Assembly: GCA_002778785.1 (NCBI GenBank)
Contig: PEZS01000010.1
Span: forward strand, 1-64,000
DNA from: Bdellovibrionales bacterium CG10_big_fil_rev_8_21_14_0_10_45_34
GTDB taxonomy: Bacteria > Bdellovibrionota > Bdellovibrionia > Bdellovibrionales > 1-14-0-10-45-34
Direction: 5' to 3'
Length of the DNA: 64,000 nt
The position numbers and the translations under genes were made by a program. Positions 1-64,000 of this stretch are shown here, piece by piece. The notes beneath the pieces are model-generated. The model saw only the letters and a list, made by a program, of their open reading frames with translations, was not told the DNA's origin and did not search any database. Positions within the stretch are counted from its first letter, which is position 1, and each line of letters starts with the position of its first letter.

Positions 1-1
1 T

Positions 2-200
2 CGGTGTCAGGATTATGAGGCAACGGGGCTCTTAGTGGCCCCATTACGAGTCAACTGCCCCTTTCGGTACGATTTTCAATGATTCAATTCGCAAACTTAC
101 GCGGGAGGCACGGGGGTTGGCGCGGGAGACGCAGGTACGATTCACGATGCCGGTGACGCCTCATTTGGTTCAGCACCCGCTCTATAATTTAAATGTGTAG
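2..200 (+). other. possible frameshifted 3' gene remnant
   Basis: Two short open stretches lie in tandem: frame 2 is open from the window edge to a stop at 80-82, and frame 3 is open from 36 to a TAG at 198-200. The second ends in a protein-like peptide containing LTREARGLARETQVRF and then PHLVQHPLYNL. A single frame change around 65-80 would join them into one tail of about 60 residues. This could be the decayed or frameshifted end of a gene that begins before the window. I recognise no family, and chance is a real alternative. The remaining bases up to 291 hold no gene that I can support. Confidence 0.2.
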
Positions 201-291
201 AGGTTTTCGGCAGTTGATGAAAAAAGTATAGACCAAGCCGAGATGGCCATTGAGATTACTATTCCGTCGCAACCTTTGATAAACTGGACGG

Positions 292-1860
292 ATGCGGGAA
301 AGATCTTTCAGGTTTTCAAAAATTCCTAGGCCAATTTTTAAGAGAATGTTCTCTGCTAGTGCCGAACCTTTGAAGAATTCCTTGTTATTCTCTCGAGTCG
401 GCTTAGGAGTTCTGTTTTCTTTCTTGGCTCAAGACCTTTTTGCAAAGCCACGTGTAATCGACCCGATCGATTTTTGTGTGCTTTTTTCGATTGAGGCTTT
501 GCGCCAGCCTCGTGAAGGCATTTCCGGCGATGGCAGTCGAGCCAGCGTAGTTCAGCTTAAAGTTGATGGAACTCTCGTCGGTGATCAGGTCCGCAATCCC
601 AGGTCACCACTGGGACTCGTGTTGGTTCATTTAGATGAAGCGATAAAAAAGACTTCTCTGGCCGTCAAAGAGGATTCTCGACATCTAAAGCAGCGTTTCA
701 GTAGCGCAAAGGAAAACGGAGCTTCTCTTGGTAACATCTCCAATGAAGAGGAGCCTAATGAATCACTAAGGGAAATGATAGACTGGATAAATCAGGTGCT
801 CAGTGAGTCAGGTCCTGATACTGATAGTTTGCAAAGCAGTCTTTTGAGCAGGAAGTTTTTTACGGAGATAAGCTCTGAAGCGAATCAGCGGGGCCGTGGG
901 TGGGTCGAGCGGTCAACAGAATCCATAAGCCTTCGGTCAATTTCGGCGGAACAACAAAGAAGCCTACAGAATGTAGCTCTCAAGAAGCTTTTGATATTCA
1001 AATATTTTCGAGAAGCGATTTCTAAAATAGAAAAAAGTGAGCGGACCAGAGAAGGGTCGATCGGTTCTGTAACCAAAGCCGCACAAATGAGTTTGGCTAA
1101 CTACATAAATCAGTTCCTTTTAGGGGCAGAGAATCTTCCCATCGAAAAATTAGACGAGGCTTACTATTTGGTGCGCATGGGACTTCTGTCTCTTAAGCAA
1201 TCATCTAGTGACGATCTAGATCTGGGCTTGAATTCTTATGAAGATTTGAATCTTGCCCCAATCAAAGAAAGCGACCTCCAATCTATCCTTGTGCACTTAG
1301 ACGGAATCTTTCGCCTTGGCAGAAAAAAAGTTACGGGACCGGAGCTCGGTATTGAGGAATTCATCAAGCAAGCCTTTGCTCACCCAGTTAACCTAAGTTT
1401 TTCTGCGCCTCCTTTTAGCCGTCAAGAATTGAACTTCTGGGCTGATGATGTCTTAGCCGAAGTCATGAGACGCGATTTGATAATAGATCGGGAGATTGGC
1501 TCGCCAGTTAAGGCCTCACACTTTCAAAACGAAAATGAGCGGCGAAAGCAAATCGAAGCAAACTTAATCAAATACTTTATGGATGCTATTCGCCTCGTTT
1601 CCAGTGATCTGTTTCTTGGACGGACTGACTCTGTGATGACTCAAATGAGCGTACTGAGTACGAACTTCGATACTGTCAGCAGTATTTTGCTGTCTGATCA
1701 ACAACGGCGTACAGACTTTCTGAGGATTGGCGAGCGAGCGGGCGTAGAGGGCAGAAATGGATTGGCTCAGGCTTACATAAACGACAAATTAAATTTACTA
1801 AGAGTTGCGATTGATAGTTACATAAAGTTATGCCGCCCTCATGCACTGGGACGAAACTAA
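292..1860 (+). CDS. exported protein of unknown function
   Basis: A 522-residue protein that I do not recognise. The N-terminus has a basic stretch (RSFRFSKIPRPIFKR) and then a hydrophobic segment ending in an AKP-type cleavage site near residue 53 (GLGVLFSFLAQDLFAKP), so it is probably exported to the periplasm or outer membrane. A second ATG at 346 would give a more usual signal peptide length and may be the true start; neither has a strong ribosome site. The rest is mostly helical, polar and charged, without cysteine-rich or catalytic motifs. The next gene follows directly, with its ribosome site overlapping this stop codon, so the two are co-transcribed and probably act together. Confidence 0.7.
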   Translation: MRERSFRFSKIPRPIFKRMFSASAEPLKNSLLFSRVGLGVLFSFLAQDLFAKPRVIDPIDFCVLFSIEALRQPREGISGDGSRASVVQLKVDGTLVGDQVRNPRSPLGLVLVHLDEAIKKTSLAVKEDSRHLKQRFSSAKENGASLGNISNEEEPNESLREMIDWINQVLSESGPDTDSLQSSLLSRKFFTEISSEANQRGRGWVERSTESISLRSISAEQQRSLQNVALKKLLIFKYFREAISKIEKSERTREGSIGSVTKAAQMSLANYINQFLLGAENLPIEKLDEAYYLVRMGLLSLKQSSSDDLDLGLNSYEDLNLAPIKESDLQSILVHLDGIFRLGRKKVTGPELGIEEFIKQAFAHPVNLSFSAPPFSRQELNFWADDVLAEVMRRDLIIDREIGSPVKASHFQNENERRKQIEANLIKYFMDAIRLVSSDLFLGRTDSVMTQMSVLSTNFDTVSSILLSDQQRRTDFLRIGERAGVEGRNGLAQAYINDKLNLLRVAIDSYIKLCRPHALGRN

Positions 1861-1865
1861 GGAGG
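1859..1865 (+). promoter_or_regulatory. ribosome binding site AAGGAGG deciding a TTG start
   Basis: AAGGAGG begins inside the TAA stop of the upstream gene and lies 8 bases before TTG at 1874. This favours TTG 1874 over the upstream ATG at 1841, which lies inside the previous gene and has no ribosome site. The arrangement implies translational coupling. Confidence 0.7.
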
Positions 1866-1873
1866 TTAGAATT

Positions 1874-2914
1874 TTGAAAAATTGTGATTCAACTAAGACT
1901 GTAAAATACACTGATTCAACTCAAAAACACTGTGTAAATTCAAAATCAAATAAGCCTAAGGGAATTCTTTCGAAAAAGGTACCTTACTCTGCGGTGTTCT
2001 TCTCAGCGTTTTTGGGAGCTGTCGGTTTTTCGGTAACGTCGTTTTGCGATCAACTGAATAATTTTGCTTCTGCAAATGTGGCACACGATCCTCAGCAAAG
2101 TGATTACGTTGTGCTTTTCGATCCTAATATTTTTGAGAACCACAATTATCTTTTCGACTTGGCAATTGAGGCGTTTGAGGAGCGACTTCAGACAGGAGCT
2201 TGCTCAGGCGCCGCGATAGAGCTTAAGAAAGCAAATTCCCATTCGGCCAGTTTTGCAGAAAAACTGTTTCTTTTTAGTCGCACAAAAATCAAGAAGGGGC
2301 CAAAGCCAACTCTGGACTGTGCAAAGCATTTGCTCAGTCAGGCAATGAAGTTTTATTTGCTCGCTTTGCTGAGTGGCGAGGGTGAGACAGTTGAAGAGGT
2401 TGGATCTGGACCTGCAAGAATTTCTCCATTGGTGGATGTTTCGCAAAAGGGGTTTTTATTGACCTACCTGAGTGCAATGATTTTTGAACAAGTTAGTTTA
2501 TCGACCCACGATCAACTTCTAGAAAAGGTCGAACTTCTTGGCGAGAAAATTGAAACTAAAATACGCCTTCTTGAAGAAAGCGGCCTCAAACCAACCGAGG
2601 TATCTGAAGAGAACCGCACACGCGGCAAAACCTATCAGTCGAATCCTTTAGACGATGCTCTTAGTCTTCAAAGAACTGCGCTTAAGTTAAAGAGAGATCT
2701 AGCTGCCGGAGTGGCGGCTCAGCCGCAGATCCCTCACCAAGAGATACTCGAATGTGCGGTCAAGCTTGAGAGGATGCGTGATGACATTCGAGCCGCACCG
2801 ATGGAATGTTCGGGTGACTCTTTAGAAACCTTGTTGAATGCAGTGAAAAATCAAAGTTCGGATATGGCGTATCTTCGCGATGAGATTAACTTCTTGGAGT
2901 TAGAGCACCTCTAA
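1874..2914 (+). CDS. exported or membrane-anchored protein of unknown function
   Basis: A 346-residue protein starting at TTG, chosen for the perfect AAGGAGG just upstream. After a polar N-terminus of about 35 residues comes one hydrophobic segment (VPYSAVFFSAFLGAVGFSV) that could be a signal peptide or membrane anchor. The remainder is helical and charged, similar in style to the upstream unknown protein, with a few cysteines (for example TGACSG and APMECSG) that could form disulphides outside the cytoplasm. I recognise no domain. It sits last in a two-gene unit facing gcvP, which is transcribed toward it. Function unknown. Confidence 0.65.
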   Translation: MKNCDSTKTVKYTDSTQKHCVNSKSNKPKGILSKKVPYSAVFFSAFLGAVGFSVTSFCDQLNNFASANVAHDPQQSDYVVLFDPNIFENHNYLFDLAIEAFEERLQTGACSGAAIELKKANSHSASFAEKLFLFSRTKIKKGPKPTLDCAKHLLSQAMKFYLLALLSGEGETVEEVGSGPARISPLVDVSQKGFLLTYLSAMIFEQVSLSTHDQLLEKVELLGEKIETKIRLLEESGLKPTEVSEENRTRGKTYQSNPLDDALSLQRTALKLKRDLAAGVAAQPQIPHQEILECAVKLERMRDDIRAAPMECSGDSLETLLNAVKNQSSDMAYLRDEINFLELEHL

Positions 2915-3056
2915 TAACGATATTTGAGCGGTTTAATAGCGCCGAGCTATCGAGTCTTGCCACAAGTCTTCGTTCGTTCAATGCAGCTGTTAGCATGCCA
3001 GAAAGTCCGCTCCTCATCAGGCGATGTAAAATCTGAAAGCCGCTGCCGGTGAACTT

Positions 3057-6000
3057 TTAGGAGCAAGCGCAGAACAGATTTCGGTCACCGAATGCGTTAT
3101 CCACGCGATTAACTGTCGGCCAAAACTTGTTACTGCGCGCTCTCTGAGTCGGGAACACGGCAGTCTGCCTAGTGTATTTTCGGGTCCATTCTTCACTGGC
3201 TAGATCCTCAGCTGTGTGAGGTGCCAGTCGTAGTGGAGATTCTTCGAGAGTATACTTCCCCTCTCGAATTGACACAATTTCTCCGGAAATTTGAATCATG
3301 GCTTCACAAAAGGCGTCGAGCTCCGCTTTCGATTCGCTCTCCGTGGGCTCGACCATCAAAGTGCCTGCTACGGGCCAACTCATTGTCGGCGCGTGAAAGC
3401 CATAATCCATAAGTCGCTTTGCCACGTCTTCTACGGTTATGCCCGTTTCATTTTGTATCTGCCGAAAATCAAGAATGCATTCGTGAGCAACGTAGTCCCC
3501 TTGCCCTGTGTAAAGAATTGGAAAGTGGCTCTTCAACCTTTCTGCAATGTAGTTCGCGTTCAAGATAGCAATTTGCGAGGCCTTTTTGAGTCCGCTAGCT
3601 CCCATCATACGAATGTACATCCAAGAAATTGGTAAGATACTTGCGCTTCCCCAAGGAGCCGCAGAAATCATGCCTACTGATTGATCGCGAACAATTTGGT
3701 CGCCTGTCGGTTGATTCCGAATTGACTGTTCACCAGCCCCGCCTTTCTCCGCCATAAGGAAACTCCTGTTAAACGGCGAAAGTGCCGGCAGATAAGGCTT
3801 GAGATGTTCCTTCACTCCGATGGGTCCAACGCCTGGCCCACCACCCCCATGGGGAATACAAAAAGTTTTATGGAGATTGAGATGGCAAACATCAGCTCCA
3901 AAATCGGAGGGTCTGCAAAGGCCAATTTGCGCATTCATATTGGCTCCGTCCATATAAACTTGCGCACCAACTTCATGAACGAGGGAGCAGATTTCTACAA
4001 TGCTCTCTTCAAAAACGCCGTGAGTAGATGGGTATGTGATCATAATACATGCAATGTTTTTACCATGTTCTGAAATGCGAGAGCGCAGGCTTTCAAGATC
4101 GACGTTACCATTTTTATCACACTGAATGCTCACCACTTTATAGCCCGCCATAACGGCGCTAGCGGGGTTAGTGCCGTGAGCTGAAGCAGGAATTAAGCAA
4201 ATGCTCCTACCTTGTTCGCCTCGAGACTCAAAGTATTTGCGAATAACAAGCAGTCCGGCATATTCACCTTGAGAGCCAGCGTTTGGCTGAAGACTCACAG
4301 CCGAAAAACCTGTTATCTCAGAGAGCCAATCTTCCAAGCCATCAAACATTTTCAAATATCCTTGAGTATTCTTAAGATTCGTATACGGATGCAATTGCGA
4401 GACCTCTGACCAACTTACTGGCAGCATCTCGCTCGTTGCGTTGAGCTTCATGGTACAAGACCCAAGGGGAATCATGCTGTGAGCAAGAGATAAATCCTTA
4501 GATTGCAGTCGTGTAATGTATCGAAGCAGTTCAGTCTCAGAGTGATAAGAGTTAAAAACATTGTGCTGAAGATATTCAGATGTTCTTTTGAGCGAAGTTG
4601 GAATTTCTAGAGCTGTTAATTCGAAACTATTCTTAGCTTTCGCAGAAAACTCTTCAAAATTTTTATCCGAAACTTTTTTAGATTCGTTTTTCGGAACACC
4701 GCCATCTGCTAAGCTGCTACTGAGTATTTCTTTGACCTCAGTAAATCGCGTGAAGTCAAAGGTCTCTCCGAGAGAAATCGTTACGGGTAAGGAGTCAGTT
4801 TTTTTCTTCAGATCACTTCCGCTCGGCCACCTCAGTTCGATGCCAGACTTTTCGCAGTTCGTTTTTAAGGCGCTAAGCTGCGACTCATTGACAAACATTG
4901 TTACCGAGTCAAACGCAAAGTCTTCAGAGACGCGAGTGCTAGTTGAAAGAATAAATTTTTTCAATAGCTCCTTATTTTTTGCAATTTGCTCGGCAATTTT
5001 TTTGAGTCCCTTTGGGCCATGGTAGACGGCATACATGCTAGCCATAACAGCTAAGAGAACTTGTGCCGTACAAATATTGCTGGTCGCTTTTTCTCGGCGA
5101 ATATGTTGTTCGCGTGTTTGAAGAGCAAGTCTTAGCGCTCGGTTACCTCTAGAATCCTTAGAAACTCCAACAATACGCCCAGGTATTGTGCGCTTAAGAT
5201 CGTCTCTGACTGCAAAAAACGCTGCATGTGGGCCTCCAAACCCTAGGGGCACCCCAAGACGCTGACTAGAACCAAATGCAATATCAGCTCCCATCTCACC
5301 AGGAGACTTCAGCAGAGTAAGAGCCAGCAAGTCTGTGCAGACGGCAGCCATAAGTCCTTTGGATTTTAGGTCGGTAATAAGCTGAGTGTAATCACTGACT
5401 CTTGAAACCGTGTCGGGATTCGCTAAAATAAGCCCAAACGAATTTGCAAGCAGCCCTGACCAATCTTGGGTAGATGCCTCAATGAGCTCAACTTTGACCC
5501 CAATAGGCTCGGCGCGTGTTCTGACAATGTCGATAGTTTGAGGATTGGCGTTTTTGTCGAGAAGCAAAGTATTTGCCGATTTTAATTTTCTCGCAGCAAA
5601 CATGACACCCATGGCTTCGGCGGCGGCAGTGCCTTCATCAAGTAAAGAGGCATTTGCGACGGGCAGTCCCGTCAAATCGCTCACAAGGGTTTGAAAGTTC
5701 AAGAGAGCCTCGAGCCGCCCCTGCGAAATTTCTGCTTGGTAGGGAGTGTACTGTGTATACCACCCGGGATTTTCTAAAATGTTTCTTTGAATCACGGATG
5801 GCGTGAGAGTTTCGTGATAACCCATCCCGATATAAGATTTAACGACTTTGTTTTGTAACATAATGTTTTTTAGCTCTGCCAAGGCTTGGGACTCAGACAA
5901 TGCAGACGGTAAGGTGAGGGCTTTTTTTAGTTGAATTGCTTTTGGTACAACAGTTTCGCAGAGGGACTCGAGAGTGGGTTGGTTAAGTGCCCGCAGCATT

Positions 6001-6158
6001 TCAAGTACATCGGCCTCGCTGGGTCCGATATGCCGGCCCGAAAAGGAGTCGTCTCCGTTTGAGCGTCTGTCTGAGGAAGCTGCCTGCGATGATGTCTCTT
6101 CTGATGGGGGCATTGTCATAAATTTTTGGGGAGCCTTAAGTGTTTCTGTAGTTTCCAT
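3057..6158 (-). CDS. gcvP: glycine dehydrogenase (decarboxylating), P protein
   Basis: The P protein of the glycine cleavage system uses pyridoxal phosphate to decarboxylate glycine and pass the aminomethyl group to lipoyl-GcvH. The protein is full length for the fused single-chain type (1033 residues). The PLP lysine is in LNLHKTFCIPHGGGGPG (Lys764), and the N-terminal RHIGPSEADVLEML and YTPYQAEISQGRLE motifs are present. Two oddities: a polar N-terminal extension of about 40 residues, and an inserted tandem decapeptide (EQSIRNQPTG then DQIVRDQSVG, residues 810-829) before SAAPWGSASI. It follows the radical SAM gene by 39 bases with a GAGG ribosome site. gcvT and gcvH are not in the window, and there is no room for a glycine riboswitch. 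Confidence 0.97.
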   Translation of the reverse strand: METTETLKAPQKFMTMPPSEETSSQAASSDRRSNGDDSFSGRHIGPSEADVLEMLRALNQPTLESLCETVVPKAIQLKKALTLPSALSESQALAELKNIMLQNKVVKSYIGMGYHETLTPSVIQRNILENPGWYTQYTPYQAEISQGRLEALLNFQTLVSDLTGLPVANASLLDEGTAAAEAMGVMFAARKLKSANTLLLDKNANPQTIDIVRTRAEPIGVKVELIEASTQDWSGLLANSFGLILANPDTVSRVSDYTQLITDLKSKGLMAAVCTDLLALTLLKSPGEMGADIAFGSSQRLGVPLGFGGPHAAFFAVRDDLKRTIPGRIVGVSKDSRGNRALRLALQTREQHIRREKATSNICTAQVLLAVMASMYAVYHGPKGLKKIAEQIAKNKELLKKFILSTSTRVSEDFAFDSVTMFVNESQLSALKTNCEKSGIELRWPSGSDLKKKTDSLPVTISLGETFDFTRFTEVKEILSSSLADGGVPKNESKKVSDKNFEEFSAKAKNSFELTALEIPTSLKRTSEYLQHNVFNSYHSETELLRYITRLQSKDLSLAHSMIPLGSCTMKLNATSEMLPVSWSEVSQLHPYTNLKNTQGYLKMFDGLEDWLSEITGFSAVSLQPNAGSQGEYAGLLVIRKYFESRGEQGRSICLIPASAHGTNPASAVMAGYKVVSIQCDKNGNVDLESLRSRISEHGKNIACIMITYPSTHGVFEESIVEICSLVHEVGAQVYMDGANMNAQIGLCRPSDFGADVCHLNLHKTFCIPHGGGGPGVGPIGVKEHLKPYLPALSPFNRSFLMAEKGGAGEQSIRNQPTGDQIVRDQSVGMISAAPWGSASILPISWMYIRMMGASGLKKASQIAILNANYIAERLKSHFPILYTGQGDYVAHECILDFRQIQNETGITVEDVAKRLMDYGFHAPTMSWPVAGTLMVEPTESESKAELDAFCEAMIQISGEIVSIREGKYTLEESPLRLAPHTAEDLASEEWTRKYTRQTAVFPTQRARSNKFWPTVNRVDNAFGDRNLFCACS
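3672..3731 (-). repeat. in-frame 30-bp tandem duplication inside gcvP
   Basis: Two adjacent 30-base units encode EQSIRNQPTG and DQIVRDQSVG, which share the pattern acidic-Q-x-(I/V)-R-(N/D)-Q-x-x-G. Other GcvP proteins usually have only one short G(E/D)Q-x-(I/V)-G stretch here, so this looks like a diverged local duplication that kept the reading frame. Confidence 0.6.
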
Positions 6159-6197
6159 GGCCTAACCTCGTTAGTCGTTTTTGTAATCGCTGCGCAC

Positions 6198-7208
6198 TTA
6201 TTGAAGCTGAGTACTAGGGTTACCACAAAAGAGCCGGCCTTGATAACTGCCGGCTGTGCGCATCTTGGCGATAATGTGCTGAGCCACCATCATTTTATGC
6301 TTGTTCCAGTCTGGGGCGACGAGCTCATCCCACCTTTTGGCAAGAGCTCCGAGTCTGTGGACGGCAATAGAGGGGCTGAGGTGTTCTAAAAAGTCGATGG
6401 CAAGTCCGCTGTAGGCATCAAGAGAAATAGGCTCAAAAAGCCCCTGGTTGTACATTTCGGCAAGTGGAGTGTTGATAAGTACGTGCAGGTTGTGGAGCTT
6501 AACTTGCCCGATGGGCATTTGTGAGCAGATTTTGGCCGACTCAATAATGTCCTGACGAGTTTCGCCGGGGATACCAAAGATAAAATGGACTCCAAGGTCT
6601 ACGTGCGGAGCAAACTCATGGATTTTGTAAATGGCCCTGATCGATTGTGCAGCGGTGTGGCCCCGCTTTAAAAAAGCGACTTGTTCTTCGAAGAAGCTTT
6701 GTACGCCAAGCTCTACAGAGAGATAGGTGGTTTGTGAAAGCTCGCCCCAGTATTTCAGTAGGCCGGCTGATAAGCAGTCTGGCCGGGTGCCAAGCACAAT
6801 ACCGACGACGTCTTTACACTTAAGGGCGCTCTCGATGTTTTGTTTTAACTGTTCGAGGCGCACGAAAGTGTTTGTGTAGGCCTGAAAATAAACGAGAAAC
6901 TTTTTGGCTTTGTATTTTTTTGAAAGTATCGGCTTAATGACTTCAATTTGTTCGGCAACAGTTTTAGCGCGCTCTTCTGGGTAGGCGGCGGAGCCCCACT
7001 CATCGCAGAAAATACAGGTCTCCATTCCCTTAAGGCCCTGCCTATTTGGGCAATCTTCCGCGATGCTAATAGGAATTTTATAAACCTTCTCGCCAAAAAG
7101 ATTTTTGTAATGCTCACTGATGGGATTGTAAGGAAGATTCACACCCCAGCGCCGGGGTGGGCTTTGGCGATCTAAATCCCGGGGTTGGCTATCGAGTTCT
7201 AGCTCCAT
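6198..7208 (-). CDS. radical SAM protein, YhcC/TIGR01212 family
   Basis: A 336-residue radical SAM protein. The cysteine motif is the long-spaced form typical of the YhcC/TIGR01212 family: CPNRQGLKGMETCIFC, where three cysteines ligate the 4Fe-4S cluster that cleaves S-adenosylmethionine. GTRPDCL, TYLSVELGVQS and HFIFGIPGET complete the family pattern. The physiological substrate of this family is not known to me. The start ATG has AGGGG 5 bases upstream. It lies directly ahead of gcvP on the same strand with a 39-base gap, so the two are probably co-transcribed, though no metabolic link is evident. Confidence 0.88.
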   Translation of the reverse strand: MELELDSQPRDLDRQSPPRRWGVNLPYNPISEHYKNLFGEKVYKIPISIAEDCPNRQGLKGMETCIFCDEWGSAAYPEERAKTVAEQIEVIKPILSKKYKAKKFLVYFQAYTNTFVRLEQLKQNIESALKCKDVVGIVLGTRPDCLSAGLLKYWGELSQTTYLSVELGVQSFFEEQVAFLKRGHTAAQSIRAIYKIHEFAPHVDLGVHFIFGIPGETRQDIIESAKICSQMPIGQVKLHNLHVLINTPLAEMYNQGLFEPISLDAYSGLAIDFLEHLSPSIAVHRLGALAKRWDELVAPDWNKHKMMVAQHIIAKMRTAGSYQGRLFCGNPSTQLQ

Positions 7209-7457
7209 TTGCGCCCCTGGCTGCGTTGATTTAGCTGCGTAGCTTTAACTGTGTTGTTATAAGGTCGCACTAAATGCCTCTGTGGCCCTCTTCGCACCTG
7301 TAGTGGTAAATAGCTCAATGGCGCAGGTGAAGATGCATTGGTTTGTCGTATTAAATTCACTGGGTTACAGAAAGCACGGCTTTTACAAAAAAGGAAACTA
7401 AAAGAGCGGTTCACGGTTGGCCCAAGCACTTAAGGGTCTTCTCGATGACCTGAATGC
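7209..7457 (-). other. 249-bp spacer, no gene supported
   Basis: This gap separates the exported unknown protein from the radical SAM gene, both on the minus strand. It contains GCACCTG and CAGGTG half-sites around 7299-7347 that could pair across about 30 bases. The one open frame here (7199-7429, minus) has no protein-like character and overlaps the next gene. Confidence 0.35.
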
Positions 7458-8072
7458 CTACATTGAACTGGTGCCAGGCACTTGTTGGTTCGTTCTTCGG
7501 CGAAGGGGACCGATGTCGAGCGTGACTTTGGCGTTAAGGATTTTTCCGTTCTTGTTGGCCGTAACTTCAACTCGAGTCCAGTTGCTGTCGGCAAAGGTAT
7601 GAACGCTCAGGCCATTTTCAATTTGACTACCAATAAAACTAATCTCCTCCACTTTTCGTACTAGCAAATCCTTAAAGGCCTCGATTGTATCAGCATTCGT
7701 TTCATTAAGACTCGTATCCTTAAGCTGATCAAAATTGTTCAAAGCCATTTTTATTACGGATCGCTTTGCAAATTTTAAGGCCTCGATAATGTTGTTGGGA
7801 TCTTTTTCTGACAGCATTTCGGCAGTGGACTTTTCTTCAGGAGCAATCGCGTTGTCGCTACCTAAAAACTCAGCAAATTTCGAGGGGTCCCTCTCACGAA
7901 GCCTTCGAAAGTAGTCGATAGCATCTTGCTCGCTACCCATCAATTTGATGTGTTTAACTTGATTTGGTTGAATCGTTGCGACCTCGCTGTAGCCCCACAT
8001 AAGCTTTGGATGGAGTGTCAAACACAAAAAACTCACTATAAATGCTGTCAATTTGTTAGACAGGTTAGCCAT
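7458..8072 (-). CDS. exported protein of unknown function
   Basis: A 204-residue protein with a clear N-terminal signal peptide (LTAFIVSFLCLTLHPKLMWG) and an AGAGGA ribosome site 6 bases before ATG. The mature part is charged and mostly helical, then probably beta at the end (LSVHTFADSNWTRVEVTANKNGKI). No family is recognised. The last residues (QQVPGTSSM) are encoded by a GTGCCAGGCAC palindrome, so the C-terminus may have been remodelled by a small repeat element. It is divergent from the EpmA-like gene. Confidence 0.65.
   Translation of the reverse strand: MANLSNKLTAFIVSFLCLTLHPKLMWGYSEVATIQPNQVKHIKLMGSEQDAIDYFRRLRERDPSKFAEFLGSDNAIAPEEKSTAEMLSEKDPNNIIEALKFAKRSVIKMALNNFDQLKDTSLNETNADTIEAFKDLLVRKVEEISFIGSQIENGLSVHTFADSNWTRVEVTANKNGKILNAKVTLDIGPLRRRTNQQVPGTSSM
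7471..7481. repeat. GTGCCAGGCAC palindrome at a gene 3' end
   Basis: GTGCC-A-GGCAC lies in the last codons of the minus-strand gene. The same core (TGCCAGG and CCTGGCA) forms the outer ends of the hairpin at 28201-28249, so both may belong to one REP-like family. Confidence 0.4.
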
Positions 8073-8187
8073 GGGCGTCCTCTTTCGGGCGCATCTAATG
8101 GCCCGTTTGCTTTTACATCTTAGTTACTGCAAATATTAGGCTTGCCAAGAGCAAAGGCGCTTTTTGTCGTAGCCAAAGGGAGTGTAT

Positions 8188-9336
8188 TTGAGGCCTAACC
8201 ACTGGATGATCAACTGGAGCCGTTTTCTGAGCCAGGTGCGAGCAGAGCTCGAGAATGCTAGCTATTTAGAGGTGCGAACTCCTACGCTCGTGCCCTGCGG
8301 GGCCGTGGAACCTCACCTGCTTGCGCTTTCAACTACGGCGAAAATAGGCTCTCGCAGAGTCACACTTGAGCTACCCACAAGCCCGGAGCTAAGCCTCAAA
8401 AAGTTTTTGGCAGAAGGTTTAGAGAACATTTTCGAAATTAAATCGAGCTTCAGAGACGATGAGTTTGGCGTAAATCATCGAATCGAATTCACTATGCTCG
8501 AGTTTTACAAGAAAAATGTTACTCTTGAGGAGTTTGCCCTGCAAGTTGTAGAGCTAATAAGCACGCTTTTTGAGAATAGAGCATCAACTCAAACGCACGC
8601 GCACGGACAGCACCCATCGCTGAAAGGTGCAATCTCATCACACGCATTCGTACAATCTGAATCTTCCCCACAGATGCCTACTCGAACAAAAGAATGCAAG
8701 CCCGAAGTTGTCTTCGATAGTGTCGCCGATCTTTTTAAATCAGGGACCTCCTTTGAGCTAAATCCAGAATTTTTTTGCAATTCAGAGGCCACCAATGCCA
8801 TAAATGCAACACCAAGGGACTATGCTTTGCCCGCCGTCTCTTCAGATGGAAAACAGTATCTAAAAAATGTCTGCACCAAATTGCAGCTTGATTACAATCA
8901 AGACGATTCAATTGATGACTTGTTTCACCGAATCTGGATATCAAAAATAGAGCCCAATTTTGATCCGAAATGCATTTACTTGATTAAAGACTATCCGCCC
9001 TCTCAGGGGGCACTAGCAAAATTAAATTCTGAGGGTTGGTCAGATCGTTTTGAGATTTACTTTGGGGGCTTTGAAGTTGCCAACGCCTACAATGAGTTGT
9101 TCGATCCGGTTCAATTAAAAGAACGGTTCAGGAAGAATCAAGAAGAGAGAAGACTTCAGGGCCGCCCCCTTTCTGGGATTGATGAGGAGTTTTTTGAAAA
9201 ATCTTCGGGCGATTTAGAGCCCTGCTGCGGAATAGCTATCGGACTTGAAAGACTCTTTTGTGCCATCAACGGGTTCGAAGATTTGAGTTATTTTCCGCTA
9301 GCTACTTGGGAGAAGAAACTTCGACAAGACGAGTAG
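8188..9336 (+). CDS. epmA: EF-P lysine ligase-like, class II LysRS paralogue (EpmA/GenX/PoxA)
   Basis: EpmA attaches beta-lysine to a conserved lysine of elongation factor P, using the class II lysyl-tRNA synthetase catalytic fold without an anticodon domain. Motif 2 is visible (IFEIKSSFRDDEFGVNHRIEFTMLEFYK), as are the later YDYP-like KDYPPSQGALAKL, FEIYFGGFEVANAYNEL and motif 3 CGIAIGLERLFCAINGF. The length (383 residues) exceeds the usual 325 or so because of a polar, low-complexity insertion near residues 133-200. TTG 8188 is chosen because AAAGGGAG (8175-8182) would overlap the alternative GTG at 8182. Neither efp nor epmB is in the window. Confidence 0.85.
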   Translation: MRPNHWMINWSRFLSQVRAELENASYLEVRTPTLVPCGAVEPHLLALSTTAKIGSRRVTLELPTSPELSLKKFLAEGLENIFEIKSSFRDDEFGVNHRIEFTMLEFYKKNVTLEEFALQVVELISTLFENRASTQTHAHGQHPSLKGAISSHAFVQSESSPQMPTRTKECKPEVVFDSVADLFKSGTSFELNPEFFCNSEATNAINATPRDYALPAVSSDGKQYLKNVCTKLQLDYNQDDSIDDLFHRIWISKIEPNFDPKCIYLIKDYPPSQGALAKLNSEGWSDRFEIYFGGFEVANAYNELFDPVQLKERFRKNQEERRLQGRPLSGIDEEFFEKSSGDLEPCCGIAIGLERLFCAINGFEDLSYFPLATWEKKLRQDE

Positions 9337-9462
9337 AGAGAAATGAATTCGAATCTATACGCTTCAAATGACAAATCACTTTCTTTTTCGAATTTGTATT
9401 TCAATTTGGTTTAGAGTAGTGCCGAATATTTGGCCCATGAGCTGCAGGACTCAGAATCTACG

Positions 9463-10581
9463 CTAGTCGTTCAGAACTATTTTTAATCCTTCGATCACCA
9501 TGCCCACTTCATCGTCTGTCAACTCGGGAAAGATAGGCAAAGCTAAAGAAGTTCTTGAGGCTTCGTGCGAAACGGGGAACTCATTTTCAGAATCTATATT
9601 TCTAATTTCAGCTTGCACAACAGGCTGTTCAACCACGGTGAAAGGGTAATATATTTCAGTGGGAATACCCATCTCAGTGAGCTTCTTTCGTACGTTATCA
9701 CGATCAGACACTCGAACGATGTACTGATTCCAAACATGCGTCCGACCATCAAGTACCTTCGGAAGTGTTATTTTATCAGACAACGCAGCCAACTCTCTAC
9801 TGTAAAGATTGGCGATCTGAGCCCGCCGGCTGACCCAACTGGTAAGAAATGGAAGTTTTGCATCAAGATAAGCGCACTGAAGCGCATCCAATCGGGAATT
9901 GGTTCCAAGAATTTCGTGAGTGTACCGGACTCTCATGCCGTGAACGCGAATGAGCTTCATTCGATCGGCAACGGCGTTGTCAACACAGGTGACCATTCCA
10001 CCTTCGCCCGCGCCCCCAAGATTTTTGGTCGGGTAAAAACTCGTAGCCCCTGCATCTCCCATGGCCCCAGCAGGGCGGCCTTTGTAAGTCGCCCCCAATG
10101 ACTGAGCAAAGTCTTCAACCACCGGAATATTGTGTTTCTTTGCAATCTCTAGAATAGGATCCATATCGGCACATTGACCGTAGAGATGAACAACCATAAT
10201 TGCTTTGGTTTTTTTTGTGATACGCCGTTCAATATCAGTCGGATCAATATTGTACTCTTCAAGCCGAATATCAGCGAAAACAGGTTTTGCACCAAAGAAC
10301 ATAATCGATCCAGTGGATGCAAAAAAACTGTACGCAGGCGTTATGACTTCATCTCCGGGGTTTACTCCAACTCCCTTAAGCGCCACCACTAAAGCATCAG
10401 TCCCCGAAGCCACTGAAATGCAGTGAGGAATCTTCGTCCAATCTGAAATATGATTTTCGAACTGAGTAACCGCATCTCCCATGACCAGTCTTTGCGACTT
10501 AAGAAGCTCGCTAAAGCGCTTTTCGACGTCGTTTTCAATTAGGGGATACTGCCTAGATAAATCAAAAAAAGGAAACTTCAT
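9463..10581 (-). CDS. DegT/DnrJ/EryC1/StrS sugar aminotransferase
   Basis: A PLP-dependent aminotransferase that makes amino sugars from nucleotide-linked keto sugars, usually for surface polysaccharide. The PLP lysine is in SFYPTKNLGGAGEGG. SVASGTDALVVALKGVGVNPGDEVITPAYSFFA and VVEDFAQSLGATYKG are characteristic. The length (372) is normal. It diverges from the glycosyltransferase gene with only 38 bases between the two starts, so a promoter region is shared. The exact sugar cannot be read from the sequence. Confidence 0.93.
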   Translation of the reverse strand: MKFPFFDLSRQYPLIENDVEKRFSELLKSQRLVMGDAVTQFENHISDWTKIPHCISVASGTDALVVALKGVGVNPGDEVITPAYSFFASTGSIMFFGAKPVFADIRLEEYNIDPTDIERRITKKTKAIMVVHLYGQCADMDPILEIAKKHNIPVVEDFAQSLGATYKGRPAGAMGDAGATSFYPTKNLGGAGEGGMVTCVDNAVADRMKLIRVHGMRVRYTHEILGTNSRLDALQCAYLDAKLPFLTSWVSRRAQIANLYSRELAALSDKITLPKVLDGRTHVWNQYIVRVSDRDNVRKKLTEMGIPTEIYYPFTVVEQPVVQAEIRNIDSENEFPVSHEASRTSLALPIFPELTDDEVGMVIEGLKIVLND

Positions 10582-10619
10582 GTTGCTACTCTCTTGTCTC
10601 CATTAGTAATCTAGATTTC

Positions 10620-11924
10620 ATGGCTAAACAAGTGCTGCCCGAAAACCTAAGAGTCTGTCTTGTTGCAAGGAAGTTTCCAACTTCCTCGGTGGGGGAATTT
10701 GGCTACCTCTGGTCTCTAGCTTCACAACTGGCTCAAAAAGGACACGAGGTCGTAGTTATAGCCAGTGAAGGGCGGCCAGAACATGAATATGAAAAAGAGA
10801 CTGTGAAGCTTTTTTATCTCAGTCAGGGTATTCGCTCCTATAGATCCGAAGAGTTTGCGAGTCATGCACGCATCAAGTTCTTAGAACTACACAGTCAAAA
10901 GCCCTTCGATTTACTTCATGGATTTGACGCTTCGGCGACTCTTATTGCACGGCTCCGAGAAAACTTTCAGATTGCGACGGTTTTTGACGTGCGTGCTACC
11001 CAGCTTGCGCAGATATTTTCTATCCTTGGAGTCTCACAAGAAAGTTTAAGCAGTCTCATCCAGACTGGTATAGCCGTCTCTTATAAGTTTCTACGAACTT
11101 ATTATGGAGCAGATTTGGGCTTGCTTAAATCTGCGGATGCTATCTTTGTTCGCAGTCAGCAAGAAAGATTGGCATTAGAGCGCTTTTACTTTTATCCGGA
11201 TTCACGAATTTTTACTGTACCCTTTGGGATCGATTCGTCTGCGCTTTCTAAGGAGGCCCCATCTGAAGATCTTCGAAAGAAATGGGGTATTGCAGAAACT
11301 TGCCGGATGATACTGACAATCACAGATATGACAGAAGTAAGAGAGGTAAAGAACCTTTTGCTCTCTTTCGAGAAAGTTGTCATTAAGAAGCCTGACCTGC
11401 GACTCATGATTATCGGTAATGGTCCTAAGAGAAAAGAGATCGAATACCAAATCTATAACTTAGCTCTGGGTAACAAGGTAATTCTGGTCGGGGCGATTGA
11501 TGCAGAAACACTTTCAAATGCTTTGTTTTCTTCAGAAGTTCTTATTTCTCTAAGCAGCCGCTCCATGGGCTTCGAAAGCACTTTGTTGGAGGCTATGGTC
11601 TACAAGAAGATCGTTATTGGCTCTGAGGTTAACGGAGCAGCATCTTCTATTATCGAAGATGGTGTCGATGGATTCCTTGTGAGGCCAGCCGATGTGTCGG
11701 GGATTTCAAACCTTCTACTTGATATCTTTTCCGGTAAGGTCTTGACAGTTGAAATTGGAGAGCGAGCGAGAAAAAAGGTCGTCGACTTGTTTGAACCGCA
11801 AAAGGTGATAGACGCTACTGTTCAGGCTTATTACAAAATTTTGAAGAGAGCGAAGAGGCTCAAAAGCAGTTTTGGGGTTAAAAAAATAAATGCATCAAAA
11901 CAAGAAATGTTAAAAGAGGTTTAA
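10620..11924 (+). CDS. GT4-type glycosyltransferase
   Basis: A GT-B fold glycosyltransferase, probably adding a sugar to LPS or another surface glycan on the cytoplasmic face. The N-terminal half begins VCLVARKFPTSSVGEFGY, and the C-terminal half has the Glyco_transf_1 pattern: MIIGNGPKRKEIEYQI, VILVGAIDAETLSNALFSSEVLISLS and the EX7E motif in FESTLLEAMVYKK. The donor sugar cannot be assigned. The O-antigen ligase-like gene starts one base after its stop, indicating an operon. Confidence 0.9.
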   Translation: MAKQVLPENLRVCLVARKFPTSSVGEFGYLWSLASQLAQKGHEVVVIASEGRPEHEYEKETVKLFYLSQGIRSYRSEEFASHARIKFLELHSQKPFDLLHGFDASATLIARLRENFQIATVFDVRATQLAQIFSILGVSQESLSSLIQTGIAVSYKFLRTYYGADLGLLKSADAIFVRSQQERLALERFYFYPDSRIFTVPFGIDSSALSKEAPSEDLRKKWGIAETCRMILTITDMTEVREVKNLLLSFEKVVIKKPDLRLMIIGNGPKRKEIEYQIYNLALGNKVILVGAIDAETLSNALFSSEVLISLSSRSMGFESTLLEAMVYKKIVIGSEVNGAASSIIEDGVDGFLVRPADVSGISNLLLDIFSGKVLTVEIGERARKKVVDLFEPQKVIDATVQAYYKILKRAKRLKSSFGVKKINASKQEMLKEV

Positions 11925-11925
11925 G

Positions 11926-13227
11926 ATGAGGGAGCAACCCACCGGGGCGTTGTCTATTTTTTACTATTTGGTTCCGTTCTTTTTGGGACTCTACAGTTTA
12001 TCGCTTCTCACTTCTATGACGGGAATGGAGCTCGCCAGCACAGGGATCGCTCTTTTCACTCTTCTCTTTTTGATGATTTCTGTCGCTAAAGGAGATTCAG
12101 TTTCGCCCTATCGATTAGGTGGAGACTTTGCACTCATTGGACTAGTCGTATGTGTTGCCATAGGACTTTGGTTCAACGCGCCGAAAGCAGACTTCTTCTA
12201 CTTTTTTGCAAAGATGCGCTGGGTGCTTTTGCTATACCTGACGACTTACGCGCTGGATTTTTTCCCGGGTCTTAACTCTCGCCTATTTATAATTATTTAC
12301 GGGTCTGTGATCGTCGCAGCTTATGCCTGTTTTCAACATTTTACTGGGATCGATGCCAGATACGCTTGGGGCTTGAGACCAGAGAGTGCCATCTCGGTAG
12401 CGCCCTTTCACAATGCCGAAGTTTACAAAACCGTAGGTTTTTTTAGCCACCACCTCACCTATGGCTACTCATTTGGTATGTTGTTTTGTTTGGTCCTTGC
12501 CGTTTTTCTGCTAGGTAAAAGAAGAAACAAGCTCCTTCGATTGGGCGCCTTTATAGGAGTAGTTCTCATCGGCGCTTCTCTGCTTTGGACATATGGTAGA
12601 GGTGTTTGGCTAGCGGCGATTGCAGGTACACTTGTCATGGGTGCCTACGCCTCTAAGAAAGCTCTTTTTTCATTGTTGATCATAATTGCTTCACTGGGAG
12701 GTTTCTACTATAGCGTTTCGCCAGGTTTTCGCGAAAGAGTTCAAACCGTTTGGGACCAAAACTATTTTAGCAACGCCGACAGAAAAGATGTTTGGAAAGC
12801 AAACCTTGAAATGTTCAAAGACTACCCATGGTTTGGTATTGGCTATATGCAGAATGAAGAGCGTCTTGGCGAATACTATCAAAAGCTGGGCATCGACAAC
12901 GAATTCGGTGGTCATGCGCACAACACCTACTTACAAATGCTCTCTACAACAGGCTTGTTTGGCTTCATTTGCTACATGAGCTTTGTCCTGGTTTTCTTAC
13001 TCATGACCCATCGTCTTTGGAACGAAATTCCTAAAAATCATTTTTGGCATCGAGTTTTTGTTTTAGGAGTTCTTGGCGCCCAAGTAGTCATGCATGTCGG
13101 AGGCCTCACTCAATGGAATTTCGGCGATGCGGAAGTAAGGCATCTGTTTCTGTTCTTGATTGCGATCATTGCTTATATGCATGAGAGGTATTCGCGGGGA
13201 ATAGTCTCTGACGACCGCTCCCTCTAG
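11926..13227 (+). CDS. O-antigen ligase/polymerase family membrane protein
   Basis: A 433-residue polytopic inner-membrane protein of the Wzy_C/WaaL superfamily, which joins or polymerises polysaccharide on the periplasmic side. About ten hydrophobic segments flank a large periplasmic loop. Characteristic parts are YGRGVWLAAIAG, WFGIGYMQNEERLGEYY and HAHNTYLQMLSTTGLFGF. AAAGAGG precedes the ATG, and the gene is tightly coupled to the glycosyltransferase. Ligase versus polymerase cannot be separated from sequence alone. Confidence 0.88.
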   Translation: MREQPTGALSIFYYLVPFFLGLYSLSLLTSMTGMELASTGIALFTLLFLMISVAKGDSVSPYRLGGDFALIGLVVCVAIGLWFNAPKADFFYFFAKMRWVLLLYLTTYALDFFPGLNSRLFIIIYGSVIVAAYACFQHFTGIDARYAWGLRPESAISVAPFHNAEVYKTVGFFSHHLTYGYSFGMLFCLVLAVFLLGKRRNKLLRLGAFIGVVLIGASLLWTYGRGVWLAAIAGTLVMGAYASKKALFSLLIIIASLGGFYYSVSPGFRERVQTVWDQNYFSNADRKDVWKANLEMFKDYPWFGIGYMQNEERLGEYYQKLGIDNEFGGHAHNTYLQMLSTTGLFGFICYMSFVLVFLLMTHRLWNEIPKNHFWHRVFVLGVLGAQVVMHVGGLTQWNFGDAEVRHLFLFLIAIIAYMHERYSRGIVSDDRSL

Positions 13228-13542
13228 CCCCCTGCTTCAGATACGCTGCATCCTGCCGCGTACTCTGTTTTTAAAAGCGTCAGCTTCTTCAAATACTCAA
13301 ACATCCGTTCGGCAGCAGCGCTCGCAAGAGCGAGCACTGCACCAAGCCGAACTCGCATTTGAAGAAACTGACGCTTTTAAAAACCAAGCACACTTTCAAG
13401 CACAGGCATGTAACGCAATGTGGCGACAGAAGTTGGTTTGGTGCTGAAAAGAAAAAAGTTGAAACTTATTATGAGCTTAGACAACTTGGTAGCTGACTTC
13501 TTGCTCGAACGTGTATGGAATTGAGGCTTGGGGGGTTGCTCT
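13228..13542. other. 315-bp spacer between the O-antigen ligase-like and HU/IHF genes
   Basis: The first half holds the large nested hairpin described separately. The second half (about 13385-13542) is the leader of the HU/IHF gene and should contain its promoter, but no hexamers stand out clearly enough to call. The open frame on the minus strand here is a shadow of the HU gene. Confidence 0.5.
13267..13384. repeat. 118-bp nested inverted repeat
   Basis: Outer arms 13267-13294 and 13357-13384 match over 27 of 28 bases. A second pair, GTTCGGC (13307-13313) and GCCGAAC (13346-13352), lies inside, and a third, GCAGCGCTCGC (13315-13325) with GCGAGCACTGC (13330-13340), matches 10 of 11 around an AAGA loop. 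All three nest, so one long cruciform or RNA hairpin is possible. It begins 40 bases after a stop codon. No transposase is nearby. A miniature mobile element, an mRNA 3' structure or a structured RNA are all open. Confidence 0.8.
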
Positions 13543-13827
13543 ATGACCAAAGCAGATCTTATCAATTTGGTTTCTGAAACGGCTGGCATCACGCGCGTGA
13601 AATCTGAAGCTGTCGTGAATACAATCTTTGATACAATTGTCGATGCATTGATGAAAGATGACCGGATCGAGATCAGAGGTTTTGGTTCATTTGTTAATCG
13701 CAAGTACGGATCCTATCAAGGCCGCAATCCTCGCACGGGTGAAGTCATAGAAGTTGGCGAAAAGAAAGTTCCCTTTTTTAAAGTGGGCAAAGAGCTCCGT
13801 GAAGCTGTAGAAAAAGGCGGCAAATAG
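13543..13827 (+). CDS. HU/IHF family DNA-bending protein
   Basis: A small dimeric nucleoid protein that bends DNA. The start ATG 13543 gives MTKADLINLVSE, the usual N-terminus for the family, and a 94-residue product. The beta-arm motif is clear: GFGSFVNRKYGSYQGRNPRTGE, followed by PFFKVGKELREAV. The pattern is closest to IHF beta-type subunits, but HU cannot be excluded. It is a single gene with a GNAT gene converging from downstream. Confidence 0.93.
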   Translation: MTKADLINLVSETAGITRVKSEAVVNTIFDTIVDALMKDDRIEIRGFGSFVNRKYGSYQGRNPRTGEVIEVGEKKVPFFKVGKELREAVEKGGK

Positions 13828-13847
13828 TTTTGCGGCATCGTGAGCAT

Positions 13848-14318
13848 CTATTTTGTTTTCACCAAATAGTGCCTTTTTGGAACAGTTAAGGTTTCGTCTT
13901 GATAGAGCGTAAATGTTTTTGTGCCGCTACTCTCAATTGTTTTTATCGAACCAACGTTATTTTCGTCACAAGTAATAAGAACACTTTCTAGTTTTAACTC
14001 AGTTTTACAAAAATCTAGTGCGCCTCTTAAAATAATTGTCGCGTAGCCCATTCTTCGAAAACGTGGGATCACTCCATAGCCCAAGTTCCCGGCGTATTTT
14101 CTTAAGTAGTCATTTAGTTCATGCCTAATCGACACCCGTCCAACAATCTCGCCTGTGTTGTTAAACGCAAACAATAGCGTATCAGGAACAAAGCCGTTAG
14201 GTAGATTGATGCCCTTTTCATACTCGTCCAGCTTTTTCAGAATGGAATCAAATGATAAACCAGTCACATCGAAGCTCGGCATAAACTTAAAATGGGGCTC
14301 GTCAGGGAATGCCTTCAT
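13848..14318 (-). CDS. GNAT family N-acetyltransferase
   Basis: A GNAT-fold acyltransferase using acetyl-CoA. The acetyl-CoA pyrophosphate loop is seen in GYGVIPRFRRMGYATIILRGAL, and the C-terminal NNVGSIKTIESSG is typical. The substrate is unknown. From the first ATG (14318) the product is 156 residues, but the open frame continues 24 codons further upstream with convincing GNAT N-terminus (IIQLRRLALDDREQFYKA) and no ATG, GTG or TTG codon. GAAAGG lies 6 bases before ATC at 14372-14370. Either a rare start is used or the normal start has been lost. It follows mutT on the same strand. Confidence 0.8.
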   Translation of the reverse strand: MKAFPDEPHFKFMPSFDVTGLSFDSILKKLDEYEKGINLPNGFVPDTLLFAFNNTGEIVGRVSIRHELNDYLRKYAGNLGYGVIPRFRRMGYATIILRGALDFCKTELKLESVLITCDENNVGSIKTIESSGTKTFTLYQDETLTVPKRHYLVKTK

Positions 14319-14389
14319 CGCTTTATAAAATTGTTCGCGATCATCAAGCGCAAGTCGTCTTAGTTGTATGATCCCAACCTTTCGATTGT

Positions 14390-14800
14390 CTACTCAGTTA
14401 AAATTGCTCTGAGGGTTGGCCATATTTTTCGGTTGGCCTCGGGGATTTCCATTTTTTCGATATCGCTAACGCGAAACCAATCCAGGGCTTCGTGATGCTT
14501 GGTTTTGGGCTCTCCCTTCCAAAATGGAACGTCGAAAAACAATAGCAATACGCCTTTTTCTCCGTAGCGGTGTGTATGGGCTAGCCTAAGGTTTCCCACC
14601 TGCGCGTCAATGCCGAGCTCCTCTGATAATTCTCGAGCAAGTGCTTCTTCGGGAGTTTCGCCAAGCTCGATCTTGCCACCAGGAAATTCCCATTGGCCGG
14701 CCAAAGTGTACCCCTCAGGCCGTTTACCAAGTAAAATTTGATCACCTTTCTTAATTAAACCGGTGACAACCGGGATCCAAATCGCGCGCTGCATTCTCAT
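14390..14800 (-). CDS. mutT: MutT-type NUDIX hydrolase
   Basis: This probably hydrolyses 8-oxo-dGTP to the monophosphate, keeping oxidised guanine out of DNA. The NUDIX box is complete: GGKIELGETPEEALARELSEELGI has the GX5EX7REUXEEXGU spacing. The short length (136) and C-terminal HHEALDWFRVSDIEKMEIPEANRKI match MutT. ATG 14800 or ATG 14794 could be the start. It lies upstream of the GNAT gene on the same strand. Confidence 0.9.
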   Translation of the reverse strand: MRMQRAIWIPVVTGLIKKGDQILLGKRPEGYTLAGQWEFPGGKIELGETPEEALARELSEELGIDAQVGNLRLAHTHRYGEKGVLLLFFDVPFWKGEPKTKHHEALDWFRVSDIEKMEIPEANRKIWPTLRAILTE

Positions 14801-14856
14801 GGTTGAGCTCTCATGAAATATAAGCTACCTAACGCTCATCACCTTGTCATGTAGAG

Positions 14857-15150
14857 ATGAGGAATGACGACGTTTGGTGTGTGTCAAAGCGGACAGCTCA
14901 AAAAAAAGGATGCGAGAGCGTGAATCTAAAATTAGATAAAATTAAGCAAGATGTGATGATATGCGCCGAAAACGGCTATCGAGGTAATTTCTCAATGAAT
15001 GACGGCAAATCATACCGCGGTGGGTATATCACGGGGACTAATTGGGAGGTTGGAGTGATTTCAATCGAAAGAGTCGGCGATCGAAGTCGCAAGCCCATTG
15101 TGCTTCGAATCGAAGACATCGTCGATTTCGAATTGATTTGGAACGTCTGA
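14857..15150 (+). CDS. small protein of unknown function
   Basis: A small cytoplasmic protein of 97 residues if the ATG is used. Its second half (NDGKSYRGGYITGTNWEVGVISIER then PIVLRIEDIVDFELIW) reads like a small beta barrel. GTG at 14920 would remove the weakly convincing first 21 residues and may be the real start. No family is recognised. It converges on the protease gene. Confidence 0.5.
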   Translation: MRNDDVWCVSKRTAQKKGCESVNLKLDKIKQDVMICAENGYRGNFSMNDGKSYRGGYITGTNWEVGVISIERVGDRSRKPIVLRIEDIVDFELIWNV

Positions 15151-15170
15151 AGAAAAGCTCCAGATGTTGC

Positions 15171-16157
15171 CTATTCCGAAAGTAGATCCAGCGTAACGTT
15201 GGGAGTTGTTTCATTTAGTTGATCTATTCCGGGGATCAAAGGGGGCAGACTCTCTACAGGCGTGACTTTCAGTTCAAAACCCAATGAAGCAAGGGGAGAG
15301 CGAAAATTCTCAACTGCGATCCCCCAGTTCGAGCAACCTTCAGGCTTTTGGCACTTGTTTTTAATCCAAGCCGCGCAGGAGCGAATGGCAATACCAGCTA
15401 GTCTTCCGTAAGCATCTAAGATGGCTCCTCCACTGTTGCCCGTTAAGAAGTCGGCACTTGTAGCAAGTATATGAGGTTGCCCTCCTCCGGTAACAAATCC
15501 ATTTGAGTTTAGCCGTGAAAGGTTAAACCGGAATCCGACTAAGGTAATCTCACCCAATGACAAAAGTTTTTTGTTGAAGTCGCTGCGTTGGGGCTTGTTA
15601 TAGTTCCATTTCTTTCGAGATGCCAACGAAGGATAGCCAATGGCGGCTGCGGCCTTGTTTGTTTGAAAGTTATTCGGACCAATATCCGCAAAAACGGGAT
15701 CAAACGGAGCCCTCCACTCTACAAGAACTATTGCGGCATCAATCGATGGATCTACCCAATAAACGTTATGAGCAAAAAGCCAATGAGGTTTGCCGTTGTA
15801 AGGATTAGTGATTTCAATTCGGTGACGGCAGGACTGGCTATGGGCGCACTTTACAACGTGCGCCGCCGTCAGAACGATAACTTGAGAGGAATTATTAGGA
15901 TTCCTTCCAATCATAACTCCAGCACCATGACCGCGATTCAAATCGCGCGGTTCATTGCTGAGGAAGTGCGGGGTAATGCCCACAACAGAGTGAAACCCTT
16001 TTTCATACTGAGGAAACTTCTCTAAGTTTTGGGTAAAGCCCTCAAAACAAGCATTTGGCATTTCGGCCAATGAAATTGTGACTGTAAAAAAACATCCCAG
16101 CAATGCGACTATATTTAGCCGCCGCCCTTTAGTGATAGGATGACCCCCGTCCCCCAT
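15171..16157 (-). CDS. secreted trypsin-like serine protease (S1)
   Basis: An exported serine protease of the chymotrypsin fold. A signal peptide (IVALLGCFFTVTISLAEM) follows a short basic N-terminus. The triad is visible: His in VLTAAHVV, Asp in WVDPSIDAAIVLVEW, and Ser in FLTGNSGGAILD. Several cysteine pairs suggest disulphides in the periplasm or outside the cell. Proteases of this kind are plausible prey-degrading enzymes in a predatory bacterium, but that is inference. The gene stands alone on its strand behind a 334-base non-coding region. Confidence 0.88.
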   Translation of the reverse strand: MGDGGHPITKGRRLNIVALLGCFFTVTISLAEMPNACFEGFTQNLEKFPQYEKGFHSVVGITPHFLSNEPRDLNRGHGAGVMIGRNPNNSSQVIVLTAAHVVKCAHSQSCRHRIEITNPYNGKPHWLFAHNVYWVDPSIDAAIVLVEWRAPFDPVFADIGPNNFQTNKAAAAIGYPSLASRKKWNYNKPQRSDFNKKLLSLGEITLVGFRFNLSRLNSNGFVTGGGQPHILATSADFLTGNSGGAILDAYGRLAGIAIRSCAAWIKNKCQKPEGCSNWGIAVENFRSPLASLGFELKVTPVESLPPLIPGIDQLNETTPNVTLDLLSE

Positions 16158-16491
16158 AGCACCCCCCGCCCGCGAACATAGAAGAGCTTTTATTTAAATG
16201 CACCCTTCAACACATAGTTGAAAAATATTTATGAATATCCATACGACGCTGCGTTTGTTTCGTATTTTAAGCTAACCAAGTCATGGTCGATCATTTCAAA
16301 TAACGAAAATTTTTTGATAGAGCTTCATTCGAACTCCAAACGAGGGCTAATTCGTACATATATTAATCGAAGGCATTAGCTTTTCTTATATTAGAGACAT
16401 TTCAATTTATTGCCTTTGCTCGTTACGTTAACGAAATCGCAACAGCCCCTAAAACGTGTGAGCTTTCGTGTAGATTTATTGTTGGAAAAAT
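16158..16491. other. 334-bp AT-rich spacer, protease promoter region
   Basis: No gene is seen. This region must hold the promoter of the minus-strand protease and the 3' end of pyrD. TTCAAC-ACATA-GTTGAA (16206-16222) is a 6-bp inverted repeat about 50 bases upstream of the protease start and could be an operator. No T-tract terminator is evident after pyrD. Confidence 0.4.
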
Positions 16492-17517
16492 TTAAGCACC
16501 AATATGGCGTAAGCTAATCGGATTTGGATCTTGATCTTTAAGCTCAAAAAGGCTGTTTCTGATAAACCAGGGGCCTTCGAGCGCTAGGGCGGTGTAGACT
16601 TGAACTAAGTGAGCTCCCATCATGAGCCTGTCAGCGATATCCTGAGCAGAGAGCACGCCTCCACACGATACAATTAGATATTTTTGCCTTTGAAAGCCGA
16701 GCGTTTCTACCAAGGTCTCAAGCGACTTTCGTGCCAATGGAGCGAGCAAACCACCGGAAAGACCACCATCCTTAGGCCATCGACTGTCAGACCTTTGAGC
16801 GGTCGTATTGGTCAGAACCCACCCATCGATTTGGTTATTCTTGCATATTTCGATCACTTCTTTGAATTGGTTCGTTTCAATATCGGGCGAAAGCTTCAGA
16901 AGCAATGGTCTGTACATACCTTTGTTTGCCATTTCCGATCGAACCTCGTGAAGTTCACCCAAGAATCGAGATAGCGTTTCTGGATCAAGTAAGTTTCGAA
17001 GCCCCACAGTGTTGGGGCTGCTAATATTGATGACGAAGGTGTCGGCAACTGGAGACAGAAGCTGAATCAGTCGAATATAATCGAGGTGGGCTCGCTCGTT
17101 ACTTGTTTCACGGTTTCTTCCAATATTGACGAACAAAGGGGTGAAGTGGGGTTCTGGCAAATTTCGCAAGAGTTGAAGGGCGCGCGATTGGCCGGGATTA
17201 GGAAATCCTAAACGGTTCCAGAGCACTTTTGACTTAGCGTCTCTCAGAATATTTGGTTTGGGCAAGCTCAGCTGAGCTTGAGGAGTGATAGTTCCTACTT
17301 CTACAAAGCCGGCTGAGTAGTGCCACCAGCCTCGAATTTGTTCACACTCTTTATCAATTCCCCCAGCTACGCCAATAGGGTTTTCAAAGGTCAAACCCAT
17401 CCATTCTAATGGGCGGTAAGTGAGGCGTCGGTAGGGTAAGTTTCCAGCCGTTTTTATAAATCGTTTGCCCAGATCATGAGACAAATCAACAGGAAGCCAA
17501 TGCCAAGGCTTCATCAT
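16492..17517 (-). CDS. pyrD: dihydroorotate dehydrogenase, class 2 (quinone)
   Basis: This oxidises dihydroorotate to orotate in pyrimidine synthesis, passing electrons through FMN to membrane quinones. Class 2 is shown by the serine base in VINISSPNTVGLRNLL and by NPIGVAGGIDKECEQI, VLWNRLGFPN and LVSCGGVLSAQDI-type motifs. The length (341) is normal. It overlaps the gdhA stop by four bases (ATGA), so the two are translationally coupled. The other pyrimidine genes lie near 45-50 kb. Confidence 0.95.
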   Translation of the reverse strand: MMKPWHWLPVDLSHDLGKRFIKTAGNLPYRRLTYRPLEWMGLTFENPIGVAGGIDKECEQIRGWWHYSAGFVEVGTITPQAQLSLPKPNILRDAKSKVLWNRLGFPNPGQSRALQLLRNLPEPHFTPLFVNIGRNRETSNERAHLDYIRLIQLLSPVADTFVINISSPNTVGLRNLLDPETLSRFLGELHEVRSEMANKGMYRPLLLKLSPDIETNQFKEVIEICKNNQIDGWVLTNTTAQRSDSRWPKDGGLSGGLLAPLARKSLETLVETLGFQRQKYLIVSCGGVLSAQDIADRLMMGAHLVQVYTALALEGPWFIRNSLFELKDQDPNPISLRHIGA

Positions 17518-18776
17518 CGTGGATAAAGCCCTCTTAGCAACATAGCTTTCTCGAGCCTTTTCAGGGCAGAGGCAAGAGCCGCCTCCCTCATATTCATTTT
17601 ATGTTGATTTGCGAAATCCCAAACTTTGTCGAAGGCTGTGTTAATGACGGATCTGAGCCGAGAATGAACCTCGTCTTCGCTCCAAAAGTAGGAGCCCATA
17701 TCTTGGACCCATTCGAAATAGGACACAATCACGCCGCCGCCATTGGCAAGGACGTCGGGTATAATTACTGTTCCGTTGCTAACCAATATGTCCGTAGCTT
17801 CTTGCGTGACAGGACCGTTCGCCCCTTCAACGATGAGTTTTGCCTTCACGTTTCCGGCATTTTTATCTGTGATAGCGCCTTCTAATGCAGAGGGGATCAA
17901 ACAGGCAACTTTTAACTCAAGAAGATTGTCATTGGTTATTTCATCTGCGGAGCCAAATCCTCTGAGCGTCTTGTTTTCTTTGTAGTGTTCAATCAATGCC
18001 GGGATATCTAGCCCCTTATCACTATGAATCCCACCATGAACATCGCTGATTGCTACGACCTTTGCCCCAAGCTTGTGAGCGAAAAGTGCTGCATTGGAAC
18101 CCACGTTTCCAAATCCTTGTACAGCAACAGTGAAGTGAGAATCAATATTGTAACCGAGCTTTTGGGCGGCTCTCTCCATACAATATATAGCACCTAGACC
18201 AGTCGCGTGTTCACGCCCAAGTGATCCGCCTATTTCTAATGGTTTACCTGTTACAACTCCCGGGACTGCGTATCCGTATTCTTGCGAGAATGTGTCCATG
18301 ATCCACGCCATCGTTTGAGCATCCGTACCGACATCTGGCGCAGGAATATCCTTTTCGGGCCCGATGAGCATAGAGATTTCGCTCGTGTACCGCCGGGTCA
18401 TATTTTGTTTTTCGGTTCGTGAAAGTTGAGTCGGATCTACTGCGATACCGCCCTTTGCTCCACCAAGAGGCAAGTTCAAAAGGCTATTCTTTAACGTCAT
18501 TAACATAGCAAGCGCCGCGACCTCGCCAAGAGTTACATTGGGATGATACCGTATACCACCCTTAAATGGCCCAAGCGATTGGTTGTGCTGCACGCGAAAG
18601 CCAGTAAAGACTTTTACAGTGTAGTCGTCCATTCGAACGGGAACGCTGACGACAAGTGCTCGTTTTGGGCGCTGAATACGAGAGAAAACATTCGGGTCTA
18701 GGTTCACGCGTTCGGCTACGATAGAAAGAGATTTTAAATTGTTCGCATAGAGTTCATTTTCAAAGGTTTTATCCAC
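17514..18776 (-). CDS. gdhA: Glu/Leu/Phe/Val dehydrogenase (glutamate dehydrogenase)
   Basis: This converts glutamate to 2-oxoglutarate plus ammonia, or the reverse, with NAD(P). The catalytic lysine region is LPLGGAKGGIAVDP, then DIPAPDVGTDAQTMAWIMD. The Rossmann part has VAVQGFGNVGSNAALFAHKLGAKVVAISD. 420 residues is the usual length of the hexameric family. GTG 18776 is chosen for GGGGA 8 bases upstream. It is first in a coupled gdhA-pyrD pair. Specificity among Glu, Leu, Phe and Val is inferred and not proved. Confidence 0.92.
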   Translation of the reverse strand: MDKTFENELYANNLKSLSIVAERVNLDPNVFSRIQRPKRALVVSVPVRMDDYTVKVFTGFRVQHNQSLGPFKGGIRYHPNVTLGEVAALAMLMTLKNSLLNLPLGGAKGGIAVDPTQLSRTEKQNMTRRYTSEISMLIGPEKDIPAPDVGTDAQTMAWIMDTFSQEYGYAVPGVVTGKPLEIGGSLGREHATGLGAIYCMERAAQKLGYNIDSHFTVAVQGFGNVGSNAALFAHKLGAKVVAISDVHGGIHSDKGLDIPALIEHYKENKTLRGFGSADEITNDNLLELKVACLIPSALEGAITDKNAGNVKAKLIVEGANGPVTQEATDILVSNGTVIIPDVLANGGGVIVSYFEWVQDMGSYFWSEDEVHSRLRSVINTAFDKVWDFANQHKMNMREAALASALKRLEKAMLLRGLYPR

Positions 18777-18954
18777 AGAGATTCCCCTTACATGGCTGTG
18801 TTCGCAAGATTACAGCCTTGTTTTCTCCTAGAATCAAGAGGAGCTTCAGTAGAGACTGTAAGCGGCGCATCTTTAAGCAAAATGCGAGTCAATGTTTTGG
18901 TGAAGGCAAAACTGTGTATACTAGAAGCAGAGCGCATACGTTCGGAGGAATTTG

Positions 18955-20049
18955 GTGTCGCATGACGATGGGTCTTCTATGAAAAGGGATCTAAACAGAA
19001 ATAAATTGAAGTTGGCTCTTATCCGGCTCGATAGGCTCGGAGATCTCATCTTGACCCTTCCAGCAGATGAAATTCTTCCTGCTTCTAAGTGCGACGTCAC
19101 ATGGGTTGTGCCGGCGGCATTTTCAGGCCTGTTTCAGTTGACGGAACCCGATCGCAGTTTTCATCCCATTAACCTCGCCGACCCGAAGCAGGCCAAGGCA
19201 GAGTTGCTGAACTGGTTGAAAAAGAAGCAATTCGACGCCGTTGTCTTTTTTCAGGGACCGACTTGGGTTTATTCGGCCCTTTTTAAGAGCCGAATTCCTA
19301 TAAGGGTTGGAGTAAAAAGTCGCTGGCAAAGTTGGCTCTGCCTTAACGCTGGTCTTCGCCAAAAACGTAGTTTGAGTGAGCAACATGAGTCTTGTTATTC
19401 AGATGAACTTGTTAAACACTTGGCTGAAAAAATTGGTGTGGTCCCTCAAAATCGCCCGTTCAATTGGCTAAGGCTGAAGCGTCCAGTGGGAGAGGGCTCT
19501 AGAGATCGTCACCGCGAAATGCAGGTTTCTCGAAAATATATAGTTGTCCATCCCGGTATGGGAGGATCAGCAAGGAACTGGCCCGCATCGAGCTACATTC
19601 AGCTCATTGAGAAGCTTATCGAGAATGGTTTAGTGGTCATCACAGGAACTGCCGCCGACGAGCGGTGGTTGGAGCCAATTCGTGTATGGCTTGAGATGCA
19701 AAACGATTCTAAAAAGACGCGAATTTATTGGTCGGTCGGTAAAGTGGATTTGCTGGGGCTAGCCGAGGTATTGTCTCAGGCAAAAGCTCTTGTTGCCCCA
19801 TCCACTGGTGTGCTTCATTTAGCGGCAAGCATGGGGACGCCCACGGTAGGTATTTTTAGCCCAGTGAGGGTGCAGGCGCCAACGAGGTGGGGAGCCAGGG
19901 GGGCGAGAGTGAAAAATTTAAGCCCTCAAGTTGACTGCCCTGGACACTTTGACTGTCTCATGGAAAAGTGCTCCCAGTTTGACTGTATGAGCCAGATTTC
20001 TGTGGGTACCGTAATGAAAGAAATCGACGAAGTCATTAACCTCTCATAA
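18955..20049 (+). CDS. glycosyltransferase family 9 (ADP-heptose:LPS heptosyltransferase-like)
   Basis: A GT9 enzyme that adds heptose to the LPS inner core. Visible motifs are LALIRLDRLGDLILTLPA at the N-terminus, VVHPGMGGSARNWP, and ALVAPSTGVLHLAASMGTPTVGIFSP near the C-terminus. GTG 18955 is chosen because GGAGG ends 6 bases before it; TTG 18952 would be too close. It lies directly before the heptose kinase gene, which makes the donor precursor, so the assignment is coherent. Which heptose position it adds is not readable. Confidence 0.9.
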   Translation: MSHDDGSSMKRDLNRNKLKLALIRLDRLGDLILTLPADEILPASKCDVTWVVPAAFSGLFQLTEPDRSFHPINLADPKQAKAELLNWLKKKQFDAVVFFQGPTWVYSALFKSRIPIRVGVKSRWQSWLCLNAGLRQKRSLSEQHESCYSDELVKHLAEKIGVVPQNRPFNWLRLKRPVGEGSRDRHREMQVSRKYIVVHPGMGGSARNWPASSYIQLIEKLIENGLVVITGTAADERWLEPIRVWLEMQNDSKKTRIYWSVGKVDLLGLAEVLSQAKALVAPSTGVLHLAASMGTPTVGIFSPVRVQAPTRWGARGARVKNLSPQVDCPGHFDCLMEKCSQFDCMSQISVGTVMKEIDEVINLS

Positions 20050-20116
20050 GCAGTCAAAAGTTTAAAAATTCTTTCGGTTTCGAAAGTCTCTAAAACTGAG
20101 TGAAGTCGAGGCATTG

Positions 20117-21133
20117 ATGTTGAGTGTAGGTCGCTTAAGTGAAATCCAGAATAAAAAAGTATTGATCGTCGGTGATGTCGGACTCGATGAGTATGCATTT
20201 GGCGCCGTTAAGCGAATCTCCCCCGAGGCTCCTGTCCCAGTTTTAGAAGTCGAATCGGAAGAAACCAGGTTAGGGCTTGCAACCAACGTAGCCCAAAATA
20301 TTCATGAGCTCGGAAGCGAGGTCATTCTTGTTTCGGTGATTGGTAAAGATGAAACCGCCAATCGCCTCGGAAAGCTGATTCAAGAAAAGGGTATTTCAAC
20401 AGAACACCTTGTGAGAGATCTTACACGCCCCACCACCCGAAAATTGCGAGTTATGGCTGGGCACCATCATCTTGTAAGAGTAGATTATGAGCAGCGACGT
20501 CCGCTCGACAGCGATGTGCTCGCATTGCTACTAAAAAATGTTGAAACAACAATAAAAAATGTCGACGCTGTAATTATTCAGGATTACGCAAAGGGAGTTT
20601 TGAACTCTAAAGTTCTTAAAGAGGTCATTTCTCTCGCAAAAGCTCACCGAAAACTGGTTGTAGTTGATCCACATCGCAGCACACCGCTGAGTTATTACCA
20701 GGGCGCGGATCTTATGACTCCCAACCGCGATGAAGCCTTGGCATTGGCTTCAGTGAAAGAAGACCAAGTGGAATTTGAGGAATCATGGGTCGAACGACTT
20801 GGTGAGATTCTCATGAGAGGGATCGGTTCAGAAAGAATGGTTATCACCCGCGGTAAAGATGGCATGAGCTTCTTTGAGAACGATCTTCATGAGAGAGTGC
20901 CCACGTTTGCCCGCGAAGTTTTCGATGTGACCGGAGCAGGAGATACAGCTGTTGCAGCGCTCACGCTAGGCTTGGTCGCGGGCTGGAGTTTAAAGGATGC
21001 TTGTATATTGTCTAACTACGCCTCGGGAGTCGTCGTAGCCCAGCCGGGTTGCGTGCCATGTGGTTTTGGCGATCTAAAAGAACTTATCAGCCTTGATTCG
21101 AGTGAAAACCAAGTTGGTGTGCCGAATGACTAG
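20117..21133 (+). CDS. hldA: D-glycero-beta-D-manno-heptose-7-phosphate kinase
   Basis: A PfkB-family kinase that phosphorylates heptose-7-phosphate at position 1 for ADP-heptose synthesis. Motifs: VLIVGDVGLDEYAFGAVKRISPEAPVPVLE, GLATNVAQNIHELGSEV and the PfkB signature FDVTGAGDTAVAALTLGL. It corresponds to the N-terminal half of E. coli HldE; no nucleotidyltransferase half is fused, so hldC/rfaE2 must lie elsewhere. ATG 20117 has CGAGG 5 bases upstream. It overlaps the rlmN start by eight bases. Confidence 0.93.
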   Translation: MLSVGRLSEIQNKKVLIVGDVGLDEYAFGAVKRISPEAPVPVLEVESEETRLGLATNVAQNIHELGSEVILVSVIGKDETANRLGKLIQEKGISTEHLVRDLTRPTTRKLRVMAGHHHLVRVDYEQRRPLDSDVLALLLKNVETTIKNVDAVIIQDYAKGVLNSKVLKEVISLAKAHRKLVVVDPHRSTPLSYYQGADLMTPNRDEALALASVKEDQVEFEESWVERLGEILMRGIGSERMVITRGKDGMSFFENDLHERVPTFAREVFDVTGAGDTAVAALTLGLVAGWSLKDACILSNYASGVVVAQPGCVPCGFGDLKELISLDSSENQVGVPND

Positions 21134-22181
21134 TCCCGTAAGATCATTTTTTGATTTTGAACTGGAAGAGCTTAAGAAACACTTTTCTTCGCATGGCAAA
21201 GAAAAATTCCGCGCTCAGCAGTTATTCCAATGGGTTTATCAAAAGTCAGTTCTTGATCCTCAGCTCATGACAAACCTCTCAAAAGACTTTCGAGCACAGC
21301 TTTTAAGCGAAGTGGATTTGATGCGACTACCTATCGTAGAGCAATTGGATAGCGTCGACGGTACTAAGAAATTTCTCTTTGATATTGGTGATAGCAAAAC
21401 AGTTGAATCCGTGTTGATACCGTCCAAAGACCGACTCACATTATGTGTCAGCTCCGAAGTGGGTTGCAATATGGCATGTCGTTTTTGCTTTACCGGTAAA
21501 CAAAAGCTCTCGCGTCGGCTCACAGCCGGCGAGATAGTCGGTCAGTTCTTTGAGGTTTCAAACCTAATTCAACCGCGAAGGATCACTAATGTCGTTTTTA
21601 TGGGGATGGGTGAACCTCTTGATAATCCAGATGCGGTTTTCCGCGCGATCAAAATTTTGAATTCCCCGTGGGGATTCAATCTTTCGAGAAAGCGAGTGAC
21701 GGTCTCGACTTCTGGGCTTGTGCCGATGATTCCGCTGGTTGCGGAGGCAGGAGCCCGGTTGGCGGTAAGCTTGAATGCTACGACCAATGAGATTCGTGAT
21801 TATGTCATGCCGATCAATAAGAAGTACCCAATGAATCAGCTTTTGGAGTCTTGTAGGCAATATGTTCGCGAGACTGGCGACAGAGTGACTTTTGAGTATG
21901 TTTTGCTCAAGGGTGTTACTGATTCGCTCGAGGATGCCAGAAGATTGCAGAAAATTTCAAGACAAGTGCCTTGCAAGATTAACATTATTCCTTTTAACGA
22001 GCACCCTGGTTCGGGGTTTGAAAGACCTAGCGATGAGACTGTAGACCAGTTTCATAACGAGCTGATGCGCCTTGGGGTGCATGTATTGTTAAGAAGAACC
22101 AAAGGTCGAGATATATTTGCGGCTTGTGGCCAGCTGCGAAGCCGCTACGAGGGGCATCCTGAGAGAATGTCCGTTTCATGA
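21126..22181 (+). CDS. rlmN: 23S rRNA (A2503)/tRNA (A37) C2-methyltransferase
   Basis: A radical SAM enzyme methylating C2 of A2503 in 23S rRNA and A37 in some tRNAs. The cluster motif is GCNMACRFCFTGKQ. Other features are FRAQQLFQWVY, FMGMGEPLDN, SLNATTNEIRDYVMPINKKYP, and the C-terminal catalytic cysteine in IFAACGQLR. The start ATG 21126 lies inside the end of hldA. The length from there (351) is typical. Confidence 0.96.
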   Translation: MTSPVRSFFDFELEELKKHFSSHGKEKFRAQQLFQWVYQKSVLDPQLMTNLSKDFRAQLLSEVDLMRLPIVEQLDSVDGTKKFLFDIGDSKTVESVLIPSKDRLTLCVSSEVGCNMACRFCFTGKQKLSRRLTAGEIVGQFFEVSNLIQPRRITNVVFMGMGEPLDNPDAVFRAIKILNSPWGFNLSRKRVTVSTSGLVPMIPLVAEAGARLAVSLNATTNEIRDYVMPINKKYPMNQLLESCRQYVRETGDRVTFEYVLLKGVTDSLEDARRLQKISRQVPCKINIIPFNEHPGSGFERPSDETVDQFHNELMRLGVHVLLRRTKGRDIFAACGQLRSRYEGHPERMSVS

Positions 22182-22314
22182 TTTAAGTCGTGCAGGCTTA
22201 GGTAGAGGTGATTCCCTTCTTGAGAGCTCGCCTTAGCCTTTTGGCTGAACCTGTAAAGAGCTAATCCCTCCATCAAACGTCGAGTAAGCACTATAAACAG
22301 AGTCTTTGTTTTCA

Positions 22315-23337
22315 ATGAAAAGGTCAAAATTTCCGATCCTTTACAAGATGAATGGTGCAAAGAAAAAGAAAAATCCTACTGATGATCTGTTAGAGATCAT
22401 TTTGGATTCCGAGACTCACGCAGGTGATACGGATGTGACTGTTTCACGTGTTAAGGAAAAGCCAAGCGAAGACGAAATTTCTGACAAGACTCAAGTGTCA
22501 CGCCTCCATTCTCTCAATCCACTCAAACAAGATCCTCTGCCAAGTTTAAAAAAACCAAGTGGCGACTCGACTCTTCAAGTACCGAAGAAGAATTTAGTGG
22601 ATGTGACGGTTACTCACAGTTCTCGTCCGCCGCTGCAGGTAGTCTCTACGCAGGAAGGCTATAAGCAGCCAGAAAAAAAGTCCCAGCTTGGAGGAAGCAC
22701 CTCGTCACCAGCAAGGTTGTCAGAAGACCATGCAGATCTTCGCCAGGCGGAGAGCCTAAAGATGGCGCAGCAGACGATTCTTCGCTTAGAGAGAGAAGTT
22801 GAAAAACTGGTTCATGAAAATCATGAACTTTCATCTGCTGCCACTGTGTTTCGCAATCGCGTGGATGAATTGGCCGGTCAACTTGATCGCCTAGAGAGAA
22901 AACTCCAGGATCAATCAGGCATTTACACGGATGAGAAGAATGTTCTTGAAAATCAGCTTGCATCAAAAAAGAGACAAGTAGGGGAGCTCGAAGCAAAGAA
23001 TAAAGAATTGGAATCGAGAATCCAAGTTGATCTAAGACAAGTAAGATCCCGTGAGCGGGAGCTCGAGAACCGTTTAGAAATTGCAAAATTAGAAAATGTA
23101 TCCCTTTTAAGGAGCAAAGACGAACTGATTCTTGATCTGAAAAAGCGAATAGAGCAGATGGAAGGCGATCAAGAGTCTTATCGTATGAAAGCTAAAGATC
23201 TCTTAGTTAAGCTTGACGAAAAGCAAGATCAGATTCGTCGTGTGATGAAGGCGCTAAAGTTGGCAGTTACTATGCTTGAAGCAGAAGAGAATACAGAAGG
23301 CTCCGACGGCAAAGGAAGTGGCGATGAAGACAAGTAA
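22315..23337 (+). CDS. coiled-coil protein of unknown function
   Basis: A 340-residue cytoplasmic protein. The first 140 residues are polar and disordered-looking (KKKKNPTDDLLEIILD, then many Ser, Pro and Lys). From about residue 145 to the end there is one long heptad-rich coiled coil (for example RLEREVEKLVHENHELSSA and ELESRIQVDLRQVRSRERE). I recognise no family. Its end overlaps the start of the GGDEF protein by 14 bases, implying coupled translation and possibly a scaffold or partner role for that cyclase (inference). ATG 22348 is an alternative start. Confidence 0.7.
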   Translation: MKRSKFPILYKMNGAKKKKNPTDDLLEIILDSETHAGDTDVTVSRVKEKPSEDEISDKTQVSRLHSLNPLKQDPLPSLKKPSGDSTLQVPKKNLVDVTVTHSSRPPLQVVSTQEGYKQPEKKSQLGGSTSSPARLSEDHADLRQAESLKMAQQTILRLEREVEKLVHENHELSSAATVFRNRVDELAGQLDRLERKLQDQSGIYTDEKNVLENQLASKKRQVGELEAKNKELESRIQVDLRQVRSRERELENRLEIAKLENVSLLRSKDELILDLKKRIEQMEGDQESYRMKAKDLLVKLDEKQDQIRRVMKALKLAVTMLEAEENTEGSDGKGSGDEDK

Positions 23338-24835
23338 AAATATTAAGTCCGCTCCAGCGCCACTCTCGGAGCTGCTCTCCTCATTAAAAGGCTTTGGCTT
23401 GGCTGAAAGTAGTCATGTCCGCATACTCCTTGTCGAGGGTGCGCCAGGTCTAGCCTCAAGATACAAATCATTCTTATCAGAAAAGGTACTTGGACGTGCG
23501 AGAGTAGAAACTGTATCAACGTCTAATATAGACTGGGATCTTGTCTCTGTTTTCGATGTCGTTATATGGTGCTTGGGAAGTCGTAAACTCAATGACGAGT
23601 CGTGGGCGAGAGTCGTATCTCACCCCTTTAGTTGTCATTTATTTCTCTATACAAGCGGAAGTTTTGGAGACCTGCCTAAGCCTCAAGGTCTAAGGAAGCT
23701 TCACAACGCCAGGTACTCGGTGCTGCCCTACTTGTGTTCGAAGTCGAGGTTTGAGAAAACGGTTCGCAGACTTTCAGAGTCTGTATATTTACTAAGACAA
23801 TTGTTTGTCTTGAACCAAGAAAAGAGATTTTTAAATGACCTTTTAGATTTCATTGCGAATGCAGATATCGAGCAGGTGCTACCGCTCATTTTTGACTATT
23901 TAGCCAGAGAGTATAAAGCGACTCGAGTTGTTTGGATGGGGCGAGATTGCCTGCAGAGACTCGAAAAGTCCGATCGGCACGGATGGACGGAGCAAAGAAA
24001 AAGTATTCGAGTGCCATCTACGGGTGGGCTTTACAGCTGGGGAGCTTTGCCAGATGAGGAGTTTCATGCCCTCTTTGATCGGGCACAGCAGATTCAATCT
24101 AGTGGCACACTTGATCTCGACCTCAACACAAATCTCAGAGTTATAGATTCGGCTAGGCAAAAATATGAAGGGGAGTGGCTTGTCTTGAGAGTCTCAACAG
24201 AAGGAGAAGAGCTAGGGCTCATTTTTATTAATCAGCCAGAAAAACATCAGCTGATACACTTTCTGGGTCTTGAAAAACCTCTAATGAGAAGTTTCGCACT
24301 TGCGATGTGTGTTTTGAGATCTGCAAGCGTAGACAGAACTCTTTCGTATACGGACGACTTGACAGAGCTTTTCAATCAAAGATTTCTAGAAAAAGTCTTG
24401 GATACGGAGATTAGTCGAGCGGGCCGAGAAGGCGGTAAATTCTCGGTGCTTTTTGTGGATGTTGATCGGCTAAAGCAGATTAACGATGAAAACGGTCACC
24501 GAGTTGGATCGCAAATTCTGGCAAGGGTAGGCAACCTCTTCAAACGGAACATTCGTTCGACCGACTACGCCTTTAGATACGGCGGAGACGAATATTTGTT
24601 GATTTTAGTCGGAGCAGGGTCAACCGACGCTCAAATGGTTGCAGAACGAATACGGCAACAGGTTGCAGAGATGACCTTTGAGTTTAAGGGTAATCTCTTA
24701 AGCGTGACTCTAAGCATAGGAGTTGCTAGTTACCCCGACCACGCGTTAACAAAAGAGCAGATCATAGAGATGGCCGATCAGGCCATGTATGTCGGAAAAA
24801 GAAAATCGAGAAACGCGGTTTTCGTGGCTAGTTAA
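23324..24835 (+). CDS. GGDEF diguanylate cyclase with degenerate receiver-like N-terminus
   Basis: A 503-residue protein that probably makes c-di-GMP. The C-terminal domain (about 335-503) has DELT-like YTDDLTELFNQRFLE, FVDVDRLKQINDENGHRVGSQIL and the active loop GGDEY (420-424), with an intact RxxD inhibitory site (RSTD, 411-414) at the correct five-residue spacing. Residues 30-160 look like a receiver fold without the usual Asp (VRILLVEGAPGLASRYKSF), and 165-320 resemble a GAF-type sensor. Tyr in place of Phe at the last loop position is tolerated in active enzymes. ATG 23324 overlaps the coiled-coil gene. Confidence 0.88.
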   Translation: MKTSKNIKSAPAPLSELLSSLKGFGLAESSHVRILLVEGAPGLASRYKSFLSEKVLGRARVETVSTSNIDWDLVSVFDVVIWCLGSRKLNDESWARVVSHPFSCHLFLYTSGSFGDLPKPQGLRKLHNARYSVLPYLCSKSRFEKTVRRLSESVYLLRQLFVLNQEKRFLNDLLDFIANADIEQVLPLIFDYLAREYKATRVVWMGRDCLQRLEKSDRHGWTEQRKSIRVPSTGGLYSWGALPDEEFHALFDRAQQIQSSGTLDLDLNTNLRVIDSARQKYEGEWLVLRVSTEGEELGLIFINQPEKHQLIHFLGLEKPLMRSFALAMCVLRSASVDRTLSYTDDLTELFNQRFLEKVLDTEISRAGREGGKFSVLFVDVDRLKQINDENGHRVGSQILARVGNLFKRNIRSTDYAFRYGGDEYLLILVGAGSTDAQMVAERIRQQVAEMTFEFKGNLLSVTLSIGVASYPDHALTKEQIIEMADQAMYVGKRKSRNAVFVAS

Positions 24836-24873
24836 TTGGATAGAAGTTTTATCATTCTTGGCGCGGGCGATCT

Positions 24874-25956
24874 GTGAAAAAAGTAAAGCTAATATGTAGT
24901 GATTTGCACTTAGGAGTAGGAAAGATCCTAGAAGGCGGCGAGACCAACTCGCTCGAAGAGTTTTACTATGATGAGCAGTTTGCCGAGTTTTTAAACTACT
25001 ACACCGTAGGCGAGTTCAAAGACACAGAGGTGGAGCTCGTACTTAATGGCGATATCTTCAATTTTCTTCAGATAGACTATAACGGTCATTATCTGGCAGT
25101 GATTACTGAGACGATTTCTTTAGAGAATCTTAAAGGGATAGTAAAAGGACATCCTGTATTTTTTAAAGCACTAAGGGAGTTCGTTGAAAACGGAAAGAAC
25201 TCAATAACGTTTATCGTTGGCAACCATGATCAAGGTATGCTTTGGCCCGAAGTTCGCTCTTATCTTAACCAGATCGTTGGCGCGCCTATCAGGTACAAAA
25301 ATTTGGTATATTTTTTTGAAGGTGTTCATATAGAACATGGCCATATGCATGAGGCCGCTAACAGACTCGATCCCAGGCGCTTTTTTTTAAAGCACAATGT
25401 GGCTGAACCCATTTTGAATCTACCTATGGGTTCCCAATTTTTTGTCGACTTCGTATTGAAGGTGAAACTGGTTAACCCCTACATCGACAAAGTGAGGCCG
25501 TTCACATCATTCATCAGATGGGGTTTAGTTTTTGATACGCTTTTCACCCTTAAAACCTTGGTGGGTCTGCTATTTTATTTCGGCAAGAGGATTCTCGTTC
25601 CAGATCCTCGAAGAGGGCAGTGGAGTCTTAAAAATGTATTGAAAGTTTTTGCAGAAGGGGCTGTCTTTCCAGACTTAGATCATGCGGCGCGCAAGATTCT
25701 TAACGATGAAAAAATCCATACTGTTATCTTTGGGCACTCTCACGTGTATCAGTACAGGAAATACGGCAAAGATAAGGAATACTTTAATACTGGGACATGG
25801 ACGGAGCTAACCTCTCTTGATATGGTCTCACTCGGAAAAATTACTAAGCTCACCTATGTTCTGATTGAATATCCTGACCAAGCAGATCGTCCGAGAGGAC
25901 GCCTCAAAGAGTGGCGAGGATTTCATCGAGTTCAAAAGGATGTTGATGTGAGCTAG
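24874..25956 (+). CDS. calcineurin-like metallophosphoesterase
   Basis: A binuclear metal phosphoesterase of 360 residues. Metal ligands are seen in order: CSDLHLG near the start, LVLNGDIFNFLQ, VGNHDQGMLWPE, VHIEHGHMHEA and VIFGHSHVYQYRKYG, then YFNTGTWTEL. The substrate is unknown; UDP-diacylglucosamine hydrolase-like and nucleotide phosphodiesterase roles are both possible. A central hydrophobic stretch (LVFDTLFTLKTLVGLLFYFG) could touch the membrane. It sits between a diguanylate cyclase and pgi. The GTG start has only a weak ribosome site. Confidence 0.85.
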   Translation: MKKVKLICSDLHLGVGKILEGGETNSLEEFYYDEQFAEFLNYYTVGEFKDTEVELVLNGDIFNFLQIDYNGHYLAVITETISLENLKGIVKGHPVFFKALREFVENGKNSITFIVGNHDQGMLWPEVRSYLNQIVGAPIRYKNLVYFFEGVHIEHGHMHEAANRLDPRRFFLKHNVAEPILNLPMGSQFFVDFVLKVKLVNPYIDKVRPFTSFIRWGLVFDTLFTLKTLVGLLFYFGKRILVPDPRRGQWSLKNVLKVFAEGAVFPDLDHAARKILNDEKIHTVIFGHSHVYQYRKYGKDKEYFNTGTWTELTSLDMVSLGKITKLTYVLIEYPDQADRPRGRLKEWRGFHRVQKDVDVS

Positions 25957-25967
25957 AGAGGATACTC

Positions 25968-27194
25968 TTGTTAAAGCTTACACAAGTTGAAAGTTCACTC
26001 GAAGACAGAGTTGTAAAAAAAGAGCACTGGGATCAATTGATAAATCGAGAAGGAGTTGGCTTCTTCGATTTGCCAAATAGAGTTTCGCTTTGGAAAGCGG
26101 CTGATAAAAGAGCCGCCGAGATTAAGGAGAGCTTTCGTAAGCTTGTGGTCTTGGGTATTGGCGGCAGCTCACTTGGTGGGCGAACACTTTTAGCAGCGCT
26201 GGCCCCGGCATCAAAAGATGTTGAATTTATTGAGAATGTCGACCCTTGCTCTTGGCAACGAAGAGTTGAAGCACTTGGAGATTTGTCGCAAGTTCACTTT
26301 GTCGTCGTTTCAAAAAGTGGCTCGACGATGGAGACGCTTTCGGTAACGTGCGCGATTAAAGAAGTTCTAATTTCGAAGAGTTTGTTTAAAAATCATTGCT
26401 TCACCGTGGTTTCTGATGCTGGCTCTAATCCTTTGACAGAATGGGCCCGACAAAACGACATCAGAGAGCTGCATATTCCGTCAGACATCGGTGGTAGGTT
26501 TTCTGTATTTACTGCGGTAGGCTTGCTACCAGCAGCTTTTGCTGGGATCAATCTTGAAAAACTGCGGGCCGGCGGAAGTTGGGCTTTACAAAACCAGGAG
26601 TTCCAGCTTCAACTCGCATCTGCACTCTATCTAAGTTTTTCTGAACTTAAGAAAAGCATCACTGTTCTGTGGTCTTATAGTGATGATCTTTTAACTTTTG
26701 GACTTTGGTTTCAGCAGTTATGGGCGGAATCACTTGCCAAAACCGTGGATCGCAAAAATCTCAAAGCGCCTTGGGTTTCTACTCCGCTCCCTCTAGTTGG
26801 TACTAACGATCAACATTCTGTGCTTCAGCAAGTTGCAGAAGGTACAAAAGACAAATTTGCCTTGTTTCTCGAAGTGGCGAGTTTTACCAGTATGGGACCC
26901 AAGATTAGCGAACCGACATTTCGCGGGCTCGAGTTTATGAAAGGTCGAAAACTCGGAGAGTTACTACAGGCAGAAGCTCTTGCGACCAGGCAGGCGCTCA
27001 GCGGCTATGGCGTTCCTACGGCTGTTTTACAAATCGAAGAGCTCAGTCCGGAATGTCTAGGAGCTCTGATTATGAGCACTCAGCTCGCCGTTGGTCTAAT
27101 AGGAGAGATAATGGAGATCAACGCGTACGATCAACCTGGCGTTGAACTGGGCAAGAAGTTGGCTAAAAAGCTTCTCGCAGAGTCTGAGCGCTAA
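25968..27194 (+). CDS. pgi: glucose-6-phosphate isomerase
   Basis: This interconverts glucose-6-phosphate and fructose-6-phosphate in glycolysis. The sugar isomerase fold is shown by VVLGIGGSSLGGRTLLAAL, VVVSKSGSTMETLSVTCAIK and DIGGRFSVFTAVGLLPAAFAG, and the C-terminal GVPTAVLQIEEL. At 408 residues it belongs to the shorter bacterial form. The TTG start has GAGAGG upstream and lies 11 bases after the metallophosphoesterase stop, so the two genes are probably co-transcribed. Confidence 0.93.
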   Translation: MLKLTQVESSLEDRVVKKEHWDQLINREGVGFFDLPNRVSLWKAADKRAAEIKESFRKLVVLGIGGSSLGGRTLLAALAPASKDVEFIENVDPCSWQRRVEALGDLSQVHFVVVSKSGSTMETLSVTCAIKEVLISKSLFKNHCFTVVSDAGSNPLTEWARQNDIRELHIPSDIGGRFSVFTAVGLLPAAFAGINLEKLRAGGSWALQNQEFQLQLASALYLSFSELKKSITVLWSYSDDLLTFGLWFQQLWAESLAKTVDRKNLKAPWVSTPLPLVGTNDQHSVLQQVAEGTKDKFALFLEVASFTSMGPKISEPTFRGLEFMKGRKLGELLQAEALATRQALSGYGVPTAVLQIEELSPECLGALIMSTQLAVGLIGEIMEINAYDQPGVELGKKLAKKLLAESER

Positions 27195-27272
27195 GACTTC
27201 TCTAGGCCTAGTTTTCAGATTTGACGCTTGCTGTGTTTGGCCGAAAACCCACAGTTGAGTAGACTAGAAGAT

Positions 27273-28199
27273 ATGTCTCGTCCTAAGAAAGAACATATGG
27301 AAGATAAAACGAGTGTTGTCGACAGTGACACTCTAAAGCTTCGACTTCACGAAGCCACAAATGCGCCCCCGGCGTTTGTTTTGTTAATGGGCCCGGCCCA
27401 ACAGATGGGTAAGCAGTGGGCCATTTCAAAAGAAGAATCCACAATAGGTAGAACACTTGAAGCGGACATTTTCGTCGATGACAGAAGTGTCAGTCGCAGG
27501 CACGCGAAGTTGATCTTTAGAGAGGGTGAAGTCTTTATTAAAGATATCAACTCAGCAAATGGCACCGAAGTCGAAGGTCAGCGTATTGAACCAGAAGTGC
27601 TCGTGGTGCTTAAGAACAACCAGCAGGTAAAAACGGGCAACGTCATTTTTAAATATTTGGCGGAAGGCAATCTAGAGATTGTTTCGAATCGTGATCGCTA
27701 TGATAAGAGTCGTCTAGACCCGTTGACGCAGATTTTTAACAAGGGTGCCCTCCTTTCAACGGGAGAAGAAGTTTTTAAACGAGCAAAAACAATGGGCGTA
27801 GCGCTTACAGTTGTTGTTTTCGACTTAGACAATTTCAAATTCCTCAACGACACCTGGGGACACCAAGCTGGCGATATTGTGCTTAAAGAAATGTCGGCTT
27901 TGATCAAAAGAAAAGTTATCCGTGGGGAGGATTTTTTTGCTCGATTTGGCGGGGAAGAATTTTGCCTTGTACTTCTTGGAAGTGATCAACGCCAAGGTGT
28001 TGAAATTGGTGAGCGCATTCGCTCAACTGTAGAAAAGTTTGATTTCGAATACCGCGGAGAAAAAATGCCCGTAACGATTTCTGTTGGTGTAGCTTCGCTT
28101 GATCCGTCGATGACAAGTTGGAGCCAACTATTTGATAAATCAGATCAGGCCTCTTACTTATCGAAGAAAAACGGCAAAAACCGCGTCTCCACCCTTTAG
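27273..28199 (+). CDS. FHA-GGEEF diguanylate cyclase, DgcB-like
   Basis: A 308-residue protein with an N-terminal tail (1-32), a forkhead-associated domain (about 35-128: TIGRTLEADIFVDDRSVSRRHAKL and INSANGTEVEG, with the Arg, Ser, His and Asn-Gly phosphothreonine-binding residues), and a GGDEF domain (140-308). The active loop is GGEEF (226-230) and the RxxD site is RGED (217-220). The architecture matches B. bacteriovorus DgcB, a cyclase needed for prey invasion, in which I recall the FHA binding the protein's own phosphorylated N-terminal tail; here Thr13 in DKTSVVD is a candidate. A perfect hairpin starts two bases after the stop codon. Confidence 0.92.
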   Translation: MSRPKKEHMEDKTSVVDSDTLKLRLHEATNAPPAFVLLMGPAQQMGKQWAISKEESTIGRTLEADIFVDDRSVSRRHAKLIFREGEVFIKDINSANGTEVEGQRIEPEVLVVLKNNQQVKTGNVIFKYLAEGNLEIVSNRDRYDKSRLDPLTQIFNKGALLSTGEEVFKRAKTMGVALTVVVFDLDNFKFLNDTWGHQAGDIVLKEMSALIKRKVIRGEDFFARFGGEEFCLVLLGSDQRQGVEIGERIRSTVEKFDFEYRGEKMPVTISVGVASLDPSMTSWSQLFDKSDQASYLSKKNGKNRVSTL

Positions 28200-28200
28200 T

Positions 28201-28264
28201 TGCCAGGTCCTATTTGCGGACGCACCGCGTCCGCAAATAGGACCTGGCACCTGAAAATTTTCAG
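28201..28264. repeat. perfect 23-bp inverted repeat plus adjoining 14-bp palindrome
   Basis: Arms 28201-28223 and 28227-28249 are perfectly complementary around a three-base ACC loop. The outer ends read TGCCAGG and CCTGGCA. It is followed at once by CTGAAAATTTTCAG (28251-28264), a perfect palindrome. It begins directly after the cyclase stop codon and ends 57 bases before the ECF sigma start. There is no T-tract, so a simple intrinsic terminator is less likely than a REP-like or mRNA-end element. Confidence 0.9.
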
Positions 28265-28321
28265 ATCGATTAACCGAAAGTCAGGTGGCCCCGGTCTAAG
28301 GGGTGGCGAGATTGGGGAAGC

Positions 28322-28951
28322 ATGCATTCGGATATTGAGCTTGTCGTAAATGTGCAGTCCGGCAGCATAGAGGCCTTCTCGGAGCTCGTCAAAAGGCATC
28401 AGGTAGGACTTATTAGAATGTGTTTTCGGGTTACCCGCGATATGGAGACCGCCCAAGAGGTGGCGCAAGACGCTTTTGTGAAGGCCTATCAGAAAATTGG
28501 TGCCTTCGAAGGGCGTTCAAGCTTCAAATCTTGGCTATATCAGATCGGCATTAACACAGCTAAGAACTCCCTGAGAAAGCACATGATAACCGTCAGCTCC
28601 GACGACATCCAGATAGCCTCACTGGCGTCGAGCCCCGAAGGGAAGATGGTTCGAAATGATGTGAAGGCGGCCTTAGATGGTGCGATTGAGCAGCTACCCG
28701 ACAAACAGCGACTAGCTGTTCAACTGAGGATTTTCGAGGATATGAGTTTTGAAGAGGTTTCTCAGGCAATGGACTGCCCATACGATACGGCGAAAGCGAA
28801 CTTTCGGCACGGACTCATGAAGTTGAAGGATCGATTTTTGAGTGATGACGTGATGAAGGCATGGCTTTCACAGCTGGATACCGAGTTCAATCAGTCTGTG
28901 ATTTCGCGAGAGAGCGAAGCGGGCAATTCAAGAGAGAGGTTTGATCGATGA
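28322..28951 (+). CDS. ECF-type RNA polymerase sigma factor
   Basis: A sigma-70 family factor with only regions 2 and 4, typical of extracytoplasmic-function sigma factors. Region 2: SELVKRHQVGLIRMCFRVTRDMETAQEVAQDAFVKAYQKIGAFEGRSSFKSWLYQIGINTAKN. Region 4: AIEQLPDKQRLAVQLRIFEDMSFEEVSQAMDCPYDTAKANF. A C-terminal tail of about 40 residues extends beyond region 4. GGGGAAG precedes ATG. It overlaps the next gene by four bases (ATGA), which encodes the probable anti-sigma factor. Confidence 0.92.
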   Translation: MHSDIELVVNVQSGSIEAFSELVKRHQVGLIRMCFRVTRDMETAQEVAQDAFVKAYQKIGAFEGRSSFKSWLYQIGINTAKNSLRKHMITVSSDDIQIASLASSPEGKMVRNDVKAALDGAIEQLPDKQRLAVQLRIFEDMSFEEVSQAMDCPYDTAKANFRHGLMKLKDRFLSDDVMKAWLSQLDTEFNQSVISRESEAGNSRERFDR

Positions 28952-29619
28952 GTGATGATAAAAAGTATCCTAGTTATGTTGACGGTCTTTTGGCCGATTA
29001 CGCGGACGATAGTTTAGACAAGAGTTTGAGGAAGGAGACTGAGAGACTTCTTGAAAGTCATCAGGAGCTCAAGCAGTCGCTCAATGAGTACAAACTCGTT
29101 CACCGGGCTCTAGAAAGTCAGAAGAGTGCTGATGACTGTGCAAAGTCGATTGATTTCGGTGTATTTCATTCGCAAGTGATGAAAAAGATCAACGCTGTCG
29201 GCACATCTGACTTTAGGGCCCATGTTGTGGCTGGACCAAACGTCATTGCAGATGACATTCAAGAGGGATTCGAGTCCCAACTGACCGCTATTGATCTTGA
29301 AAGAAAGCGTGCCTCTAGAAACAATACTAAGAGGTACAGCACATATCTATCGGCGTTGGCGGCCTCTATGGCAGTATTTTGGATCGGCTGGATGATAAAA
29401 GATCTTGTCACAAATTCTCAAAACCAGGGCCCTCAAGCTTTGGCACGTGCTGACTACTCTGATTTGATGATTCAATCTTGTTCTCGAAATCCAGAGGTTT
29501 TAGCGCAGGTGATGGGAGATCCGTCGACAGAGGAGTTTTTGTTAGAATTGGCGGCTATGAAACTAAAAGCTATGAATGACAGGGATCAAACATATGTATT
29601 GGACGTATTGGCGAACTAG
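28948..29619 (+). CDS. probable membrane anti-sigma factor
   Basis: A 223-residue protein with a cytoplasmic N-terminus that resembles the anti-sigma fold (YVDGLLADYADDSLDKSLRKETERLL then ELKQSLNEYKLVHRAL) but without zinc-binding His and Cys residues. One membrane segment (STYLSALAASMAVFWIGWMI) lies near residue 140 and a C-terminal part of about 70 residues would be periplasmic. Position and coupling to the sigma gene are the main evidence for its role. A lipoprotein follows 11 bases later. Confidence 0.75.
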   Translation: MSDDKKYPSYVDGLLADYADDSLDKSLRKETERLLESHQELKQSLNEYKLVHRALESQKSADDCAKSIDFGVFHSQVMKKINAVGTSDFRAHVVAGPNVIADDIQEGFESQLTAIDLERKRASRNNTKRYSTYLSALAASMAVFWIGWMIKDLVTNSQNQGPQALARADYSDLMIQSCSRNPEVLAQVMGDPSTEEFLLELAAMKLKAMNDRDQTYVLDVLAN

Positions 29620-29630
29620 GGGAGTCAAAA

Positions 29631-30323
29631 TTGGCATTACTTCTTAGAGTGCAACTCAGCAGAAAATTGATTTGGTACGGATTGGGTCAGAAGATAAAAT
29701 TCGGCATTCCCTTTTTTTTGGGATTGTTTTTTATTGGAATAACAACAGGGTGTACGCAAAAGGCCGGTGAACTGAACAAGGGGGGGGCAAAATCATCGTC
29801 CCCTGAGCAGAACTCTTTTGTTGATGGCCCTCCCACGGAAAGCCGTGAAAACGTTTCAAACGATCGCCAGCGAGCACGAATTGAAGAACTATTTGCCTGG
29901 AAGATCAGTGATAGCTTAAAACTCGATGCAAAAACTGACACTGAACTCTCCAGAGTCATCAGTGAATTTAGTGCTGACCGAGCAAAGCTAGAGAGTGATC
30001 TCAAATCTGTTACGGCTCAGATGCGAGAGCTCTCAATAAATGTCGAAGAGACAAATTTAGCAAAAGTAAGCGAGACAAGCGACGAGGCCAGAGGTGGTTC
30101 TATCAAAGGTCAAAGCGAGCGCGTGAAAAAATTGAAGCTCGCGCTAAACAAATACCTAGAAATCCAGTCAAAACTTCTTAAGCACCAACAAGAAGAACTG
30201 CAGAAAATTCACAAGCTTTTAGGCGATGAAAAGATGGCTCAGTTTATTGTACTGAAGGATGATCTTAAGTCTAAGTTGAAAGATTTCTTGGCAACCCCCC
30301 AAAGTCAAGAAACGACTAAGTAA
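29631..30323 (+). CDS. helical lipoprotein in the ECF operon
   Basis: A 230-residue lipoprotein. A signal segment (FFLGLFFIGITTGC) ends in a lipobox cysteine, and the mature part begins TQKAGELNKGG. After a Ser/Pro-rich linker comes a long helical, charged region (for example AKLESDLKSVTAQMRELSINVEE and LEIQSKLLKHQQEELQKIHKLL). This looks like the Spy/CpxP or zinc-resistance-associated periplasmic helix hairpins, which often accompany envelope-stress sigma operons; that likeness is inference and the LTxxQ motif is not seen. TTG start with GGGGAG upstream. Confidence 0.7.
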   Translation: MALLLRVQLSRKLIWYGLGQKIKFGIPFFLGLFFIGITTGCTQKAGELNKGGAKSSSPEQNSFVDGPPTESRENVSNDRQRARIEELFAWKISDSLKLDAKTDTELSRVISEFSADRAKLESDLKSVTAQMRELSINVEETNLAKVSETSDEARGGSIKGQSERVKKLKLALNKYLEIQSKLLKHQQEELQKIHKLLGDEKMAQFIVLKDDLKSKLKDFLATPQSQETTK

Positions 30324-30381
30324 GAATTATTGGGGAAAGATCGCATTTTCACTCTGTTTTGGTGAGCTCTGTTCGGTGCTA

Positions 30382-30903
30382 TTAGTTTGAACTGGTGGTC
30401 GTTTTGATTTCGAGTGGGCGTGCGGGAATTCCTACAACAGTGGTGTGAGCGGGTACAGACTTCGTAACAACTGCGTTCGATCCTACTTTGGCAAAGGCTC
30501 CAATCTCGATGGGGCCAAGAACTTTTGCACCCGATCCGATGACAACATTGTTCGCAAGAGTTGGGTGCCTCTTTGTATCTTCAAATGACACTCCACCTAA
30601 AGTGGCCCCTTGAAAAAGCAAACAATCATCACCGATGATTGTTGTCTCGCCAATAACAATGCCCATGCCATGATCAATAACCAAACGTCGACCGATCTTT
30701 GCTCCCGGGTGGATTTCAATGCCCGTAAGAAGTCGGGCAAGCTCACAGACTAATCTTGCAAGGAAAAAGAATCTCAATCGGTAAAACAGATTACCTATAC
30801 GATAAAAAAGAATGGCCTTGGGCCCCGGGTACAAAAGTGCCACTTCAATCAGTGATTTGGCTGCAGGGTCATACGTTTTGTAGGCGCGAAGAAAATCTAA
30901 CAA
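30382..30903 (-). CDS. cysE: serine O-acetyltransferase
   Basis: This acetylates serine with acetyl-CoA, the first step to cysteine. The left-handed beta-helix repeats are plain: IEIHPGAKIGRRLVIDHGMGIVIGET, NNVVIGSGAKVLGPIEIGAFAKVGSNAVVTKSVPA and VGIPARP. It is the short form (about 173 residues, EpsC-like) lacking the N-terminal helical domain of E. coli CysE. TTG 30903 is preferred over TTG 30909 because AGGAG lies 7 bases upstream. It is the last gene of a minus-strand series from ttcA. Confidence 0.92.
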   Translation of the reverse strand: MLDFLRAYKTYDPAAKSLIEVALLYPGPKAILFYRIGNLFYRLRFFFLARLVCELARLLTGIEIHPGAKIGRRLVIDHGMGIVIGETTIIGDDCLLFQGATLGGVSFEDTKRHPTLANNVVIGSGAKVLGPIEIGAFAKVGSNAVVTKSVPAHTTVVGIPARPLEIKTTTSSN

Positions 30904-31018
30904 ACTCAAGCTCCTGGCTGTACATTCATCTTTTTATCAGCAACGAGAGTCAAGCCATTCCCTTCGTCGAACTAATTTTTGAGTAGCCTGGCAAATGCCT
31001 TCAACAGATCAGCCTTCA

Positions 31019-31909
31019 CTAAGTCGTTTCGCATTCAAAGACAGGGTCGCCTTTTTGGCCACCAAAACGCTGGGCCAAAAAGTAACAAACTTCAGCGCCA
31101 AACAGCACAATCCACCACACTACCTGTAGCCAAACGAGAAATATCGGTAGCACTGCAAGAGAGCCATAAACGCTCTGACCGATTGCGTAGCTGGCATAAA
31201 ACGCATAACCTTGTTTGGCAATCTCGAACAAAACGGCAGTCAGGGCAGCGGCGGGCAACACATACCGAATCCTAAACCGCCTGGTTGGTATGATTAAGTA
31301 GAGGGCTGCGATCATCAAGGTACTTATTATCCAAGGCAGCGCAAAGCCAGCTAAAAAAACCAAACCCTTGGCGATTTCACCAGTGTCTCGGGCAAGCCAC
31401 TCAAATGTCTGAGTCATAATTGCGATAGACGTCAAGATGAGTAAGGGCCCTAAAGTCAGGAGTGCCCAGAAGTTAGTAAGCCTTCTAACCCACGACCGCG
31501 ATTCTTCAACTCGAAAAATGAGCGTCAGGCTATGCTCTATTTTGTAAAGCATCGAAAACCCTGTGACGACAAAGCCAAGAACTCCAAAAATACCGAGGGC
31601 CTTGCCGGAGATCTTCGAGCGAATCGTCTCAACATAGCCAAGCAGTTCACCACCAAACGAGGGGGCTAGATTTTTAAAAACAAATCCTTCAATGGAACTT
31701 TGTATTCGATCGAGTCCGCCAAATGAATCGAGAGCAAAGTATCCAAGCGCCAAGATGGGAATAGAGCTGAGTATAGAAGTGAACGCTAAAGAAGAAGCCA
31801 TCATGGGAAGGCGATCCTGCCGCATCTTCTCGAAAATTACGAACGCAGCCGGGTATCGTTTTTTTACCTCACTCAAAGAGATAGAATGAAAAAACTTTCG
31901 TATGCTCAT
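31019..31909 (-). CDS. YihY/BrkB family inner-membrane protein
   Basis: A 296-residue membrane protein of the YihY (formerly RNase BN/BrkB) family, whose molecular role is not settled. Typical parts are MASSLAFTSILSSIPILALGYFAL, TGFSMLYKIEHSLTLIFRVEESRSWVRRL and the C-terminal LAVLPIFLVWLQVVWWIVLFGAEVCYF. Six hydrophobic segments are evident. It begins eight bases after the rsmI stop, so the two are co-transcribed. Confidence 0.9.
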   Translation of the reverse strand: MSIRKFFHSISLSEVKKRYPAAFVIFEKMRQDRLPMMASSLAFTSILSSIPILALGYFALDSFGGLDRIQSSIEGFVFKNLAPSFGGELLGYVETIRSKISGKALGIFGVLGFVVTGFSMLYKIEHSLTLIFRVEESRSWVRRLTNFWALLTLGPLLILTSIAIMTQTFEWLARDTGEIAKGLVFLAGFALPWIISTLMIAALYLIIPTRRFRIRYVLPAAALTAVLFEIAKQGYAFYASYAIGQSVYGSLAVLPIFLVWLQVVWWIVLFGAEVCYFLAQRFGGQKGDPVFECETT

Positions 31910-31917
31910 TTCAGAAA

Positions 31918-32724
31918 CTACCTACTGCGAAATTTTCTGCGATTCTGCTTGTTCGCTCGTGCCTTCTGATGTTCACCTCTTAACTTCGACGGTTGAGTGA
32001 CCTTAGGCGGCACGGCTGTATTGTTTAAAGTCTTCTGTCTTTCCTTAGAATTATCGGAGGCTTTGATCTGACCCTCGAGAACTAAAACAAACTCGGCTTT
32101 GGTCGGGCCAACAGCGCTGAGAGTCTCGCCGACTGTCCCCAGGTAGAGGTGTTCATTTTCGTGAGTCAAATTAGTCGCAAGAAAAATTCTACGATCAAAG
32201 CCCAATTCTGATAGTTCGCTCAGCAACCTTGTGAGGCGATAGGGAGTGTCCATAAGCACAATTGGCCGTCCATCATCAATATGCCGACTCAATCTCTCTT
32301 TTCTCAGCTCATGCTCGCGCGGCAAAAACCCCGCAAAAACAAATTCGTTAATTTCAAGCGGGCAACAGCTAAGTGTTGCCATGAGAGAGCTGGCACCCGG
32401 AACCGGCACCACTCTTACTGATTTTTTCTGACACTCAAGCAGGAGCTTCCTGCCGGGGTCGCAAAAAACGGGCGTTCCTTCGTCGGACACAAGGGCAACA
32501 TCATGAGCGTCGAGAAGCGCAGATATCTCAGCAAGTTCTTGATCTTTAGTATGTTCATTCAAGAAAAAAAGTTCTTTTTTCTCAAGTTTCAGTCGTGCCA
32601 CGAGCGCACGAAGAGGCTTAGCATCTTCGCCCACTATCAAAGTGCAATGTCTAAGTGTGTTCTTGGCCCTCTCTGAAATATCTTCGAGATTTCCTATCGG
32701 GACAGCCACAATAAAAAGAGCCAT
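31918..32724 (-). CDS. rsmI: 16S rRNA (cytidine-1402 2'-O)-methyltransferase
   Basis: This methylates the ribose of C1402 in the ribosomal decoding centre. The tetrapyrrole-methylase fold is shown by LFIVAVPIGNLEDISERAKNTLR, VALVSDEGTPVFCDPGRKLL, VRVVPVPGASSLMATL and FAGFLPREHELRKERL. The C-terminal 40 residues are rich in Lys and Arg (RANKQNRRKFRSR), an extension that may aid RNA binding. The ATG has AGGAAG 7 bases upstream. Confidence 0.93.
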   Translation of the reverse strand: MALFIVAVPIGNLEDISERAKNTLRHCTLIVGEDAKPLRALVARLKLEKKELFFLNEHTKDQELAEISALLDAHDVALVSDEGTPVFCDPGRKLLLECQKKSVRVVPVPGASSLMATLSCCPLEINEFVFAGFLPREHELRKERLSRHIDDGRPIVLMDTPYRLTRLLSELSELGFDRRIFLATNLTHENEHLYLGTVGETLSAVGPTKAEFVLVLEGQIKASDNSKERQKTLNNTAVPPKVTQPSKLRGEHQKARANKQNRRKFRSR

Positions 32725-32747
32725 AAAATACTTCCTATAATCTTTAT

Positions 32748-32781
32748 CCTTAGATCAAAAGCACTTGATGCCGATCTAAGG
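32748..32781. repeat. 9-bp inverted repeat upstream of rsmI
   Basis: CCTTAGATC (32748-32756) and GATCTAAGG (32773-32781) pair perfectly around 16 bases, about 25 bases upstream of the rsmI start in the ttcA-rsmI gap. There is no T-tract on the minus strand after it. It may be an operator, an RNA leader hairpin or a processing site. Confidence 0.5.
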
Positions 32782-32879
32782 TATTCTTGATAAGGGCCCA
32801 CAACAGGTAACCACTTGCCATTGCACTAGAGTTCCCGAGAGTGCGCCAGAGTTGGCGTTTTCGAAAAGAGTTTTGGTGT

Positions 32880-33713
32880 TTAAAAGTTCCAATGTCGTTT
32901 ATCCAACAAGTGAGAAGGTTGAATGTTCGTTAAACTAGACAACAGGGAATCTTTTATATGCGGGATCTCTTTTTGTAACTCTTTAAGGAGATTTTTAATC
33001 CGGCGTCTTTTAAAATCTAAGTGTTCAGCCTCACCGCAAGCCAAGGGGCACTGGCAACAAACTATTGGGAACTTCCTCGCGCGTGCATACTCAATGATGT
33101 CGTCCTCACCCACATAGACGAGAGGGCGGATCACCGTATTGACGCCATCATCAGATTTGAGCTTCGGTGCCATAGCGCCGATTCGCCCAACAAAAAATTG
33201 ATTCAGCAAAAGAGTCTCAATAAAATCATCTTTGTGATGTCCTAGAGCTATCTTGTTGCACTTGTTTGCTGCGGCCATACCGTAGAGGTTGCCCCGTCTC
33301 AGCCTTGAACAAAGTGAGCAGGGCACGGCACCGTTAGTGTTCTTCTCTTCAATGACAGCAGCAATATCGGTAAACTTCATGATAAAGGGGATTCTCTTAG
33401 CTGCGAGGTAGTCCTCGATTTCGTCCTGCCTAAATCCTGGGTATCCTTGATCGAGATTTGCGGCTATCAGTTCAAAATTTATGGGAGCCTTTTTTCTAAG
33501 TTCATCTAGAACATGCAGCAAAACCCATGAGTCCTTCCCCCCGGATACGCCAACTAAGATGCGATCTCCTTCTTCAATCATCGAAAAGTCGCCTATCGCC
33601 TTTCCAATCTGGTGAAAGAGTCGTTTTTCTAACTTCAGAAAGTTCTCGTCGTCGGTCGATAAAGTCTCTGAAAGAGCTTCAGTGCCTAAAGTATGACTAA
33701 AAGGTGTCGACAA
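32880..33713 (-). CDS. ttcA: tRNA 2-thiocytidine biosynthesis protein
   Basis: This thiolates C32 of certain tRNAs using ATP and a 4Fe-4S cluster. The PP-loop is VGVSGGKDSWVLLHVL, and the cluster motifs are PCSLCSRLRRG and later VCCQCPLACGE. ALGHHKDDFIETLLLNQFF is characteristic. The length (277) is normal. The start is TTG with AAGGA 7 bases upstream. It is first in the minus-strand series ttcA-rsmI-yihY-cysE. Confidence 0.94.
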   Translation of the reverse strand: MSTPFSHTLGTEALSETLSTDDENFLKLEKRLFHQIGKAIGDFSMIEEGDRILVGVSGGKDSWVLLHVLDELRKKAPINFELIAANLDQGYPGFRQDEIEDYLAAKRIPFIMKFTDIAAVIEEKNTNGAVPCSLCSRLRRGNLYGMAAANKCNKIALGHHKDDFIETLLLNQFFVGRIGAMAPKLKSDDGVNTVIRPLVYVGEDDIIEYARARKFPIVCCQCPLACGEAEHLDFKRRRIKNLLKELQKEIPHIKDSLLSSLTNIQPSHLLDKRHWNF

Positions 33714-33870
33714 AGCTCCGTCCTTGGTTGGATTGGTTTTTGCGCTTAAGAGCTATCGCATATTCAGGCAGATGTACAGTTGTGGCTACAGCTGTAGCTA
33801 CCATTCAAAAGCATAGGCTCTGGCCTTTGGTCGCCTGGCCAGTCTCTTCCTTTTTGCCGATAAAGGTGGA

Positions 33871-34728
33871 GTGAAACAGTGGCGAAAGTATTTTAGATTT
33901 TCGAGATTCTACGCTCATATACAGCTCTTAAGACTGCGTGGGTTGTCAAAGTACATTTATTACGAAGAGGCTGGCAGACCTTTTGCTAATTTTCTGACCC
34001 TATCGACATGCGCATTGGTTTTGTTGCTTCAACCTCCCAGTGTACCCTGGTCTTCAAAAAAACGAGGCGGGCGAGAGCCAACAAGCATCTGGCAAGAAAG
34101 AGACGCACAAACGCCAATTGGAGAGGGTCAGTTCGAAGAAGGTCTATCAAGAGCAAAGACAAAATTGCGTTTGCTGAAAAAACAGGGTGGTACCAAGGGC
34201 ATTGAACCTGCGCGGGGCTCGGCAGCTAACATAAATAGGGGTAAAAAAACAGAAAGCTCCAAGCGGAAAATTTCTCCCCAAAAATCAAAGCAGCAGAACG
34301 CCGACCGGAAGGGCAGTTCTAAAACAAAAATCACTAAAAAGGAGGGGAAATCAACCGGTAGAGAAAAGCGCAAAACAGCATCTGAAGAAGCCAAAAAAAA
34401 GAAGCAACGGAAGGCCAAGAAAGTTAGCTTAAAAAACGCAGTATCCAAGAAAGCAAAAAAAAACACGAAGCAAATCGCTGCTAAAAATACCAGTCAGCCT
34501 ACAGCTTCGCCTAAGCTCCCAACGCAGCTTCCAAAAAAGATCGCAGGAGAAGCTTTGAAAAAACAAAGGGAGCAGGCTTTGAAGTTTGATTCTTTAAGTA
34601 AGGCACAAAAAGAAGAGCACGCTATCTCACACAACATCATTGATAACAACGATTCAATTAAAAAGAGTTCTGGGGAATTCGATATTCAGCTCCGTCCAGC
34701 CGGTCAGAGAGAACCTGCCAAGGAGTGA
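33871..34728 (+). CDS. membrane-anchored lysine-rich low-complexity protein
   Basis: A 285-residue protein with one N-terminal hydrophobic segment (FANFLTLSTCALVLLLQ, about residues 38-55), then about 150 residues dominated by Lys, Ser, Thr and Ala (for example KKTESSKRKISPQKSKQQ and EEAKKKKQRKAKKVSLKN). If exported, this region could bind polyanions such as peptidoglycan, LPS or DNA; that is inference. The family is not recognised. GTG start with AAGGTGGA just before it. Its last 71 bases overlap the convergent TIM-barrel gene. Confidence 0.6.
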   Translation: MKQWRKYFRFSRFYAHIQLLRLRGLSKYIYYEEAGRPFANFLTLSTCALVLLLQPPSVPWSSKKRGGREPTSIWQERDAQTPIGEGQFEEGLSRAKTKLRLLKKQGGTKGIEPARGSAANINRGKKTESSKRKISPQKSKQQNADRKGSSKTKITKKEGKSTGREKRKTASEEAKKKKQRKAKKVSLKNAVSKKAKKNTKQIAAKNTSQPTASPKLPTQLPKKIAGEALKKQREQALKFDSLSKAQKEEHAISHNIIDNNDSIKKSSGEFDIQLRPAGQREPAKE

Positions 34729-35836
34729 AGTGATCGTCGTCTTTAGCTAGCCACTCACGTAAGACTTTTTCTGCGGGCTTTCCGCGAAAGTCATGGTTTG
34801 TTGAGTAATCTTTAATTGATGTTAAACCCGTCGACCAGACGCCTTGGTGTATAACATCTCGAACATTTTCCCATACACTGAGAATGATCTTGAAACATTC
34901 TGCCTGAAGGTTTGGGTCCGGTGTGAGCGTCAAGCCGGGACGTGATGAATAAGTATAAGGCTCCTTTGCCGCTAACTGATGACTCCCAAAACCTATTTCT
35001 GTTAAATGTATCGGTTTAGAAACTCTACGGGCGTAGTTGATAAGTTTATTGCGGAAATTTAGGGCGTTATTTTTGTAGGTGGCTGACGAGTTAAAAAACC
35101 CTGTTGCAAGTGGAGCATAAAGCGAAATACCAATGGCATCGACATGCCTCCAAAAACCATAGTCGTATTGGCTCCAGTTGGCCGTAATGATAATTCTTCC
35201 AGAAAAAGACTTCCGAGTCTCTTTTACCAACTGAATCCATTCGTCGTTGAAGGAGTAGATTTTCTCTAGCTCGGTGGCCAAAATAATCTCGGGTGATTGA
35301 AACTCATTCGCGAGCTCCACTAGTTTGCCCGCTACATTTGCATAGTTGAGAAACCAGACCTTCACATTTTTCGGTAAGATATATCCTCGCCATTCCCAGT
35401 TTATTGTCGAAAGAATTGGAATAAAACTAACCTGCAGGCGTGTCATATTTAGGGCCAGCCGGGCTTGCCTCTTCGCAAAGTCGATTGGCAGATGCCATTT
35501 AACTCCAGGGTCGTCAGAAGTTTTCGAAGTCTGCACCGGAAAAACCGGAATGACTACACTCTCAAATCCCATTTCTTCAACGCGAAGTAGCTCGTTGAGA
35601 ATAACTTGGTCACTCAATGAACTATCCCAAAGCGTTAGGACAACAGATTTCTCGCCAGGAGTTCTTGGCCGTTCGGGTAGAGCCAGGAGGTTGTATTTTT
35701 CGAGCCCATTTCTGATTGGCTCCAAATAACTTTTTCTCTGAGGATTGTTGGTCGTAAATCCCGCCGCCCCTAAGTGCAGACAAAACGTTATAGTTACAAG
35801 CAGCGCAGCTTTGAAAACACCAGATGCGTTAGCCAT
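34658..35836 (-). CDS. exported TIM-barrel glycosidase-like protein (GH113-like)
   Basis: A protein of about 392 residues with a signal peptide (VFKAALLVTITFCLHLGAAG). The body resembles GH113-type endo-beta-mannanase barrels: acid/base candidate in ILATELEKIYSFNDEWIQL, RIIITANWSQYDYGFWRHVDAIGISLYAPL, and nucleophile candidate in IHLTEIGFGSHQ. It could cleave mannan-like or peptidoglycan-associated glycans, but the substrate is unproven. ATG 35836 is chosen to give a standard signal peptide; a GTG at 35866 is possible. The 3' end overlaps the lysine-rich gene by 71 bases. Confidence 0.75.
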   Translation of the reverse strand: MANASGVFKAALLVTITFCLHLGAAGFTTNNPQRKSYLEPIRNGLEKYNLLALPERPRTPGEKSVVLTLWDSSLSDQVILNELLRVEEMGFESVVIPVFPVQTSKTSDDPGVKWHLPIDFAKRQARLALNMTRLQVSFIPILSTINWEWRGYILPKNVKVWFLNYANVAGKLVELANEFQSPEIILATELEKIYSFNDEWIQLVKETRKSFSGRIIITANWSQYDYGFWRHVDAIGISLYAPLATGFFNSSATYKNNALNFRNKLINYARRVSKPIHLTEIGFGSHQLAAKEPYTYSSRPGLTLTPDPNLQAECFKIILSVWENVRDVIHQGVWSTGLTSIKDYSTNHDFRGKPAEKVLREWLAKDDDHFTPWQVLSDRLDGAEYRIPQNSF

Positions 35837-36060
35837 CCTAAAGTGAAAAAGTTCCCCCACTCTCACCCCCTACCCAGTTATAAAGGGAACCGTATCTTCT
35901 CGGCGATCTAAACTTTAACTCTGTAAAAAATTCATGAAAAAGATGGGAGTGGCTTGAGGCTGTCGCCTTCAGCTCAAACTCCGGGCGCAAGCGGACCTAT
36001 TACCTGCGCTCCTGGGTGACTTTGGGAGAGGTTAGGGAAGCCGAGCGAGAAACAATTACC

Positions 36061-36092
36061 TGTTCAATTGCTCTTTGAACAGTCTGTTCAAA
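36061..36092. promoter_or_regulatory. three TGTTCAA half-sites, candidate operator
   Basis: TGTTCAA (36061-36067), its complement TTGAACA (36075-36081), and TGTTCAA (36085-36091) alternate upstream of the regulator gene. The last two extend to an 8-bp perfect inverted repeat with a three-base spacer (36074-36092). This fits a dimer-binding site, perhaps for autoregulation by the TIGR02147 protein next to it. Confidence 0.5.
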
Positions 36093-36123
36093 AGTAGGTA
36101 GCAGAAAGAAAGGAGATTCGTTT

Positions 36124-36207
36124 ATGGTGTGCCGATGTCTAACACAGAAGTTGCAAACCTTCAGACTGACCAACCAGAGCCTTCTCTTCCAAGCTTTCAG
36201 GTATTGA
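36124..36207 (+). CDS. possible 27-residue upstream reading frame
   Basis: ATG 36124 is spaced 7 bases from AGGAGA (36111-36116), the best ribosome site here, and opens a 27-codon frame that overlaps the regulator start in another frame and stops with TGA at 36205-36207. The regulator ATG at 36135 lies 18 bases from the same site, further than usual. The peptide might control regulator translation. It may equally be a chance match. Confidence 0.3.
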   Translation: MVCRCLTQKLQTFRLTNQSLLFQAFRY

Positions 36208-37034
36208 AGAATGAAGATCTAAAAATAGTACTTAGTCATGAGTTGACTCGAAGAATAGCTTCGAATCCGAAGTATTCGCTTCGGGCTTTTGCAAAATATT
36301 TAAAAATGAGTCCCTCCATGCTTTCAATGGTTATCGCAGGTCACGCGTTTCTATCAGACAAGAGCGCCCAACGAGTCGTAAAGAAGCTAGGATTTTTGTT
36401 GAAATCTCCGTCAAAACCTACGGCAGAGCTCAGTTCCTCTGCAGGGGAAACCGATTCCGAGGCGACAAATCTCAGCACGGTCAATGTCGATCTAGAGATC
36501 TTCATGATTTTTTCGCAGTGGTACCACTTCGCAATTCTGAGCCTATTAGAGATAGAAGGTGCGAGTCTAAGCCCCAAGTGGGTTTCACATAAGTTAGGTA
36601 TTACTGAAATTGAGGCGCGAATAGCCGTAGACAGGCTAAAATCACTCAACATCATTGAAAAAGAGAACGGTAAGTGGCGGCAGGCCCATGGGCCGATTCG
36701 AATAAGTGGTGGAGTCGCTAACGCGGCATCAAGACAGTTTCAAAAAAGTCTTATTAAAAGAGCTCTCGCTGCGATCGATGAAGGCACTCCGGAGGTCAGA
36801 GATATTTCCTCTATGACCTTTGCGATGGACAGAAAACACTTCCCCGTCGCTGTTAAAAAAATTGAAACATTCAGAAGATCTTTGACAGAGTTTCTAGAAC
36901 GCAAATCAAAGCCCACGGATGTCTATAACCTAACTATACAACTAGTGCCGGTAACGCCAGAGCCTACCGACGCTACAAAGAGAAAAGTTACGAATAAATT
37001 AAACAAAACCTTAAAAGGAGCCAAAACATGTTAA
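36135..37034 (+). CDS. TIGR02147 family (DUF4423) regulator
   Basis: A 299-residue DNA-binding protein. A helix-turn-helix of lambda-repressor type occupies about residues 28-85 (KYSLRAFAKYLKMSPSMLSMV), and the DUF4423 part is recognisable in FSQWYHFAILSLLEIEGASLS, LGITEIEARIAVDRLKSLNIIEKENGKW and later EIRDISS-like EVRDISSMTFAMD. This family is expanded in Bdellovibrio and Fibrobacter; targets are mostly unknown. It overlaps the secreted protein gene by seven bases, so the two form a unit. GTG 36129 is an alternative start. Confidence 0.82.
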   Translation: MSNTEVANLQTDQPEPSLPSFQVLKNEDLKIVLSHELTRRIASNPKYSLRAFAKYLKMSPSMLSMVIAGHAFLSDKSAQRVVKKLGFLLKSPSKPTAELSSSAGETDSEATNLSTVNVDLEIFMIFSQWYHFAILSLLEIEGASLSPKWVSHKLGITEIEARIAVDRLKSLNIIEKENGKWRQAHGPIRISGGVANAASRQFQKSLIKRALAAIDEGTPEVRDISSMTFAMDRKHFPVAVKKIETFRRSLTEFLERKSKPTDVYNLTIQLVPVTPEPTDATKRKVTNKLNKTLKGAKTC

Positions 37035-38029
37035 TGAGTTTTAACAAACAAAAGTACGCGCTGAAACGCGCCACGTTTATCGGTGTCATTGTACTAACGG
37101 TCGGTGGTTTTTCGCCAGCAGCTTTCGGCGGGAACGAAGGCAAAACAGGCGAGGGACTTTGCTCCGTCTATGTTGGAATAGCGTCAAAAGTAATGCGGCG
37201 ACTACAAAGTTTTTCGCATGAGGAGATCAATCAGATTGATCCGAGAATTAAAGTGAACGAAACTTTAAACTCTGTTTCAAAACTCAGTTGCAAACCCGTC
37301 TACTCTGACGAACTACCACCAAACCGTGTAGCGATCACGAAAATCGTCGGAACCGACGAACACACAAACACTTTGTTGCTTGAAACCAAGCTCAATTGGC
37401 GCATGTTCCAAGGATATAGCGAGCCGGCAAAGTATGGCGCATCTATTCACGAGATAGCGGTTGGTATGGGATGGGAAAACTCCGATGAATATGGCGTAAG
37501 TGAGAGGGTTCTTTCAGCGTATTTTACTCGAGGTGGAGCAGACTCGTCGCTTCCGGTAAGATGTCTTGAGGGGAGATTCGAAAACAATTCCTTTCATTGC
37601 AGTCATCCACAGGCATTATACAGGGATCCTTATCGAAGCGATTCAAAAGCCTCATGGTATCCAGTTGGTATTTTGAGAAAGCGCTATTTTAGTTCAATGA
37701 GGAAGTATTATCCTAACATGGAGCCGCACTGGGAATACGTCCCGGGGAACGTACACCCCGGGGGGGTTTGCGCGCGAATGGGATTCGCGCAAGCTGCTAA
37801 CATTGTCGAACTCAAGCTTTCGGAGCTGCCGATAGAGGACTCCCCAATAGATATAGAATATGTTTCGTTGGGTCGGTCGGGAGTGGTTGTTAAGAAGAGT
37901 AATGCTTCACGATATAATGTGGAGGGCTACGGGCAACAATTGTTGGTGGGAATATCATGTCGGTGGCGGGCCGCTTGTGGCTTGCGAGGCGATTTGCCCC
38001 GCATCACTTCGGCTTGTTTTAAAATGTGA
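37028..38029 (+). CDS. secreted protein of unknown function, paired with TIGR02147 regulator
   Basis: A 333-residue exported protein. Signal peptide: FIGVIVLTVGGFSPAAFGG with an AFG-type cleavage near residue 36. The mature protein contains eight or so cysteines (EGLCSVY, SCKPVYS, VRCLEGRF, FHCSHPQ, GGVCARM, GISCRWRAACGL and ITSACFKM), suggesting several disulphides. No family is recognised. AAAAGGAG lies 7 bases before ATG. A run of four C and seven G (near 37745-37760) is a potential slip site. Pairing with a TIGR02147 regulator suggests it is a regulated surface or secreted factor. Confidence 0.7.
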   Translation: MLMSFNKQKYALKRATFIGVIVLTVGGFSPAAFGGNEGKTGEGLCSVYVGIASKVMRRLQSFSHEEINQIDPRIKVNETLNSVSKLSCKPVYSDELPPNRVAITKIVGTDEHTNTLLLETKLNWRMFQGYSEPAKYGASIHEIAVGMGWENSDEYGVSERVLSAYFTRGGADSSLPVRCLEGRFENNSFHCSHPQALYRDPYRSDSKASWYPVGILRKRYFSSMRKYYPNMEPHWEYVPGNVHPGGVCARMGFAQAANIVELKLSELPIEDSPIDIEYVSLGRSGVVVKKSNASRYNVEGYGQQLLVGISCRWRAACGLRGDLPRITSACFKM

Positions 38030-38087
38030 ATAGTCGAGGCCAATTGAATAGGTAGAAGAAGGCAAATTCCATCTGACAAGTTTGGTC

Positions 38088-38114
38088 TCGCACTTGCACT
38101 CTGACGAAGTGCGA
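38088..38114 (+). terminator. hairpin after the secreted protein gene, weak terminator
   Basis: TCGCACTT (38088-38095) and AAGTGCGA (38107-38114) pair perfectly around 11 bases and are followed by TCTTTCAATT. The T-rich stretch is interrupted, so this is at best a weak intrinsic terminator, located 59 bases after the stop. Confidence 0.4.
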
Positions 38115-38158
38115 TCTTTCAATTCCCAAGGGTCGCGCATCCAAAGGAGTCAAAGGTA

Positions 38159-39406
38159 ATGAATCAATTGAGACGTTGGAGACTATTCACACTAAAATCG
38201 ATGCCGGTTAAAATCCACATGAGTCTGATAGTTTTAGCGCTTTACGTTGTCATTGTTACGACGGTTTGGTTTCCGATTGTTGTAGGTTTCTCTGGTTTAA
38301 ACATTTCAGAAATCGCCCTTACTCCCTTTATATGGTCCCTTCTGTTTGCATTGTTTCTAGTGATCTCCGTATTTATTCACGGATTAAGCCACTTGGTTTG
38401 CGCAAAACTTCAACGTCACAAGGTACACGCTATGACGCTTATGATGCTTGGGGGCGTTTCACAAACAGACAAAGTTAACAGGGGCCCGAAAGCTGAGCTC
38501 AAGTCAGCGATAATAGGTCCGCTGATAAGTTTTGCGTCAGCTGGGCTGTTTTTTGTATTAAGAGTCAACGTCGAGTCGCCCAGTTTGCAATTTGCCTTCT
38601 TTTGGATCGCCTATGCAAATCTCGCTATTGCAGCTTTCAATATGCTTCCGGTCTTTCCCGCCGATGGGGGCCGAGTGTTGAAGGCTTTCCTTATGGGTAG
38701 AAAAGGAAAGGTAAAAGGCACGAAATCGGCTGTGAAATTGAGTCATGTGTTTGCCGCACTCTTTGGTGTCATCGGAGTAGTAGATTTAAATATTTTACTG
38801 CTGCTGATCGCACTTTTTATTTATGGGGCAGCTAGAAATGAACTCTTTGGCCTTTGGGGACGATCTGTCTTGCGGGCTCTGAAGGCAAAAAACCTTATGA
38901 CGCCAACGCCAACCATACCACAAGATGCAACACTTGCCGGTGCCGTAGCTATCATGAGGGTCAGCGAGAATTTGCTACTGCCTGTTTCAGGTACGCCCGA
39001 GATCGGCGTCCTTATAGATAGTGATTCAATTTTAAAGGTCCCTCAGCGGCTTTGGGCAACAACTCTTGTGAAAGACGTTGCCCAATACATCCCGCACCCC
39101 GTTTCGATAGAGGACAATTTGGAGCAGGCATGGCGAATGGTATTTACGGCCCCCGCAAAAGGGGTCGCAGTTTTTCAAGATCAAAGAGTCATAGGAATTG
39201 TCACGTCTTCCAAGATCTTAAGCTCCATCGAGCTGAGCCAGCTCGATACGAAGCCCAAGCCGGCTCATATTGGGGTCAAAATCGCAGCCTATATCGCGGC
39301 TCAGTTCGCGGGTTGGGTGAAACAAATCTATTTTCAAAAAATTAACCCACTTTTTTTAGTCCTTCTAAGGCGTACCGAAGGGACTCTTCCTTTTGTGAAG
39401 CGCTAA
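38159..39406 (+). CDS. M50/site-2-protease-like membrane protein with CBS-like region, altered active site
   Basis: A 415-residue polytopic protein of the site-2 protease family, which normally cuts transmembrane segments with zinc. The second motif is intact (NMLPVFPADGGRVLKAF, with the Asp ligand), but the first, normally HExxH, reads HGLSH (His74, Gly75, His78): the catalytic Glu is Gly, codon GGA at 38381-38383. About five membrane segments precede a cytoplasmic CBS-like part (KNLMTPTPTIPQDATLAGAVAIMR and later KGVAVFQDQRVIGIVTSSKIL). It may be a pseudoenzyme that binds partners. GGAG precedes ATG. Its end overlaps hpf by 65 bases. Confidence 0.85.
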   Translation: MNQLRRWRLFTLKSMPVKIHMSLIVLALYVVIVTTVWFPIVVGFSGLNISEIALTPFIWSLLFALFLVISVFIHGLSHLVCAKLQRHKVHAMTLMMLGGVSQTDKVNRGPKAELKSAIIGPLISFASAGLFFVLRVNVESPSLQFAFFWIAYANLAIAAFNMLPVFPADGGRVLKAFLMGRKGKVKGTKSAVKLSHVFAALFGVIGVVDLNILLLLIALFIYGAARNELFGLWGRSVLRALKAKNLMTPTPTIPQDATLAGAVAIMRVSENLLLPVSGTPEIGVLIDSDSILKVPQRLWATTLVKDVAQYIPHPVSIEDNLEQAWRMVFTAPAKGVAVFQDQRVIGIVTSSKILSSIELSQLDTKPKPAHIGVKIAAYIAAQFAGWVKQIYFQKINPLFLVLLRRTEGTLPFVKR

Positions 39407-39704
39407 GAGCTGGGCGTTTATGATATTGAACTTTCCCCTTACGCCTACTCAACTGGTGCTGCATCTTAATAACCACGCTCTCTATGGCAGAGTAGAGATC
39501 GCCGTCGTTTGCATGGGCGCTCATTTTGGTCTCTGGGCCCGAAACAAGTAATTTTACAGAATATCCACTTCGCTCATGGCAAATGGTTACCTGACAATCA
39601 AAGGGTTTTAATTGGTACTTCTTGAGTTTTTGTAAGATATCTTCGAGGTAGAGTTCGACGTTGTACTGGGGTTCCATATTTTGATACCGTGTGCGAACGT
39701 TCAT
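39342..39704 (-). CDS. hpf: ribosome hibernation promoting factor
   Basis: A 120-residue HPF/YfiA-type protein that binds idle 30S subunits in stationary phase. The N-terminal part covers a beta-alpha-beta-beta-beta-alpha fold (VELYLEDILQKLKKYQ, VTICHERSGYSVKLLVSG, AHANDGDLYSAIESVVIKMQHQLSRRKGK). It is the short form without the C-terminal dimerisation domain of long HPF. Upstream GGAGCAG supports the ATG. It diverges from metK and overlaps the M50-like gene tail to tail. Confidence 0.85.
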   Translation of the reverse strand: MNVRTRYQNMEPQYNVELYLEDILQKLKKYQLKPFDCQVTICHERSGYSVKLLVSGPETKMSAHANDGDLYSAIESVVIKMQHQLSRRKGKVQYHKRPALSASQKEESLRYALEGLKKVG

Positions 39705-39917
39705 CGTTTTCTGCTCCTTTTCTTTTTACTCATTGGCAGTCGCTTCTAGTCTTATCGGCCACTAAGGCCAATTTTAAAGGGCTTCAAGGCATATTGGATG
39801 ATTCTCATCTCGGGACGACGCCCAAGTCGTTTTATTTTGACCTTAAAGGCCGCACCCTGATAGCCTCGTTTCCCGTTGTATCAATGCGGTTTGTTCATGA
39901 ATTTTGGAGGAGTAAAA
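39705..39917. other. 213-bp divergent hpf-metK leader
   Basis: This region carries both promoters. Small stems are seen (GGCC-ACTAA-GGCC near 39759; ACGAC with GTCGT near 39815), but nothing matches the SAM-I, SAM-II or SAM-IV riboswitch consensus that I know. metK translation is set by GGAGGAG just before the ATG. Confidence 0.4.
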
Positions 39918-41069
39918 ATGTCAAAATACTTGTTTTCTAGTGAGTCAGTCTCAGAAGGTCACCCCGATAAAATGGCCGATCAGGTCTCTGATGCAGTGTT
40001 AGACGCCATTCTTAAAGAAGATCCTGCTGGTAGAGTTGCTTGTGAAACTCTTTTGACAACCGGCCTTGTAGTAGTTGCCGGAGAAATCACGACAAAAGCA
40101 CAAATTAATATTCAAGAGATTGCCAGAGGAACGATAAAAAATATTGGATACGATGCGCCCGAAAAAGGCTTCGACTACCGCACTTGTGCCGTCTTGTCGT
40201 CGGTTGGTCGTCAGAGCCCCGACATTGCTATGGGAGTTGACACATCCGCAAACCGCGAACAAGGCGCCGGAGATCAGGGGATTATGTTCGGTTACGCTGT
40301 TAACGAAACCGACGTTTTCATGCCAATGACTATTCACTATTCACATCAAATCATGAAAAAGCTCGCGGAGCTCAGAAAGTCTGGTAAAGCCAATTTTCTC
40401 TATCCAGATAGTAAGTCACAGGTGACTGTGGAATATGAAAATGGAAAAGCTAAAAGAGTCGATACAGTTGTTGTGTCTACCCAGCACTCAGAAGATGCCA
40501 AGAACAGTGACATCGAAGCGAGTGTTCGCTCGGTTGTTAATGGGGTCATTCCAGCAAATCTCTTAGATTCCAAGACGAAATACCTCATCAACCCGACTGG
40601 ACGCTTTGTCCTTGGTGGCCCGCACGCCGACTGTGGTTTGACGGGAAGAAAAATCATTGTAGACACCTATGGCGGGCACGGCTCCCATGGTGGCGGTGCG
40701 TTTTCCGGAAAAGATCCATCAAAGGTGGATAGATCTGCCGCTTATGCAGGTCGACACATAGCTAAAAATATCGTAGGGGCAGGGCTTGCAGAAAAATGCT
40801 TGGTTCAGATTGCTTATGCCATCGGAGTTGCAGAACCCGTGAGCGTAATGGTCAACGATTACGGTAGCGGCAAGGTTCCTACTGAAAAGTTAGAAAATGC
40901 CATCAGAGAGTTTTGGTCTCTAAAGCCTGCGGCAATAATTGAGCGATTTGATCTTACCAAACCCCGCTATTCTGCTACAGCAGCGTATGGCCACTTTGGT
41001 AGAGAAGAGAGCAGCTTCACGTGGGAAAAGCTAGACATGGTAGACGCGCTCAAAGATTTCTGTAAATAG
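39918..41069 (+). CDS. metK: S-adenosylmethionine synthetase
   Basis: This makes S-adenosylmethionine from methionine and ATP. ATG 39918 (GGAGGAG 5 bases upstream) gives the standard N-terminus [19 protein letters not shown] and 383 residues, the normal length. The ATP motif [12 protein letters not shown] and the phosphate loop [19 protein letters not shown] are intact. Confidence 0.98.
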
Positions 41070-41094
41070 GTCAAAACAAAGCCTAAAAAAATCA

Positions 41095-41121
41095 GCCAAA
41101 AGACTTAGCCCGTCTTTTGGC
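41095..41121. repeat. 10-bp perfect hairpin between metK and lepA
   Basis: GCCAAAAGAC (41095-41104) and GTCTTTTGGC (41112-41121) pair around seven bases. A T-tract follows only on the minus strand, so as a terminator it would act on minus-strand transcription, where no gene lies upstream. On the plus strand it may stabilise metK mRNA or shape the lepA leader. Confidence 0.5.
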
Positions 41122-41149
41122 ATCTTCGCGGGATACGATTGCACAGTCT

Positions 41150-42949
41150 ATGGAAACAAATCGAATTCGAAATTTCTCGATTATTGCGCACATAGATCAC
41201 GGAAAGTCGACTCTCGCCGATGCTATACTTGACTACACAGGGGCACTCGAAAAGAGAAATCAAAAACAGCAGTTTTTGGATCAAATGGATATTGAACGAG
41301 AGCGCGGAATTACCATCAAGGCTCAAACCGTGAGGCTCTTGTATAAGGCCGATGATGGTAACGAGTACCAGCTCAATCTCATCGATACACCCGGGCACGT
41401 GGATTTTAGCTACGAGGTTTCGCGCTCGCTGGCTGCGTGTGAAGGCGCCATTTTAGTTGTAGATGCGTCTCAAGGTGTCGAAGCTCAGACGCTTGCAAAT
41501 GTCTATTTGGCGCTCGAAAACAACTTGGAGTTGATTCCCGTACTTAATAAAATTGATCTTCCCTCGGCCGACCCCGAAGGCGTTAAAAAGCAAATAGAAG
41601 ATGGCATAGGGCTAGACGCTTCGGACGCGATACTGGCAAGTGCCAAAGATAAGACGGGCATCAAAGAAATCCTTGAGCGCGTCGTAGAAAAGATTCCACC
41701 ACCTAAAGGCGCTATCGATGAAACACTTCGAGCACTCGTGTTCGACTCCTGGTTTGATCCGTATCGTGGAGTGGTGATTCTTTGTCGTGTTGTTGATGGC
41801 GCAGTAAAGATTGGAGACAAGATTCGACTGATGTCGACAAAGACTTCTTATGAAGTGCTCGAGTTAGGTGTCTTCACTCCCTTTGCAGTAAAGATGAAAA
41901 GTCTCTCAGTGGGCGAAGTAGGCTTTGTTGTTTGCGGAATTAAAACAATTAAAGACGTAAAAGTCGGCGACACTATCACTTTTGAAAAGAAACCTGCTGA
42001 ACATGCGCTTCCGGGTTTCAAAAACGTCAAGCCAATGGTTTTCTCTGGAATTTTCCCGATAGAGTCATCGGACTATGATAATTTAAGAGATGCTCTTGAA
42101 AAACTGAGTCTCAATGACAGCAGCCTAACGTTTGAGCCGGAGACAAGTATCGCTTTGGGGTTTGGATTTCGCTGTGGATACTTAGGTCTTCTTCACATGG
42201 ATATTGTTCAAGAGAGACTTGAGCGGGAGTTTAATCTTAATCTGCTGACAACGGCGCCATCGGTGGTTTACCACGTATATAGTACTAGCGGCGAAATGAA
42301 GCGCTTAGAAAACCCGTCTTCTTTGCCCGACCCTTCCAAGATAGATAGATTGGAAGAGCCGTTTATTAAAGCAACTATACATACACCAGACGACTATATT
42401 GGCGGCATACTAAAGCTTTGTGAAGACAAGCGAGGTGTTCAGCAGAAAATGGAGTTTGTGACCGATAAAAAGGTGATTATTGAATATCGATTGCCGCTAA
42501 GTGAAATGGTCATGGATTTCTATGATCGCTTAAAGTCGATTTCTAAAGGATACGCGTCTCTCGATTACGAATTTATGGACTTCGTTGAGTCAGATTTGGT
42601 AAAGTTAGATATCCTCATCAATGGCGACTCGGTGGATGCACTTTCATGCATTGTTCATCGAAGCCGAGTCCAGACTCTGGGGCGCGATCTTACAAAAAAA
42701 ATGAAAGAGCTGATACCTAAGCAACAGTTTCAAGTTGCTATCCAAGCCGCCGTCGGCTCGAAGGTTGTTGCTCGCGAAACGGTTAGCGCACTTCGAAAAG
42801 ATGTAACTGCAAAGTGTTATGGCGGCGATATCTCGCGTAAACGAAAACTTTTGGAGCGTCAGAAAGAGGGCAAAAAGCGCATGAAGCAAATAGGTTCTGT
42901 CGAAGTGCCTCAGGAGGCTTTTTTGGCGATTCTCAAGGTTGAAGGATAG
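41150..42949 (+). CDS. lepA: elongation factor 4 (LepA)
   Basis: A translational GTPase related to EF-G that acts on stalled or initiating ribosomes. ATG 41150 gives 599 residues, exactly the usual size. G1 is [15 protein letters not shown]2/G3 regions are [13 protein letters not shown] and [14 protein letters not shown], and the NKID motif is [11 protein letters not shown]. The LepA-specific C-terminus ends [26 protein letters not shown]. It lies upstream of lepB, the classical lepA-lepB order. Confidence 0.97.
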
Positions 42950-43105
42950 TAATAATCTGGGTATGACCTCTAAGAACCTTGTATTTTTGAGCCTAGGTTT
43001 AGTATAAGTTAAGGTTACAATTTAAGAAGAAACGTCTCTAGCCAAAGAGTTGAATTTGGGCTAGCTGGCGTACTCGTATTAATATTAGATAGAAGGGCAG
43101 GCAAC

Positions 43106-43867
43106 ATGGCGAATGCAAACAAGGATCAGAAGTCAGATCAGAAGTCAAAAAAAGGCACATGGACAGAAGGCTTTGGCTCACTTGTTTTAGCTGTAGGAAT
43201 TGCTCTTTTTATCAGGTGGCTCTTCGTTGAAGCCTACGTGATTCCATCTGGGAGCATGCTTCCCACTCTTCTCATTAGAGACCATATATTTGTGAATAAA
43301 CTCATTTACGGTATTCGCGTTCCGTTTTCAAAGACCTGGATTGCTGAATTCCGCGAGCCCACAAGGGGCGAGGTCATAGTATTTAGATTTCCTATCGAAG
43401 AGGGAACTTTCTTTATCAAACGGGTCGTGGGAGTGCCTGGCGACAGGGTAGAATACGAAGACGGCAAATTAGTTATTAATGGTGAAGAAGTCGAAGTACG
43501 GGCTCCATCTGACCCCGATGCTCTTGAGTGGGTTCGCGACAAAGATCTTCAGATCGGTACCAAAGACGACTTCGTTCACTTCGAAGAAGTTTTGGGTGAA
43601 CATCCACACTCAGTGTTGCTGCGACGGGGGCAATACCATCAAGGTACTGGCGGCGAAGTGGTCATCCCCGAAGACAAGCTTTTGGTTATGGGCGACAACC
43701 GCGACAATTCCAATGACAGCCGGGAGTGGGGCTTTGTGCCGACAGAGAATGTACTTGGGCGCGCAATGTTTGTCTGGTTAAGCTGCGAAGAAACACTTCC
43801 TGTGCTTTCGTTCTTATGCAACCCGTTGACTCTACGATGGAATCGCTTTTTCGACACAATCGAGTAA
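43106..43867 (+). CDS. lepB: signal peptidase I
   Basis: This cleaves signal peptides on the periplasmic face of the inner membrane. One N-terminal membrane segment (SLVLAVGIALFIRWLFV) precedes the catalytic Ser50 in VIPSGSMLPTLL and Lys105 in FFIKRVVGVPGDRV. The later box MGDNRDNSNDSREWGFV is complete. All catalytic features are intact, unlike the downstream paralogue. AGAAGG lies upstream of the ATG. Confidence 0.96.
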   Translation: MANANKDQKSDQKSKKGTWTEGFGSLVLAVGIALFIRWLFVEAYVIPSGSMLPTLLIRDHIFVNKLIYGIRVPFSKTWIAEFREPTRGEVIVFRFPIEEGTFFIKRVVGVPGDRVEYEDGKLVINGEEVEVRAPSDPDALEWVRDKDLQIGTKDDFVHFEEVLGEHPHSVLLRRGQYHQGTGGEVVIPEDKLLVMGDNRDNSNDSREWGFVPTENVLGRAMFVWLSCEETLPVLSFLCNPLTLRWNRFFDTIE

Positions 43868-43875
43868 ACTAAGCA

Positions 43876-44535
43876 ATGTGGCGCTATATTAAGGATCACT
43901 TAGAAACGGTACTCATTGCTATAATCTTAGCTTTCGGGGTTAGACAGTTCATACTGACTGTCTACAAAATGCCTTCCCCCACAATGTACCCAGCAGTAGA
44001 ACCTGGCGATTTCTTGTTTACTTACAAAATTCCCTATGGGCTTGAAGTTCCTTTTTTGGACCGAAAGATCGGAAGAAACAAAAAACCCTCAAGAGGCGAG
44101 GTGGTTGTCGTGCGCTCTCCGGATTCCAAAGATTCACTTTTTCTGAAGAGAATCATCGCGGTAGAGGGAGACCGTGTGGAACTGAGGGATGGCGCAGTCA
44201 TACTCAACAGCGAATCAATTGACGGGGGAGCTGATAGGGGATCTCTGTTTGGCCCCATTCGAAGTGAGGTGCCGCAAGAACACGGAGGCTACTCCGTAGT
44301 TATGCCAAAAGGGAGTTCTCTAGATAACTTAGAAGAGATGATTGTGCCCAAGGGTCACGTTTTTATTCTGAGTGATAACCGCACGATTTATGAAGATTCC
44401 AGAGACTGGGGACCTATTCCCCTCGATTGGATATCTGGTCGTGCGACTATTGTGTGGTTCTCTCTCGATTGGGAGAGAAAACAGTTTGGTTTGCCTGCGG
44501 TGCGGTGGGAAAGATTGTTCAAGCCGATTCATTGA
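43876..44535 (+). CDS. signal peptidase I paralogue with Ser-to-Thr active site
   Basis: A 219-residue S26-family protein starting eight bases after lepB. The fold is kept: an N-terminal membrane segment (VLIAIILAFGVRQFIL), Lys91 in LFLKRIIAVEGDRV, and SRDWGPI. The catalytic serine box PSGSM reads PSPTM, with Thr36 (codon ACA, 43981-43983) at the nucleophile position, and GDN reads SDN (166-168). It may be inactive and assist LepB, or use Thr on special substrates. Tandem duplication and divergence from lepB is the simplest origin. Confidence 0.88.
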   Translation: MWRYIKDHLETVLIAIILAFGVRQFILTVYKMPSPTMYPAVEPGDFLFTYKIPYGLEVPFLDRKIGRNKKPSRGEVVVVRSPDSKDSLFLKRIIAVEGDRVELRDGAVILNSESIDGGADRGSLFGPIRSEVPQEHGGYSVVMPKGSSLDNLEEMIVPKGHVFILSDNRTIYEDSRDWGPIPLDWISGRATIVWFSLDWERKQFGLPAVRWERLFKPIH

Positions 44536-44568
44536 CAGTGATTTTTGGCATCTATAGCATTGTCAGCA

Positions 44569-45453
44569 ATGTCAGTCCCGCGCCGACTTCTCTCGGTCTC
44601 TGATCTTAACAATGCCGATGTTAATTGGATACTCGGAAGGGCACTGCGTTCTTTGAGTAGTGGAGGCAGTCACGCCAAGCATTCAGATAAAGTATTGTTA
44701 AATATATTTTTAGAATCCAGCACAAGAACGAAAGCCAGCTTCTCCCTAGCGGCTCAGAGAATGGGTATCCACGTCACTGAGATTTCAAAAAGCTACAGTA
44801 GTCTTGATAAGGGCGAGAGCGTCGAAGATACCCTATCTGTCTTGGCAGCGATGAAGCCCGATGTGATAACACTCCGCTGCTCTTCATCGGATCACCTCAA
44901 ATACTTGGCGTCGGTCGCAGAGTGTCCTGTCATCAATGCAGGAGACGGAACAAACGAGCATCCCACTCAAGCCCTCATTAATGCCTTTACGCTCTCTGAA
45001 GTGTTGACGCTGAGTGGAGCCAAAATCTTATTTGTCGGGGATTGTGCAAACAGTCGGGTTTTTAACTCCACATCGCTTCTCTGTGAGAAACTGGGAGCTC
45101 GCGCGGCTACACTTACATTTAAAGGTTTAGAACCGCTTACCGCAGGCTATGATGCGTTTTCTGATAAAAAGGAGGCCTTAGACTGGGCAGACGCAGTGAT
45201 AGGACTGAGAATCCAGCGGGAGAGAATGAGCGACGAATTTTCTATCAACCGCCAACAGATTGATGAGATTCAAATTACTTCGGACGATCTCGCTCAGTTT
45301 AAGAACCGACACTGGATTTTGCATCCAGGCCCGATTGGCTGGGGTGATGAGTTTGCAATAAGCATAAAAAGCTACCCGAAAAACCTTGTCTTAAAAATGG
45401 TCAATAGAGGTATACACATAAGGGTTGGGACTTTAGAATGGCTGCTTGAATAA
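44569..45453 (+). CDS. pyrB: aspartate carbamoyltransferase catalytic subunit
   Basis: This joins carbamoyl phosphate and aspartate, the committed pyrimidine step. Carbamoyl phosphate is bound by FLESSTRTKASF and INAGDGTNEHPTQALI. ATG 44569 gives 294 residues, near the family norm; an upstream TTG at 44545 has no better ribosome site. No pyrI regulatory chain is nearby. It is followed by carA, an unknown gene and carB, which supply its substrate. Confidence 0.96.
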   Translation: MSVPRRLLSVSDLNNADVNWILGRALRSLSSGGSHAKHSDKVLLNIFLESSTRTKASFSLAAQRMGIHVTEISKSYSSLDKGESVEDTLSVLAAMKPDVITLRCSSSDHLKYLASVAECPVINAGDGTNEHPTQALINAFTLSEVLTLSGAKILFVGDCANSRVFNSTSLLCEKLGARAATLTFKGLEPLTAGYDAFSDKKEALDWADAVIGLRIQRERMSDEFSINRQQIDEIQITSDDLAQFKNRHWILHPGPIGWGDEFAISIKSYPKNLVLKMVNRGIHIRVGTLEWLLE

Positions 45454-45478
45454 CTGTGAATTAAAGAAGAATTAACCA

Positions 45479-46555
45479 ATGGATAGAATACGAAGAAAAG
45501 GTTTTGTGGTGCTCGAAACCCGAGAGGTTTTCGAGGGCTATTGGGTAGGCGGAGCTGCTTCAGTCGGGGAGCTGGTCTTTAATACGAGCCACTCCGGCTA
45601 CGAGGAAATCGCTACAGACCCGTCGTACTTGAATCAGATAGTTGTGATGACGGCGCCGATGCAAGGCAACTATGGCGTCGTTCCAGAAACGCGCCAATCG
45701 GAAAACTTTCACATCAAAGGATTTGTCTGTTTAGATATTCAAAACTCCGACCGGGATCGTAGCTGGAGCGAAATTTTGACGAATCAATCCATAGCTGTAA
45801 TCGATGGCCTGGACACGCGAAGCTTGGTGCTTTACTTAAGGCAAAGAGGAACAACTTGGGGAGCTGCGCTCGATGCCGAGACTCAAGAAGAGGCGCTAAC
45901 TTTGGGTTTAGAACTAATTAGCAAGAATAAAGTCGTAGCTTCAGATTGGACTCGCCAGGTCTGCGTAAAAGAAGAGCTTCGCGTCGCGGGCTTGAAGCCG
46001 GCAGGTCCTACCATCGCGCTGCTCGATTTTGGATGCAAATCGAACATCTTAAACCTCGTGAAACAGCATAGTCGCGAAGTTTCTGTTTTTCCTTCTTGGA
46101 CCGATGCGGATCAACTAGTTCACTTCGACGGGGTAGTACTGAGCAATGGCCCAGGAGACCCGGCAGACGTCAAAAAGGGCGTTGAGACTGTAAAGTCTTT
46201 GCTGGGTAGACTTCCCATGTTCGGTATTTGTATGGGCCACCAGGTATTGGGTTTGGCGCTTGGGGCTAAAACTTTCAAGCTGAAATTTGGTCATCGCGGA
46301 GCCAATCACCCTATCGAAGACGAGATTCTCGGGCAGGTGTACGTTTCTAGTCAGAATCATGGCTACGCCATTGTTGAAGAAACTCTTCCCAAAGATGTGA
46401 TCGTTACTCACCGAAATCTTAACGATAAAACTGTCGCGGGAATCGCATGCAAAGCATTGAACTGCATGAGTGTTCAGTTTCATCCTGAAAGTTCGCCTGG
46501 TCCGAACGAGGCTAGAGCGCTTTTTAATTATTTTTTCGAAAGAATGCTGAAATGA
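45479..46555 (+). CDS. carA: carbamoyl-phosphate synthase small subunit
   Basis: The glutamine amidotransferase subunit hydrolyses glutamine and channels ammonia to CarB. The class I triad is visible: Cys in MFGICMGHQVLGLALG, His and Glu in SVQFHPESSPGPNEA. The N-terminal CPSase domain begins KGFVVLETREVFEGYWVG with FNTSHSGYEEI. Length 358. It overlaps the next gene by four bases (ATGA). Confidence 0.97.
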   Translation: MDRIRRKGFVVLETREVFEGYWVGGAASVGELVFNTSHSGYEEIATDPSYLNQIVVMTAPMQGNYGVVPETRQSENFHIKGFVCLDIQNSDRDRSWSEILTNQSIAVIDGLDTRSLVLYLRQRGTTWGAALDAETQEEALTLGLELISKNKVVASDWTRQVCVKEELRVAGLKPAGPTIALLDFGCKSNILNLVKQHSREVSVFPSWTDADQLVHFDGVVLSNGPGDPADVKKGVETVKSLLGRLPMFGICMGHQVLGLALGAKTFKLKFGHRGANHPIEDEILGQVYVSSQNHGYAIVEETLPKDVIVTHRNLNDKTVAGIACKALNCMSVQFHPESSPGPNEARALFNYFFERMLK

Positions 46556-47226
46556 CGACTGATTTGGAGCAACCAAGCCTCTATGACCCATTGATTGAAA
46601 GAATGATGCAGTATTTTACTTCAGAGAAATTTGACAGTGAAGTGAGGCAGGCGAAAAAGGAATTTTTTGAGCAATCAGGTTTAGTGGATGACCACTCGGG
46701 ACTTTTTGATTTGCGAATGGCTCAGTTTCTAGATTGGTTTTTGTTTTCTCGCGAGTTGAATGACTATCACCTCACTCCCAGTCACTTGGTCGTTCAGGCT
46801 CCTTTGGAGAGTTTTGAAATTTCTGAATCAGAAAGACCCCTATTTGAAAACCTGGCAAAAACTCGACATAGCCTGTTTGAGTTTATCAAGATTAAGGGTA
46901 GAGAAGTTACGTGCAGAGACCTTTTCAAACGTGAAAAGATCACGCTGAAAAATTCCGTAGTCAGTGCAGGTTTTACCGTAGACGAAATATTCGAAGCGCG
47001 AATTGTTCCTTACGAGGACACTTATGTGTTCGCAAGAGGTTTTTGTTTTCACCCCGTGGAGGCCACGAAGTTTATTTTGAAAGAAATAAAAAAGGTGATT
47101 CATTTGGATGAGAATCAAAAAGAACTTTTGATGTTTCGACTTCTAAAGATGAGGTACCGCTACGAACAGTATAAGCATATTCGAATTGAGTATCTTTATA
47201 CGAACGAATCGAAACTTAAGATTTAG
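46552..47226 (+). CDS. unknown protein encoded between carA and carB
   Basis: A 224-residue soluble protein, translationally coupled to carA (ATGA overlap) and ending eight bases before carB. It has no signal peptide or membrane segment. The N-terminal half is helical with [27 protein letters not shown], and a middle beta-like part ([47 protein letters not shown]) resembles an OB- or SH3-like strand pattern. No family is recognised and no catalytic motif stands out. The position suggests an accessory or regulatory protein for carbamoyl-phosphate synthase, or only a shared transcript. Confidence 0.8.
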
Positions 47227-47234
47227 GTGATCCA

Positions 47235-50200
47235 ATGCCAAAGCGTCAGGACATAAAAAAAATCATGATTTTGGGTAGCGGTCCGATTGTTATCGGGCAG
47301 GCCTGCGAATTCGACTACTCAGGCACACAGGCCTGTAAAGCATTGATGAACGAAGGTTACGAGGTCGTTCTTGTCAATTCTAACCCCGCGACAATCATGA
47401 CTGATCCCGAGGTAGCTACGCGAACTTATATTGAGCCTTTAGAAGTTCCTTATTTGAAGGCCGTTATTGAAAAGGAGCGGCCTGATGCGCTCATTCCCAC
47501 TTTGGGGGGGCAAACAGCCCTCAATGCAGCATTGGCTCTTGATAAAGCACAAGTGCTTCAGGAGTTTTCGGTAAAATTACTAGGAACATCCGCAGACATT
47601 ATTCGGCGCGCCGAGGATCGCTCGCTGTTCTCTGAGCTTGTGCGAGAAGTGGGCGGACGAACGACGCGAAGTTATATGGTTAAAAGCTTCGAGGACGGCG
47701 TAGAAAAAGGGCAACTCCTCGGTATGCCGATAATACTTCGGCCTAATTACACCCTCGGCGGCGGCGGCGGCGGTATAGCTTATTCTTTAGACGAATATAG
47801 AGAGATGCTACAAAGAGCACTTAGCGAAAGTCCAACAAACGAAGTGCAGGTTGAAGAAAGTATACTAGGCTGGAAAGAATTTGAACTAGAGATAATGCGT
47901 GACGCCCGGGGTACATTTGTTGTTGTTTGCTCCATCGAAAATATCGATCCATGTGGTGTCCACACAGGCGATAGCGTCACTGTAGCGCCTCAGCAGACAT
48001 TGAGTGACTTTCATTACCAAGATATGAGAGATGAAGCTCGCAGAATCACTGAGGCAGTCGGAATTGAAACGGGAGGCGCAAACATCCAGTTTGCGGTTCA
48101 TCCAGATAGTCACGAGCGGGTGGTCATCGAAATGAATCCCAGGGTGAGCAGGTCTTCGGCGTTAGCTAGCAAAGCGACGGGGTTTCCGATCGCAAAAATA
48201 GCCGCGCTCGTAGCTGTAGGATATCACCTCGATGAGATTACAAATGACATTACCGGAACAACACCTTGCTGTTACGAGCCCGCGCTAGACTATGTAGTCG
48301 TGAAAATCCCCAAATTCAATTTCGAAAAGTTCGCGGGCGTAAAGGACCAACTCACAACACAGATGAAGAGCGTTGGAGAAGTCATGGGCATCGGCCGCAC
48401 TTTCTGTGAAGCATTTATGAAGGCGACTGAGTCTTTAGAAAACCGAGAGATCATTAAACCTGGCGAAGCAGATCTCTCAGAAGATAAGCTGGCCTATCCT
48501 TCAAGTAAACGTTTGTTTTATTTGTTCGAAGCGCTTCGAAGCGGTTGGTCGATTGCAAGAATTTATGAACTTACGCAAATAACGCCATGGTATTTGGATC
48601 AGTTTCAAAGAATTATGGAAGTAGAAAGGGAACTTTCGAGTACTTCTCAGCTCGATGAAGAACTCTTGCGTCGCGCTAAAAGATTTGGGTACTCAGACGC
48701 TCTGATTGCCGACATCACAAAGCTAAGCGAAGAGGAAGTCCTCAGGCAAAGGAAAAGTTTGAATATTGAACCTGCGTTCTACCGGGTTGATACCTGTGCG
48801 GGAGAGTTTGAATCGACGACGCCTTATTTTTACTCCACCTATTGGGGAAATCGCATCAGTTTCAGTGAGATGGCCCCTTCATTTGTTAGCGCTTCGGCTC
48901 CTATAACAGTCATAGGCAGCGGGCCCAACAGAATCGGACAAGGGATTGAATTTGATTACAGTTGTGTAAGAGGAGTCTGGTCTTTGCGAAGACGTGGTCA
49001 CCAAGTTGTTATGATTAATTCGAATCCAGAGACAGTGTCTACAGATTACGATACAGCAAATTACTTGTTTTTTGAGCCATTAACGTCAGAGAGAGTAGCG
49101 GCCGTCATGGGCTGGATTGGCTCTAGAAAGTTTGTGGCTCAGTGGGGGGGGCAAACAAGTATTTCTCTAGCGAGTCCGCTGACTCAGATGGGTCACGAAA
49201 TTTTAGGTAGCTCTGTCGAAGCAATGGATCGCGCCGAAGATAGATCGCAGTTTGTGACTCTTTGTAGAGAATATGGTTTCAAAATCCCAGAGGCAAAAAC
49301 GGCAGACACCTTTGAGGGTGCACAGAGAGCCGTCAGTCAAATTGGATTCCCAGTAGTTTGTAGACCCAGTTTTGTACTGGGTGGTAGGCGAATGGAAGTT
49401 GTTGAGAACGAGTCAGATCTGGAGCGGTATTTTGAAAGACACGGCCACGTGGTGAGTGAGCGTAATCCCATTCTTATTGACGAATTTTTAGCTGGGGCTC
49501 TTGAAGTTGACGTCGATTTGGTGTGCGGAGGTAACTGGCAAGTGATTGGCGGAGTTGTAGAGCATATCGAGGCAGCTGGTGTGCACAGTGGAGATAGCAT
49601 GGGAGTTTTACCACCTCAGAGGCTTAAACCTGAGACTTTAGCACGAGTGGAGCAGATGAGTGCAGAACTCGGCAGTCGTCTTGGGGTTATTGGCCATTTG
49701 AATCTTCAGTTGGCTATAAAGAAGGATGAAGTTTACCTTCTAGAAGCAAATCCGAGAAGCTCACGGTCTGCGCCATTTGTTTCAAAGGCTACAGGATTGA
49801 GACTGGTGGACCTTGCCGTAGGTGCCATGATGGGAGAATCTCGGCCAAATATACCAGACTGGAAGAACATGAAAGATGTCTGTGTGAAAGGTGTCGTGCT
49901 TCCCTTTAAGAAGTTTTCAGAGGCAGACTCCATTCTGGGGCCGGAGATGAAATCGACCGGAGAGTCTATGGGACGCGGGAAGGATTACTCCGAAGCGCTT
50001 CTTAAAGCGTGTATTTCGAGTCAAATGAGACTTCCAAAACCGGGGGAAGTTTTTTGTTCTGTGAGAGATAAAGATAAAGCCTTCTTTTTGCCACTAGTAA
50101 AACAACTTCGCGAACTGGGTTTTACCTTTTCGGCGACATCTGGAACTGCATCGTTTTTAGCGGCCAATGATATTGAAGTTGAAAATATCCGTAGAGTGAG

Positions 50201-50423
50201 AGAAGGCCGGCCTCACTGTGTAGATCGAATTAGATCTGGTTCTGTCGTGTTGGTGTTTAACACGACGTCAGGAAGGCAATCCATCGAGGACAGCTTCAGT
50301 ATTAGACGTAGCTGCATAGACTTCTTTATACCGTGTATAACTGAAAGTGATGCGGCAGAAGCTTTCGTTATGGCTATTAAAAGAAGTTTTAACAACGAGG
50401 TATCGGTTTCTTCACTCCAGTAA
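47235..50423 (+). CDS. carB: carbamoyl-phosphate synthase large subunit
   Basis: This makes carbamoyl phosphate from bicarbonate, ammonia and two ATP. Two ATP-grasp halves are present: the first opens [22 protein letters not shown] with [17 protein letters not shown], and the second has [20 protein letters not shown] with [15 protein letters not shown]. The C-terminal MGS-like allosteric domain (about 945-1062) contains [22 protein letters not shown]. Its length (1062) is normal. It completes the pyrB-carA-unknown-carB unit. Confidence 0.98.
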
Positions 50424-50483
50424 GCTTAAGCTTGTTTAATATGTTCATTCGTGTTGAAATCGTATTGGCACGAAGGAGGGGAG

Positions 50484-51446
50484 ATGAGAAAGTCACTCCA
50501 CATTCGATTTAGTTCAATCTTCCTAGTATTGGTTTCATTGAGTCTTGCAGTCTACTTCGCAGTCCGACAAAAAGATCAGCAACCATTTCGATCGAATCCG
50601 ACTCAGTCCATACGAATTGGGTTTATTCCAGGTGAGAATCCAGAGAAGCTAAGAGTGAGCTCAGAGGCTTTTGCCAAACGGCTGAGCATAAGTTTGGGTA
50701 TCAAAGTGGAGCCCTACATTTCTGAGGATTATCAAGGTCTCATCAACGCCATGAGTGAAAAGAAAATCGACTTTGCCTTTTTTACGGCTATGACATTTGT
50801 TTTTGCTGAGAAAGAAGCAAACGCGAAAGTTTTATTGAAGAAAGTTTGGGCCACGCCCTATTACTATTCGCTCGTTGCGGTGAGGGAAGGCAGCGGCATA
50901 AAGTCTCTTAAAGATCTTAAGGGTAAAAAAGTCGCCTTCGTTGATGAGAAGTCGACTTCGGGATATCTGTACCCGATGGTGAAATTAGGTGAGCTTGGGA
51001 TAGACCCTGCCAGAGATTTTAAAAAGCAGGTATTTTCGGGAAGCCACGATTTGTCTGTTGAGATGTTAAAAAAGGGTGAGGTAGATGCGATAGCTGTCTT
51101 CTCGGACAATGAGTCTGGCTCCAACAGTGCTCTCACTAAGTATGGTCTTAAGAAGTTTCGCAAGTTGTGGCTCAGTGAACCAATTCCAAATGATCCATTT
51201 GTTGTAAGACAAGATTTTTACGATTCTGATCCCCAGCTCACGCATACTCTTATGTATAGTTTTATTGATCTGGCCAATGCCCCTGAGGGAAATCTCCTTA
51301 AAAAGTGGTTCAATGTTTCTGAAATGAAACTTGCAACTAGCGCCCAGTATGATCCGGTTCGCCGAATGGTTGAGAGGCTTGGTTTGCGCCTTACTTCCAC
51401 TCACGCACAGAAGCCCGTACCTTCGAGCTATCTCAAGTCCATTTAG
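50484..51446 (+). CDS. phnD: PhnD-like phosphate/phosphonate substrate-binding protein
   Basis: A periplasmic binding protein for oxyanions such as phosphonate, phosphite or phosphate. ATG 50484 has AAGGAGGGGAG just upstream. An uncleaved or cleaved N-terminal hydrophobic segment (FSSIFLVLVSLSLAVYFAV) is followed by IRIGFIPGENPEKLR, DFAFFTAMTFVFAE, LKDLKGKKVAFVDEKSTSGYLYP and GEVDAIAVFSDNESG, all typical. No phosphonate permease or ATPase is adjacent (the next ABC genes are of another class), so it is an orphan or acts as a sensor component. Confidence 0.85.
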   Translation: MRKSLHIRFSSIFLVLVSLSLAVYFAVRQKDQQPFRSNPTQSIRIGFIPGENPEKLRVSSEAFAKRLSISLGIKVEPYISEDYQGLINAMSEKKIDFAFFTAMTFVFAEKEANAKVLLKKVWATPYYYSLVAVREGSGIKSLKDLKGKKVAFVDEKSTSGYLYPMVKLGELGIDPARDFKKQVFSGSHDLSVEMLKKGEVDAIAVFSDNESGSNSALTKYGLKKFRKLWLSEPIPNDPFVVRQDFYDSDPQLTHTLMYSFIDLANAPEGNLLKKWFNVSEMKLATSAQYDPVRRMVERLGLRLTSTHAQKPVPSSYLKSI

Positions 51447-51645
51447 AATTTTAACTTTTTAGGTTTTTGATTCTAATTTCTCGCTTCACATTGGTCTTCC
51501 TCGCTGGGATACCTCTTAAGATTCGCTTTCTCAAGGTGATCAATTGCCCTTAATAGCTCATCTTTTCAAAATGAAGCTTTGGCCCTTCGTCTAGCTCTTC
51601 CTGTTGTCGGTAAATCATATACACACGTTAGGCAAAATTTTCGGT

Positions 51646-51664
51646 AATATCACTCTGTGATATT
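51646..51664. promoter_or_regulatory. 8-bp inverted repeat covering the ABC gene start codon
   Basis: AATATCAC (51646-51653) and GTGATATT (51657-51664) pair perfectly around TCT. The GTG start codon is the first three bases of the right arm, so folding would hide it. It may be an operator or an RNA element. No better ribosome site is seen. Confidence 0.45.
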
Positions 51665-52556
51665 GGATGTTTCAGGATTAACAAAAAGATTTAAGAACCA
51701 GTTTTGGGCGAAGCCACACTATGCCGTGAAGGATGTTTCTTTTCGGGTCAAAGAGGGTTCGATTACGGGTTTTCTAGGAGCCAATGGCTCGGGCAAAACC
51801 ACTTCAATCAAAAATATTCTCGGATTAATTTATCCCGATGCGGGTGAGATCACCTACTTTGGTGGCAAACCCCTTTCGAATGAAGTGAAGAAGAGAATCG
51901 GCTTTCTCCCGGAGCGACCCTACTTTTACGAATATTTAACAGGCACAGAATTCTTGCAGTTTTACGCCGACCTAAGTGGCTTAAAGAGAGGCCCAAACCT
52001 ACGTAAGCGCATACAAACTCTTTTAGAAAAGGTTGAACTGCCCCATGCGGCTGACCGACCTCTGAGAAAGTATTCTAAGGGCATGCTTCAGCGAATAGGT
52101 ATTGCACAAGCGCTGATACATGATCCCGATTTTGTCATACTCGATGAGCCGATGACAGGTTTAGATCCTGATGGCAGAAGGACGGTCGCAGAAATTATCA
52201 AGGATTGCCGTAAACGGGGGGCGACCATCTTTTTTAGTAGTCACTTGCTTCACGATGTGGAAACTCTTTGTGACGAGTTAGTCATTTTAGTTAAAGGCGA
52301 AGTGAAGTACTCAGGATCGACACAGGACCTTCTTAAGCGCGCGCAAGCGGGCTACCGTTTGGTTTCAATCAAAGACTCCTCTCCGCAGAGTGAGCGAGTT
52401 GTCGATCAACACCATTTGCAGAAAAGAATGAGAGACCTGCTAGATTCCCAGGCTCAGATTATCGAAGTGATCGCCGAGAGGCCATCTCTCGAAGAGTTAT
52501 TTATTGAGATGTCTCGAAAAGGATCCCAAGAACAAGTAGAGAAAGCATCCAACTAG
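51657..52556 (+). CDS. ABC-2 type transporter ATP-binding protein
   Basis: A 299-residue ATPase subunit. Walker A is FLGANGSGKTTSIKNILG, the signature KYSKGMLQRIGIAQALI, Walker B FVILDEPMTGLDPDG and the H-loop FFSSHLLHDVE. It resembles NatA/NosF-type exporter ATPases. The substrate is unknown. The C-terminal 70 residues are the usual extension for this class. A permease follows 16 bases later. Confidence 0.93.
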   Translation: MILDVSGLTKRFKNQFWAKPHYAVKDVSFRVKEGSITGFLGANGSGKTTSIKNILGLIYPDAGEITYFGGKPLSNEVKKRIGFLPERPYFYEYLTGTEFLQFYADLSGLKRGPNLRKRIQTLLEKVELPHAADRPLRKYSKGMLQRIGIAQALIHDPDFVILDEPMTGLDPDGRRTVAEIIKDCRKRGATIFFSSHLLHDVETLCDELVILVKGEVKYSGSTQDLLKRAQAGYRLVSIKDSSPQSERVVDQHHLQKRMRDLLDSQAQIIEVIAERPSLEELFIEMSRKGSQEQVEKASN

Positions 52557-52572
52557 ATTTGAGGAAGTCGCC

Positions 52573-53340
52573 TTGAGACCATTGATTGCAATTTGCACCA
52601 ACACATTCAGAGAGATCATTCGAGATAGAATTCTCTATAGTTTAATCATATTTTGTCTGTTGCTTATTGGTTTTAGTGTTGCGGTGGGGCAGCTATCGTT
52701 TGCTGAACAGCTAAGAATATCAACAAACTTCGGTCTTGCAGGAATTCAGTTTAGCGCTTGTGCGCTTGCCGTCTTTGTGGGCTCCTCCCTGGTTTTTAGA
52801 GAGATTGAAAAGCAAACCGTGCTAACGTTGCTTTCGCGGGCAATCGGACGAGCAACATTTCTAGTGGGTAAGTTTTTAGGTCTAATTTCTGTTGTTGCCG
52901 TCGTCGTGCTAGGCCTGTCATTGGTTTTCTTGTTAATCTTTCTTTTGCTAGGCGGGAAAATTCACGAAAACCTATTCTATGCACTATGGGGTATCTTTTT
53001 AGAGGCGAGCATTCTCTTGGCGATGACGCTATTATTCGGCATGTTTACAAAGCCAATTTTAGCAGTCAGTTTTTCAATCGCTTTCTTCTTAATAGGGCAT
53101 TGGCTGGATAGTTTAGAATTTTTTGCAAGCCAAAGCCCATCAGGATTATTTGCAACTTTTGGTAAGTCGGCTGTCAAACTTCTACCGAACCTTGAAAGGC
53201 TTAACTGGCGAGATCATGTTATTTACCTAGATCATATTGGCCTTGATCAAGTGCTCTGGGGAACGGTCTACGCCTCTTCGTGGAGCATTTTGTTCCTTTC
53301 GCTTGCGGCGATTGTTTTTGCCAGGAAGGACTTCGTTTGA
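52573..53340 (+). CDS. ABC-2 type transporter permease
   Basis: A 255-residue integral membrane protein with about six hydrophobic segments (for example ILYSLIIFCLLLIGFSVAVG and ISVVAVVVLGLSLVFLLIFLLL). Typical N-terminus AICTNTFREIIRDRILYSL, with EIEKQTVLTLLSRAIGRATFLVGKFLG like NosY-type permeases. It is the partner of the upstream ATPase, forming an exporter or membrane-remodelling ABC unit. TTG start with GAGGAAG upstream. Confidence 0.9.
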   Translation: MRPLIAICTNTFREIIRDRILYSLIIFCLLLIGFSVAVGQLSFAEQLRISTNFGLAGIQFSACALAVFVGSSLVFREIEKQTVLTLLSRAIGRATFLVGKFLGLISVVAVVVLGLSLVFLLIFLLLGGKIHENLFYALWGIFLEASILLAMTLLFGMFTKPILAVSFSIAFFLIGHWLDSLEFFASQSPSGLFATFGKSAVKLLPNLERLNWRDHVIYLDHIGLDQVLWGTVYASSWSILFLSLAAIVFARKDFV

Positions 53341-53442
53341 TTCACGATTGGGGAGTCAAAATTTTCCTTCTCACCACATTTGAACGAGCAATTTCAAGGA
53401 ATTTTTACCAAGCCAACCATTTTTTGAAAAAGGCTTTAAGCG

Positions 53443-54234
53443 ATGGATGATTTAATAGTGCTCGCCGTGGGGGCTGGAGTCTTAGGGCTTTTGCTAGGAA
53501 GCTTTGCGAACGTTTTCATTTACCGATGGCCCAAAGGAGAGAGCGTTATCACACCACGGAGTCGCTGTCCGAATTGTAAAATGCAAGTGGCCTGGTACGA
53601 TAATATACCGGTAATTTCTTGGATCATATTGCGCGGCAAATGTCGTGGTTGCACACAAAGGATTTCAATCAGGTATCCCTTGGTTGAGCTGCTAACGGGA
53701 ATTCTCTTCTTTTTTGTCGTGCAGAGGTACGGGGTATCTTGGTTTACTCTAGAAGCACTAGTGCTCGTGTTTGGACTTGTCGTTATTTCTTTCGTCGACT
53801 TAGACACCTTTTTGATTCCTGACATTTTTTCTTTGGGGGGATTGGCGCTAGGGCTTGCCGGAGCAGCTCTTAATCCAGAGAGAGAATTCATGGATGCTTT
53901 TGGGGGCGCTTTAGTCGGCGGCGGCTTTTTGTGGCTTACAGCTTACACGTACTGGCTCGTGAGAAAAGAAGAGGGTATGGGCGGCGGTGATATTAAACTA
54001 CTTGCATGGCTTGGTGCCGTGTTGGGGTGGACAGCTGTACCGTTCATCATATTGGTTTCAAGTGTATTAGGCAGCCTAGTAGGCCTCTCCATCGTTGTAG
54101 CCAACAAAGGCAATATGAAAACCGTAATTCCCTTCGGACCATACATAGCAATTGCCGGAGTTCTATTTCTGCTCGGTGGGGATAAATTGTCTGAATGGTA
54201 TCTGGCGGCCTTCTTTCCGTGGCTGACTGGGTAA
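53443..54234 (+). CDS. pilD: type IV prepilin peptidase / N-methyltransferase
   Basis: This processes and methylates type IV pilin and type II secretion pseudopilins. The N-terminal part has two CxxC pairs (SRCPNCKMQVAWYDNIPVISW and GKCRGCTQRISIRYPLVE). The two catalytic aspartates are in VDLDTFLIPD and MGGGDIKLLAWLGAVLGW. Eight membrane segments; 263 residues is typical. Type IV pili are needed for prey entry in Bdellovibrio, so this may serve that process here, by inference. No pil genes adjoin. Confidence 0.94.
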   Translation: MDDLIVLAVGAGVLGLLLGSFANVFIYRWPKGESVITPRSRCPNCKMQVAWYDNIPVISWIILRGKCRGCTQRISIRYPLVELLTGILFFFVVQRYGVSWFTLEALVLVFGLVVISFVDLDTFLIPDIFSLGGLALGLAGAALNPEREFMDAFGGALVGGGFLWLTAYTYWLVRKEEGMGGGDIKLLAWLGAVLGWTAVPFIILVSSVLGSLVGLSIVVANKGNMKTVIPFGPYIAIAGVLFLLGGDKLSEWYLAAFFPWLTG

Positions 54235-54321
54235 TCGATCACTTATTTCTAATTCAATAGGCACCGAACCACTGGTGAATCTCCCTCGTTTCAATTTCAA
54301 CTGGAGATTTAACCACACTCT

Positions 54322-55338
54322 CTACTTCTTTTTGGCATTCCCTAGCGGATGATGTTTTTCAAGTGTTCTACCTAAATCATCGGTCGTTAGGTGAGTGTAG
54401 CGCTGGGTGGTCGTCAAAGAAGCGTGCCCAAGGAGATCTTGTAGAGTCCTTAAGTCGCCGCCGCTCCCTAGTATATGAGTAGCGTATGAATGTCTAAGAG
54501 CGTGGGGATGTAGCGGGCGAGTTAACTGGCATTCTTTCGCGAGCCATTGAATCCGCCTATAAGCTGACTGCTGAGTCAGCTTATGTTGAAACACCTCAGA
54601 TCCCAGGCTGGTCTCTCTGAGGCTCCTCAAGTATTCGCTTAAGATTCTCGGGGTCCAAACCACTCTTGATTTTTGGCCCTTACCTAAAATTCGCATCTCC
54701 TGACTTCTTATATGGTTCCATTTCAGGCTAAGGGCTTCTGATACCCTTAGGCCCGCTCCGTACATCAGCAAAAACAGCAGTTTAGCCTCTTTCGCGTACT
54801 GAATCTTTTTATTTGGAAGGTTTTTAGGCGGCCAAGAGTCCAGCAGCTTCAAAATTTTAATCGCCTCATCGACGGTCAGTATGCGCGGGATAGGCAAGTT
54901 AACTTTAGGAGCTCTCAGAAGTCTATATGAACTGCCATTATAGAGGGATTGCTCCCTCAGCCAGCTCAGGAACCCCTTAATCACAACAAACTTGCGCTGC
55001 CGAGACGATGGCTCTAGGCGGCCCCAGGCGGGTAGGCATTCCCGGATACGGCCATCCAAATAGAGCGAAAGCGCAGGTATATCGTAGGTGGAGGCCATAT
55101 TCTGACTCTTAGTCGGAGTGTCTTTGGAGCTAACATGGGGGTTTTCTATGTGCTCACGGTGAAGGGTGTAGATATTTCCCATCTCTAAGAAAAACCCCAG
55201 ATCGGAACCGTAAGCGCGGCAACTTTGAGCAGTATTAGTTTTGTTTAAACGCTGTAATATCAAATACTTAACGGCTAAAAATAAAGCCGCTTGTCTAACT
55301 TTGCTTTTGTCGATATCTTTTACACCTTGAGAGCTCAT
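54322..55338 (-). CDS. XerC/XerD-like tyrosine recombinase
   Basis: A 338-residue site-specific recombinase. The catalytic set is intact: Arg in YGAGLRVSEALSLKWNHI, Lys in GKGQKSRVVWTPRI, HxLR in HPHALRHSYATHIL, His in DLLGHASLTTTQRY with the Tyr nucleophile in RYTHL. The N-terminal SAM-like DNA-binding domain spans about 20-130, longer than in E. coli XerD. It could be the chromosome-dimer recombinase or an integrase-like relative. Its gene is divergent from a sigma-54 activator, with a strong inverted repeat between the starts. Confidence 0.88.
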   Translation of the reverse strand: MSSQGVKDIDKSKVRQAALFLAVKYLILQRLNKTNTAQSCRAYGSDLGFFLEMGNIYTLHREHIENPHVSSKDTPTKSQNMASTYDIPALSLYLDGRIRECLPAWGRLEPSSRQRKFVVIKGFLSWLREQSLYNGSSYRLLRAPKVNLPIPRILTVDEAIKILKLLDSWPPKNLPNKKIQYAKEAKLLFLLMYGAGLRVSEALSLKWNHIRSQEMRILGKGQKSRVVWTPRILSEYLRSLRETSLGSEVFQHKLTQQSAYRRIQWLAKECQLTRPLHPHALRHSYATHILGSGGDLRTLQDLLGHASLTTTQRYTHLTTDDLGRTLEKHHPLGNAKKK

Positions 55339-55392
55339 TTACTAATTTCATTTTGCTCTGAAAAAAGAATCTTGCAGAAATTACATCAATAG

Positions 55393-55421
55393 TGATACAT
55401 TGCGTCTAACGCAAAGTATCA
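55393..55421. promoter_or_regulatory. 13-bp inverted repeat between recombinase and sigma-54 activator
   Basis: TGATACATTGCGT (55393-55405) and its partner (55409-55421) match at 12 of 13 positions around a CTA spacer. It lies 25 bases upstream of the activator start and 55 bases upstream of the divergent recombinase start, so it could be an operator for both. It lacks the arms and six-base spacer of a dif site. Confidence 0.55.
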
Positions 55422-55446
55422 AAATGAGCCAAATGAGGTAGAACGT

Positions 55447-56475
55447 ATGGGTGACACAGAAGTAATCTTACCAACTAGCGGACAGACGCAAAGAGCAAAA
55501 TCCGAAGGCGGAGCCGTCCAAATTATTTACCGATCGCCAATCATGGACCAGCTGATGAAGATGGTCGACCGTGTGGCAGCGACACAAGCCACAGTATTGA
55601 TTCTGGGTGAAAGCGGTACGGGTAAAGAATTGGTGGCCAAAGCCATTCATGAGAGAAGTTCTCGCAGAACTAAGCCCTTTGTGGCAATTAACTGCGGTGC
55701 CCTCAGAGAAACTCTCTTAGAGAGTGAGCTTTTTGGTCACGAAAAAGGAGCCTTTACAGGAGCCTACAACCGCAAAATAGGTTTGGCAGAAGTTGCAGAT
55801 GGCGGAACTCTCTTTTTAGATGAGATCGGAGAGCTCTCACCAGGAATGCAGGCAAAACTTCTTAGATTTATTCAAGAAGGTGAAGTGTATCGAGTTGGCG
55901 GTAAAGAGCCGATTCAAGTAGATATTCGCTTGGTAAGTGCAACGAATCGAGATCTAGAAACTGAAGTTCCTAAAGGAAATTTTAGAGAAGATCTCTATTA
56001 CCGTATCAATACCATTTCTGTAAGTGTTCCTCCTTTACGTAGAAGAAAAGAAGATATTCCTGTTCTTGTGCGCCACTTTTTAATGAACAGTCAAAACCGC
56101 CATTTGAATCGTGGTCATGAAGTGAGCGATGAAGCGATGGAAATGATCGTATCTTACGAGTGGCCAGGTAACATTCGCGAACTTCAAAACGTCTGCGAAA
56201 GAATTCAAATTCTTGCCGACGGCCATATGATTATGCCTGGTGATGTTCCAGACAATATCAAAAACCCAGAGCAGAGATGGCTAGATAATGAATACGATCC
56301 TTCAATTTCGCTTTATGAGCTTGAAAGACGTTATATCATCCAAGCCCTCAGGCATTTTCACGGCAACAAAACCCGTGCTGCTCAAGCTTTGGGAGTAACC
56401 ATTAAAACTCTCTATAATAAGCTTCATGAGTATGGGGAGTTTGATAATTATTCTGTCCATACCAAAATCAAATAA
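55447..56475 (+). CDS. sigma-54-dependent activator without sensor domain
   Basis: A 342-residue AAA+ enhancer-binding protein. Walker A is LGESGTGKELVAKAIHE, the sigma-54 contact loop GHEKGAFTGAYNRK, Walker B GGTLFLDEIGELS, and the arginine region NFREDLYYRIN. The C-terminal Fis-type helix-turn-helix is NKTRAAQALGVTIKTLYNKL. There is only a 25-residue N-terminal tail, with no receiver or PAS domain, as in PspF, so its activity must be controlled by a partner protein or by its amount. Confidence 0.95.
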   Translation: MGDTEVILPTSGQTQRAKSEGGAVQIIYRSPIMDQLMKMVDRVAATQATVLILGESGTGKELVAKAIHERSSRRTKPFVAINCGALRETLLESELFGHEKGAFTGAYNRKIGLAEVADGGTLFLDEIGELSPGMQAKLLRFIQEGEVYRVGGKEPIQVDIRLVSATNRDLETEVPKGNFREDLYYRINTISVSVPPLRRRKEDIPVLVRHFLMNSQNRHLNRGHEVSDEAMEMIVSYEWPGNIRELQNVCERIQILADGHMIMPGDVPDNIKNPEQRWLDNEYDPSISLYELERRYIIQALRHFHGNKTRAAQALGVTIKTLYNKLHEYGEFDNYSVHTKIK

Positions 56476-56477
56476 GT

Positions 56478-56674
56478 TATAAACGCCATCTTACGTCGCA
56501 GAAAAGCAATGCTCGATCTCAAGATCGCTGCGACGTGGGATTACCACGCCTCGCTCCTCTCGATCTGCGCTTACTTTTCTGCTCGTAACCTGGCGTTTAT
56601 ATGAGCAGTGCGAGTGCGCTGACCGCCTCGCTCGCACTTTCGAAAACTTTGTAGGAAGTTATTTTTCGAAAGTG
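56478..56674. repeat. two adjoining nested inverted-repeat structures
   Basis: First structure: TATAAACGCCA (56478-56488) with TGGCGTTTATA (56591-56601), TTACG (56491-56495) with CGTAA (56584-56588), and GCAGAAAAG (56498-56506) with CTTTTCTGC (56574-56582), enclosing the smaller stem CGTGG-GATTA-CCACG (56534-56548). Second: CACTTTCGAAAA (56635-56646) with TTTTCGAAAGTG (56663-56674). A third pair, GTGCGAG (56608-56614) with CTCGCAC (56631-56637), overlaps the second, so the two cannot fold together. The region starts two bases after the activator stop codon. Confidence 0.75.
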
Positions 56675-56686
56675 ATACCTGAAAAC

Positions 56687-56716
56687 AAAAAAAGCGAGCT
56701 ACAGCCCGCTTTTTTT
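56687..56716. terminator. bidirectional intrinsic terminator
   Basis: A 13-bp stem with one mismatch (56687-56699 with 56704-56716) around TACA ends in seven A on one side and seven T on the other. It can terminate both the plus-strand activator transcript and the minus-strand histone-like gene, 28 bases from the latter's stop. Confidence 0.85.
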
Positions 56717-56744
56717 ACTTAGACAGACAATTAACGATAAAAGA

Positions 56745-57314
56745 TCAAAACAAGCCGGTGCCGTCGTCTTCTTCCTCTTCGTCTTCAACAGCTAAGTCGT
56801 CGTCATCGAGATCCTCAAAATCATCAGACTCAATATCTGATATGCCTTCGAAAGAACCGTCTTCACTGTTTTCATCGTCTTCGCTATAGGCTTCAAGATT
56901 CTCTTCGTCATCCATTGGGTCAATGACTCCCGCACTCGCCGAAAATGGATTGGAACTCGGTGCGATACTTCCTTTGTTAAGAACAATCTCTTCGATTGAT
57001 GGGACAGTGGGTTTCTGGAATTTGCTTTTAGTGGGCGACTTAGGACTTGCGGCTTTCTTTGTCGCTTTTTTCGTTGTCGCCTTTTTTGTCGCGGTCTTTG
57101 CAGTTGCTTTCTTAGTTGTCTTTTTAGCTACTTTCTTAGTTGCTTTCTTCGAAGTAGTCTTTTTAGTTGCGGTCTTTGCAGTCGCCTTTTTAGTCGCTTT
57201 TTTTGCGGACTTTTTGATGTTCTTCTTGGTCACTTTTTTGGCTGTCGCCTTTTTAGCGGATGTCTTCGCACTCTTTTTAGTCGATTTTTTAGTCGCCTTC
57301 TTCTTTTTTGCCAT
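56745..57314 (-). CDS. histone H1-like lysine-rich protein with acidic tail
   Basis: A 189-residue protein in two opposite halves. Residues 1-98 are degenerate repeats of the KKATKK-A-KKxTKK type, like the C-terminal tails of eukaryotic H1 and of bacterial H1-like proteins that bind DNA. Residues about 133-187 are almost purely acidic (for example DDFEDLDDDDLAVEDEEEE). Such a charge pair could self-interact and control DNA binding. The central part (about 100-130) is neutral. AAGGGG precedes the ATG. The repeats are prone to length change between strains. Confidence 0.85.
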   Translation of the reverse strand: MAKKKKATKKSTKKSAKTSAKKATAKKVTKKNIKKSAKKATKKATAKTATKKTTSKKATKKVAKKTTKKATAKTATKKATTKKATKKAASPKSPTKSKFQKPTVPSIEEIVLNKGSIAPSSNPFSASAGVIDPMDDEENLEAYSEDDENSEDGSFEGISDIESDDFEDLDDDDLAVEDEEEEDDGTGLF

Positions 57315-57482
57315 ATGTTCCCCTTCTCAAAAAACGAGATTTAAATCACTCCTAATAGTTACGGATCTTAAAAGACTATGGCAATTTATTTCCGATAGGC
57401 TAGTGAATATTTGGAGATTCCTCGAGGGGCGTTGCGCTTGGCCTAGCTAAAGGCAGTTTTAATATGCCTTCAGCACTTGTTT

Positions 57483-58274
57483 TTAACGAAGATCGTCGAT
57501 CCAGCGCGCAAGGTCAGCGGGGATTGCGACAGATACGTAGAACCCGCCTGATTGATTAACTGGTGGCGGATTTGCAGTCCCTTTTTTAGGAATGGTAGAA
57601 AAGTATCCCACCGTTCTCGTTTTTTCGGAGTTTCTTAGAGGAAAGGTGAGTTGGAGCGTAGGGTTGAAGAAGGGAGTTGGTATAAAAACTGCGGCAGCAT
57701 CCGAGCCTGCGTACAGGAAAATACTCCAATTGTTTTTGCTTCCCTTAACGGAAAATGCAACCTCAGGCAGCTCACCACCTGGAACTCCAGGAAGTGCATC
57801 CCCATTTGGCAGTTTTTTACTTTCTGCTGGATCGACAGGGCCTAGTACTTTATTAAGGGGAATGTGAACTTCGTATCTCCAGTTGCCAGTCGCATCCCTC
57901 TTAAATGTATAGAAGGCGTCCGACAAACCCGGCACATTGCCTTCGAGCACTTCCATTAGTGGATCGATGCCTGGTAGAGGAACAATGATGACCAAAGACT
58001 TAGTGATCCAATCTAGATCTACGGACATGGCTCCATCAAATGCGGACCCACTAATAGTTGCTTGTAGCTCTGCTTTAGCAGCAGCTCTTTCTTCTTCTAT
58101 GGTGGGGCCGCCACAGTCTGTTATGCAGGGCCCTTCAGGTGTACCTGACCCCGCGTTGGAATGGTTTGTCTGTTGATCTAAGGAGCTTCCAATTTGAAAT
58201 CCTTTACCACACCCCAACAAAGTCAAAGAGGCTAATGACATAACCATTAAGTGATATTTAACCAAGGATTTCAT
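57483..58274 (-). CDS. lipoprotein of unknown function
   Basis: A 263-residue lipoprotein: signal MKSLVKYHLMVMSLASLTLLGC with lipobox LLGC. The mature N-terminus is Ser/Gly-rich with two further cysteines (CITDCGG). The body looks beta-rich (SVDLDWITKSLVIIVPLPG, WRYEVHIPLNKVLGP, WSIFLYAGSDAAAVFIPTP), perhaps one immunoglobulin- or jelly-roll-like domain. No family is recognised. It is upstream of the histone-like gene on the same strand with a 168-base gap. Confidence 0.7.
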   Translation of the reverse strand: MKSLVKYHLMVMSLASLTLLGCGKGFQIGSSLDQQTNHSNAGSGTPEGPCITDCGGPTIEEERAAAKAELQATISGSAFDGAMSVDLDWITKSLVIIVPLPGIDPLMEVLEGNVPGLSDAFYTFKRDATGNWRYEVHIPLNKVLGPVDPAESKKLPNGDALPGVPGGELPEVAFSVKGSKNNWSIFLYAGSDAAAVFIPTPFFNPTLQLTFPLRNSEKTRTVGYFSTIPKKGTANPPPVNQSGGFYVSVAIPADLARWIDDLR

Positions 58275-58805
58275 AGTTCCCCCATGACTCTAGTGAGTGT
58301 AGATAACTCTTCGGGTGAAGAAAACTCAAACTTAAGGCTAACATATTGAAATTATTGAATAAAACTTATACAATTTTTTTGAGTTTAAGAAAGTAAATTA
58401 TTTCGTCAAGCCATCGACATCGAAATGGAAAAAAGTGATCACATAAAATGCGAAAATCGAGGGATAAGGCATCCGTCGCAGATGAACTCATACGAAGTTT
58501 AACTTTTGTGCGAGGTTGAAGTGAAGTTCAAATTTGAAACTTGCAGTGATTTTTAAGTTGGGTTCACCAATGCGCTTATTTGAGACAAAATAAACTGAGA
58601 GAAAAGAAACAAAGCGAAAGGTGACAGAGCGTAGTAAGAGCAAAAAGTCTGTGGCCGCTCCGGGTTTTTCGTCGGTTGCACCCCAACTAGGAGTCTCCGG
58701 CATTTCAACCGGAGACTGGATGCTAACAACGACGGAGGGGGGTGAGGCTATGCTTGAAGTAAATCCCAGGTGTCAGAGCCCCCACCCTTTCTGCGGCCAC
58801 ATCCG
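58275..58805. other. 531-bp spacer between flagellin and lipoprotein genes
   Basis: Both flanking genes are on the minus strand, so this holds the 3' end of fliC and the promoter of the lipoprotein gene. The half near 58330-58560 is AT-rich and contains the palindrome TTCAAATTTGAA (58527-58538). The half near 58600-58800 is more GC-rich and contains the stem at 58692-58717. The open frames on both strands look non-coding. No gene is supported. Confidence 0.5.
58692..58717. repeat. 9-bp perfect hairpin downstream of flagellin
   Basis: AGTCTCCGG (58692-58700) and CCGGAGACT (58709-58717) pair around eight bases, about 90 bases past the fliC stop. No T-tract follows on the minus strand, so it may be an mRNA 3'-end structure and not an intrinsic terminator. 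Confidence 0.5.
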
Positions 58806-59639
58806 TTAGCCGAGAAGCTTTAGTGCGTAACCAGGAGTTTGATTGGCTTGTGCCAAGGTGCTCAAACCGGCCTGTAACAAGATGTTGTTCTTTGCTAGAG
58901 CAGCAGTAGTATCGGCAACGTCTGTATCACGGATTCGGCTATTGGCAGCACTCATATTTTCTTCTGCAATTGTCAAATTTGAAATTGTAGAATTCATTCT
59001 GTTTTGAAGAGCTCCGAGATTGGATCTCATGTCGTTGACTCGGTTGATCGCTTCGTCAAGGTTAGAAAGCGCCGTTTGAGCTCCCTCTTTCTGAGAGTAA
59101 TCGACGTCTGCCAAACCAAGAGCGTCAATTGTGGCGGTATTTTCGCCAGCGTTGAAGCTAATACGATCTTGGAAGTCATCGTTGTTTATGCCAATTTGAA
59201 AGTCATAAGATGGTGAAGATCCATCGAGTAGGCCCGTTTCTCCCCACTTTGTCACTGTGGCAATACGTTGAGCCTCGTTTTTAAGCTGGGCAACCTCTTT
59301 GTTGATGAACCCGCGCTCGCGATCGCTCACTGTATCAGAGGCCGCCTGGATGCCTAGCTCTCTAAGGCGTGTGACGATGTTTGAAATTTCGTTCAAACCA
59401 CCCTCAGCAACTTGAATCAAAGAGATACCGTCATTGGCGTTTCGGTTAGCTTGTCTCGTTGATCTGATTTGTGACTGGATTGTTTCGCTAATCGCGAGTC
59501 CAGCCGCGTCGTCAGCAGATTTGTTGATTCTGCTTCCACTCGATAGTTTAGAGTAACTGTCACTAATCTTCATTTGGCTAGTCGACAAGTTTCTCTGGGC
59601 ATTGATAGATGCCATGTTAGTCGAAATTCTCATTCCCAT
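58806..59639 (-). CDS. fliC: flagellin
   Basis: The filament subunit, 277 residues, consisting essentially of the conserved ends with a very short variable middle. N-terminal D0/D1: MRISTNMASINAQRNLSTSQMK, SYSKLSSGSRINKSADDAAGLAISE; C-terminal: DTDVADTTAALAKNNILLQAGLSTLAQANQTPGYALKLLG. The short D2/D3-less form is common in Bdellovibrio, where several flagellins are sheathed. GGAGG is 6 bases before the ATG. A six-codon reading frame lies just upstream. No other flagellar gene is in the window. Confidence 0.97.
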   Translation of the reverse strand: MGMRISTNMASINAQRNLSTSQMKISDSYSKLSSGSRINKSADDAAGLAISETIQSQIRSTRQANRNANDGISLIQVAEGGLNEISNIVTRLRELGIQAASDTVSDRERGFINKEVAQLKNEAQRIATVTKWGETGLLDGSSPSYDFQIGINNDDFQDRISFNAGENTATIDALGLADVDYSQKEGAQTALSNLDEAINRVNDMRSNLGALQNRMNSTISNLTIAEENMSAANSRIRDTDVADTTAALAKNNILLQAGLSTLAQANQTPGYALKLLG

Positions 59640-59992
59640 TGTTAACCTCCGTTAGTCGTCATTTCACCTCCCGTGAATTCCCCTAATTCCATTTTTCTTG
59701 GGGTGGCATCCGAGCCAAATTGTTTTATTCTCGACACACAATTTTTCGTCAGGTGCGACGGTTTCTTGACGGTATGAACAGCGGCTTTAGACCCTTATCC
59801 AGTCTGGGTTTGCTAGATTTGGCCCTTCCGCCAGTCGAGTGGCAGGTCTCTTGTCCTGCTTTTGTTGACGTAGGTCTGTACGAAGAATAGCTTACGTAAG
59901 CCGAAGGTCCTAAGCTAAAAACTTCCGACTGGTGTCGTTTAGGGGCTGCAGGATAAAGAGCTGTTTCTTGACACTCAAATGAGAGGCTGAAA
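59640..59992. other. 353-bp divergent fliC-ribE control region
   Basis: This holds the flagellin promoter and leader on the minus strand and the rib operon promoter on the plus strand. GCTTACGTAAGC (59890-59901) is a 12-bp palindrome. TTGACG near 59869 is a possible minus-35 for ribE but no clear minus-10 follows at 17 bases. No FMN riboswitch consensus and no convincing sigma-28 or sigma-54 promoter are seen. A 38-codon frame from ATG 59774 is not supported as a gene. Confidence 0.4.
59642..59662 (-). CDS. possible six-codon leader ORF upstream of fliC
   Basis: ATG at 59662 has GGGAGG 4 bases upstream and encodes MTTNGG before TAA, which ends two bases before the fliC ATG. The GGA GGT codons of this mini-ORF are themselves the fliC ribosome site, so its translation would cover and uncover that site. 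The spacing looks deliberate, but such a short frame can arise by chance. Confidence 0.4.
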   Translation of the reverse strand: MTTNGG

Positions 59993-60601
59993 TTGTTTTC
60001 TGGAATCATAGAACGCGTCTCCCAAGTCGTATCTGTTAATCTTGAGAAGACTTCGCACAACTTGATATTAGAGAGGCCTGATGGATTTGATGACATCAAG
60101 GCCGGAGATTCCATTTGCGTAAACGGGGTTTGCCTCACTCTAGAAAATTTTACTTCGAGTGAGCTAGCTTTTACTGTTGGCGCTGAGACTTGCGAAGTGA
60201 CTCGGTGGCCCCAGATACTTTCAAAGGGTTCGCGCTTGAACATAGAAAGATCACTGAAGGTTTCAGATCGAATTCACGGTCACTCGGTGACGGGCCATGT
60301 GGACTGCGCAGGTCTTGTTGTGGGCGTCATACGGACAGCTGATTTTATTAGAATTGAAGTAGCTGTGCCCAAAGAATTTCGGCGTATGGTCTGGTTAAAA
60401 GGGTCGATCGCCATTAATGGGGTGAGCTTAACTGTAAACAAAGCTAATGATGAAACAATTGAAGTGGGTTTAATTCCTGAAACAATTATTCGGACGAACT
60501 TATCGACATTGGTCATGGGAGACCTGGTCAATCTCGAATTCGATACCATGGCAAAATTTTATTTGAGGCAGTATGAGCTTGGAAACGTCAAACCAAACTA
60601 G
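59993..60601 (+). CDS. ribE: riboflavin synthase alpha chain
   Basis: This converts two lumazine molecules to riboflavin. Two homologous lumazine-binding halves are seen: MFSGIIERVSQVVSVN with GDSICVNGVCLTLEN, and HGHSVTGHVDCAGLVVGV with WLKGSIAINGVSLTVNK. The TTG start at 59993 has GAGAGG 6 bases upstream. Length 202 is normal. It overlaps ribBA by 29 bases. Confidence 0.96.
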   Translation: MFSGIIERVSQVVSVNLEKTSHNLILERPDGFDDIKAGDSICVNGVCLTLENFTSSELAFTVGAETCEVTRWPQILSKGSRLNIERSLKVSDRIHGHSVTGHVDCAGLVVGVIRTADFIRIEVAVPKEFRRMVWLKGSIAINGVSLTVNKANDETIEVGLIPETIIRTNLSTLVMGDLVNLEFDTMAKFYLRQYELGNVKPN

Positions 60602-61715
60602 ATTGGCATCGATCCCTGAATTGATAGATGAAATTCGACAAGGTCGTATGGTGATCTTGGTTGATGATGAAGACCGTGAGAACGAAGGGGATATTATTCT
60701 TGCGGCACAGTTCGCCACCCCAGAAAAAATCAATTTTATGGCAAAAGAGGCGCGCGGACTCATTTGTCTCAGTTTGACAGAAGTGCAAGTCCAACGTCTT
60801 AGACTTCCTCAGATGGTTTCTGATGGCTCGAATGCCTCTCCCAATCGGACAGCGTTCACCGTGAGCATTGAAGCGGCGACAGGTATATCGACTGGTATAT
60901 CCGCTCGTGATCGAGCTCACACGATACAGGTAGCGTGTCACCCAGAAGCCCAGCCAACTGACATTATTTCTCCAGGACATGTGTTTCCTATTAAGGCGGT
61001 TCAAGGTGGCGTCCTCAAGCGAGCTGGTCACACAGAGGCCAGCGTGGATATCTGCAGACTTGCCGATCTGAATCCGGCTGCAGTGATTTGCGAAATAATG
61101 AACCCTGATGGAACTATGTCTCGGTTTGACGAACTTTGTGAGTTCGCTAAAAGCCACGACATCAAGATCGGCGCAATTGCTGACCTCATCGAGTTTCGGC
61201 TCAAGCAAGAGTCTCTTGTCGAGGCGGTTGCACGAATTCCGATTGATGAAAGTTCAAAACATCCGGCTTGGCTACATGTCTTTCGCAGCAAAATAGACGA
61301 TCGAGAGCACTATGCCCTTCAAATTGGTAATATAGCGGGCCCGGGTACCATAGATGCGGAAGAGACTCCAGTTGTGAGTGTGAGGGTAGAGGCCCGCAAT
61401 TTGGTGCGCGATCTCATGGGACTCGCTCAGGTAAAAGGCGGCTCCTCGCTTTTAGAATGTTGGAAGCAACTTTGTATGAGGCCTCCCGGAGTTTTACTTT
61501 ATCTGGATACCCCTCAAAAATTTGATTGGGCCAATCAAAACAATCAGTCGGTGGAATCGTTGAGCTTGAGGCGTGATGATCGCGACTACGGAATTGGCGC
61601 GCAGATTCTTAGGAATCTGGGGGCTCGAAAAATTCGACTCCTTACCAATCACCCATCCCCTCGAGCCGGCATTGAGGGCTATGGAATCGAAATCGTTGAA
61701 TCGGTACCCTATTAA
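60573..61715 (+). CDS. ribBA: RibBA: DHBP synthase with degenerate GTP cyclohydrolase II domain
   Basis: Residues 1-205 are an intact 3,4-dihydroxy-2-butanone-4-phosphate synthase: DDEDRENEGDIILAAQ, ISARDRAHTIQVA, HVFPIKAVQGGVLKRAGHTEA. Residues 215-380 have the GTP cyclohydrolase II fold end (RDYGIGAQILRNLGARKIRLLTNHP, EGYGIEIVE), but the zinc motif of the HSECLTGD-GSLRCDC type reads VEARNLVRDLMGLAQVKGG (272-290) with no cysteines, and the GRGIGL segment is missing. The RibA half is therefore probably inactive, and a separate active RibA is needed elsewhere if the organism makes its own riboflavin. Confidence 0.92.
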   Translation: MSLETSNQTRLASIPELIDEIRQGRMVILVDDEDRENEGDIILAAQFATPEKINFMAKEARGLICLSLTEVQVQRLRLPQMVSDGSNASPNRTAFTVSIEAATGISTGISARDRAHTIQVACHPEAQPTDIISPGHVFPIKAVQGGVLKRAGHTEASVDICRLADLNPAAVICEIMNPDGTMSRFDELCEFAKSHDIKIGAIADLIEFRLKQESLVEAVARIPIDESSKHPAWLHVFRSKIDDREHYALQIGNIAGPGTIDAEETPVVSVRVEARNLVRDLMGLAQVKGGSSLLECWKQLCMRPPGVLLYLDTPQKFDWANQNNQSVESLSLRRDDRDYGIGAQILRNLGARKIRLLTNHPSPRAGIEGYGIEIVESVPY

Positions 61716-61718
61716 GGC

Positions 61719-61773
61719 TGTTGCCATTTGGTGCTACAAGCTGAGCTTCGTTCGGTTCAATGAAATGGCAACA
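61719..61773. repeat. 11-bp hairpin between ribBA and ribH
   Basis: TGTTGCCATTT (61719-61729) and AAATGGCAACA (61763-61773) pair perfectly and enclose the short palindrome AAGCT-G-AGCTT (61738-61748). It sits in the 113-base ribBA-ribH gap and may set relative expression or mRNA stability. It does not match the FMN riboswitch. Confidence 0.55.
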
Positions 61774-61828
61774 ACCCCTACTGATTCTGGCACTAGCCAC
61801 TGGCTCGCAAACTTGGTAGGTTCCCGAT

Positions 61829-62236
61829 ATGAAAATCACAATCGTCGTTGCCGAATTCAATTCAAAAATAACTGAGCGCCTTCTAGAAGGGGCATTAAGT
61901 GAACTTAAATCGCGGGAAGTGAAGCCGATAGTTCAAAAAGTTCCTGGTGCTTTTGAACTGCCGCTCGCAGCGAGTCTCGCTTTGAAGGCAGGGGCCGATG
62001 GAGTCGTTGCCCTTGGTTGTATTATCCGCGGCGAGACGACCCACTACGACTATGTTTGCAAAGCGGCCCAAGAGGGTTGCTTGAGAGTTTCTCTTGATGA
62101 ATCTAAGCCAGTAGCTTTTGGCGTCCTTACAACGGAGGACTTCGAGCAGGCTTTCGAAAGGGCCGGGGGGCGACACGGTAATGTCGGAGCATCAGCGGCC
62201 CAAGCTTGCCTAGCCATGCTTTCGCTTAAGTTTTGA
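61829..62236 (+). CDS. ribH: 6,7-dimethyl-8-ribityllumazine synthase
   Basis: This condenses the RibB product with the ribitylaminopyrimidine to make lumazine. Motifs: TIVVAEFNSKITERLLEGAL, KVPGAFELPLAASL, VVALGCIIRGETTHYDYVC and the C-terminal GRHGNVGASAAQACLAML. The length (135) is slightly short but complete. It is last in the ribE-ribBA-ribH unit; ribD is not here. Confidence 0.95.
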   Translation: MKITIVVAEFNSKITERLLEGALSELKSREVKPIVQKVPGAFELPLAASLALKAGADGVVALGCIIRGETTHYDYVCKAAQEGCLRVSLDESKPVAFGVLTTEDFEQAFERAGGRHGNVGASAAQACLAMLSLKF

Positions 62237-62364
62237 AACTCGAAAAAATAGGGTTCACATAGGGCCATCGATAGAGGCTGCCTCGGATATGCCAAATAGC
62301 CTTGAGTTTTTCCAGATGCTCGATGGCCGAAAATCCCCTACAGTGAGCGTAAGAGAAGGTGAGA

Positions 62365-64000
62365 TTGGAAGCCAAAGAGACAAGAAAGCGTAAAAGAGAA
62401 ATATTTATTGCGGTGACAGCCGCCATCGTATTTGTGGCGCTCACCTGGGTCGAGTTTCGACTTGCTAACATCAGCCAGCAGCTGCCATTTGTTCACTCCG
62501 TCTTTTTCTTCGGCCTCGTTAACTTTAATATCATCCTTCTGCTTTTTCTTCTATTTCTCATCTTTCGAAACGTTGTAAAGGTTTTTGTGGAGACCCCTGG
62601 GCAGCTCATTGGGGCCACCATCAAGGGTAAGCTCGTCGTAGCATTCTTGGCTTTTAGTATTATTCCGACGCTCCTGATGTTTTCAATCTCGGTCTTTTAT
62701 ATAAATAGCAGTTTTGACAAATGGTTTAGCGTCAAAATGGCGGGAGTTTTAAAAGATTCGTTAGAAGTGACGAACTCCTATTACCTTCAGGCCAAAAGAC
62801 GTAACTACCATTTTGCTCATCGAGTAGCAAACGATGTGCGCTCTAAGGGCAATACTTCTATTCGCAAATTGCTAGAGTACTCAAAAAAGCAATATAGCTT
62901 GGATGCAGTGGAGTTTTATCCAGATCTCTTGAAAAACCGAATGGTGAGCGTTTCAGAAGAGCAGAATATAGGCGAGGTTCCCAATGTTAGCCTAGAGTTT
63001 CTCGAAAAGGGGATTTCCGAAAAAATTGAAGCCTCAACGATCCATCACTTTGGTGAAGGCAACTTAGTGCGGGTGATCGTGCCCGTCTTAAGCGGAGGGG
63101 CCATCGTTGTTTCAAGCTTTGTACCCCTGTCTTTAATTACCAAAATGGATGACGTAGCGGCAGCTTATGAAGAGCTGAGGAACGTTAACCCGCTGGAGTA
63201 CCCGCTTAAATCCATTTACACGATAGTTCTTGTGCTGATGACGTTGGTCATTGTTTTTGCGGCGACTTGGTTGGGCTTTCATTTAGCCCGCCAACTTTCG
63301 ACCCCGCTCGAGAAGCTTGCCAAAGCGGCCAGGCAAATCTCTCGCGGCAAGTACTCCCCTGTCGACTTGGAGTCAGGAAGTCTAGAAATTAATCAGCTTG
63401 TTGAAAGCTTTAACACAATGACTGTGGACCTAAAGGAAACTCTCGCGACGCTCGATGAGCATTCCCGTTATATGGGAGTCATTCTTCGAAACGTCAGCGC
63501 AGGAGTCGTTTCTGTAAATCGTAATGGTCAGATTAGCACGATAAACCGGCACGCAAGTCAGCTGCTAAAAATTGAGGCAGAAAAATTTATTGGCAAAGAA
63601 ATTCGCGAGTTTTTAAGCGGCGAACACCTTTCTACGTTTGAAAGCGTTATTAACACACTTAAGACTCACCGAATACCTAACCTACAAAAAGAAATTCAGC
63701 TGACGATTGATGGTGGCACGAGTTTCTTTCAGGTGACGGCTAGTCTTCTGCTCGATGAGCAAGGTAAGGACTTGGGGTTTGTTTTCTTGTTTGATGATAT
63801 GACGATGATGGTGAACGCCCAAAGAGCTGCCGCATGGCGAGAGGTGGCTCGGCGGATTGCTCACGAGATCAAAAATCCTCTGACTCCCATTAAACTCTCC
63901 GCACAGCGGTTAGAAAAGAAGTTTGCCGACGACATCACTGATCCCGCCTTCAAACAATGCATTGCTACGATTATCGACCAGGTAGACGACCTGAAAAACT
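62365..64000 (+). CDS. ntrY: NtrY-like sensor histidine kinase (3' end beyond window)
   Basis: The first 545 residues of a membrane kinase of the NtrY type. TTG 62365 is chosen for AAGG 5 bases upstream; GTG 62413 is an alternative. Membrane segments lie near 13-32, 46-70 and 92-115, then a periplasmic sensor of about 170 residues, another membrane segment (TIVLVLMTLVIVFAATWLGF), a HAMP domain (STPLEKLAKAARQISRGKY), a PAS domain (ILRNVSAGVVSVNRNGQIS) and the H-box at His500 in ARRIAHEIKNPLTPIKLSAQ. The ATPase domain lies outside the window. A nitrogen-related role is inferred from the name only. Confidence 0.88.
   Translation, partial: MEAKETRKRKREIFIAVTAAIVFVALTWVEFRLANISQQLPFVHSVFFFGLVNFNIILLLFLLFLIFRNVVKVFVETPGQLIGATIKGKLVVAFLAFSIIPTLLMFSISVFYINSSFDKWFSVKMAGVLKDSLEVTNSYYLQAKRRNYHFAHRVANDVRSKGNTSIRKLLEYSKKQYSLDAVEFYPDLLKNRMVSVSEEQNIGEVPNVSLEFLEKGISEKIEASTIHHFGEGNLVRVIVPVLSGGAIVVSSFVPLSLITKMDDVAAAYEELRNVNPLEYPLKSIYTIVLVLMTLVIVFAATWLGFHLARQLSTPLEKLAKAARQISRGKYSPVDLESGSLEINQLVESFNTMTVDLKETLATLDEHSRYMGVILRNVSAGVVSVNRNGQISTINRHASQLLKIEAEKFIGKEIREFLSGEHLSTFESVINTLKTHRIPNLQKEIQLTIDGGTSFFQVTASLLLDEQGKDLGFVFLFDDMTMMVNAQRAAAWREVARRIAHEIKNPLTPIKLSAQRLEKKFADDITDPAFKQCIATIIDQVDDLKN

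What the first reader, a model, noticed from the sequence alone, without database searches (positions are those of the whole stretch)
43876..44535. Tandem signal peptidase paralogue with Thr at the nucleophile position
PSGSM is PSPTM and GDN is SDN, while the catalytic Lys is retained. It starts eight bases after a fully normal lepB, so the pair is co-expressed. It could be a non-catalytic partner, a regulator of LepB, or a Thr-nucleophile peptidase with a narrow substrate range.
Basis: partly seen in the sequence, partly recalled or inferred. Interest (0 to 1): 0.55.

Follow-up and report, generated by a model that had tools for sequence, protein, structure and literature searches.

The report
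Signal peptidase sister without catalytic serine
Beside its normal signal peptidase (the enzyme that trims exported proteins) this bacterium keeps a sister protein whose cutting residue is gone, and the same sister gene has lost that residue repeatedly in related bacteria while the rest of the protein stayed conserved, which suggests it does a job that does not need cutting.

Summary
In detail: window 43876-44535 encodes a 219-residue S26 protein with Thr36 at the nucleophile position and Lys91 at the general-base position, 8 bases after a canonical lepB. Thr is not a conserved feature. The gene belongs to an old orthologous group ("clade C", lepB3), the last copy in a cluster lepA - lepB1 - (lepB2) - lepB3 - pyrB. 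Of 94 clade-C genes from the class, 66 keep Ser; 28 have something else (Ala 10, Thr 7, others 11), which needs 10 changes on the best tree made without the active-site columns (7 forced by well-supported branches). LepB1 lost Ser in 3 of 93 rows, LepB2 in 0 of 90. Scaffold residues stay as conserved in nucleophile-less proteins as in Ser-bearing ones. Pairs that both lack Ser keep 45-60% identity although silent sites are heavily diverged, so selection acts without the serine. The window protein also has Gly272Ser and Ser278Tyr (E. coli numbering), expected to disturb the lysine. Best reading: a non-catalytic signal-peptidase homologue that works by binding, probably preproteins or LepB1, as proposed for Streptococcus SipA. 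A Thr-nucleophile enzyme is unlikely but not excluded. No biochemical evidence exists here.

The parts
43876..44535 (+). lepB3 (clade C): S26 signal peptidase homologue with Thr at the nucleophile position, 219 aa
43106..43867 (+). lepB1 (clade A): canonical type I signal peptidase, Ser and Lys present; the only intact PF10502 gene found in the genome
43981..43983 (+). Thr36 codon ACA, at E. coli Ser90
43978..43980 (+). Pro35 codon, at the Gly of PSGSM
44146..44148 (+). Lys91 codon, at E. coli Lys145 (retained)
44371..44373 (+). Ser166 codon, at E. coli Gly272; a side chain here is said to clash with Lys145
   Evidence: passage of PMC4049620
44389..44391 (+). Tyr172 codon, at E. coli Ser278, said to stabilise Lys145
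   Evidence: passage of PMC4049620
41150..42949 (+). lepA, upstream neighbour (start codon chosen by eye); a lepA match lies within 2.5 kb upstream of clade A in 71 of 72 genes tested
44569..45453 (+). pyrB-type carbamoyltransferase, downstream neighbour (start codon chosen by eye); a match lies within 2.5 kb downstream of clade C in 87 of 91 genes tested

Best explanation
The gene is the window's copy of an old, cluster-encoded signal peptidase paralogue (lepB3) of its order (Bdellovibrionales, by recall) and of at least one sister order. In this lineage it has most likely lost signal-peptidase catalysis: the nucleophile is Thr, the Gly next to the lysine is Ser, and the Ser that steadies the lysine is Tyr. 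It keeps the N-terminal helix and the whole signal peptidase fold, and most likely works by binding. I infer that it sits on the periplasmic face of the membrane and holds signal peptides, preproteins or LepB1 itself, so as to tune or aid LepB1, the only intact signal peptidase I found in the genome. Shown by sequence: orthology, gene linkage, repeated loss of the serine, scaffold conservation, selection on the protein. Inferred: absence of activity, and the binding role. Not known: the partner.
For: Clade C is apart from LepB1 and LepB2 (FastTree support 97; 100/98). In every locus that holds C and another copy, C is last and on the same strand; pyrB lies within 2.5 kb downstream in 87 of 91 genes and lepA upstream of A in 71 of 72. 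Ser90 is lost in 28 of 94 clade-C genes: 10 changes on the best tree of 91 clade-C rows without the catalytic columns, 9-11 in bootstraps, 7 forced by well-supported branches. It is lost in 3 of 93 A and 0 of 90 B rows. With tree lengths and C's rate, 6.8 losses would be expected in B and 0 are seen (p about 0.001; for A p 0.10, rough). Among 65 C rows Ser90 loss goes with departures at Gly272, Ser88, Asn274, Lys145, Pro87 and Ser278 (Fisher p 0.002 to 0.03, uncorrected for relatedness and for testing 8 sites), not at Asp280 or Arg282 (p 0.58, 0.64). In 26 nucleophile-less rows R23, M37, P39, G44, D45, R92, G98, D99, N111, D167, D174, S175, R176, W178, G179, S196, R213 are 96-100% conserved, against 91-100% in 65 Ser rows; besides position 36, which defines the split, only 166 (Gly272) falls from at least 85% to under 65%. 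Five pairs in which both lack Ser keep 45-60% identity while third codon positions differ at 63-66% and second positions at 21-32%. The model has the full fold (pLDDT 80.6), Z 15.4 to E. coli LepB and 14.7 to non-catalytic SipA.
Against: Lys is retained and Ser to Thr is a conservative change. ACA is one base from the Ser codon TCA, so a sequence error there cannot be excluded; the other active-site changes make that less worrying. The window row sits on a long branch (1.25 and 1.51 changes per column). Most orthologues keep Ser, and losses are concentrated in family f4 (17 of 21 rows) while f9 keeps Ser in 43 of 48, so the group's ancestral function probably included cleavage. Clade C evolves faster than A in all seven genome pairs where both were compared and faster than B in six of eight, so relaxed constraint plays a part. 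In 10 genomes at least 300 bases separate C from the copy before it, so co-transcription is not general. No C was found in 8 of 106 fetched genomes (G003, G024, G059, G072, G074, G094, G096, G109), so the role is dispensable in some lineages; G034 is undecided because its contig ends right after B. Nothing here shows binding or a partner.
Confidence: 0.6

Rival explanations
1. A working Thr-Lys signal peptidase with a narrow substrate range.
For: Lys91 is retained, and so is Ser34 at the Ser88 position. Thr appears in 7 of 94 orthologues; the five carriers on the drawn tree stand in four places. Three Thr carriers (L023, L052, L151) have canonical Lys145, Gly272 and Ser278.
Against: Ala carriers are at least as intact (6 of 10) and keep Lys in 10 of 10. 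The window protein has Ser at Gly272 and Tyr at Ser278. The rows grouped with it, L060, L066 and L094, have Ala, Ser and Ser. A search for S90T with signal peptidase found no paper, which tells little.
Confidence: 0.12
2. A gene on its way out: relaxed constraint on a redundant paralogue, with no present function.
For: Clade C evolves fast, was not found in 8 of 106 fetched genomes, and is shortened in L153 and L154. Losses at the nucleophile go with other active-site changes.
Against: Five pairs without Ser keep 45-60% identity while silent sites are heavily diverged. Scaffold residues stay 96-100% conserved. All 21 clade-C proteins of family f4, 17 of them without Ser, keep two Cys. The window reading frame is intact.
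Confidence: 0.2
3. An active peptidase using another nucleophile, for example the Cys next to the lysine in family f4.
For: Cys two residues before Lys145 is invariant in 21 of 21 f4 clade-C proteins, 17 without Ser.
Against: A second Cys (window-equivalent position 81) is equally invariant, 21 of 21, and the pair is found in no other A, B or C row, which points to a disulfide. The window protein has Ser81 and Phe89, so this cannot apply to it.
Confidence: 0.04

Closest known systems
SipA of Streptococcus pyogenes (PMC4049620; abstract, outline and passages seen)
   Same: Signal peptidase fold without the catalytic pair; Gly272 and Ser278 replaced as well; homologues with an intact pair are said to exist in other streptococci; our model matches it at Z 14.7.
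   Different: SipA has Asp and Gly for Ser and Lys, lies in a pilus cluster and is needed for pilin polymerisation. The window gene keeps Lys and lies between lepB and pyrB.
SpsA of Staphylococcus (PMC12445088; two passages seen)
   Same: Inactive, dispensable signal peptidase homologue beside an essential active one (SpsB).
   Different: Lacks two catalytic residues, whereas the window protein keeps Lys. The passages do not give the location of spsA; I recall spsA and spsB as adjacent, not checked.
E. coli LepB and the window's own LepB1
   Same: Fold, N-terminal membrane anchor, Lys and most box residues.
   Different: LepB is an active Ser-Lys enzyme; the window protein lacks the serine, Gly272 and Ser278.
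Multiple signal peptidases of Bacillus (SipS/T/U/V/W; passage of PMC12445088)
   Same: Several paralogues in one genome with some division of labour.
   Different: Those are described as peptidases; clade C loses the catalytic serine repeatedly.

Membership tests
Active type I signal peptidase (LepB) | Peptidase_S26 profile and fold | tested here: met
   Pfam 2.1e-34; Z 15.4 to 3s04
Active type I signal peptidase (LepB) | Serine nucleophile in box B | tested here: not met
   Thr36
Active type I signal peptidase (LepB) | Lysine general base | tested here: met
   Lys91
Active type I signal peptidase (LepB) | Gly272 and Ser278 around the lysine | tested here: not met
   Ser166 and Tyr172
Active type I signal peptidase (LepB) | Cleavage of preproteins | not testable with these tools
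   needs an assay
SipA/SpsA kind of inactive homologue (both catalytic residues missing) | Fold kept, serine missing | tested here: met
SipA/SpsA kind of inactive homologue (both catalytic residues missing) | Lysine missing as well | tested here: not met
   Lys91 retained, so it is not filed as this kind; it may still work like it
SipA proper (pilus assembly factor) | Gene in a pilus cluster | tested here: not met
   nearest neighbours lepA, lepB1, pyrB-type gene
lepB3 / clade C (group defined here) | Groups with other last-in-cluster copies, apart from lepB1 and lepB2 | tested here: met
lepB3 / clade C (group defined here) | Last in the lepB tandem, before pyrB | tested here: met

The most novel reading that the evidence does not exclude
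These bacteria have a heteromeric signal peptidase: LepB1 (or LepB2) catalyses and LepB3 is a dedicated non-catalytic subunit that selects or presents preproteins. Its own active site is no longer needed and has therefore worn away in many lineages, a bacterial counterpart of the multi-subunit eukaryotic signal peptidase complex.
Probability: 0.3. Interest if true: 0.75.

Novelty: new variant of a known kind. Interest (0 to 1): 0.5.

Why it matters
Bacterial signal peptidase I is usually treated as a single-subunit enzyme (recalled). An orthologous group that sits beside the active enzyme, keeps its fold and loses its catalytic serine repeatedly (10 changes of state on the best tree) gives a natural experiment on what a signal peptidase can do without cutting. 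It is testable in Bdellovibrio, where the third copy still has Ser: if Ser-to-Ala there is harmless but deletion is not, the binding role is primary. It also warns that a signal peptidase annotation alone does not show activity.

Tried and rejected
Thr as a conserved feature: rejected, 7 of 94. New Cys nucleophile: rejected for the window and unlikely for family f4, because two Cys are conserved together. RNA features: no Rfam match at the gathering score and no tRNA in the window. Named close relatives: the genome-contig scan gave 9 loci from other groups; 8 of the 9 entered the FastTree and none fell in clades A-C, the ninth (L039) was too short. Papers, judged by the titles and abstract starts listed: Bdellovibrio with signal peptidase and lepB (1 paper), paralog (8) or essential (8) showed none on this tandem; pseudoprotease with signal peptidase, 15 of 29 listed, none on a bacterial S26 protein by title; LepB1 with LepB2, 2 papers, on plants and Corynebacterium; S90T, none. 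Searches listed 25 of 108, 15 of 23 and 10 of 34 papers and led to PMC4049620 and PMC12445088.

Rows dropped: 248 ORF matches gave 219 distinct proteins, of which 8 near-duplicates were removed and 2 more as too short. One clade-C row (G013) was among the near-duplicates and G038 and G041 have only fragments of C, so these are not in the 94. L153, L074 and L154 (shortened or very divergent) were left out of the last tree and of the conservation count, 3 of 94. The 29 later clade-C rows, including the three of the sister order, were assigned by best clade profile, not on a drawn tree. Box E is aligned unreliably in a few rows (L065, L074, L081, L154).

Full report
What is there. The ORF at 43876-44535 (+) encodes 219 residues with an N-terminal helix (residues 2-26 in the model) and the Peptidase_S26 domain. 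Against E. coli LepB chains, Thr36 lies on Ser90, Lys91 on Lys145, Ser166 on Gly272 and Tyr172 on Ser278 (residue numbers and roles from passages of PMC4049620). The upstream gene 43106-43867 is a canonical lepB with these residues, and 8 bases separate the two. The PF10502 profile finds only these two genes in the genome, so LepB1 is the only intact signal peptidase I found.

Orthologues. A search with the window protein found some S26 match in 94 of 98 genomes of the order, and one with a clade-C alignment in 133 of 143 genomes of the class; these counts include LepB1 and LepB2. I fetched regions and sorted 209 S26 proteins by FastTree: clade A (first lepB, 67 rows), B (second, 65 rows), C (last, 65 rows), and 12 outside rows. 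The window gene is in C. In every locus holding C and another copy, C comes last on the same strand. The gap before C is usually under about 140 bases or an overlap, but in 10 genomes it is 300 to 7,300 bases. A pyrB match lies within 2.5 kb downstream of C in 87 of 91 genes and a lepA match within 2.5 kb upstream of A in 71 of 72. Clade-C rows come from all ten family codes of the order (f1 to f10) and from f11 of a sister order. The three f11 genomes have an A-C pair with Ser in C. So the pair is probably older than the order, and the ancestral C most likely had Ser.

The nucleophile is lost repeatedly in C. With 29 further C genes there are 94: Ser 66, Ala 10, Thr 7, Ile 2, Asn 2, Leu 2, and one each of Val, Gly, Met, His, Arg. 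Lys145 is changed in 10, and the pair is broken in 31 of 94. On a tree of 91 C rows and 5 outgroup rows without the active-site columns, the Ser state needs 10 changes, 9 to 11 in bootstraps, 7 forced by well-supported branches. An earlier tree with 65 C rows gave 9, 9 to 10, and 6. In contrast A lost Ser in 3 of 93 rows, which group together, and B in 0 of 90. Per tree length (9 changes in 47.5 units for C; 35.9 units for B; 20.4 for A) a simple Poisson comparison gives p about 0.001 for B and 0.10 for A, so the contrast with A is not significant. Losses are uneven: 17 of 21 rows in family f4, 5 of 48 in f9.

It is not mere decay. Among 26 rows without Ser the scaffold residues are as conserved as among 65 rows with Ser; apart from position 36, which defines the two sets, only position 166 (Gly272) falls from at least 85% to under 65%, while Lys91 goes from 97% to 81%. 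Five pairs in which both lack Ser (L045/L055, L045/L059, L055/L059, L027/L056, L026/L052) have 45-60% identity, with 63-66% of third codon positions different against 21-32% of second positions. This is not a formal dN/dS, since silent sites are near saturation. In the same genome pairs A is more conserved than C (seven of seven comparisons) and B in six of eight. In family f4 all 21 clade-C proteins carry two Cys (window-equivalent positions 81 and 89), a pair that no A, B or other C row has. The positions lie at the two sides of a hairpin in the window model (strands 76-80 and 88-95), so a disulfide is likely; 17 of those 21 lack Ser.

Is Thr an alternative nucleophile? Thr carriers have Lys145, Gly272 and Ser278 all canonical in 3 of 7 cases, Ala carriers in 6 of 10, carriers of other residues in 2 of 11, Ser carriers in 55 of 66. 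Numbers are small, but Thr carriers resemble Ala carriers more than Ser carriers. The window protein has Ser at Gly272, where according to the SipA paper any side chain would clash with the lysine, and Tyr at Ser278, said to stabilise the lysine (passages of PMC4049620). I take it as inactive, at about 80%, with no assay.

Structure. AlphaFold2 with an 11-row alignment gives pLDDT 80.6 and pTM 0.75. The model aligns to E. coli LepB 3s04 at Z 15.4 (157 residues, rmsd 3.1) and to SipA 4n31 at Z 14.7 (136 residues, rmsd 3.5), which count as tied. The fold is intact; residues 118-148 are not modelled with confidence. Coordinates of the active site were not examined.

How it likely works. Inactive signal peptidase homologues are known: SipA is needed for pilus assembly and keeps the peptide-binding cleft (abstract and passages of PMC4049620), and SpsA is an inactive companion of SpsB (passages of PMC12445088). 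By analogy LepB3 would bind preproteins or LepB1. That step is inference. A heteromeric LepB1-LepB3 enzyme is the boldest reading compatible with the data.

Limits. Fisher tests ignore relatedness and multiple testing, and two of the eight sites (Asp280, Arg282) show no association. Parsimony counts changes, not direction; Ser in A, B and the f11 rows makes loss the likely direction, but regains are not excluded. No C was found in 8 of 106 fetched genomes. Literature coverage is open-access only, so finding no paper on this tandem is weak evidence of novelty.

Noticed in passing
L070:2051-3091 and L095:2058-3098 (+), and L096 (minus strand): In three family-f4 genomes (G049, G072, G096) the first lepB has Gly for the catalytic Ser (Arg for Lys in two of them), while the second copy is canonical: the roles of pseudoenzyme and enzyme seem swapped.
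   Followed up: partly
clade-C proteins of family f4, for example L022:1438-2169, window-equivalent positions 81 and 89: Two Cys invariant in 21 of 21 and absent as a pair from every other A, B or C row examined; probably a hairpin disulfide next to the lysine.
   Followed up: partly
window 46552-47226: 224-residue ORF between the carA-like and carB-like genes with no Pfam match at E 0.001.
   Followed up: no
L153:2584-3018 (+) and L154 (minus strand): Shortened clade-C copies (open frames of 145 and 193 aa), possibly late stages of loss.
   Followed up: no
G074:C65:15693-16394 (L168): A canonical second copy (clade B by profile, PSGSM) lies about 5 kb from the first lepB instead of next to it, and no clade-C copy was found.
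   Followed up: partly
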